DNA of 34,642 bases from Terriglobales bacterium (GTDB lineage: Bacteria > Acidobacteriota > Terriglobia > Terriglobales > Acidobacteriaceae), in NCBI GenBank assembly GCA_025927695.1, contig JAICLA010000005.1, positions 1 through 34,642 on the forward strand. The letters are read 5' to 3'. A program made the translations under genes and the position numbers. Below, in pieces: positions 1 through 34,642 of the stretch (position 1 is the first letter of the stretch; each line of letters opens with the position of its first letter). The notes below the pieces were generated by a model. The model saw only the letters and a program-made list of their open reading frames with translations. It did not search any database and was not told the origin of the DNA.

Positions 1-336
1 GCCTGCCGCCGCTATCTCCTCATACGAGGCGCCCGCGCCGCGCTTTTCAAAATCGATGAGGCGCGGCTCGACGAAGGCGAGGTGCGTGTGGGAGTCGACG
101 AAGCCGGGGAGAACCGTTTTGCCGCTGCAATCGAGTTCTTTTAACTTGCGCTTATTCTTCTTGTACCAAGGGTGACGCAGGATGCCGGATTGCTTCCCTG
201 CCGCGACGATGCGTCCGCCTGCACAGAGCACCGCGGCATCTTTGATCAAACCAATGTCATTGAGTACCGCACCGCGGCGAGGCGTGGATCCGCCGCGCAG
301 GGTTGCGAGTTGCGAGATGTTGTGTAGGAGCAGCAC
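1..336 (-). CDS. hutI: Imidazolonepropionase, N-terminal part (cut by window edge)
   Basis: Third enzyme of histidine degradation; it hydrolyses imidazolonepropionate to formiminoglutamate. The reverse strand reads VLLLHNISQLATLRGG at the N-terminus, and further on GFVDSHTHLAF, the amidohydrolase metal-binding HxH motif, followed by GASYEEIAAAG, typical of HutI. Only the first 112 codons are in the window; the rest lies before base 1. The start is GTG at 336-334, directly after an in-frame TAG at 339-337, so it cannot begin further upstream. No clear Shine-Dalgarno precedes it. It follows hutU by 32 bases on the same strand, so it is probably co-transcribed and may depend on hutU translation. 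Family assignment is firm; the start is fairly sure because the N-terminus aligns with the usual HutI beginning. Confidence 0.9.
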   Translation of the reverse strand, partial: MLLLHNISQLATLRGGSTPRRGAVLNDIGLIKDAAVLCAGGRIVAAGKQSGILRHPWYKKNKRKLKELDCSGKTVLPGFVDSHTHLAFVEPRLIDFEKRGAGASYEEIAAAG

Positions 337-368
337 CTAGCAGCAAGCACCGAGCATCGAGTGACTCA

Positions 369-2051
369 TCACCGTGCTGAATCCTTCGTTGGGATGGGAA
401 TGTGATTTTTTTCGGCGAACTGCTCTGCTTCTTTGTAGCCGGCATCGGCGTGGCGGATGATTCCCATGCCGGGGTCGCACGTTAGTACGCGCTCGATGCG
501 TTTGGCCATGGCCTCGGTGCCGTCTGCTACAGTGACTTGACCTGCGTGCAATGAATAGCCGATGCCTACACCGCCGCCGTTGTGAACGGACACCCAACTG
601 GCTCCGCTGGCGGTGTTGAGCAGAGCGTTCAAGATAGGCCAATCAGCCACTGCGTCGCTGCCATCGAGCATCGATTCGGTCTCGCGGTAAGGCGAGGCCA
701 CCGAGCCGCAGTCGAGGTGGTCGCGTCCCATAACGATGGGAGCTTTCAGTTTGCCCTTCTTCACCAAATCGTTCATGGCTAACCCGAAGCGAGCGCGCTC
801 ACCGTATCCTAACCAGCAAATACGCGCTGGAAGACCCTGAAAATGAATGCGTTTCCTTGCTAAGTTAATCCATCGCTTTAATATTTCATTCTCTGGGAAA
901 AGTTCGAGAACGAGGTCATCAGTGACTGCGATATCGCTCGGCTCACCCGAGAGAGCTACCCACCGAAACGGCCCGCGACCTTCGCAAAAAAGCGGCCGGA
1001 TGTACGCGGGAACGAATCCGGGAAAGTCGTAGGCATTCTTCACGCCACGTTGATACGCGAACGTGCGGATGTTATTGCCGTAGTCGAAAGTGACCGAGCC
1101 CATCTTCTGCAGAGCCAGCATACCTTCGACGTGGCGCGCGATCGAGTCTAGCGATTTCTCCTGATACGCCTTCGGATCAGACTTGCGCAAAGCTAGCGCC
1201 GCTTCCAAACTCATCCCTGCGGGAACGTATCCGTTCAGCGGATCGTGGGCCGACGTCTGATCGGTCAAAAGGTCAGGCATCACACCGCGTGCCGCAAGTT
1301 CAGGGATCACGTCCGCGCAATTCCCCACCAAACCCACCGAGACAGCTTCCTTCTTGCGCACGGCGTTCTTCAAGATGCGTAGCGCCTCATCCAGTGAGTT
1401 GACCATGAAGTCGCAGTATCCGGTCTTGAGCCGCTTTTTAATGCGCTCGGCGTCAACGTCAATGCCCAGGAAAGCGGCGCCGGCCATAGTTGCAGCCAAA
1501 GGCTGCGCACCACCCATACCGCCCATGCCGCCACTTACTACAAGTTTGCCCTCGAGTGAGCCGCCAAAATGTTTGTCGGCCGCGGCGGAAAAGGTCTCAA
1601 AGGTTCCCTGCACTATGCCCTGCGAGCCGATGTAAATCCACGAGCCCGCGGTCATCTGTCCGTACATCATCAAGCCGACACGCTCAAGCTCGTTGAACTT
1701 TTCCCAGTTGGACCAATGTCCTACCAGGTTGGAATTCGCCAGCAGCACTCGCGGCGCGTAGTCGTGCGTCTTAAATACGCCTACCGGTTTACCAGACTGG
1801 ATGAGCAGCGTCTCGTCATTCTCCAGACGTTTTAGTTCGCGGATGATGGCGTGATAAGCCTCCCAACTGCGCGCAGCTTTTCCTGTCCCACCGTAGACGA
1901 CCAAATCCTGCGGGCGCTCTGCCACTTCAGGATCAAGGTTATTCATGAGCATGCGCATGGCGGCCTCTTGCTGCCAGCCTTTGCATGTGAGGGATGTGCC
2001 GCGCGGAGCTCTTGCGGGCGTGTAGGTGCCAGTGTCAGTCGAGACGGGCAT
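369..2051 (-). CDS. hutU: Urocanate hydratase
   Basis: Second enzyme of histidine degradation; it adds water to urocanate to give imidazolonepropionate, using a tightly bound NAD+ as electrophile, in the cytoplasm. The 560-residue product has the family's usual length. It has the glycine-rich NAD motif [14 protein letters not shown] (about 173-186), [13 protein letters not shown] (about 265-277) and the active-site segment [14 protein letters not shown], whose Cys412 matches the conserved urocanase cysteine. [18 protein letters not shown] follows. hutI lies directly downstream. hutH is not in the window. A perfect TATAAT lies only 8 bases before the ATG, so the message may be leaderless. Confidence 0.97.
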
Positions 2052-2059
2052 AGGACTGA

Positions 2060-2065
2060 ATTATA
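2060..2065 (-). promoter_or_regulatory. Possible -10 element of hutU (leaderless start)
   Basis: The minus strand reads TATAAT, then 8 bases, then the hutU ATG at 2051. Transcription normally starts about 7 bases after the -10 hexamer, which would put the first base of the message at or next to the start codon. No good -35 hexamer is visible, and no Shine-Dalgarno precedes the ATG. The site lies in the 38-base gap after the pseudopilin gene, so hutU could also be read from upstream. Confidence 0.35.
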
Positions 2066-2089
2066 CGAGGCGCGCGGTGCGGGATCTCA

Positions 2090-2494
2090 TCACCACGAGC
2101 TATACGGCGTGCCATCAGTGCCCGTGCCACTGGCCCCGCTATGCACGTCAGTAATACCGGGCTCGGTCTGGTCGATGCTGCTATACAGGTCTTCCTGTAC
2201 GGTCACCCACGTGTCGCGTTGGCGCGTAAAAGGATCCATGGGAATCTCGCGCAGATAGCCGGCGGAGACCAAGTCATCCAGAGACTGCGGCGCACGCTCT
2301 TTGTCGAGCGTGTAGGCGTCTATGCACTTGCGCAGGGTGTCGAGATCAGTACGCAGAGTGGCTTCACGAGCGTGAGTCACCGACGCTTCAAACTTGGGGA
2401 CTGCGATGGCCATGAGGATCAAAATGATGAAGATCACGATCATCAATTCGATCAAAGTGAACCCGCGTTGCCGGTTTTTTCTCATCACGATCAT
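2090..2494 (-). CDS. Type II secretion/type IV pilin-like pseudopilin (GspG-like)
   Basis: A 134-residue prepilin-like protein. The short basic leader MIVMRKNRQRG is followed by the prepilin peptidase site G|FTLIELM, with the conserved Glu at +5 and a hydrophobic helix (about residues 12-32) that anchors and polymerises the subunit. The C-terminal part resembles major pseudopilins: a helical region, then DPFTRQRDTW (the DPW-like segment of GspG) and a short C-terminal loop. It lies 4 bases after the preceding pseudopilin gene and in the same operon as the secretin. It is probably a subunit of the periplasmic pseudopilus. Whether the machine secretes proteins or makes a pilus cannot be decided here, because no assembly ATPase or inner-membrane platform gene is in the window. 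Confidence 0.88.
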   Translation of the reverse strand: MIVMRKNRQRGFTLIELMIVIFIILILMAIAVPKFEASVTHAREATLRTDLDTLRKCIDAYTLDKERAPQSLDDLVSAGYLREIPMDPFTRQRDTWVTVQEDLYSSIDQTEPGITDVHSGASGTGTDGTPYSSW

Positions 2495-2498
2495 AGGT

Positions 2499-2978
2499 CT
2501 ACCAGTCCGCGTACTTGGTGCCGTCCAGCGCTGTGCCCTGCGACTTGGAGGTCACGTTGAAAACATTTTCGCCGCCCCATGAGTCAGACTTCGGATCATC
2601 CTGCATGGAGTGCAGGTTCCATTCTGCCTTGCCCGTCATCGGGTCGATAGGAATAGAACGCAGGAAACGCACTTTCTTTCCCTGTACATCGACTCCATCT
2701 ACAAGCGTTTCCAGATCCGGTGGGTAGCCTTCTGTTCCAACCTTGATCTGGAACGCCCCGCGATCGGCTGCATCTTTGTAGCGATCAATGGCGTCGCGCA
2801 TCTGCCACAGTGCATAATGCAAATCGCGCTCTTTCGTACGTCGAACTTGAACGCGTGCGAGCGGAACAGCCGCGCCGACCAAAATAGAAATAATAGTGAG
2901 CGCAATGATCAGCTCGATCAACGTGACGCCGCGTTCGGCTCTACGCTGATCAGCTCGGATTACTGCTTTCACTATCAC
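2499..2978 (-). CDS. Second pseudopilin with prepilin N-terminus
   Basis: A 159-residue prepilin-like protein starting at GTG (2978-2976), 2 bases after the secretin gene. The leader VIVKAVIRADQRRAERG is 17 residues long and ends at the cleavage site G|VTLIELIIA. Valine at +1 is unusual, since Phe or Met is common, but Glu at +5 is kept. A hydrophobic helix follows, then a soluble domain with IPIDPMTGKAEWNL, again the DP..W pattern of GspG-type subunits, and the C-terminus DGTKYADW resembles the end of its neighbour (DGTPYSSW). The two pseudopilins look like diverged tandem copies. It probably forms part of the same pseudopilus. Confidence 0.86.
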   Translation of the reverse strand: MIVKAVIRADQRRAERGVTLIELIIALTIISILVGAAVPLARVQVRRTKERDLHYALWQMRDAIDRYKDAADRGAFQIKVGTEGYPPDLETLVDGVDVQGKKVRFLRSIPIDPMTGKAEWNLHSMQDDPKSDSWGGENVFNVTSKSQGTALDGTKYADW

Positions 2979-2980
2979 AG

Positions 2981-5281
2981 CTATTTCACCGTTACATTCA
3001 AAGCTGCCGAAGGCACGGGCACCACTTGCATAGTGCTGTTACGCATCATGGGGCGCAGAGCGATCGTGGCTTGGCCCGGATTCTTGGCCTGGAATGTCAG
3101 CTCGTACAGCACGCCATCGCCGGTCACTCCGCCACTGCCCGGAGGACGGGTTGCACTGGCCTGCACGCTGCCCGGGTCTTCACGATGGACAAGTGCTACA
3201 GCCTGTCCGTCTTTGGTCAGCAGATTACCGTTGGCAATGCCCATGAATTGCAGGACGTTCGGGTCGTAGCTGATCTGCATAGGCGCAGAGAAAACATCCT
3301 GAGCTCCGCTCACACTTACTTTCACAGTGAATGTGGAACCCTTAGTCGGAGTCAGCACAGACGAATCAAGTCGCAACGCCGTGCTGCGTGGGACCGAAGG
3401 CGTAGGTGAAGCGGTAGCGGGATTGTTTGTTGGCGCGATTACCGAAGTCTCCTTAGGCGCGGCTGCAGTCGGCGGTGATTGTACGGCCGGTGTGGCAGGA
3501 GTAGTCGGCGCGGGCCTGGCCGTGACGCGGCGCAGGTCAAGATAGTTGGCCGTACCGATATCAATGGCCTTGGTGTTGAGATCAGTGAGCTCTTGCGAGC
3601 GAACAATGTGCGGGATCAGAACGAAGACGATCTCATTATCAATGCGCTCTTTGTTAGTCGAGGAAAAGAAATACTTGAGAATAGGGATCTGGGAGAGCCA
3701 CGGCAGCCCTGCCAGTGACTCGGAATCTGTCTGCTCGAAGATACCGCCCACAATGTTGACTTCGCCTTCTTTCAGGCGAATGTCATGCTCGATCTTGCGT
3801 TGGCTGATGATGGGCTGTGAGATGCCGCCAATGTTGCTGTTGCCGGTCACGCTGGAAACGTCGAGCGAAAGCTTGAGGCCGATCTCGCGGCCAGGATAAA
3901 CGCGTGGCGTTACATCAATATTCACGCCCACATCAAGATATTGGAACTGAGTGTTCACCAATCCGGTAGACGCGCCGAGCACGCCGCCAATGGGGTTACC
4001 GACTGAGCCGGTGGCAATAGGAACGCGATCGCCGATCTTAAGCGAAGCCTTTACACCGTCTGACGCCCGGATCTCAGGGTTCTGCAAGAGCTTGCTGTTA
4101 TTGTCAGTAAAAAGAAAGTTCGCCGTAGCGGCCGGAATGGACACCGCGAAATCGGTCGCCTTGAGAGCCTGGAATGAGTTCAGCGTCAGCGTGTTGTTAT
4201 TTGTGGTTGTAGTTGGCGTTCCGCCATTGGTAGAAGGCGTGGTAGTAATCCCGCTCGTGGGGCCGGTAAGCTGCACGGCCGCGGATGCAGGCGGGGTTAT
4301 CCCTAAGTTGCGCAGCTTGTCACGCCGAACCTGCATAATGGCGATATCGACGATGACCTCAGGCTTGCCCTTATCCAGATCATTGATGAGCTTTTCTGCC
4401 ATCGCAACTTTGTCTGGTGTGTCGCGAATGATGATGGCGTTCTGCGAGTTCACCTGCTGCATCTTCTGAAGCTCAAGCACCTGGCGGAGGACGGTTGTGA
4501 TGTCCTGCAAGTCAGTCGGCGTAGAAATATTGGAGAGGTAGAACGTTTTCAAAACGTTCTCTTCCAGTTCCTTGCGCTTCGAGGGCGTGTTTTGCGCCAC
4601 GTAGATGGTGTTCGGCGTGACCGGACGCCAGAAGGTGCCTGATTGGAAGGCGAGAATGTCCAACGCCTCTTGGAGCGACACGCCATTGAGCTTTAGCGTG
4701 ATGCGCTTGGGTACATATTCGGAATCGAACAGAACGTTTATGCCGGCCAGTTTGCCGATGGTCTCATAGATATATTTGCCATCATTGGTGATCTCAAGCG
4801 TGAGCGGCTGTTCAGAGAGCGGAGCTAGTTCGATAGGGCCCGCAGCTTCGTCCAGTCGTTTCGCGATGGGCGATTCGGGTGGCGGGGGCGCTTTGCCCGT
4901 CGGAGCGGCGGCGGCCGCATCGATCATTGCCTGGGTGCGTTTAGCCTCCTGAAAGGCGATGGCCATTGACGGGTCAGCTTTTGCTGCAGCGTCAAACTCA
5001 GCCATTGCACCTTGAAGGTCTCCTGCTTCGCGCAAGACTTGACCCTTGTTTACATGTGCGGACGAAGCTAGAAAGCGTGTACGCAGGAACGCGACGCGAT
5101 ACTTCATCTCGGCGGGCTTTTGGTCATAGCACTGCTTATAAGCTTCGTAGGCGGTGATATAGTCCTGGCGCGCCTCGGCTTCTTGAGCCTTCTTGAAAAG
5201 GGTGCGAAGAGATTCACCTGAAGCACTTGCGGCGAGCACTAGGACAAGCAGTAGCGAGGTAATACGGGGTAAATGTCTCAA
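2981..5281 (-). CDS. Outer-membrane secretin with N-terminal TPR and C-terminal cohesin-like domain
   Basis: A GspD/PilQ-type secretin, the multimeric outer-membrane gate of secretion or pilus machines. Of 766 residues, 1-22 form a signal peptide; about 25-125 look like TPR helices; 155-230 resemble an STN/N0-type domain; 240-305 resemble a secretin N domain; about 385-565 form the secretin core, with VPIATGSVGNPIGG, QYLDVGVNIDVTPRV and GEVNIVGGIFEQ...LAGLPWLSQIP. A Pro/Thr/Ala-rich linker (about 588-635) leads to a 125-residue C-terminal domain resembling cohesin folds (FTVKVSVSGAQDVFSAPMQI, YDPNVLQF). A Thr/Asn-rich loop (347-366) sits inside the core. The start is TTG at 5281-5279, supported by AAGGAG five bases upstream. 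The pseudopilin genes follow within 2 bases. The TPR and cohesin ends are extra compared with classic GspD. Confidence 0.9.
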   Translation of the reverse strand: MRHLPRITSLLLVLVLAASASGESLRTLFKKAQEAEARQDYITAYEAYKQCYDQKPAEMKYRVAFLRTRFLASSAHVNKGQVLREAGDLQGAMAEFDAAAKADPSMAIAFQEAKRTQAMIDAAAAAPTGKAPPPPESPIAKRLDEAAGPIELAPLSEQPLTLEITNDGKYIYETIGKLAGINVLFDSEYVPKRITLKLNGVSLQEALDILAFQSGTFWRPVTPNTIYVAQNTPSKRKELEENVLKTFYLSNISTPTDLQDITTVLRQVLELQKMQQVNSQNAIIIRDTPDKVAMAEKLINDLDKGKPEVIVDIAIMQVRRDKLRNLGITPPASAAVQLTGPTSGITTTPSTNGGTPTTTTNNNTLTLNSFQALKATDFAVSIPAATANFLFTDNNSKLLQNPEIRASDGVKASLKIGDRVPIATGSVGNPIGGVLGASTGLVNTQFQYLDVGVNIDVTPRVYPGREIGLKLSLDVSSVTGNSNIGGISQPIISQRKIEHDIRLKEGEVNIVGGIFEQTDSESLAGLPWLSQIPILKYFFSSTNKERIDNEIVFVLIPHIVRSQELTDLNTKAIDIGTANYLDLRRVTARPAPTTPATPAVQSPPTAAAPKETSVIAPTNNPATASPTPSVPRSTALRLDSSVLTPTKGSTFTVKVSVSGAQDVFSAPMQISYDPNVLQFMGIANGNLLTKDGQAVALVHREDPGSVQASATRPPGSGGVTGDGVLYELTFQAKNPGQATIALRPMMRNSTMQVVPVPSAALNVTVK

Positions 5282-5286
5282 ACCCT

Positions 5287-5292
5287 CTCCTT
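5287..5292 (-). promoter_or_regulatory. Shine-Dalgarno fixing the TTG start of the secretin
   Basis: The minus strand reads AAGGAG followed by AGGGT and then TTG at 5281-5279. Sequence and spacing (5 bases) are near ideal, so the TTG codon is the real start, and it gives a complete signal peptide. Confidence 0.7.
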
Positions 5293-5387
5293 ACGGAATA
5301 TTTGCAGTCGCTAACAACTCTACTCCAGCCGCGGACCCATTCTGCGCGGTGCGAAAAGTGCTAAAAGGGGCCGTCTCCTGATTGGCG

Positions 5388-5396
5388 ATTATAACA
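5388..5396 (-). promoter_or_regulatory. Extended -10 promoter for the secretin operon
   Basis: The minus strand reads TGTTATAAT, a TGn extension plus a perfect TATAAT. No good -35 hexamer lies 16-18 bases upstream, as is common for extended -10 promoters. Transcription would start near 5380, giving a leader of about 100 bases before the secretin TTG. I see no clear regulatory hairpin in that leader. Confidence 0.45.
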
Positions 5397-5420
5397 GCAT
5401 CAATCCAGCTAAGTAGAAGA

Positions 5421-5449
5421 TTAGCAAGATGATGTGCATGTGTTAGATT
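5421..5449 (+). promoter_or_regulatory. Sigma-70-like promoter for smpB
   Basis: TTAGCA (5421-5426) and TAGATT (5444-5449) are separated by 17 bases, each matching 4 of 6 consensus positions. TGT directly before TAGATT adds an extended -10. Transcription would start near 5456, before both candidate smpB ATG codons. The secretin promoter points the other way about 25 bases to the left, so this is a divergent promoter region. Confidence 0.4.
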
Positions 5450-5485
5450 AAATTTTTGGACGCTGCTGCCCACCCTTTTGTGAGC

Positions 5486-6040
5486 ATGCCCGCCACAACA
5501 AAGAACGTTATGTCCCGCCAAAGCTTGCATCAAACAAAACCCGAGAAGCCCAAGAATCCGAAGCGCGATCCCGTGGCGGCCGGCCAGCGCGATGCTACGT
5601 TCAATCGCGCGGCCAGCCACAATTACTTTCTTTCAGACAATTTTGAAGCTGGCATTGAACTTCGCGGTACTGAGGTCAAATCCGTGCGCCACGGGCTTGC
5701 CAATTTAAAAGACTCATACGGGCTCATTAAAGATGACGAGCTATGGTTGTTGAACGCGCATATCGGCCCATATGAGCATGGCAATATTTACAACCATGAA
5801 CCCACCCGCACGCGAAAGCTGCTGGTTAAAAAAGAAGAGTTGAGAAAACTGACGGGCAAGCTTCAGCAAAAGGGCTTTACGCTGATCCCCACACGAATGT
5901 ACTTCAAGAACGGCCGAGTGAAAGTCGAACTAGCTCTGGCCAAAGGCAAACAGCATTGGGACAAGCGCGAGACCGAACGCCAGCGCACGGATGAGAAAGA
6001 AGCGCGCGCGGCGATTCGGCAGAGGAAGTCGCGAGAGTAG
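5486..6040 (+). CDS. smpB: SsrA-binding protein SmpB
   Basis: Binds tmRNA and delivers it to stalled ribosomes during trans-translation. The core is clear: NRAASHNYFLSDNFEAGIEL, GTEVKSVRHGLANLKDSY, HIGPYEHGNIYNHEP, TRTRKLLVKKEEL, and the basic tail KGKQHWDKRETE...REA-like segment that enters the ribosomal mRNA channel. The conserved core begins about 40 residues after this start, so the N-terminal extension is long and basic. ATG at 5486 or 5510 could be the start; neither has a good Shine-Dalgarno, and a TTG at 5456 lies at the predicted transcription start and is unlikely. The stop codon abuts the stop of the convergent leuB-like gene with no base between. No tmRNA gene is visible nearby. 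Confidence 0.95.
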   Translation: MPATTKNVMSRQSLHQTKPEKPKNPKRDPVAAGQRDATFNRAASHNYFLSDNFEAGIELRGTEVKSVRHGLANLKDSYGLIKDDELWLLNAHIGPYEHGNIYNHEPTRTRKLLVKKEELRKLTGKLQQKGFTLIPTRMYFKNGRVKVELALAKGKQHWDKRETERQRTDEKEARAAIRQRKSRE

Positions 6041-7093
6041 TCACTTTCCTACTTGTTCCGCGATCCACCCGGCACATTCATTCGTGCCCAAAGTCCCGCC
6101 GACATCTGATGTCGTCTTCTTCTGCTGCACCGCGGCGAGGACAGCCGCATTGATCTTGGCCGAGTCGGCGGCGAAGCCAAGATGCTCGAGCATCATGGCT
6201 GCCGTTGAGATGGCGCCGATGGGATTTGCGATGTTCTTTCCCGCGAATGGCGGCGCTGAACCATGCACCGGTTCGAACATTGAGGTCTTGCCTGGATGAA
6301 TGTTGCCGCTAGCGGCCATGCCGAGTCCACCCTGGAGTGCGGCGGCGAGATCGGTGATGATGTCACCGAACATGTTGTTGGTCACGATCACGTCAAACTG
6401 TTTCGGATCGCGCACCATATGCGTGCAGAGCGCGTCTACGTACATATGTTGAGTTTGAATCGAGGGATATTCCGCGGCAACGATCTTGAACACACGTTGC
6501 CAGAGTCCACCGGCGAAGGTCATGACGTTGGATTTGTCTGACATCAGGACTTTCTTCCGACCATTCGCTTTCGCATACTCAAATGCAAAGCGGATCACGC
6601 GCTCCACTCCCTTACGCGTGTTGAAGTCTTCCTGAGTGGCGATCTCGTCAGGGGTTCCGAGTTTGAGATTGCCGCCCGCGTCCACGTAGGGGCCTTCGGT
6701 ATTCTCGCGGATGACGGTGAAATCCACGTCCGCGGGCTTCACATTTTTGAGCGGACAAAGCGATTCATCCAGCAACTTCACCGGCCGCACATTCGCGTAC
6801 AGGTCCATCTTGAACCGCATGCCCAGCAGAATCTCTTTGGCGTGAATGTTGGTGGGAACGCGTGGGTCGCCGAGCGCGCCGACAAAGATGGCATCGAAGT
6901 CGCGATTGAGCATGGTGAAGCCGTCGGCGGGAATGGTCGTGCCGTCTTTGAGGTAGCGGTCGGCGGACCAATCGAATTCAGTGAACTCGATGTTTGCCGC
7001 TGCACCGGTGGCGCGCACCACGTTCAGCGCTGCGGGGATTACCTCTTTACCGATGCCGTCGCCCGGCACCACTGCGATTCTTTTCTTCGCCAT
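6041..7093 (-). CDS. leuB: 3-isopropylmalate dehydrogenase-like decarboxylating dehydrogenase
   Basis: A member of the NAD-dependent beta-decarboxylating dehydrogenases, most like LeuB, which oxidises and decarboxylates 3-isopropylmalate in leucine synthesis. Numbered from MAKKRIAVV, the substrate and metal ligands fall where LeuB has them: R93, R103 (NVRP), R129 and Y136 (RENTEGPY), K187 (SDKSN), D220, D244 and D248 (MFGDIITD). [18 protein letters not shown] is the adenine-binding region. The Leu-Leu pair before R93 fits an isopropylmalate pocket, but tartrate or D-malate dehydrogenases share most motifs, and no leuACD genes are nearby. The first ATG (7105) is four codons upstream; 7093 fits the family start better. 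It is convergent with smpB. Confidence 0.72.
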
Positions 7094-7154
7094 GCGCATC
7101 AACATAACAGAAAAGACGGATGTGTTGGCGGAGCGGCGAAGCTTCGCGATTGGC

Positions 7155-7160
7155 TATAAT
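7155..7160 (+). promoter_or_regulatory. Possible -10 element upstream of ygfZ
   Basis: A perfect TATAAT ends 13 bases before the ygfZ ATG at 7174. No -35 hexamer with normal spacing is seen. GAAGG (7162-7166) looks like a Shine-Dalgarno but would lie at or before the predicted transcription start, so promoter and ribosome site cannot both be used as written. Confidence 0.25.
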
Positions 7161-7173
7161 CGAAGGTTCACCA

Positions 7174-8241
7174 ATGAGCGAAATCGGCACAATAACGAAG
7201 TCTGCTCTGGCGGCGAAGCTGGCGGCCGAAGGCGCGACTATGAGCGAATACGCGGGCGTGGAGACGGCGGCGCGCTTCGGCGATCCGTCGGCAGAGTTCG
7301 CGGCCATCACGCGGGACTGCGGTATTTACGACCTGGGATGGCGCGGAAAGATCGCCGTGACGGGCGGCGACCGCTTCCGCTGGCTCAACGGTATGGTCAC
7401 CAACAACATCAAAGACCTGAAGCCGAATCATGGCAATTACAACTTTTTGCTCAACGCGCAAGGCCGCATCCAAGGCGACATGTACGCCTACAACCGCGGC
7501 GACAGAATCTTGCTCGACACCGAGCATTCGCAAGTGGCGCACCTCATGCACACGCTTGATCACTTCATCATCATGGACGATGTTGAACTGGCAGATGTGA
7601 GTGAGCAGATTACGTCGATCGGCGTGCAGGGGCCGAAGGCGAAGGATGCGTTGAAAGCGGTAGGTATCGAGCCTTCATGTGCTGATCCGCTGGTCGTATG
7701 CGACGTGAAGTGGAAGGGTGCAAACGTGGCGGTGACACGTATGGCTAGCGATGATTTTCTGACATACGAGATTTGGCTTTCGCCTGAGACTGCGCCGGCG
7801 TTATGGGACGCGCTGAAGAATGCCGGCGCGAAGCCTGTGGGTACCGAAGCGCTGGAGATGTTTCGCGTGTTGGCGGGTGTGCCCAAATACGGAACCGATA
7901 TTCGAGAGCGCGAGCTGCCACAAGAGACGGAACAGAAACACGCACTGAATTTCACCAAAGGTTGTTATATCGGGCAGGAGATCGTGGAGCGCATCCGCTC
8001 ACAAGGCAATCTGCATCGCGCATTCACAGGATTTGAATTGGCGACGGCCATTGCAGTTCCGGCGAAAGTTGAAGACGAAACCGGTAAGGAAGTTGGTCAG
8101 GTCACTTCCATGGCGACGATTCCCGGCCCATCGGGTGAACGCGTGCTTGCACTCGGATACATTCGCCGCGAAGCGCGCGACCGCATTCTGAAAGCTAGCG
8201 GAGCGAACCTGAAGCCTGCCGCAGTTCCCTTTAAATTGTGA
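7174..8241 (+). CDS. ygfZ: YgfZ/GcvT-family folate-binding protein (Fe-S cluster maintenance)
   Basis: A tetrahydrofolate-binding protein related to the glycine-cleavage T protein. In other bacteria and mitochondria (IBA57) the family helps make or repair certain Fe-S enzymes. The 355-residue product has the family signature KGCYIGQE at 262-269, with the key Cys264, followed by IVERIRSQG. The N-terminal half has the GcvT-like segment LNGMVTNNIKDL...NAQGRI. The start is ATG at 7174; an upstream in-frame ATG at 7120 would overlap the divergent gene's promoter region and adds no family sequence. It heads a run of plus-strand genes to 11794. Confidence 0.9.
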   Translation: MSEIGTITKSALAAKLAAEGATMSEYAGVETAARFGDPSAEFAAITRDCGIYDLGWRGKIAVTGGDRFRWLNGMVTNNIKDLKPNHGNYNFLLNAQGRIQGDMYAYNRGDRILLDTEHSQVAHLMHTLDHFIIMDDVELADVSEQITSIGVQGPKAKDALKAVGIEPSCADPLVVCDVKWKGANVAVTRMASDDFLTYEIWLSPETAPALWDALKNAGAKPVGTEALEMFRVLAGVPKYGTDIRERELPQETEQKHALNFTKGCYIGQEIVERIRSQGNLHRAFTGFELATAIAVPAKVEDETGKEVGQVTSMATIPGPSGERVLALGYIRREARDRILKASGANLKPAAVPFKL

Positions 8242-8250
8242 GCGAAAACT

Positions 8251-8811
8251 ATGGCGAAAGAAAAAGAAGAGTTCGTAGTCGCTGACCGGCGTAAGTTCAC
8301 CGCAGAAGGTGATCTAAAATCAGATGCCCCGGCCGAAGTACCCGATGCGCAGGCTTCAAAGCCGGCGGTTGAGGCCACGCAGCAGCCGTCGGAACCGCGC
8401 AAACCTGAGCCCGTGCCCGAACCGCCGACGCATGCCGAGCAAGCTGAGCAGCATCGCGACTACGAAGCGGCTAACAAGAAAATCGACTCTATTCTTGAAG
8501 ATCAGGGCCACAAACGTCCGCCGCAGGCAGATGTCACGTTCGAAAGACTCGTCGTCGGTCTCTATATGCAGACCATGGCACAACTTGGGATGATCCGCGA
8601 AGAGGGTGCGCAGCCTCAGCCGGACATCATCGGCGCGCGGCAGACCATTGACACCATCGCTCTTTTAGGCGAAAAGACAAAAGGCAATCTGACAGACCGC
8701 GAGAGCAGCATGCTACAGAATTGCCTGTTCGAGCTGCGCATGGCGTTTCTTGAGATCACGAACGCGCTTACCAGCCCGCAATCCGGCATACAAACTCCGC
8801 CGAAAAAGTAA
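8251..8811 (+). CDS. DUF1844 domain protein
   Basis: A 186-residue protein of unknown function. Residues 1-90 are low complexity, rich in Pro, Glu, Ala and Lys, and probably disordered. Residues about 94-172 match the DUF1844 pattern: VTFERLVVGLYMQTMAQLG, an acidic turn, then ARQTIDTIALLGEKTKGNLT and a C-terminal helix ELRMAFLEITNAL. No signal peptide or catalytic motif is seen; the domain looks all-helical. It sits 9 bases after ygfZ and 6 bases before the metallohydrolase gene, so it is almost certainly co-transcribed with them. Family recognition rests on memory of the motif; function is not known to me. Confidence 0.8.
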   Translation: MAKEKEEFVVADRRKFTAEGDLKSDAPAEVPDAQASKPAVEATQQPSEPRKPEPVPEPPTHAEQAEQHRDYEAANKKIDSILEDQGHKRPPQADVTFERLVVGLYMQTMAQLGMIREEGAQPQPDIIGARQTIDTIALLGEKTKGNLTDRESSMLQNCLFELRMAFLEITNALTSPQSGIQTPPKK

Positions 8812-8817
8812 GCCACC

Positions 8818-9588
8818 TTGAAAGCCACGCTCACAGTCCTCGGCAGCGGCACCTCCATGGGAGTTCCGACCATTGGATGTGAGTGTGCGGTTTGTACGTC
8901 CTCCGATCCGAATGACCGCCGCACGCGGCCGTCAGTCGCGGTGCAATACAACGGTAAGACTGTTTTGATCGACACGACCCCAGACTTCCGCGAGCAGGCA
9001 ATCCGCGAAAAAATCCATACCGTGGACGCCGTGCTCTACACGCACGCGCACGCTGACCACATACTCGGGTTGGATGATATACGCCCGGTGAGCTTTCGCC
9101 ATTCATCTAAGATCCCACTCTATGCCAGCACAGAGACCGGCCGCGTGGTGCAACAGATCTTCAAATATATTTTTGACGCCAGCTATAAGTATGGCTCGTT
9201 AGCGCGGGTAGCTATGAATGAGCTCGAGGATTCCGTCGAGCTCTTTGGCGCGCGGTTTGATGTGGTCAAGGTGATTCATGGAGAAACGGAGATAGATGGT
9301 TTCCGCTTCGGGTCGGCGGCGTATCTCACCGACTTCAGCGCGATCCCAGATAAGTCCATGAAGAAGTTGGAGGGTCTGGACATACTTTTTCTCGATGCCC
9401 TGCGACATCGGCCACATCCGACACATTCTTCTGTTGAGAATTCCCTCAAGATCGTGGAACAGCTCGAGCCAAAGCGCACATTTTTCACGCACATCTCACA
9501 TGATTTGGCGCATGAGAAAACAAACGCTGAACTCCCTCCGCACGTTCGCCTGGCGCATGATGGTCTCAGACTGGAGTTCGAGATTTGA
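8818..9588 (+). CDS. PhnP-like metallo-beta-lactamase-fold phosphodiesterase
   Basis: A 256-residue cytoplasmic metallohydrolase. Residues 75-81 are THAHADH, the HxHxDH two-metal motif, and LDDIRP follows as in PhnP. Cys21, Cys23 and Cys26 (CECAVC), with a late histidine, match the extra structural zinc site of PhnP, which opens phosphoribosyl cyclic phosphate in phosphonate breakdown. LTDFSAIPD and FLDALRHRPHPTH are further family motifs. The start is TTG at 8818, 6 bases after the DUF1844 stop; the Shine-Dalgarno is weak. No phosphonate genes are nearby, so the substrate here is open; lipoyl or other cyclic phosphate and nucleotide esters are possible. Its TGA overlaps the ribF ATG. Confidence 0.8.
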   Translation: MKATLTVLGSGTSMGVPTIGCECAVCTSSDPNDRRTRPSVAVQYNGKTVLIDTTPDFREQAIREKIHTVDAVLYTHAHADHILGLDDIRPVSFRHSSKIPLYASTETGRVVQQIFKYIFDASYKYGSLARVAMNELEDSVELFGARFDVVKVIHGETEIDGFRFGSAAYLTDFSAIPDKSMKKLEGLDILFLDALRHRPHPTHSSVENSLKIVEQLEPKRTFFTHISHDLAHEKTNAELPPHVRLAHDGLRLEFEI

Positions 9589-10547
9589 TGCGAGTCTTCC
9601 GCGCCCCGAATGAAATACCCAGCGATTTCGGCAAGACCGTCCTGAGTGTGGGCAATTTTGACGGTGTACACCTTGCGCATCAGGCGGTATTACGTGAGGT
9701 CTGCAGGAACGCGCGCAAGCGGCAAGCCACTTCGTTGGCCGTGACGTTCGAGCCACACCCCACCCGAATACTTCGTCCGGAAGGCGCCCCACAACTTTTA
9801 ACTTCCCTTCCTGAAAAACTTCGGCTCTTGGAAGCTACCGGCATCGACGCCACGCTCGTGCTCCCGTTCAATCGCGATCTTTCTCTCACAACATCGCAGG
9901 ATTTCGCGCAGCACATTATCGTTGAGAAGCTTCATGCCGTTGAGGTCCACGAAGGCGCGAATTTTCACTTTGGACACAAAGCCGAAGGCAACGTAGAAAA
10001 GTTGAGTGAGTTCGGCAAGGAACTCGGCTTCGATGTACACATTTATCCGGAGATGAAGATCCGCGGACAAGCCGTCTCTAGCAGCAACATCCGCAAGCTT
10101 CTAGCCCAAGGCGATGTCTCACGCGCGCGTCATTTGTTGGGCAGAGCTTTCAGCATCGTTGCGGCGCCGGGACGCGGGCGCGGCTTCGGACACAAGTTCA
10201 CCGTCCCCACAGTCAATCTTGCCCGCTATGACGAGATGGTTCCGGCGAATGGCGTGTACATCACGCGAACAACTTTGGGGGGCTACGGTTTTGATTCGGT
10301 TACGAATGTGGGCAACCGTCCGACTTTTGGCGAAGATTCATTCGCTATTGAGAGTCATCTCCTGAATTTTTACGAGATCGAGATCACAAGCGACACTCAG
10401 GTGGAAACACAGTTTCTCAAGCGTCTGCGCGATGAAGTGAAATGGCCAGATGTGGATGCCTTGCGCGCGCAGATCGCGAAAGACGTTCATCGTGCGCGTC
10501 GCTTCTTTCATCTTGAAGGTAAGTTAGCACAGCAGGCTCGCGCATGA
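9588..10547 (+). CDS. ribF: Bifunctional riboflavin kinase/FMN adenylyltransferase
   Basis: Makes FMN and then FAD from riboflavin. The N-terminal nucleotidyltransferase domain shows VGNFDGVHLAHQAVL (about 21-35), VTFEPHPTRIL and VSSSNIRKLLAQGDV (about 162-176). The C-terminal kinase domain shows GRGRGFGHKFTVPTVNL (PTVN in place of the usual PTAN) and TNVGNRPTFG. Length, 319 residues, is normal. The ATG overlaps the stop of the metallohydrolase as TGATG, which suggests coupled translation, and the gene end overlaps the next start by 4 bases (ATGA). No FMN riboswitch is possible this close to the upstream gene. Confidence 0.95.
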   Translation: MRVFRAPNEIPSDFGKTVLSVGNFDGVHLAHQAVLREVCRNARKRQATSLAVTFEPHPTRILRPEGAPQLLTSLPEKLRLLEATGIDATLVLPFNRDLSLTTSQDFAQHIIVEKLHAVEVHEGANFHFGHKAEGNVEKLSEFGKELGFDVHIYPEMKIRGQAVSSSNIRKLLAQGDVSRARHLLGRAFSIVAAPGRGRGFGHKFTVPTVNLARYDEMVPANGVYITRTTLGGYGFDSVTNVGNRPTFGEDSFAIESHLLNFYEIEITSDTQVETQFLKRLRDEVKWPDVDALRAQIAKDVHRARRFFHLEGKLAQQARA

Positions 10548-11794
10548 ACGCCGCTTCGGTGACACCGGCCTCTCCGGTCAAGATCACCGCCGCCCAAAAG
10601 AAAACTCTCGTTGCCGCCGGCCTTGGCTGGGCACTCGACGCATTCGACGTAATGCTCTACGCGCTGGTGCTCGCGTACGTGATGCGCGACCTGGGCATGA
10701 GCAAGGCAGTGGCAGGCTTGCTGGGAACGCTCACGCTGCTTGCCTCCGGCATCGGTGGCGTGATGTTCGGCTTCATCGCGGATCGCATCGGCCGAACGAA
10801 AGCGCTGATGTTGAGCATTCTTACATATTCAATTTGCTCATTCGCCTCCGGGCTCGCTACTTCGGTCGCCATGCTCGCTGTCTTTCGTTTCATCCTGGGT
10901 CTGGGCATGGGCGGTGAGTGGAATACGGGAGCAACGCTCGTTGCTGAGACTTGGCCCGCACATCTGCGCGCCCGAGCGCTCTCCGCCGTGCAGAGTTCGT
11001 GGGCGCTAGGCTATGCTGCCGCTGCGCTCGTTGCTGGGCTCATGCTCCGCCACTTCAACTGGCGCTACGTTTTCTTTGTGGGAATCGTGCCAGCGCTAGT
11101 CACGCTTTGGATCCAGTTCAGCGTTCCAGAGTCCGAAATGTGGAAAGAGAAGAAGGATTCTTTTTCTGCGCAGCCGCAGCATACCGCGTTCAGCCAGATC
11201 TTCCAACCGCGCTACCTCAAAACAACTATTGCGCTTCTTCTTCTGAATTTTTTTGGCATGTTCGCATGGTGGGGATTGTTCACCTGGCTCCCGCCATATC
11301 TTTCGCTCCCCGTGAGCGAAGGCGGACGTGGGTTCGGTGTGATGGACAGCACGCGTCTGCTACTCGTGTTAAACATCGTTGGCATGTTTCCCGGCTATGC
11401 CACATTCGGATGGGTGGCCGACCGGCTCGGCAGGCGGGCGTCATTCATTCTCTACACTGCTTGCGCGGCCGTGCTGGTTCCGTTCTACGCAATGGCCAGA
11501 GGCCAGTGGACAATCATGACCCTGGGCGCCGCGGTAGCATTCTTCGGCACGGGATTTTTCTCCGGCTCCGGAATCATGGGCAGCGAGGTCTTCCCCACGG
11601 CCGTCCGCGCGCGCGCGCTGGGGTTCACCTACAACGGCGCTCGGGCTATGAGTTCGGTAGCACCTCTTGTCGTCGGGTATGTCGCGCAATCGCATGGACT
11701 CAGCGGGGCATTCTATCTTTGCGGTGCGGCATTCTTGCTAGCTGCGGTGATGGGAACCCAACTTCCTGAAACTCTCGGCAAGCAGTTGGAATAG
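10544..11794 (+). CDS. MFS transporter, sialate/aromatic acid symporter type
   Basis: A 416-residue integral inner-membrane protein with about 12 hydrophobic segments. LGWALDAFDVMLYALVLAYV begins TM1; FGFIADRIGRTKAL (about 77-90) is the MFS A motif between TM2 and TM3, and GWVADRLGRRASF repeats it in the second half. The DAFD motif in TM1 is typical of the sialate and aromatic-acid proton symporter groups, so an organic anion is the likely substrate. It overlaps ribF by 4 bases, so it belongs to the same transcript; whether that means a flavin-related substrate is unknown. Its end is 14 bases from the end of the convergent DMT gene. Confidence 0.85.
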   Translation: MNAASVTPASPVKITAAQKKTLVAAGLGWALDAFDVMLYALVLAYVMRDLGMSKAVAGLLGTLTLLASGIGGVMFGFIADRIGRTKALMLSILTYSICSFASGLATSVAMLAVFRFILGLGMGGEWNTGATLVAETWPAHLRARALSAVQSSWALGYAAAALVAGLMLRHFNWRYVFFVGIVPALVTLWIQFSVPESEMWKEKKDSFSAQPQHTAFSQIFQPRYLKTTIALLLLNFFGMFAWWGLFTWLPPYLSLPVSEGGRGFGVMDSTRLLLVLNIVGMFPGYATFGWVADRLGRRASFILYTACAAVLVPFYAMARGQWTIMTLGAAVAFFGTGFFSGSGIMGSEVFPTAVRARALGFTYNGARAMSSVAPLVVGYVAQSHGLSGAFYLCGAAFLLAAVMGTQLPETLGKQLE

Positions 11795-11808
11795 CGCATC
11801 GTGAATCA

Positions 11809-12789
11809 TTAATCGACGGGCGCGATCTCAGTGGGTGCCAGCATGTGGTCTTTTTCCGGGATCTGCACCATCACAGTCGCGCTCAATACGAAAACAATCC
11901 CAAACACTTGCATCACGCCTAGCGTCTCTCCCACGAAGGTCGCGGCGAACAGAATGGCGAAGACGGGTTCCAGGCAGGCTGTTATTACCGCACGCGTAGC
12001 GTCAAGATATTGCAATCCCGCGAAGTAGAGCGACAGCGGGATCAGCATGGAGACCAGCGAGAAAACCAACAGGAACAGCCACTGTTCCGCGTTGTAGTGC
12101 GCGGCAATGATCTTCCAGGGCGGATTCACAATGATCCACAATGCCGCTGCGCCCATCATGGCAAACAGTACCACGTACCAACGGTCATATCGGCGGACTT
12201 GGATCTGTCCGTACACGCTGTAAAAAGAGAAAGTGAATGCTGCGATGAGAGCGGCACCCACGCCTGCGGGATTGCCCTTGAATCCGGAGATAGAGATGAA
12301 TGGTGTCTTCATTCCCACGCGCAGAAGGCCAATGACCATGGCGCAGCCCAGCACCGCCAATGCCACGGAAAACGCCTTGCGCCGGCTTGTAGTCTGCAAC
12401 CCGCGCAACACCATATACAGCAGCACCCAGATGGGTGCCGTATATTGCACGATGATGGCTGTTGCGACGGTCGTCTTTTCGATCGAGTAGTAATAGAAGA
12501 AATTGGATCCGGCCAGCCCCAGAATGCCGATCAGCATGCAGCGTAAAACGTCTTTGGTTGCGAATCGCGAAAGTTCTTTGCGCCGGAAGGCGAACAATAT
12601 CGGCGCAAGTATGAGAAACGAAATGGTCGCGCGCGCTTGAGCCAGTATCAGCGGATCGATACTGGCGGATGCACCACTGCCCACGATGCCGCGAAATGCG
12701 GCCTTACCCAGCGTTGCAGACGCGCCATAGCAGAATGAAGCTGCGGCAACGAGAAAATATCCTCTGACCGGATGGGCTCTTTCGCTCAA
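11809..12789 (-). CDS. DMT/EamA-family transporter
   Basis: A 326-residue inner-membrane protein with ten predicted helices arranged as two EamA repeats. SFCYGASATLGKAAF opens repeat 1, with QYTAPIWVLLYMVLRG near its end; the second repeat starts near GVGAALIAAFTFSFYSVYGQ and ends with ACLEPVFAILFAATFVGETL, the typical EamA signature. Members export amino acids, metabolites or drugs. The start is TTG at 12789, one base after the glutaredoxin stop, so it is the last gene of a CDF-glutaredoxin-DMT operon. The substrate cannot be read from sequence. Confidence 0.87.
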   Translation of the reverse strand: MSERAHPVRGYFLVAAASFCYGASATLGKAAFRGIVGSGASASIDPLILAQARATISFLILAPILFAFRRKELSRFATKDVLRCMLIGILGLAGSNFFYYYSIEKTTVATAIIVQYTAPIWVLLYMVLRGLQTTSRRKAFSVALAVLGCAMVIGLLRVGMKTPFISISGFKGNPAGVGAALIAAFTFSFYSVYGQIQVRRYDRWYVVLFAMMGAAALWIIVNPPWKIIAAHYNAEQWLFLLVFSLVSMLIPLSLYFAGLQYLDATRAVITACLEPVFAILFAATFVGETLGVMQVFGIVFVLSATVMVQIPEKDHMLAPTEIAPVD

Positions 12790-12790
12790 T

Positions 12791-13024
12791 CTATTCGCCC
12801 AACATCTCTTCCAGACGGTCAGGATCGAAGCCGATCATGACTTCTTCATCCACCACAATCGTGGGAGTGGAACGGCTCTTGTATTTTCCCACCAACTCCT
12901 TTTGTGCTGAGAAGTCAGAGCTGACATCCCGCACAGTGAAGGGTATGCCGCGTTCCGTAAGATAAGTTTTCACCCAATCGCAGGGCGGGCATCCGGGCTG
13001 GCTATAGACCACAACTTTTTTCAT
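12791..13024 (-). CDS. Small glutaredoxin/NrdH-like redoxin
   Basis: A 77-residue thioredoxin-fold protein with active site QPGCPPCDW (Cys12 and Cys15) and the cis-proline segment STPTIVVDE, then GFDPDRLEEML at the end. The CPPC site favours a dithiol disulphide reductant. No export signal is visible, so it acts in the cytoplasm. The ATG overlaps the end of the cation transporter gene by 4 bases (ATGA) and the DMT transporter starts 1 base after its stop, so all three are surely co-expressed. A role in handling thiol-bound metal or oxidised cysteines is a plausible inference only. Confidence 0.9.
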   Translation of the reverse strand: MKKVVVYSQPGCPPCDWVKTYLTERGIPFTVRDVSSDFSAQKELVGKYKSRSTPTIVVDEEVMIGFDPDRLEEMLGE

Positions 13025-14445
13025 CGCGTGTTGTCCGTCTGCGGTTCGGTATGGATCAATACTTTGAATAGCTCCGGCTCTTCCTGCTTGAAGCGTATCT
13101 CCAGCGCGGTAGATAGGTCATGCACACGCGAGAGTGGAAGGTCGTCTGCCATAGTGCAATGGCATGAGAGATAGATGAGGTCTCGCACTTTTTTGATGCG
13201 GATCTCATGAAGATCAAGCACCTCAGGAAATTCTTTGACCACTTTCTGCAATTTGCGCTCGAGCTTGGAATCTTTCAGGACCTCGCTACCGGACTCAACC
13301 GTATTAGGCTCGCTCTCAATGTGGGTAAGGATGGAATCGATCTCGGGCACGCCAGCTCGAATCTCCGCCTCGAGGCGCGTCACAATGTCATGAGCATCTT
13401 TTAAAGAAAGCTTTTCGTCGAGCTCCAAATGCTGTTCTACGTGCAGATTGCCGCTTAGCTCTTGAACACTTACATCATGCACGTTGAAGTTGTTGCGGGC
13501 CGCCACCGCGCGAATACGGTCAAACACATTCTCCTCAACAGAACGCCGAGGAAAAGAGTGCACCACCACATCCGCATTCGGGAGCACCGACTGCACCGCG
13601 CCGGTCACGCTCGCAGCGACCTGTTCGGACTTTTGGAACGTGGCATTGTGCGCCAGCCCTACGGATACATCGGCGAAGTATTTGTTGCCCGCTCGGCGCA
13701 GTCTTACGCGATCTACATCCACAACGCCTTCGACACTTCCCACGCGATCGGAGATCTTCTCGCGTGCATCGCTGGGAGCGGCGTCAAGAAGTGCATCGAT
13801 GGTTTGCCGTGCCAGCCGCGAACTTACATAGACGATGACGCCAGCAACCAACAGTGCAGCAATGGGATCAGCCATAGTAAGGATGGGAGCCTGAAAACGC
13901 TCGCCCGCATATACGCACGCTAGGCCCGCCACAACAACGGCGCTTGACCAAATGTCCGTACTAAAATGCAACGCGTCAGCTTCCAAGGCTTGGCTGTCAT
14001 ACTTGCGCGCGATCTTGCCCAACCGTCGCGAACGCCATGTGTCCAACGCCATGGAGAGGAACATCACCGCAAAAGCAGAGATCGTAGGCACAATGTGGAT
14101 GTTGTGATAGAGCAAGCGCTGTATGGCTTCCCACACGATCCAGATGCAGGTGAGCAGAAGCAGCCCGGTCTCAAGGAATGCAGAGAAATTTTCGAACTTG
14201 CCATGCCCATACGGGTGGTCAGCGTCGGCAGGCTTATCTGAGACGCGCACGGAAAGGAGTGTGATCAGTGCCGCTAGAAAATCCAAGCCGGAATGCGCCG
14301 CTTCAGAGAGAATCCCCAAGCTATGACTGCGATATCCCACCACGATCTTTAGCGTGGTGATAACCAACGCCACGTAGATGGAGTTCAAGGCTACGCGACG
14401 CTTCTCTGCCTGCATGGATACAAGTTCAGTCTGGAACTCAGGCAT
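13021..14445 (-). CDS. Cation diffusion facilitator with three tandem C-terminal domains
   Basis: A proton-driven divalent metal exporter of the CDF family. The membrane part spans about residues 18-215. Two HxxxD metal sites are present: H51/D55 (AAHSGLD) in TM2 and H160/D164 (LHFSTD) in TM5, with DHPYGHGKFE in the loop after TM2. The usual family length is about 300 residues with one cytoplasmic domain; this protein has about 474, and three similar beta-alpha-beta-beta-alpha-beta units follow (about 223-300, 301-380, 393-470), each ending in a histidine strand such as VVVHSFP, ILTHIES and VLIHTEP. ATG at 14445 is chosen; a TTG two codons upstream is possible. No Shine-Dalgarno is clear. First gene of an operon with the glutaredoxin. 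Confidence 0.92.
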   Translation of the reverse strand: MPEFQTELVSMQAEKRRVALNSIYVALVITTLKIVVGYRSHSLGILSEAAHSGLDFLAALITLLSVRVSDKPADADHPYGHGKFENFSAFLETGLLLLTCIWIVWEAIQRLLYHNIHIVPTISAFAVMFLSMALDTWRSRRLGKIARKYDSQALEADALHFSTDIWSSAVVVAGLACVYAGERFQAPILTMADPIAALLVAGVIVYVSSRLARQTIDALLDAAPSDAREKISDRVGSVEGVVDVDRVRLRRAGNKYFADVSVGLAHNATFQKSEQVAASVTGAVQSVLPNADVVVHSFPRRSVEENVFDRIRAVAARNNFNVHDVSVQELSGNLHVEQHLELDEKLSLKDAHDIVTRLEAEIRAGVPEIDSILTHIESEPNTVESGSEVLKDSKLERKLQKVVKEFPEVLDLHEIRIKKVRDLIYLSCHCTMADDLPLSRVHDLSTALEIRFKQEEPELFKVLIHTEPQTDNTR

Positions 14446-14552
14446 GTTCAAAAAGCGTCTCGGCGTATGGGATCTGAGGCTCTTCAGATGTTACCGCAAT
14501 GATTGCATGGCAGGGTGATAATGTATTTGTGCTACGATTCGCACGCTTCTAC

Positions 14553-14558
14553 AGGGAG
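14553..14558 (+). promoter_or_regulatory. Shine-Dalgarno choosing the TTG start of the PpiC-type gene
   Basis: AGGGAG lies 9 bases before TTG at 14568. Starting there gives a clean signal peptide (TTRATVAALFFISSVCFA), while the upstream in-frame ATG at 14499 would put 23 mixed residues in front of it and has no ribosome site. Confidence 0.65.
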
Positions 14559-14567
14559 ACCTTCATT

Positions 14568-15587
14568 TTGACTACCCGCGCCACTGTTGCTGCACTTTTC
14601 TTTATCTCTTCTGTCTGCTTTGCTCAAACTGCACCGAAAACGACGATGCCAGCGAAGCAGAAGCCAGCCACGCCGGCTCCCGCTGCCGGCGTCGCGCCTG
14701 AAACGGCAGCGAAGCCCGCCGCTCCGACTGCAGCCAGCACCGTGCCAGAAAATGCAATCGTGATAACCATTCCGGGCGTTTGCCCTCCCGGAACGCCCGC
14801 AGAGAACTGCACAACCACGGTGACGCGCGCAGATTTCGAAAAACTGGTGAATGCAATGAACCCCAACATGCCGGCGGACGCACACCGCAGCGTCGCCGCA
14901 GGCTATGCGCAACTTCTGGCTGTGTATGACCAGGCCCTCAAAATGGGTGTGGACAAAGATCCCAAGCTGCAGATCCAGCTTCGCGTGCGCGAAATGTCAA
15001 TGCTGGCGCAGATGTTGCCGGAAAAGGTTGCGGAGGACAGTAAACCAACGCAAGCAGAAGTCCAGAGCTACTACGCCGAGAACAGCGCAAAATACGAAGA
15101 GTTCAAGTTGCGCCGTATCGTGGTGCTGAAATCCGCAAGCAGCGGATTGAAGCCTGAAGAATTGAAAGCATTTGCTGACAAGATTCGCGAACGCGCCGCT
15201 GCGGGCGAGGATCCTGACAAGCTGGAAGTAGAAGCTTACAAAGAAACGAAATCAGCCGCAGCTCCGCCGAACACCGATCTGGGATGGAAGCGGAAAGGCG
15301 CTATGGATCCGCGCCACGAGCCACAGATCCTTCCTTTGAAGAGCGGCGAAATTAGTCCGGTGATGGAGGATGGACAGGCGTATTACATCTATAAGGTTGA
15401 GTCTAAGCGGCAGCAGCCTTTGGAATCAGTGCAGAAAGATATTGAAACGACCCTTCAGCGCGAACGCGCGCAGAAGACGATGAAGGGACTTATAGAGAAC
15501 ATCAAGCCGCAATTGAATGAAGCGTATTTTGGCCCGGAGCCGCAAAAGACTCCGCCGACGGGCCAGCAGACTCCACCCAAACAATAG
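14568..15587 (+). CDS. Secreted PpiC/SurA-type peptidyl-prolyl isomerase
   Basis: A periplasmic folding factor of the parvulin type. Residues 1-19 are a signal peptide, probably cut at CFA|QT. Residues 22-62 are an Ala/Pro/Lys-rich linker. A SurA-like helical region (about 85-170) carries two cysteines in VCPPGTPAENCTT (72-81) that could form a disulphide. The parvulin domain spans about 175-278, with TDLGWKRKGAMDPR and LPLKSGEISPV. The C-terminal helix (285-325) completes the SurA-like chaperone fold and a Pro/Gln tail ends it. It is 15 bases before the epimerase gene. It probably helps outer-membrane or secreted proteins fold. Confidence 0.87.
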   Translation: MTTRATVAALFFISSVCFAQTAPKTTMPAKQKPATPAPAAGVAPETAAKPAAPTAASTVPENAIVITIPGVCPPGTPAENCTTTVTRADFEKLVNAMNPNMPADAHRSVAAGYAQLLAVYDQALKMGVDKDPKLQIQLRVREMSMLAQMLPEKVAEDSKPTQAEVQSYYAENSAKYEEFKLRRIVVLKSASSGLKPEELKAFADKIRERAAAGEDPDKLEVEAYKETKSAAAPPNTDLGWKRKGAMDPRHEPQILPLKSGEISPVMEDGQAYYIYKVESKRQQPLESVQKDIETTLQRERAQKTMKGLIENIKPQLNEAYFGPEPQKTPPTGQQTPPKQ

Positions 15588-15602
15588 CAGCGCATCCGCA
15601 CT

Positions 15603-16700
15603 ATGACGTCGTCACCGCCAGCAGTGTTGATCACCGGAGTCGCAGGAAACCTTGGAGTGCGGCTCCTGCCCGTGCTTTCGTCGTACACAGTGATAGGTGT
15701 CGACATGGTGCCTCCGGCTGACCCGAACGGATTGGCGCACTTTGAAAAATTAGATCTGGGCACCGAGGCATCTTGTCCACAGCTGGTGAGGCTCTTGCGC
15801 GAGTTCGATGTTCGCGCTGTCGTGCACATGGCGTTTGTGATCGATCCCTTACGCACGGGTGTGACTGACACCAAACGCATGTGGCAGATCAATGTGGCCG
15901 GAACGGCGCGCGTGATGGAAGCCATCGCCGAAGTGAACCGCCAGGGCGGAAGGATCGATCGATTTATTTTTCCCGGCAGTGTTTCAGCGTACGGGCCAGA
16001 AACTCCGCCGCTGGTTTTGGAGAGCCAGCCGCTAGCTGCAAAGTCACTTCCCTATGCGCTTCATAAACAGGAGTGTGACGAAGTAGTGCAGTTTCGCGCG
16101 AGCAAGCTCGGCGATTGCGCCACTTTTCTCTTGCGTCCACACATTTTCGTGGGCGCTTCCGTTGAGAATTATCTGGTGGGCGCCCTTCGCGGAACACCGA
16201 CGGGCAAAGGAAATTTGGCGCGACGTGCGCGCGAGAAGAATCGCCGCTTGCCGCTGCTCATGCCGCGCGGACAAAAATACCTCGACAAGAAGATCCAGTT
16301 CTTGCACGTCGATGACATTGCGCGGCTCATCATTTATCTCCTCGGCAAAAAAGATGTTGAAGCCGGAGCGAAAGTATTCAATGTCGCTGCTGATGGTGAC
16401 GCGCTCACCATGCAGCAGTGTGCCAATATCGCCGGCGCGAAGCTGCTGCGATTGCCCACGCGCTGGCTGTGCAGAAGAATCCTGACACTGATGTGGGACA
16501 TTGGTCTGTCCGGCGTGCCACCTTCTGCGTTTCCTTATGTTGTGGGCTCATACACTATGGACACCACGCGGCTGAAGAATTACCTCGGCGCGGACTACAA
16601 GCGCGTGATCCGCTACACGGTTGAAGAGGCGCTGGCGGACACTTTCCGTGCGCCCGCGTCAACCACAGCAGTCACGGCAGACGCCGCTTCGACCAGCTAA
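15603..16700 (+). CDS. NAD-dependent epimerase/dehydratase (extended SDR)
   Basis: A 365-residue Rossmann-fold enzyme. TGVAGNLG (11-18) is the dinucleotide-binding GxxGxxG motif; D34 at the end of the second strand suggests NAD. The catalytic residues appear as FPGSVSAYG (123-131) and Y151-x-x-x-K155 (YALHK). LHVDDIARLIIYLL matches the C-terminal part of sugar epimerases. A basic stretch at about 204-225 is unusual. The substrate, probably a nucleotide sugar or another hydroxyl compound, cannot be told. It follows the isomerase gene by 15 bases, and its TAA shares the four bases CTAA with the stop of the convergent menG. Confidence 0.88.
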   Translation: MTSSPPAVLITGVAGNLGVRLLPVLSSYTVIGVDMVPPADPNGLAHFEKLDLGTEASCPQLVRLLREFDVRAVVHMAFVIDPLRTGVTDTKRMWQINVAGTARVMEAIAEVNRQGGRIDRFIFPGSVSAYGPETPPLVLESQPLAAKSLPYALHKQECDEVVQFRASKLGDCATFLLRPHIFVGASVENYLVGALRGTPTGKGNLARRAREKNRRLPLLMPRGQKYLDKKIQFLHVDDIARLIIYLLGKKDVEAGAKVFNVAADGDALTMQQCANIAGAKLLRLPTRWLCRRILTLMWDIGLSGVPPSAFPYVVGSYTMDTTRLKNYLGADYKRVIRYTVEEALADTFRAPASTTAVTADAASTS

Positions 16701-17461
16701 CTCTTACTTCCGCGATAAAGCCCTGCGATGCCGAATGTGTACGGCGTCCAAGTGACTTTGCTGAATCCCGCAGCTCGCATCTCTTCCATCATCGCTTCCG
16801 GTGCAGGAAACCGATGCACTGATGCGGGCAGATATTGGTACGGCGATTTCGAACCGGAGATCGCGGAGCCGATCTTCGGCAACACATTGCGGAAGTAGAA
16901 CGCATAAAGTTTGCCGAAGAGGCCGCCCGGCTCGCTGAAATCCAATATGCCGAATTCTCCACCGGGCGCGAGCACGCGATCGATCTCATGCAGTCCGGCG
17001 TTATAGTTCGCGAGATTACGGAAGCCGAAGGCAGATGTCACCAGATCAAAGCTGTTATCTGCAAACGGAAGCCGCAGAGCGTCGGCTTCGATAGCTATGA
17101 CTCCTTTGCCGCGAAACTTCTGCTCGCCGCGGCGCAACATCTGATGCGAAAAATCTGCGCCGAAATAGGCGTTTGCGTCTGGTGGCGATTGCCTGCGCAG
17201 AGCCACCGCCATGTCGCCCGTGCCGCAGCATAGATCGAGTACTCGAGCATCGGAGCGCTGAAGTATGTGCCGAAATGTTCGCGCGGTTCGGCGCCACCAC
17301 AAGCGGTCGACATTCGCCGAAAGCACATGATTCAGCAGGTCGTAGCGGCCGGCGATCTCGTCGAACATGTCGCGCACCGCTGCCGCGGCGGATTGCTCGT
17401 CGATCGCTCCCTCAGGCTTTGCGCCGGTAGCGGAATGAACTTGCTGGAGTTCTTGTGTCAT
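16697..17461 (-). CDS. menG: Demethylmenaquinone methyltransferase (MenG/UbiE family)
   Basis: The last step of menaquinone synthesis: SAM-dependent C-methylation of demethylmenaquinone. The 254-residue class I methyltransferase has the family opening MFDEIAGRYDLLNHVLS (about 32-48), SAM motif VLDLCCGTGDMA (74-85), EADALRLPFADNSFDLVTSA, the signature FGFRNLANYNAGLHEIDRVL and the C-terminal SVHRFPAPEAM and YTFGIAGLYRG. No ubiquinone genes are seen, so menaquinone is the likelier product, but UbiE proteins can do both. It starts as ATGA overlapping the aroB stop, so the two are translated from one message. Confidence 0.92.
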   Translation of the reverse strand: MTQELQQVHSATGAKPEGAIDEQSAAAAVRDMFDEIAGRYDLLNHVLSANVDRLWWRRTARTFRHILQRSDARVLDLCCGTGDMAVALRRQSPPDANAYFGADFSHQMLRRGEQKFRGKGVIAIEADALRLPFADNSFDLVTSAFGFRNLANYNAGLHEIDRVLAPGGEFGILDFSEPGGLFGKLYAFYFRNVLPKIGSAISGSKSPYQYLPASVHRFPAPEAMMEEMRAAGFSKVTWTPYTFGIAGLYRGSKS

Positions 17462-18555
17462 CGCGCGCTCATCTTATTCAGCGTAGCCACGACTTTTCGC
17501 ACGGCGGCTGCTGGAATGCCTGACACAATATCTGTCCTTCCGATCCCTGTCGTTAGCACGAAATGCGGAACTCCGCGTTGCGTCTTCTTGTCAGACTGGA
17601 TAAGCCGCAGGATCGTAGCCGGATCGCTGCCGATGTTAGGCAACGGCCCGCATCGGAGCACAACATCCGTGATACGGTCAGCGATCTTCTGCGGAGTGAC
17701 CCCAATATTCGCACCCAGCTGCGCGGCGGCGATCATGCCCCAGCCCACGGCTTCTCCATGCAGCAAACGCTTGTAATCCCCGTCCGCTTCTAGCGCGTGT
17801 CCGATGGTGTGGCCAAAGTTGAGAATGCGGCGCAGGCCGCCTTCGCGCTCATCGCGTGATACGACGTCCGCTTTTACTCCTACCGAGGCGCTAATGGCTT
17901 GCATGACCGCAGGGTCATCGCGCTTAAGAAATTTCTGCGGGTTCCTCTCGATCGCTACGAACAGTTTCGCATCACGAATGATCCCGCACTTGATGACCTC
18001 GAAGAAGCCAGCGCGATATTCGCGGGCTGGCAGCGTTGAAAGAACATCCGGGTCGATAAGAACAACCGTGGGCTGATGAAAACTACCAACCAGATTTTTG
18101 CCTGACGACAGATTCACGCCGGTCTTCCCGCCAATCGAGGCATCCACTTGCGCCAGCAACGTCGTGGGGATCTGCACCACTCGAATGCCACGCATGTAAA
18201 TCGCGGCGGCGAATCCGGCGACGTCGCCCACCATTCCGCCGCCGAATGCGATGACCAGGGAACTACGGTCAACTCCAGCTTCGGCCATCTGCCGTACCAG
18301 CGCATCGACCGTGGCAATAGTCTTGTTCTGCTCGCCATCCGGCATCGTCAGGGTGATGAACGGAAGCTTCGCGGCGCGCAGACTTCGCTCCAGTCCCACT
18401 CCCCAAAGCTTGTGTACTCTCGGCGAAGTGATAACAACGCACTTCGACGGCACTCCGCATTTCGCGCGGAGATACTTGCCCGCATCCCGCAGCAATCGAT
18501 TCGCGATCAGCACGTCGTAGCTCGCTGCGCCGAGTTTTACTGCTATCTTTTTCAC
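17458..18555 (-). CDS. aroB: 3-dehydroquinate synthase
   Basis: Second step of the shikimate pathway: DAHP to 3-dehydroquinate, with NAD+ and a divalent metal. The 365-residue product shows DGEQNKTIATVDALV (about 73-87), FGGGMVGDVAGFAAAIYMRG (104-123), PTTLLAQVDASIGGKTGVN (130-148), and the metal ligands E185 (FFEVIK), H249 (NFGHTIGH) and H266 (LLHGEAVGWGM). The start is GTG at 18555 with GGAA about 8 bases before. The pairing with menG makes sense because chorismate feeds menaquinone. It is divergent from nadB across 80 bases. Confidence 0.96.
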   Translation of the reverse strand: MKKIAVKLGAASYDVLIANRLLRDAGKYLRAKCGVPSKCVVITSPRVHKLWGVGLERSLRAAKLPFITLTMPDGEQNKTIATVDALVRQMAEAGVDRSSLVIAFGGGMVGDVAGFAAAIYMRGIRVVQIPTTLLAQVDASIGGKTGVNLSSGKNLVGSFHQPTVVLIDPDVLSTLPAREYRAGFFEVIKCGIIRDAKLFVAIERNPQKFLKRDDPAVMQAISASVGVKADVVSRDEREGGLRRILNFGHTIGHALEADGDYKRLLHGEAVGWGMIAAAQLGANIGVTPQKIADRITDVVLRCGPLPNIGSDPATILRLIQSDKKTQRGVPHFVLTTGIGRTDIVSGIPAAAVRKVVATLNKMSAR

Positions 18556-18635
18556 TCGTGTTCCATCATATCTTAGAGGTACAGCGGCAAACGGCTACGC
18601 ATTCTGCGTGGTAGCATCGAAAACAGGCGCAACAT

Positions 18636-20201
18636 TTGGCTAAACAACTTCCAGCAGATACAGATTTCATCGTGATAGGCGCGGGCGTCGCGGGACTTCG
18701 CGCCGCGATCTCACTCGCCGAAGCCGGACGCGTTCTCGTGCTGGCCAAGCAGGAACTGACGGAATCCGCCACGCAATATGCGCAAGGCGGGGTAGCAGTC
18801 GTACTCAGTGACGAAGACGAGATCGGCCTTCATTTGCAAGACACTATCGATGCCGGCGCCGGCCTGGTGAATGTGGAAGCCGCCACAGTCCTGGTGGAAG
18901 AAGGCCCAGATCGCATCCACGAATTGCTGGATTGGGGCGCGCAGTTTGATCGCAACGGCTCGAAACTCACATTCACGCGCGAAGGCGCGCACAGCCGCTC
19001 ACGGATCTTGCACGCTCACGGCGATTCCACTGGACGTGAGATGGGGCGCACTCTCGCCGCCAAGGCGATGACGCTCCCGAATATCACCTTCTCAGAATTC
19101 GAATTCAGCGCAGACCTGCTCTCTCGCGGTGGCGCCGTGTGCGGGGTGGAACTTATCGCGGGTGATGGACATCGCGCCACCATCTCGGCCTCTGCAGTAC
19201 TTCTGGCAGCAGGCGGCGTGGGTCAAGTCTTCCGCGACACTACGAATCCCACCGTCGCCACTGCGGACGGCATAGGCATGGCGTTTCGGGCCGGCGCGGA
19301 GATCAGCGACATGGAGTTTGTGCAGTTTCATCCCACCGCGCTCTATGTCCCCGGCGCTCCGCGATTCCTACTCTCTGAAGCACTGCGCGGTGAAGGCGCG
19401 CAGCTTCTTAACATGGACATGCAGCGCTTCATGCCGGGGCAACATCAGCTAGCCGAACTTGCGCCGCGCGACGTCGTGGCCCGCGCTATCGCTCATGAGA
19501 TTGCACAAAGCAAGCAGCCTGACCCTGTCGTCTATCTCGACATGCGTCATCTTGATGCTGACACGCTGCGCAAACGATTCCCGCGCGTGCACTCTACATG
19601 CTTGCAATACAAAGTGGATATCACCAAAGACCTCGTTCCCATCCGACCTGCCGCACATTATCTGATGGGCGGCGTGAAGACGGATCTTGAAGGCAGAACA
19701 AATATCGCCGGACTCTACGCCGCCGGCGAAACTGCGTGCACGGGCGTACACGGCGCCAACCGTCTGGCGAGCAATTCCCTGCTGGAAGGTTTGGTGTTCG
19801 GGGCGCGTGCGGGAGATTGCATGCGGAATGAGTCAAGCAAAAAGACGGCTGTTGCTCAGCCCACTATTTCGCAAGCAAAAGATGACCTGGAAAAAGCCGA
19901 ACAGTTCATCCGTACCATTCAAAATGTGATGTGGCGCTATGCGGGCGTGATACGCACGAGTAAAGGCCTTGCAGAAGCACAATCCATGATCGGTGCAGTA
20001 GGCGAGCGCCTGCCGGCGCCAGTTTCACGCCGCTCATGCGAAGCGCGCAATATTTTCCAGGCTGCGCGCTTGATCGTGCGTTCAGCGCTGGCGCGCGAAG
20101 AAAGCCGGGGCGCGCACTTCCGCACTGACTTTCCTCAGCCTGATGACGAGCATTTCAAGAAGCATTCCCTTGTTAGGAATGACAAGATCAGTTTCGAGTA
20201 G
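18636..20201 (+). CDS. nadB: L-aspartate oxidase
   Basis: First step of de novo NAD synthesis: FAD-dependent oxidation of aspartate to iminoaspartate. FAD-binding IVIGAGVAGLRAA is near the N-terminus (12-24), followed by ESATQYAQGGVAVV. Other flavoprotein signatures are ILHAHGDSTG, LLAAGGVGQVF, EFVQFHPTALY, EALRGEGAQL and GVHGANRLASNSLLEGLVFG. The C-terminal helical domain (about 400-521) with NVMWRYAGVIR and RSCEARNIFQAARLIVRSAL is typical of NadB and separates it from succinate dehydrogenase A. The start is TTG at 18636 with AGG 8 bases before. nadA and nadC are not in the window. Its 3' end overlaps lgt by 14 bases. Confidence 0.96.
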   Translation: MAKQLPADTDFIVIGAGVAGLRAAISLAEAGRVLVLAKQELTESATQYAQGGVAVVLSDEDEIGLHLQDTIDAGAGLVNVEAATVLVEEGPDRIHELLDWGAQFDRNGSKLTFTREGAHSRSRILHAHGDSTGREMGRTLAAKAMTLPNITFSEFEFSADLLSRGGAVCGVELIAGDGHRATISASAVLLAAGGVGQVFRDTTNPTVATADGIGMAFRAGAEISDMEFVQFHPTALYVPGAPRFLLSEALRGEGAQLLNMDMQRFMPGQHQLAELAPRDVVARAIAHEIAQSKQPDPVVYLDMRHLDADTLRKRFPRVHSTCLQYKVDITKDLVPIRPAAHYLMGGVKTDLEGRTNIAGLYAAGETACTGVHGANRLASNSLLEGLVFGARAGDCMRNESSKKTAVAQPTISQAKDDLEKAEQFIRTIQNVMWRYAGVIRTSKGLAEAQSMIGAVGERLPAPVSRRSCEARNIFQAARLIVRSALAREESRGAHFRTDFPQPDDEHFKKHSLVRNDKISFE

Positions 20202-21015
20202 TCGCGGCGCCGACCGGCTGCTTCGGATTAGCGACGCAGATCCATAGAACAATGCCCGCGATCAGCGAACACAAACCCGCCGTCTGCGCGTTCGACATCC
20301 CCAAAAATACTCGCGGATTGATGCGGATGAACTCCACAAGAAATCGCGCCAAACCTGAGAGAACAAGAAATGCGGCCAGTACAGTGCCCGATGACATTTT
20401 TCCGGCTAGCACCTTTTCGCCGATCTTCCACAGAGCGTAAGTTAGGAGGAGTCCAACTAAAAACTCATACAGCGGCGTGGGATGCACCGCGCAATCCGGC
20501 GAACGTCCATAGAGTTGGCACGTTTCGGAACTCGGCACAAGAGCGGGCGGCGGAAATTTCATACCCCACGGCAATGAAGTAGGAATACCGTAATCTCCAT
20601 CGCCAGAAGTCAAACAGCCGATGCGCCCGACTGCATAGCCCAACGCCGCCGCAGGACTGCACGCATCGAGAAATTGCAGCAGCGGAATGCGATAGTAAAG
20701 AGCGACAAAGATTAGCGTCGCCAACCCAGCAAGAAATCCGCCGAACCAGGCGAATCCGGTGCGGCTGAAGAACGGTTCGCCGGGCGTGTCCCACACGTGA
20801 TATAGCTTTGCGCCGACGATCCCTGCGACCGCGCAGAATGCGACAACGTTCTGCGGGTCTACCCTGAAACCGCGCCGCTTGAAATCTGCACTCAGCAAAA
20901 AGAATGCAGCAAGAAACGCCACCCACATCATCAATCCGAAGGTGCCAATGCTCAGCGGGCCAAGATGTATATACGGGATCAGTGGTTCACCTAAACCCAG
21001 TATATGCGAGTGCAT
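20188..21015 (-). CDS. lgt: Prolipoprotein diacylglyceryl transferase, variant active site
   Basis: Inner-membrane enzyme that moves diacylglycerol from phosphatidylglycerol to the lipobox cysteine of prolipoproteins. The 275-residue product has about seven TM segments and the family landmarks YIHLGPLSIGTFGLMM, GAKLYHVW, GYAVGRIGCLTSGDGDYG (127-143), HPTPLYE (178-184) and RFLVEFIR (224-231). Arg131 matches essential Arg143 of E. coli Lgt, but the essential Asn146 position is Cys134 and the FHGG histidine (His103) is Phe91 (WFGGF). Such forms may be a distinct lineage subgroup. GGAA lies about 9 bases before the ATG. It overlaps nadB tail to tail. Confidence 0.87.
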   Translation of the reverse strand: MHSHILGLGEPLIPYIHLGPLSIGTFGLMMWVAFLAAFFLLSADFKRRGFRVDPQNVVAFCAVAGIVGAKLYHVWDTPGEPFFSRTGFAWFGGFLAGLATLIFVALYYRIPLLQFLDACSPAAALGYAVGRIGCLTSGDGDYGIPTSLPWGMKFPPPALVPSSETCQLYGRSPDCAVHPTPLYEFLVGLLLTYALWKIGEKVLAGKMSSGTVLAAFLVLSGLARFLVEFIRINPRVFLGMSNAQTAGLCSLIAGIVLWICVANPKQPVGAATTRN

Positions 21016-21053
21016 CGAGCTGAATTCCGCACTGCGAATGTCATAATCAATCT

Positions 21054-22310
21054 ATGTGGAAGATCCTGGGACATCGCGGCCTGCGGCTCGTCTTTATTGC
21101 CAACATGATCTCCATGCTGGGCAGTGGCCTCAACTCTACCGGCGTGATCTGGCACATCTTCCAAAAGACCCATTCAGAGATGAACCTGGCCTGGCTAGTC
21201 ATCTTGCAGACGGTGCCCGGTATACTTCTGCTTCCCTTCACAGGCGTGGTCATTGACCGCGAAGACCGGCGCTGGATGGTGATGTGGCTGGACGCGCTGC
21301 GCGGGCTACTCATCGCCGCAGTGATGGTGCTGGTGTTCATGCATCGCGTGCAGATCTGGCAGCTCTACCTCATGAACACGCTGGTCGCCGCCGGCTTCTG
21401 GATGTTCTGGCCCACCATTACCGCACTCATTCAAGAGCTCACGCCCGACACGGAGTTCGTTCACTCCAACACCATTCTGATGGCGGGCGTACAAGGCGGG
21501 TGGCTGATCGCAGGAGCTATCGTTGGATTTTTGTATAACCACATCGGCCTCGGCGGAATCCTGCTCATCGACGTCTCCACGTACGTCGTGTCATTCTCAC
21601 TATATTTCGGCGTGCGCCGCGGTAAGCATGTAGTGAGGCAGCCCACCCATGTGCTCGCCCACCTGGAAGGCATGGGTGGCGTGATCGCGCGTTACATGCA
21701 TGAACTCAAAGAGGGCATGCATTACCTGAACCATCGACCCGCGGTCATCATGCTGGGGGTGAGCTGGGCGCTGTTCCTCGGCGCCATGCTGACATCAAAC
21801 ATCATCACCGCGCCTCTGTGCGATCGCATCCTGCACTCCGGTGCCGTCGGCTACGGACAACTCAACGGCGCATGGGGCACAGGCGCATTCATCAGCGCGC
21901 TGTTTGCCGCGAAGTTCATTGCCAAGTTCACCGGGCGGGTGACCGTAGCCATCACCATGGGACTGCTGGCTATGGGAATGTTCGGCGTACCCCACGCACG
22001 GTGGGAGATCGTAGCGGTTGGGTTCTACCTCGTCATGGGCTGTGCGCGCGGATTGGCCGGCATCGCCATAACCAGTTCCATCATGGAGTACGTGCCGAAA
22101 GAGATGATCGGCCGTGTGCAGAATACCTTTTATTTTGCGGGAACCACGTTGCAGCTTTTTCTAGGACTCGCAGTAGGCAGCATGGCCTATCGGTACAGCC
22201 TCACGCTCGCGTTTGCGATCATTGCAGCGGTGTACGGAACCTCGAGCCTGTTGACGATGCTTCCCGCCGCGAAGGCTCCGGTCCCCGGGACAGCGGCGGT
22301 TACAGCGTAA
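21054..22310 (+). CDS. MFS exporter, EntS-like (MFS_3 type)
   Basis: A 418-residue inner-membrane protein with about 12 hydrophobic helices. RGLRLVFIANMISMLGSGL (TM1) and LLPFTGVVIDREDRRWMVMWLD (TM2 and the A-motif loop, here VIDREDRR) match the enterobactin exporter/macrolide efflux type of MFS. LIQELTPDTEFVHSNTIL and ITSSIMEYVPKEMIGRVQN are further typical loops. A small-molecule export role is likely. No Shine-Dalgarno is obvious; CATAAT at 21042-21047 is so close to the ATG that a leaderless message is possible. The P450 gene starts 4 bases after its stop, so the two act together. Confidence 0.85.
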   Translation: MWKILGHRGLRLVFIANMISMLGSGLNSTGVIWHIFQKTHSEMNLAWLVILQTVPGILLLPFTGVVIDREDRRWMVMWLDALRGLLIAAVMVLVFMHRVQIWQLYLMNTLVAAGFWMFWPTITALIQELTPDTEFVHSNTILMAGVQGGWLIAGAIVGFLYNHIGLGGILLIDVSTYVVSFSLYFGVRRGKHVVRQPTHVLAHLEGMGGVIARYMHELKEGMHYLNHRPAVIMLGVSWALFLGAMLTSNIITAPLCDRILHSGAVGYGQLNGAWGTGAFISALFAAKFIAKFTGRVTVAITMGLLAMGMFGVPHARWEIVAVGFYLVMGCARGLAGIAITSSIMEYVPKEMIGRVQNTFYFAGTTLQLFLGLAVGSMAYRYSLTLAFAIIAAVYGTSSLLTMLPAAKAPVPGTAAVTA

Positions 22311-22314
22311 CTGT

Positions 22315-23655
22315 ATGGCCACTTCGGCAGTCACCAAATCGAACCCAAAGAACGGCCTCGCCAACCTGCTCGTGTTCCGCAAAGATCCGTTGGCATTCCT
22401 CACGCGCATGGCGCGCGACCACGGCGATGTAGTCACCTACCGCATGGGTGGACGCAAAGTAACGCTGGTCAATCACCCTGACTACATCAAAGACCTTCTT
22501 GTTACAAGCAACCGTAAATTTGAAAAGGGCCGCGTACTGAAGCGCAGCAAGCGCTTGTTGGGCGAAGGCCTGCTCACTAGTGAAGGCGAAACACATTTGC
22601 GACAACGCCGCCTGGCGCAGCCTGCTTTCCATCGGCAACGCATCGTCAACTATGCGGAGTCGATGGTTACTTATGCTGACCACACTCGCCTCGCATGGAA
22701 AGACGGCAGCACAGTGGACATGCGCGGAGAAATGATGCAGCTCACGCTCAATATCGTCGGCAAGACGCTATTTGACGTTGATCTTGAGACCGAAGGCAGT
22801 GAGATCGCCGAATCGCTCACCACATTCATGGAAATGTTCGGCATCATGTTCTTGCCGTTCTCTGAATTCCTTGAGCGTCTTCCTATTCCTCCGATGCGCC
22901 GCCTCAACAAGGCTCGCCAGCGCTTGGACGCCATTGTCTATCGCATCATCCGCGAACGTCGCGCCAGTGCACAGATCGACCGTGGCGACCTGCTCTCTAT
23001 GCTACTACTGGCGCAAGACGAAGAAGCCGACGGCAAAGGCATGACCGACGAACAGCTGCGCGACGAATGCCTGACCATTATCCTGGCCGGTCATGAGACT
23101 ACTGCTAATGCCCTTTCATGGACGTGGATGCTGCTATCGCAGAATCCTGCCGCAGAAGAAACATTGCATGCCGAGATTGACCGTGTATTGGCGGGCAAGC
23201 TGCCGACACTCACCAATCTGCCCAATCTGAAATATACAGAAATGGTCTTCGCCGAGTCGATGCGACTTTATCCGCCGGCATGGGGCATCGGACGCAAAGC
23301 AATTGCAGACCACACCTTTGGTGAAGTCGCTGTAAAGAAGAACTCGATGGTCGTGTGCAGCCAGTGGGTCACGCACCGCGACCCGCGATATTTTTCCAAT
23401 CCAGAAGTCTTCGATCCCGAACGCTGGACTCCCGAAGCCAAAGCGGCGCGCCCAAAATACAGCTACTTTCCGTTCGGCGGCGGGCCAAGGCAATGCATCG
23501 GCGAATCGTTCGCCTGGATGGAAGGCGTGCTGCTGCTGGCCACACTCGCGCAGAAGTGGAAGGCCAAGTTAGTGTCAGACGCTCCGATTGAAAAGATGGC
23601 GGCCATCACGCTTCGCCCGCGGCTGCCGCTGATGATGAAACTCGCAGCGCGCTAA
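22315..23655 (+). CDS. Cytochrome P450 monooxygenase
   Basis: A 446-residue soluble P450. Landmarks in order: the I-helix oxygen-activation motif AGHETTANA (258-266), the K-helix ESMRLYP (ExxR, Glu314 and Arg317), the PERW meander (369-372) and the haem loop FPFGGGPRQCIGESFA (385-400) with Cys394 as the iron ligand. No membrane anchor is seen. The sequence looks like the CYP102/CYP4-related bacterial class that often hydroxylates fatty acids or terpenoids, but the substrate cannot be inferred. No reductase or ferredoxin partner is in the window. It shares an operon with the upstream MFS exporter and its TAA shares CTAA with the stop of the convergent ABC permease. Confidence 0.95.
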   Translation: MATSAVTKSNPKNGLANLLVFRKDPLAFLTRMARDHGDVVTYRMGGRKVTLVNHPDYIKDLLVTSNRKFEKGRVLKRSKRLLGEGLLTSEGETHLRQRRLAQPAFHRQRIVNYAESMVTYADHTRLAWKDGSTVDMRGEMMQLTLNIVGKTLFDVDLETEGSEIAESLTTFMEMFGIMFLPFSEFLERLPIPPMRRLNKARQRLDAIVYRIIRERRASAQIDRGDLLSMLLLAQDEEADGKGMTDEQLRDECLTIILAGHETTANALSWTWMLLSQNPAAEETLHAEIDRVLAGKLPTLTNLPNLKYTEMVFAESMRLYPPAWGIGRKAIADHTFGEVAVKKNSMVVCSQWVTHRDPRYFSNPEVFDPERWTPEAKAARPKYSYFPFGGGPRQCIGESFAWMEGVLLLATLAQKWKAKLVSDAPIEKMAAITLRPRLPLMMKLAAR

Positions 23656-24491
23656 TCTTTGGCGTAGCTGATCTCTATGGTGCGCATGCGCCAGCAGGCA
23701 AAATACAACGCGAGACCGATGAACAGGAAGAAGCCCGGGATGGCGATGAATTCAGAAACAGGTTGTGCCACCACCGTGAACACCGAGAGTAGCCCCTTGC
23801 CGGAAAGTTCAACCGGCGCCAGGTTTTTTAGATAGAACGTGATGCTGAATTTCTGCAGAGTGGCCGGAAGCACGCTGCTGATCGTCTCCCAGCCGAAAAA
23901 GAATGCGCCCGGAATCACCGGATTGCGGAAGATCAGACTCAACGCCAGAAAAATAGCTCCGTAGCCAAAGCATGCCAGCACAGTGATCACCAGATACGCG
24001 CCAAGGTGGTGGAGTCCGGGGCCATCAAAGACGAACTGCTGTCCTTTAGGGCCAAAATGGCCATACATAAAGATGAATGATAGCGATACAGCAACGCAGA
24101 AGATGATCGAAGTGGTGACCGCGCCGGCGATGAATTTGCCTAGCACGATGATCTCGCGCCTCAGGGGCGCAAGCAGATAGTAATGCAGGCTGCGCTGTAC
24201 GATCTCACCGCGAAACAACCATGTGAACAGGATCAGGCATCCGAAAAAGATCCCCAGGTGCACATAAAAAAGTTGAATGATGCCGGCGAGGATCTCAGTG
24301 TCTTCTGCGATATTGCAGTGCCGCCCGAGCGGGCTCGTGATCGCGTGCAAGCCAATGATCACAACCGGTGCCAATGCCAGCAGATAAATGGCGAGCGCCT
24401 GACGCGTGAAGAAGTAGCGTCTCATCTCAATAGTCACGACGGCGCGCAGTTGTGAGAAACGCTTGCGCCAGTCGGGTTGTAGCGTGCTCAT
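23652..24491 (-). CDS. ABC-2 type transporter permease (second pair)
   Basis: A 279-residue inner-membrane protein with about six hydrophobic segments: [20 protein letters not shown] (about 31-50), [59 protein letters not shown], and a C-terminal pair near [37 protein letters not shown] is the amphipathic coupling region usual in ABC-2 permeases. It begins ATGA with the end of the ATPase gene, so the two form a complex. Last gene of the six-gene sigma/anti-sigma/ABC operon. Its start-distal end overlaps the P450 stop. Confidence 0.85.
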
Positions 24492-25438
24492 ATCGAGTTC
24501 CCTTCCGAGCCGATGAGATATTGATAGACCGAATTCACGTCATCGTCCGCCGGCGCTACAGCTTCCAATTCAAGCGCACCTGATTCCACGATCTGGTTCA
24601 GCAGAAGATAAAAATTGTTTACATCTCGTGTGCGCACCAGCAGGCCTTTGCCGTCAGTATGCAGCTTGGCTTCTACCGCATGGTTCATTGCAAATATCTT
24701 TGATGCTAGCAGCGCCGGGTCAGAACACCGCACCATGATCTGCATAGGATGGTCGGTCACATCCGTGCGCACGTCATGAATCGGTCCTTCCGCTACCACG
24801 TATCCGCTGCTCAAGAGAATGACCTGGTCAGAGATCTGGTCGACTTCATGCAAGATATGGCTCGACACGATCACATGCAAACCTTCCTGCGCGATTGATT
24901 GAAACAGCGCAATGGTCTCAGCCCGCGCCATCGGATCAAGCCCATTCAGCGGCTCGTCCAGCACGAGAATAGTAGGATGATGCGCGATGGCCGACGCCAG
25001 TCGAATACGCTGTCGCATGCCTTTGCTGTATCCCGCAACTTTGCGATGCGCCGCCTGCACTAGTCCGGCGCGGTCGATGGCCTCCATCGCAAGTCTGTAG
25101 GCTTTCTCATACTCATAACCGTGCAGCATCAATCCGTTGTAAACCAGGTCGAACCCGGTGATGCCCCGGGGAAAGGAATCAAATTGCGAGCAGTAGCCCA
25201 CCATGGCAAAGAACTCTTCCGGCTGGTCGGGCCCAAGTCCGCACACGCTCAGTGTTCCTTCGGTCGGACGAATGAGCCCCGTCATCAGGTTCATTAACGT
25301 GGTCTTGCCCGAACCGTTCGGTCCCACAAGACTCGTGATGCCCGGCGGAATGGTAAGGCTCACGCGGTTCACGCCCAGCACTTCGCCGTAAAACTTTGAA
25401 ACGTTGTTGAAGACGATCTCGCGATTGGTGTCCGCCAT
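24488..25438 (-). CDS. ABC transporter ATPase (second pair)
   Basis: A 316-residue nucleotide-binding subunit. Walker A is [11 protein letters not shown], the Q-loop region is [11 protein letters not shown], the signature is [12 protein letters not shown] (in place of LSGGQ), Walker B is [13 protein letters not shown], and SSHILHEVD holds the switch histidine. About 95 residues follow the ATPase core, with an [18 protein letters not shown] segment as in CcmA/NatA-type exporters. The ATG overlaps the TGA of the preceding permease by one base (TGATG) and the following permease by four. It should pair with the 23652-24491 permease, and perhaps with the other permease as well. Confidence 0.93.
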
Positions 25439-26331
25439 CAGCGCACCACCTCGCGCGCTTTGAGTTTCTTATTCAGCATCAGCAGGCAGAACGCGCACAA
25501 CAATGAAAGTGATACCCACCCAGCCCACGACGGCAGTTCCATCAGCCTTCCGATAGCTGGCTTGTTATATGGTCCGGTGACGGAATCCATTCGGAACAGG
25601 TTGAACCACGCGAGATTGATGTCATAGCCGAGGTTCAAGACATGTCCCCAGTTCGTCCGCAGCACTTGATTCAATGCTTCACCGAAGCCCGCTAAGGCGA
25701 AGAAAATGCCTAACATAGCCCCGGTGGCCACGATGCGCCACTTCACCCATGCCGACAGCGTAAGGGAAAGCAAACCTATCACGGCGATCCACAGGAGCGA
25801 GCCGATGAACATTGAACCGAAGAGCCAGTAATAACGCTGGAACCAGCCGATCGGGCCTAATGAAGATTCAAGGCCGAGCAGCATCAACCCGGGTACCCAA
25901 GTGATCGCGGAGGTCAGCATGAAGATAACGCCAAATTTGCCCAGCAGATATTCCGTGCGAGTCAAAGGGCGCGCCAGGTAAAGCGGCAATGCGTCGTTGG
26001 ATAAATCGACCGAGACCAACCCCGGCCCCACCCATGCCGTTATCAAAAAGCTGAGCGTGCTCTGAAAGATCAAGTAGCGCAGGAAAAAGAAATTGTCAAT
26101 CAGGATGGGCGAGCCTTTCATCTGCAACAACGCCTGCGCCGCCGCATTGTTAGTGATGTAGATGATCAGCAAGAAGATGACGAACGGGATGTTACATGCC
26201 ACAAAGAACGCCAAGAGAAAACGCGAATCGAACAGCGTTCGCAACGCCGACTTCGTGATCACCCAGAAACGGAATCTGTGGCCGGTGTAACGTCCGGCGT
26301 ACGGGCGGTAGAGCCGTTTATAGATGGCCAT
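25438..26331 (-). CDS. ABC-2 type transporter permease (first pair)
   Basis: A 297-residue inner-membrane protein with about six to seven hydrophobic segments: [20 protein letters not shown] (about 38-57), [80 protein letters not shown] and the final [32 protein letters not shown] is the coupling region and closely resembles the equivalent part of the second permease. The N-terminus overlaps the end of the first ATPase gene by 14 bases, so the two subunits are made together. The substrate is unknown. Confidence 0.85.
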
Positions 26332-27274
26332 TCTGCGCCGCCTTATTCTGAGGTTGATACTGCCCTTCCATCGCGCGCAGGAAGATGTCTTCCAGCGAAT
26401 CGCGGCGGTAATTCATCTTGCGTATCTGCACCTGATGTTTCGCTGCGACGGTATAGAGCTCACGCATGGAAATATTTTCCGGCAGAACCATCTTCGCGCG
26501 CCCAGTCGGGAACCATGCGCACTCGCAGCCGAGTTGCTCTACAGCCTGCGTGAAGTTTTCTTTGCTGCCCACTGTCTCCAGCTCAACAAATTTCTTGTTC
26601 GAGCGCCGCTCTTCTTCCAAATTGCAATACGCGGCGATGCGTCCATCTTTCAAGATGAGCGCCTCTTCGCAACACTCTTCCACGTCGCGCAACAAGTGCG
26701 ATGAAAGAATGATGTGGATGCCCTGCGTGTCCCTGATCTCTTTGATGAGCGCGATCATGCGCAAGCGCGCCGGCGGATCAAGGCCGTTCGTAGGCTCGTC
26801 AAGAAAAAGCAGCTGCGGACCATGCACGATGGCCTGCGCCAGCTTCACCATTTGCTTCATACCGAGCGAAAACGTTCCCACTTTGCGATAGCGCGCTTCG
26901 CCGAGTCCCACGTAGTAAAACGCTTCATGCGCGCGCTCAAGAGCTTCGTTCGCCGGCAGCCCGGAAAGTTCCGCCATGTAACGCACGAATCCCACGCCGG
27001 ACATGTCTGCGATGAACGAATCGCTCTCCGGCATGAAGCCGATCACGTGTCGCAATTCTTTTGTGTGGGTGGAAATGTCTTTGCCGAAGATCTTCGCGGA
27101 GCCCGAGGTCGGCGGATAAAAACCGAGCAGCGTATTAATGAGCGTCGACTTGCCGGCCCCGTTAGGACCAAGCAAGCCGATAGCACGCCCCTTGAGTGAT
27201 GCTCGAAGTGAATCGAGGACCTGTTTCGTTCCCAGCCGAACGCTCAGGTCCTCGAGTTCAATGACTGCGGTCAT
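26318..27274 (-). CDS. ABC transporter ATPase (first pair)
   Basis: A nucleotide-binding subunit of about 318 residues. Walker A is [11 protein letters not shown], the signature is [12 protein letters not shown], Walker B is [13 protein letters not shown], and the switch histidine is in [10 protein letters not shown]. The C-terminal 100 residues after the ATPase core ([20 protein letters not shown]) are typical of exporter-type ATPases. ATG at 27274 ([10 protein letters not shown]) is chosen: it lies 4 bases after the stop of the FecR-type gene, while the alternative at 27337 would overlap that gene by 59 bases. Both ATPases in the operon share the NGLDP motif, so they look like an internal duplication. 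Confidence 0.92.
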
Positions 27275-27278
27275 GCTT

Positions 27279-29912
27279 TTAATACGTTGTTTGCCTCGTG
27301 TGAGTTCCCGAAAAGTGCAGCAATTGCGTGAGCGCAAGGTTGTTTATATCTAATCCAAAGTAACGTCCGGTGGTCGCGACTTCAACGCTCGTGTTATCAC
27401 CATACGCTACCAGTAAGCTGGGTTTCGCATTGTTCACGATGGTCTGGAACGATTGCGACTCATTCGGATTCAGCTGCGCAGCCAGCGGTTGCGCAACGCT
27501 CACTAGATTCTGATACAGGATGCCAGATGCATTGGTGTGGTCATCCTTCGGCAGAAGTGAGGTGAATGTCTGGGACTTCGCAAGCGTCACCCCGCTCTCG
27601 CGCACCTTGATCGCCTGGAGGATCAGAGCGCGCGACGGCCCAGCCACCAGATAACCGGAGTCGTAGGTGTAATCCACCTCTATCGGCATGCCCACCTTGT
27701 TCGCTGACTTGATCGCATAGTAGACGCGGCCATCTTCCTCGGCTTGATCGAGAGTCACGCCCGGTCGCCCATTTTTTGTGGCTTCGTCGTTCAGTTTCTG
27801 AATGATCAAACCGATGGTCGATTGCAGCTTGCTCTGGTCGTTCACCTCAGCAATGAACTTCCATGATGGAGTCGGCACAACAGGTCCGTCGATGGCCAGC
27901 GTGAAGTCTCCGCCCAGCGCCGCGGCGAGATCATCACGCATGTCAAAGTTCATCTTCGATTGGAACTCGGCGCGCTTGGCTGCTGGATCGCCACCGGTGG
28001 CAGTGATGATTGCGAATACGTCATCCATCATCAGCGCGGGTGACTTCACCGCTCCAGCGAATACTACCGCTGCGTCGGGCGACACGTAATCCAATGAACC
28101 AATGCCTGACGGTCCAGCCAGCCATGACGCGACGCCGGTGCGCTCACTACCGAAGGTCAACGTCGCCCGGGTGTCCATAGCGCCATTGACTTCGCGGCGT
28201 TTTGCAACAAGGAACCGCGCAGCGCCGAAGCCTGATTGTTCAAGTCCAGCATCGTGTGTCGGAGTCACTCCGCGTGCGGCAGCTCGCGCCTTCTGCTGAC
28301 TGATCATCTGTTCAAGGTTCGCGGCAAACAACATTCCGGCGCCCTCTTGATATCCAGCCCTCACCGCCTGACCGAACGCACTTGCAGCGAATCCCGTATT
28401 GCCGGTTCCCTGCGCATGTTTAGCAGCAAGTGTTTGCAGAAGCTGTCCGTCACTTGATGCTATCAAGAGGTCTTTGCCCGCCATGATAGCCAGACCGTTC
28501 TGCGGAAGGACTGCGCTGGCGACGTTATCATCACTCAAGATCGCAATGTCTTCGCGCTTCGTCGAATCCGGCTGTTCCTTTTCAAGTTCGCTCTGCAAGT
28601 AGTCGCGCAGTCCAGGGCGTGTTACCGGAGCCATCACCACGAAGGCCACATTCTTGCGGTACGGACTCGGCACCAGCATCACGACTGCTTCATTACCCAG
28701 ATACTGCCCCACGGTTTGTATCCGGTCGATCATCTCCTGGAACTTGGCATTATCTTTGCCGACATTGTTCTGGCCCCACCACTGCTTCAGGACCGCACTG
28801 GTCGCCATCTCATCCTGGAACATCTTGTTGGCTTCCGCAATCTGCTCGCCGTAGTTGGGGATGCTGGCGTAGACCACCGCGCCTTCAGGAGCAATGGGCA
28901 AGATCTGGCTGTCATATCGCAACGCCGGTGAAGGAATGCCCTCAAACTTCTTCTGCAGCTTTGAGAACTCGGCCAACAGAGCAAGATGCTGTTCGCGATT
29001 CTGGCTCCATGAGATCTCCTCCTCGATCGGGACTTCGCCCATCGCGATGCTGGTGGCCACCTGGTCGCCGGAGTGCAGCACGCTTTCGCCGCCACCGTCA
29101 TCCACGTGTACTTCGCCTTCGATCACCGAGACGCGCGTGCCTTTCATGCCGCTGTCCACTGAAAATACTGTGCCGGTCACGGCGACCTTGGCCGAATCCG
29201 TAGACACATATAAATGTCCATGCTGCTTGGCGGCTTGCACGATGATGCGTCCGCGGCCGAGTCTGATCGTCGTCGCGCGACGCCGCGCCGCGACTGAAAA
29301 CTCCGCGCGCTCATTCATCTCAACCAGCGAGCCATCGAACAACTTCACAATGGCGTGCGCTCCGCCACCTGTGCGGACAATGTCGCCTTCGTTCACCTGC
29401 ATGCCCGGAAGCAAAGGACGCTCCGTATTCGCGGCGATCAAATAGACCGGCCCTTGCGCCGATTGCAGTTGCGCGCGGTCACCGGGAAGAGGTGCGAGAT
29501 AGAAATTCAACGCGAAACCGGAGATGCCGACAACCATCAGCAGCATCGCCGCGATAGCGAACCGCTGCGAATTCCAGAACGGCGCACGCGTCTCTGCAGT
29601 CTGCTTCCACTGCCCCACGGACACGACTGAATCCTGCTGATACATGCAACGGCAGTTCACGCACTCATGCATGTGGTCTTCCACCAGCAAAACGCGCTCG
29701 CGAGAAAGGCTCTGCGCGCGGAATGCCGGGAACAATGCTCGCACATCTTCGCAACCGGAGATGCGTACCGCATTTGCACCAGCTTGAACGCCGCTGATCT
29801 TATTCCACACGCGCTCGCTGGCGGCTTGCGCTAAAACTTCAGGCGCTTCATCACGCCGCATGGCGTGGATGGCTTCGTCGAGAGGATTCTTGTTCTTTTT
29901 ATCGTTGTTCAT
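27279..29912 (-). CDS. FecR-type anti-sigma membrane protein with giant extracytoplasmic domain
   Basis: An 877-residue protein that probably holds the neighbouring sigma factor inactive and senses the envelope. Cytoplasmic residues 1-115 contain H80-x3-C84-x2-C87 (HMHECVNC), the zinc-binding anti-sigma motif. One TM helix spans about 117-139. A FecR-like beta domain follows (about 150-290: [38 protein letters not shown]). Residues about 325-877 form a large region resembling DUF3352-type substrate-like domains, with alternating KFxEMIDRIQ helices and SWKFIAEV strands; I cannot place it firmly. FecR-type proteins normally end near residue 300. It starts 12 bases after the sigma gene. Regulated proteolysis or ligand binding outside the membrane are the possible triggers. 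Confidence 0.82.
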
Positions 29913-29924
29913 AATGGTCGCTCG

Positions 29925-30422
29925 CTATCGCTTGAAATCTTTTTGCAACTGCCTGCGAACACGAAAGAGAGTTACGGCCACCGCTGCTTGCGAAGTGCCT
30001 AGCATCTGGGCGATCTCTTTGTTGCTGTGCTCTTCCACATAACGGAGCACGAACATCTCCGCATGTTTCGGATTCAGCTTGGCCAGTGCCGCACGCAATT
30101 GCGCGCGCAACTCCTGGTCATGAGAATTGCCTGTGGGCTCCGGCGAGTCTTCCAGCGCTTGCGCATTGGCAGATTGCCGGCTGCGCAAAATGTCGAGTGC
30201 AGCATTAAGCGCCGCGCGATACAGATAGCTGCCAGGATTAGCGATCTCTGTCTCTTCGCGCCGTGCCAGTCTCAGAAAAACCGTTTGCAAAACGTCTTCT
30301 GCGTCCGCCGTGTTGCCGGTCACACGATAAGCAGCGCGAAAGACTTGCATCCGATGCTTCCGGAAAGCCTCTTCCAACCCGCTTTGCGTATCTACCGGTG
30401 ATATGGCCAATGCTGCACTCAC
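29925..30422 (-). CDS. ECF-type RNA polymerase sigma factor
   Basis: A sigma-70 family factor of the extracytoplasmic-function group, with only regions 2 and 4. Region 2 is near YRVTGNTADAEDVLQTVFLR; region 4 is LAKLNPKHAEMFVLRYVEEH followed by the helix-turn-helix HSNKEIAQMLGTSQAAVAVT and the basic end FRVRRQLQKDFKR. GTG at 30422 is preferred: AGGTGG lies 8 bases before it, while the GTG four codons upstream (30434) sits directly beside the same purine run with no spacing. It is first in the six-gene operon, so it probably controls its own expression together with the ABC genes. The target promoter is unknown. Confidence 0.92.
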   Translation of the reverse strand: MSAALAISPVDTQSGLEEAFRKHRMQVFRAAYRVTGNTADAEDVLQTVFLRLARREETEIANPGSYLYRAALNAALDILRSRQSANAQALEDSPEPTGNSHDQELRAQLRAALAKLNPKHAEMFVLRYVEEHSNKEIAQMLGTSQAAVAVTLFRVRRQLQKDFKR

Positions 30423-30430
30423 TCTTTTCC

Positions 30431-30436
30431 CCACCT
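30431..30436 (-). promoter_or_regulatory. Shine-Dalgarno deciding the GTG start of the ECF sigma gene
   Basis: The minus strand reads AGGTGG, one mismatch from AGGAGG, 8 bases before GTG at 30422-30420. The upstream GTG (30434-30432) lies inside this run and so lacks a usable site. Confidence 0.6.
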
Positions 30437-30569
30437 TTTCCGCGTTCTTGCCCAGATAACGGCTGGAAAAGGTGAAGTATTAACAACGATGTTTGAAGTA
30501 CGAGTTTATCTGGTGAAAGTTCAGAGCCCGAAGGCAATGCCGATTCCTACTTATTAACTCTTTCTTTTT

Positions 30570-30608
30570 GTGCAACTTACACGGGCCGTGCAACAGTTTG
30601 GGTGCACC
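30570..30608. repeat. GTGCA-type repeats between the sigma and peptidase genes
   Basis: GTGCAAC occurs twice as a direct repeat (30570-30576 and 30588-30594, 18 bases apart), with the near-palindrome CACGGGCCGTG (30580-30590) between them, followed by the perfect palindrome GGTGCACC (30601-30608). It lies in the 226-base divergent gap between the sigma start and the peptidase start, so it could be a protein-binding site for either gene. The rest of this gap shows no other clear element. Confidence 0.4.
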
Positions 30609-30648
30609 TCTGCCAGCCGCCCCCGCCTTATGCTAGGCTCTTTGCTCC

Positions 30649-31662
30649 ATGTATCTCTTCGAAAAGACCCCGGCGGATGTGAGAGACGTACTCACCAAGC
30701 CCATCCGCGATCTGAACCTCAAGATCGAGGGTTCATCCGTCGAGAGATTCGTGCAACAGCTCTATCGCGAACTTGATCGTAAGGGACTGAAGAAGTTTCG
30801 CCCCAAAGTTTATTTAAGCGATGAATGGGGATGCCCTTCTGAAGAACCCGTCATTGGGATTCCCTTCTATCTCGCCGATCCCAAACTGCAAAAGCTTGAA
30901 CGCGAGATGAACGACCTTGAAGATTCGCGCCAGATCATGATGTACCTGCGCCATGAAGCCGGACACGCATTCAACTACGCGTACGAGCTTTACAAGACTC
31001 AGGAGTGGCACGACAAGTTCGGTTCGTTCCGCAAGCCATATCGCGATCACTACAAGCCCGTGCCCTTCTCTCGCCGATTCGTCCGACATATGGAAGGCTG
31101 GTACGCGCAGAAACATCCCGATGAAGATTTTGCAGAGACCTTCGCCGTGTGGATGACGCCGCGCTCGAACTGGCGCAAGCGCTACAAAGGTTGGGGCGCA
31201 ATGGCGAAACTGAAATATATGGAACGCATCGGCAGGAAGTTTGGCGATGCGGATCCTCTGCGTCCGCAAGGCGACGCGGACATTACCGTGGAAGATATGG
31301 ACGATACGGTCGAGCAGTTCTACGCCAGCCACAACGAAGACACGCGTGCGGCTGACGAACTTCTTCTCGACACCGACTTGCAGGACATCTTCAACGTGTC
31401 ACCGCGCAAGCGCAAAGGCGTACGTCCGGCTGCCGACTTTCTACGCGACAACCGCAAAGTGATCACCGACAAACTTACGTACTGGACCGGCGTGCGTCGT
31501 CCGCTGATCAAAAAATTAGTCGACGCGATCGAAAAACGTTCTGACGAATTAAAGCTTCGCGTCGAGTCAGAGAACGAAAAACAGAACCTCACTGAGCTCA
31601 CTGTCTTCTGCACCGCGCTCGCCATGAATTATTTGTCGCGCGGCAAGTTCATACAAAGTTGA
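30649..31662 (+). CDS. Putative zinc metallopeptidase (HEAGH)
   Basis: A 337-residue protein, not named in any pathway I know. H102-E103-A-G-H106 (RHEAGHAFNYAYEL) is a zinc HExxH motif in a predicted helix, and E163 in DFAETFAVWM, 57 residues on, is a good third ligand of gluzincin type. No signal peptide or TM helix is seen, so it is cytoplasmic. The C-terminal third (about 250-337) is basic and helical, with RKRKGVRPAADFLRDN. It lies 65 bases before the ATP-grasp gene on the same strand. It may cut or finish peptides made by that ligase. I recognise a putative zinc-binding metallopeptidase but not a named family. Confidence 0.75.
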   Translation: MYLFEKTPADVRDVLTKPIRDLNLKIEGSSVERFVQQLYRELDRKGLKKFRPKVYLSDEWGCPSEEPVIGIPFYLADPKLQKLEREMNDLEDSRQIMMYLRHEAGHAFNYAYELYKTQEWHDKFGSFRKPYRDHYKPVPFSRRFVRHMEGWYAQKHPDEDFAETFAVWMTPRSNWRKRYKGWGAMAKLKYMERIGRKFGDADPLRPQGDADITVEDMDDTVEQFYASHNEDTRAADELLLDTDLQDIFNVSPRKRKGVRPAADFLRDNRKVITDKLTYWTGVRRPLIKKLVDAIEKRSDELKLRVESENEKQNLTELTVFCTALAMNYLSRGKFIQS

Positions 31663-31727
31663 TTCCCCCTCCCTTTCTGCCCTAGATTTTCATTCCAATC
31701 AGCAGGACAATAGATATAGAGGTGTAG

Positions 31728-32795
31728 ATGAGTCCTGCGAAACTCAAAGTCGCCGTGCTGTACGACCTTTGGGAAGAGGAACCCGTTGCAGTGCCGCATG
31801 AAGAAGTAGAAGAAAAAGCGGCCAAGAACGGGAAGAACGGCAAGGCGCCGAAAAAGAAAGCGAAGAAAAAGCCCAAAGAAGATCGCGACGAGATCTTTGA
31901 GGCGCTGGAGAAGCTCGGTCACGAGCCTTTCTACCAAGTCCTCGACGGCACCAAGGGCTCGCTCACTTCACTCGGCCGCTGCGGCGCGGACCTCGTCTTC
32001 AATCTCACTGAATCCTACGGCGGCGACGATACCAAGGACATGAACATCGCCGCGTACATGGATCTTATCGGTATTCCCTACACCGGCACCGGTCCGCGAG
32101 GATTATTTCTCGGACAGGAAAAATCTGTCGCAAAAAAACTCTTCCAGTTTCACGGCGTGCGTACTCCTATCTTTGCCACCTCTTATAAAGGAATGCTTGA
32201 TCACTCGCATGACATTGGCTTCCCTCTCATCGTGAAGCCCATCGCGGAAGACGGGTCCATCGGCATCGACGGCAACTCCGTGGTGGAGAGCGTGAAGGAA
32301 TTAATGGAGCGCATCCATTACATCCATGAGGAATTCGATTCGCCCGCGCTCATCGAAGAATACATTGATGGACGCGAGATATATGCCGGCGTTCTTGGCA
32401 ATACAACCCCGGAAGTTCTACCGCTTATCGAACTCGATCTTTCGAAGCTCCCCGCCGGCACGCCTCGCGTCGCCTGCCAAGACGTGAAGTTCGACCGCGA
32501 GACCGAAGCATACAAGCTCACGAAGTCCACTCCCGTCGAAGATCTCGACGAAGAGACCGTAGAGAAACTGAGCGAAACTGCGCGCCAGGCGTTTCTCGCA
32601 CTCAAGTTCCGTGACTATGCCCGTGTCGATATGCGCCTCAACAACAAGAATGAGGTGTACGTCATAGAGGCGAATCCCAACCCATGGCTCGCAAGCTCAC
32701 AGGAATTCGCCATGGCGGCAAAGAAGTCCGGCCGTACCTACACACAGCTGATCGGCGAGATTGTCGATATGGCCTGGGCTCGCGCGCAGCGGTAA
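31728..32795 (+). CDS. D-Ala-D-Ala-ligase-like ATP-grasp enzyme
   Basis: An ATP-dependent carboxylate-amine ligase. The N-terminal domain begins KLKVAVLYDLWEEEP, then carries a Lys/Glu-rich insert (about 25-54, GKAPKKKAKKKPKED) not found in normal Ddl. The centre has IPYTGTGPRGLFLGQEKSV, the ATP-binding lysine K170 (LIVKPIAEDGSIGI with its glycine loop), the hinge EEYIDGREIYAGVLG and the metal ligands D301 (ARVDMRL), E314 and N316 (VIEANPNPW). Length (355) is near Ddl, but the Ddl substrate signature is altered and no cell-wall genes are nearby. The start ATG has GAGG 5 bases upstream. Coupled with the metallopeptidase gene, it is a probable peptide or amino-acid ligase of unknown substrate. 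Confidence 0.82.
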   Translation: MSPAKLKVAVLYDLWEEEPVAVPHEEVEEKAAKNGKNGKAPKKKAKKKPKEDRDEIFEALEKLGHEPFYQVLDGTKGSLTSLGRCGADLVFNLTESYGGDDTKDMNIAAYMDLIGIPYTGTGPRGLFLGQEKSVAKKLFQFHGVRTPIFATSYKGMLDHSHDIGFPLIVKPIAEDGSIGIDGNSVVESVKELMERIHYIHEEFDSPALIEEYIDGREIYAGVLGNTTPEVLPLIELDLSKLPAGTPRVACQDVKFDRETEAYKLTKSTPVEDLDEETVEKLSETARQAFLALKFRDYARVDMRLNNKNEVYVIEANPNPWLASSQEFAMAAKKSGRTYTQLIGEIVDMAWARAQR

Positions 32796-32815
32796 ACATC
32801 CCACAACTCGGACGC

Positions 32816-32844
32816 TAGACTCGCGTAAATCTGTGTGCTATTCT
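32816..32844 (+). promoter_or_regulatory. Promoter for the radical SAM gene
   Basis: TAGACT (32816-32821) and TATTCT (32839-32844) lie 17 bases apart, and TGC before TATTCT makes an extended -10. Transcription would start near 32851. AAAAGG then lies 11 bases before the ATG at 32870. Each hexamer matches 4 of 6 consensus positions. Confidence 0.4.
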
Positions 32845-32869
32845 AGGCGAATAAAAGGCGATACTAGCC

Positions 32870-33895
32870 ATGCCTTCCCCAAAGAACCCTCTCTCACTTT
32901 TTGGCTCTTCGGAGCCGCAGCGTCTAGTCGGGATCGCTCGCCTCGCCGCGCTCGGCGAATCCATTGAAGAAGGTCACAATGTCGAGTACTTCACCATTCC
33001 GGTGAAGTCCCTGCTCAACAAATGCTCGGCCGGCGACCGCATGCCCTTCGATTGGACCATCAACCCATATCGCGGATGCGAATTCGCCTGCAAGTATTGC
33101 TACGCTCGCTACACGCATGAGTTCATGGAGATGCATGACGGCCTGGACTTCGAACGCAAGATCTACGCCAAGCAGCAGAGTGCATGGCTGTTGCGCCAGG
33201 ACTTGCGCAAGGTGAAGCCGGGACAAGAGATAGCCATTGGCACGGCGACTGATCCCTACCAACCAGCGGAGCGCCGGTATGAGATCACGCGTTCGGTGAT
33301 GGAAGAGCTCAGTGTACACAGCGGGCTGTCGATCGGCTTGGTCACGAAGTCACAACTTGTCTTGCGCGACGTCGACGTGCTGAAAAAGATCGCCGAGCGC
33401 AACCGCCTCATCATTCATCTGACGGTCACAACAATGAACATAGAACTCGCGCGAAAGCTGGAACCCCGCGCGCCGCGCCCTGACCTTCGCATGGATGCAG
33501 TGAAGAAGTTGAACGAGAGCGGGATCCGCGCTGCGGTCATCTGCGCGCCTGTACTACCCGGAATAACAGACGCGCCCGCCGACCTCGACAAAGTAGTACG
33601 TGCTGCGAAAAAGGCAGGCGCGGCTTACATCTTCACTAATCCGCTGTTCTTGAAGCCGTGTTCTGCGAAAGTGTTTCTACCTTTCGTGAAAGAACACTTC
33701 CCTTACCTCTATGACAGCTATCAGGTGCGCTACAAAGATGGCGCATTTGTTTCGCCGGCCTATCGCAAACGCCTCACCTTAGTGATGGACAAGCTATGCC
33801 ACAAACACGGCATGCCCGACGGAGCCGAGCGCAGAAAGAAACGCGCCATGCCGGTACGAGAGCTTCCCGGCGAACAGATCAAATTGTTCGGATGA
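32870..33895 (+). CDS. Radical SAM protein, PA0069/Rv2578c type
   Basis: A 341-residue iron-sulphur enzyme using S-adenosylmethionine to make a radical. The cluster motif is C70-x3-C74-x2-C77 in NPYRGCEFACKYCYARYTHE. GTATDPYQPAERRYEITR and VTKSQLVLRDVDVL are shared with the spore photoproduct lyase-related PA0069/Rv2578c group, whose reaction I do not know. It is not a true spore photoproduct lyase, because the gene lies outside any sporulation context and the SPL cysteine near the end is not evident. It ends 17 bases from the convergent udgX, so a DNA-repair link is possible but unproven. Confidence 0.85.
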   Translation: MPSPKNPLSLFGSSEPQRLVGIARLAALGESIEEGHNVEYFTIPVKSLLNKCSAGDRMPFDWTINPYRGCEFACKYCYARYTHEFMEMHDGLDFERKIYAKQQSAWLLRQDLRKVKPGQEIAIGTATDPYQPAERRYEITRSVMEELSVHSGLSIGLVTKSQLVLRDVDVLKKIAERNRLIIHLTVTTMNIELARKLEPRAPRPDLRMDAVKKLNESGIRAAVICAPVLPGITDAPADLDKVVRAAKKAGAAYIFTNPLFLKPCSAKVFLPFVKEHFPYLYDSYQVRYKDGAFVSPAYRKRLTLVMDKLCHKHGMPDGAERRKKRAMPVRELPGEQIKLFG

Positions 33896-33912
33896 ATCAA
33901 CTCTCGCAGGAA

Positions 33913-34563
33913 TTAAGCTGCGCGGCGAACGTGCTTGTGAATGTAAGCTGCGGCAATTTTCAAGTCGGCAATGAACTTTCGCATCTCTTCATGCCGGGCA
34001 TCATCGTCCGGCGCGCGCAGGATCGCGGAAGGATGGACAGTCGCCACCATTACCGGACCATCAGAAGAAGGAATGATTTCTCCCCGCTGTTTGGTCACGC
34101 GAAATGTTCGGCCCAGCACCGACTGTGCCGCAGTCGCACCTAGAAGCACAATGACTTGCGGCTTGAGCGTTTTCACTTCCGCATCGAACCACGGACGGCA
34201 CGCCGCAATCTCCATCGCATTCGGCTTTTTATGGAGTCGACGCTTGCCACGCGGTTCCCACTTGAAGTGCTTCACGATATTGGTAACGTAAGTTTCAGTT
34301 CGATCGATTCCCGCAGCCTCGAGCGCAGTATCCAGAATTTTTCCCGAAGGTCCGACGAACGGTTTGCCTTGCAAGTCTTCTTTGTCGCCTGGCTGCTCTC
34401 CGACCAAGATCACTCGCGCGTGCGACGAACCTTCGCCGAACACGGTTTGCGTCCCACATTTATATAGGTCGCAAGCGGTGCAGCCTTTCGCCGCTTCGCG
34501 CAAAACAGTCAATGACGATCGCGCTGGTATAAACTCTTCCGCGGTGCGAGCCGGTTTCGCCAT
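33913..34563 (-). CDS. udgX: UdgX-type uracil-DNA glycosylase
   Basis: A 4Fe-4S uracil-DNA glycosylase of the UdgX group, which excises uracil and stays covalently bound to the abasic site through a histidine. The 216-residue product shows C28/C31/C36 near the N-terminus, GEQPGDKED (about 55-63, motif 1), the UdgX-specific loop RGKRRLHKKP (105-114), ACRPW with C122 (a cluster ligand), VLLGATAAQSVLG and HPSAILR (177-183, motif 2). His111 matches the covalent histidine of mycobacterial UdgX (KRRIH there, KRRLH here). The ATG at 34563 has no strong Shine-Dalgarno. Its promoter lies beyond or in the last 79 bases, where I see none clearly. Confidence 0.93.
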   Translation of the reverse strand: MAKPARTAEEFIPARSSLTVLREAAKGCTACDLYKCGTQTVFGEGSSHARVILVGEQPGDKEDLQGKPFVGPSGKILDTALEAAGIDRTETYVTNIVKHFKWEPRGKRRLHKKPNAMEIAACRPWFDAEVKTLKPQVIVLLGATAAQSVLGRTFRVTKQRGEIIPSSDGPVMVATVHPSAILRAPDDDARHEEMRKFIADLKIAAAYIHKHVRRAA

Positions 34564-34642
34564 ACTGGTTTCGATGCACGCATCTCACTTCGCGAGGCCA
34601 AATGAAGTCTCATACTGAGTACCTCACTTTCAATACAAAGAA
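34564..34642. other. Upstream flank of udgX, window edge
   Basis: 79 bases before the udgX start. A loose TTGTAT/TATGAG pair on the minus strand, 18 bases apart, is the best promoter candidate but is weak. No gene or clear damage-response operator is visible. Confidence 0.2.

Follow-up and report, generated by a model that had tools for sequence, protein, structure and literature searches.

What do a zinc metallopeptidase and a Ddl-like ATP-grasp ligase do together when their genes lie side by side with no cell-wall gene next to them? The question is raised by a stretch of DNA of 34,642 nucleotides (the window), which is one whole contig of a 2.8-Mb MAG of the Acidobacteriales that is 72% complete. 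The original prediction was that an HEAGH zinc protein is encoded directly before a Ddl-like ATP-grasp enzyme, and both ORFs proved exact to the base:

30649-31662, plus strand: zincin metallopeptidase ORF, 337 aa, ATG start
31663-31727, plus strand: intergenic gap of 65 bp, with an AGAGGTG ribosome-binding-like site ahead of the ligase start
31728-32795, plus strand: ATP-grasp ligase ORF, 355 aa, ATG start

By-eye inspection revealed no terminator in the 65-bp gap between the two genes, and no secretion signal was seen in the sequence of either protein. Neither frame is a product of chance, since both are conserved from 98% to ∼30% identity in many genomes and their catalytic residues are invariant. 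The pair had also been described as lying without cell-wall genes. This is indeed the case: it is flanked in the window by an ECF sigma factor that is divergently encoded, by a FecR/DUF3352 gene and by genes for a radical SAM protein and a UDG, none of them a cell-wall gene. The ligase is present as a single copy in the incomplete MAG.

Divergent from the pair, positions 27279-30434 (minus strand) encode an ECF sigma factor and then a protein of 877 aa that combines zf-HC2-like, FecR and DUF3352-like parts, a probable sigma/anti-sigma locus. Just 3' of the pair (32870-33895, plus strand) is an Rv2578c/PA0069-type radical SAM protein, which scores 257 and 236 bits, below both curated cut-offs, and which was not found beside the pair in the relatives' loci examined. 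Plasmid carriage of the pair was rejected, as no plasmid match to the peptidase was obtained, and neither the peptidase nor the ligase matched a PADLOC anti-phage defence model.

Linkage of the two genes across phyla

Adjacency across distant genomes had been set beforehand as a test of the pairing. A profile built from 20 relatives identified at least 568 confirmed peptidase relatives in GTDB genomes, and the best 80 loci were analysed. In 73 of these best 80 (of at least 568), spread over about nine phyla, the ligase adjoins the peptidase; at least two of the seven loci without an adjacent ligase are cut by contig ends. The best 80 come from Acidobacteriota, Rokubacteria, Myxococcota, Gemmatimonadota and Eisenbacteria and, further, from Chloroflexota, Planctomycetota, Omnitrophota, Kiritimatiellota and one genome labelled Patescibacteria, although single taxon labels may be wrong because most loci are from MAGs. 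One related locus (L049) has a peptidase 98% identical to that of the window, and two isolates, Corallococcus exercitus AB043A and C. interemptor AB047A (Myxococcota), carry the pair.

Since the best 80 loci had been chosen by similarity, two samples drawn by taxonomy were added. In the Acidobacteriota sample, a ligase gene lies within 500 bp of the peptidase gene in 39 of 55 matches, 33 of the pairs being tandem with the peptidase first and six convergent. Among 150 Gemmatimonadota genomes, the ligase adjoins 40 of 41 close peptidases (35 tandem, five convergent, one of the latter at 1.3 kb), and the sole unpaired one is near a contig end. It also adjoins all nine remote peptidases of this phylum (∼45 bits), here in the order ligase-peptidase. 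The two remote peptidases that were scanned combine N-terminal zinc ribbons and Peptidase_Mx in one protein, and in one locus (L178) the zinc-ribbon peptidase gene overlaps the ligase gene. The pair thus occurs in three arrangements: tandem with the peptidase first, convergent, and ligase first. No third gene family recurs around it in the best 80 of at least 568 loci. Some lineages have the peptidase only, so this protein may also act alone.

Upstream of the peptidase start (by 27-28 bp), six of seven Gemmatimonadota loci (L103, L104, L110, L113, L117 and L118) carry a sigma54-like GG-N10-GC element (GGTAYG...CTTGC), for which the background is 0.004 per 310 nt. The element is absent ahead of the peptidase in the window and in the remaining loci of the best 80 (of at least 568).

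Across the best 80 of at least 568 loci, peptidase and ligase distances are correlated with a Mantel r of 0.90, a value that none of 2000 permutations reached. A tree of the ligases unites all tandem pairs in one group (99% SH-aLRT), and the full set of pair ligases is compatible with a single clade (p-AU 0.65). Two independent recruitments of the ligase, considered for the first convergent group, are therefore not needed. The convergent ligases of Gemmatimonadota and the ligases of zinc-ribbon peptidases are nested within the pair clade, indicating that gene order has changed more than once. Adjacency that persists despite such reordering would not be well explained by ordinary operon inertia. 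That the peptidase and the ligase act together as one functional unit is a prediction strongly supported by the adjacency of their genes in many bacteria that are only distantly related.

Predicted active sites of the two proteins

The peptidase matches PF15887 (Peptidase_Mx) over residues 83-169 with 32.4 bits, a weak match that exceeds the gathering score of 27. Its features are as follows:

Residues 1-201 of the peptidase, plus strand: M34-like catalytic domain (AF2 model, VIA matches)
Residues ∼205-337 of the peptidase, plus strand: helical C-terminal domain, for which no match was found
30952-30966 (residues 102-106), plus strand: HEAGH zinc motif (alignment of 59 sequences)
31114-31143 (residues 156-165), plus strand: HPDEDFAETF motif (alignment of 59 sequences)

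In the 59 aligned sequences, R101, H102, H106, Q154, H156, P157, D160, F161, E163 and W175 are invariant, and Y152, E103, G105 and E159 are conserved in at least 90%; the HPDEDFAETF region is also kept in the remote zinc-ribbon peptidase. The AF2 model (pLDDT 88.7) gave VIA matches of residues 19-201 to M34-type zincins with Z 8-10, the best Z of 10.2 being moderate. Foldseek comparison of the model with solved zincins yielded no significant match (E ∼0.5 or worse), and no significant sequence match of the peptidase was found in PDB. Y152 and E159 have what we take to be the Tyr-x6-Glu spacing of M34 peptidases. Because this spacing is shared with the M34 enzymes, E159 is probably the third zinc ligand. 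As far as sequence can tell, the peptidase retains a complete zincin active-site motif, and zinc-dependent activity is predicted. A tubulin-detyrosinase-like fold (MATCAP), also considered for this protein, was rejected; the Foldseek match is non-significant (E 0.8) and the fold is absent from the VIA table shown.

For the ligase, Pfam, PDB sequence and fold matches are all headed by Ddl enzymes. The best Pfam match is PF07478 (Dala_Dala_lig_C, 101.9 bits), and the AF2 model (pLDDT 89.5) keeps the full-length Ddl fold, with a VIA Z of 33.5 over 293 residues (rmsd 2.5) against Pseudomonas aeruginosa DdlB. The protein falls below the cut-offs of both TIGR01205 (109.9 bits, cut-off 245.65) and NF002378 (127.1 bits, cut-off 243). 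Residues were numbered after Escherichia coli DdlB, whose functional roles are general knowledge of that enzyme, and 81 relatives were compared. All nine ATP/Mg residues are present in the window ligase: K97, K215, E187, R255, D257, E270 and N272, kept in 81 of 81 ligases, and K144 and E180, kept in 74. The D-Ala triad E15/S150/Y216 is replaced in its entirety, together with H63 and G276. Across the 81 relatives, E15 is mostly K or R, S150 mostly G or A, Y216 nearly always W or F and H63 mostly E; G276 is Trp or Tyr in most ligases, and S281 is replaced in the window ligase and most relatives. New in these ligases are R303 and N318, both invariant, and the near-invariant E326 (72/81). A further change concerns the following stretch:

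31773-31877 (residues 16-50 of the ligase), plus strand: Lys/Arg-rich low-confidence loop that replaces the D-Ala1-binding loop of Ddl with its catalytic Glu15

The loop of the window ligase contains 11 Lys/Arg residues and has a pLDDT below 50 at residues 18-29. Eight or more Lys/Arg residues occur in it in 41 of 81 pair ligases, in none of 20 sister ligases and in none of six Ddl. Judged from these residues, the Ddl machinery for ATP and Mg is retained and the amino-acid pocket rebuilt.

A separate true Ddl, far above the cut-off, is encoded in all five complete relatives, and six of seven genomes of other lineages have one as well; none was seen in the window's own MAG, which is 72% complete. 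A ligase that simply makes D-Ala-D-Ala had been named at the outset as the case that would undo the prediction. Such a product is unlikely, given the missed cut-offs, the lost triad and the separate Ddl of relatives, and the same three observations rule out identity with a housekeeping Ddl.

Ligases related to those of the pair have partners of their own. In a sister clade of Acidobacteriota (L129-L137 and L143; e.g. L133:4576-8340), two Ddl-like ATP-grasp ligases are encoded in tandem, and their neighbours are a GNAT acetyltransferase gene, a lysine-2,3-aminomutase-like radical SAM gene or both; similar tandem ligase matches are common in Gemmatimonadota. This clade looks like a putative undescribed pathway for a beta-lysine-containing peptide or osmolyte. 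In four of four loci of one Acidobacteriota family (L182:3408-5871, L183:281-2744, L185:3641-6106 and L186:4721-7600), the gene for a related ligase comes after that for an Amidase_2 protein whose N-terminus is twin-arginine-like, which is another predicted ligase-amidohydrolase pairing. A single locus (L184:3566-4393, minus strand) encodes, divergently from a related zincin-less ligase, a protein of 275 aa whose N-terminal start looks C39-like by eye. In this protein, a weak match to the zincin's C-terminal domain (E 2e-4) raises the possibility of a swap of catalytic domain.

Possible roles of the pair

We propose that the pair would constitute a cytosolic unit that makes and breaks one kind of amide bond. 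The ligase would activate a carboxylate as an acyl-phosphate and couple it to an amine, so that a common acceptor of the cell, either the end of a protein or peptide or a small metabolite, receives an amino acid or short peptide. This addition would be taken off or trimmed by the metallopeptidase, which would make the modification reversible or set its length. Since no gene for substrate synthesis, for transport or for a precursor is conserved with the pair, its two substrates are expected among the ordinary components of the cell.

The best explanation, which we adopt tentatively, is that the ligase adds its group to a protein or peptide acceptor and that the zincin removes or trims it; both the substrate and the direction are what we infer. 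Two features speak for such an acceptor rather than a free dipeptide: the several adaptor-like zinc ribbons of one peptidase branch and the endopeptidase-like catalytic domain. Against this explanation stand the peptidase-only lineages, the non-significant Foldseek result and a VIA score that is only moderate (Z 10). Our confidence is not higher mainly because sister ligases lie beside lysine-2,3-aminomutase and GNAT genes, which points to small-molecule products there. It is improbable that the pair amounts to a widespread bacterial system for reversible protein or peptide tagging, with a Ddl-derived ligase and a zincin eraser. Here the Lys/Arg-rich loop would recruit the acceptor or be the acceptor itself, and the zinc ribbons would target the eraser.

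Alternatively, the ligase might make a free di- or tripeptide, such as a compatible solute or storage peptide, that the peptidase recycles, which we regard as rather unlikely. The genes beside the tandem sister ligases are those expected for a product of the acetyl-beta-lysine type, and single amino acids are the general substrates joined by enzymes of the Ddl fold. A peptidase gene, of the M42 family, is likewise part of the NAGGN osmolyte-peptide cluster. However, pairs of the window type have no conserved link to an amino-acid-modifying enzyme, a transporter or an acetyltransferase, and an endopeptidase-like zincin core, with several zinc ribbons in one branch, would be unusual for dipeptide cleavage.

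We assign a low probability to maturation in the opposite sense, in which the peptidase would expose a new peptide end or make primers that the ligase then extends. Consistent with this order of events, the peptidase gene comes first in the commonest arrangement, one transcript is likely, and cyanophycin synthetase provides a precedent for uniting both activities (PMC9262961). Yet the zinc-ribbon branch has the ligase gene first and other pairs are convergent, the peptidase site of the cyanophycin enzyme (HxxEH) is of a different type, and a polymer-related gene is absent nearby.

The pair was originally suggested to be a make-and-trim peptide system. Its core, a making and a trimming enzyme that work together, is well supported; the part that calls for a small-precursor peptide is not. 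No small ORF within 2.5 kb is conserved with the pair in the best 80 of at least 568 loci, with the exception of one candidate in Gemmatimonadota that occurs independently. This peptide of ∼50 aa (e.g. L104:8645-8794; EPLGIVISRGxxxEPxPxFxAYVWGPxPE...RAA, or, in shorter form, EPLGIVISRG...P.F.AYVWGP.PE) lies directly 5' of the pair in six of seven Gemmatimonadota loci and matches neither Pfam nor NCBIfam. Of the 150 Gemmatimonadota genomes, 69 encode it, nearly always as a single copy. Of the 45 top-scoring copies, 13 are beside the pair, 14 are elsewhere in a pair-bearing genome and the remaining 18 come from genomes that lack a close peptidase. The peptide follows a conserved gene of ∼257 aa whether the pair is present or absent, and a terminator-like hairpin with a T run (by eye) separates it from the peptidase gene. 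Its unlinked copies, its own conserved neighbour and the hairpin speak against it: the peptide is most probably not a dedicated precursor of the pair, although a precursor encoded away from the pair is conceivable.

It is accordingly very unlikely that the pair is a graspetide-like RiPP system, with the ligase modifying and the peptidase cleaving a small precursor: loci with an ATP-grasp enzyme and a zincin do occur among graspetide-like clusters (PMC8939145) and the ∼50-aa peptide precedes the pair in Gemmatimonadota, but that peptide is often unlinked, other small ORFs are not conserved and the ligase is Ddl-like rather than an ATP-grasp of the RimK/MvdD type. Just as slight is the chance of a VanA/VanX-style cell-wall variant, in which an altered end of the stem peptide would come from the ligase and the peptidase would remove the normal one: the ligase has the Ddl fold and a neighbouring ligase clade has an Amidase_2 protein as its partner, but the D-Ala1 triad and D-Ala2 contacts are lost and the pocket altered, no mur, racemase, dehydrogenase or resistance gene is in conserved linkage, and relatives have a true Ddl.

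Whichever bond the two enzymes act on, one Ddl-like clade appears to have left cell-wall synthesis and to have become tied to a peptidase across about nine phyla. For the genes of the pair in soil bacteria, the labels 'D-alanine--D-alanine ligase' and 'putative zinc-binding metallopeptidase' would be wrong or uninformative. The pair would be a two-gene, cytosolic and testable unit and, because Corallococcus is culturable, its substrate is open to ordinary biochemistry and comparative proteomics.

Comparison with known systems

Gene pairs of a ligase and a peptidase are a known theme. Iyer et al. (2009, Mol BioSyst 5:1636) reportedly surveyed amidoligase-peptidase neighbourhoods and the theme of peptide ligases beside unrelated peptidases. 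In the literature searched, which did not extend to that survey, no description of a Ddl-like ligase paired with Peptidase_Mx was found.

Among the families to which the two proteins are related, Ddl (PF07478/TIGR01205) shares its full-length fold and ATP/Mg residues with the window ligase. The latter differs in falling below the cut-offs, in its D-Ala pocket, in R303 and N318 and in the Lys/Arg-rich loop, and is extra to the true Ddl. With Peptidase_Mx (PF15887, putative zinc-binding metallo-peptidase), for which no characterised member was found, the window peptidase shares the HExxH core and an HPxEDFAE motif. The profile covers ∼90 residues of the window protein, however, which has a helical C-terminal domain of its own and is without zinc ribbons. 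M34-type zincins such as PPEP-1/Zmp1 of Clostridioides difficile share the catalytic fold (Z 8-9 over ∼130 residues) at 13-17% identity, whereas the window protein is predicted to be cytosolic and has the extra helical domain and a ligase partner. Zincins also occur in graspetide-like loci (PMC8939145).

Other systems resemble the pair in what their two activities do. In cyanophycin synthetase CphA1, ATP-grasp ligation is combined with a metallopeptidase-like site that trims the product and makes primers (PMC9262961). Compared to the pair, CphA1 is one polypeptide, its HxxEH site has Cys-His-His metal ligands, and it contains a Mur-ligase-like domain too. Tubulin tyrosine ligase attaches an amino acid to the end of a protein, and gluzincin detyrosinases such as MATCAP/TMCP1 remove it (PMC10499314); this system is eukaryotic, lacks operon linkage and belongs to different families. 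In Pseudomonas RimK/RimB and RloC/RloA, an ATP-grasp ligase gene lies beside a peptidase gene and the two serve one shared process (PMC12239564). These systems are like the pair in having adjacent, conserved ligase and peptidase genes, but they combine a RimK-type ligase with a retropepsin-like aspartic peptidase, so that their homology to the pair is limited to the ATP-grasp fold.
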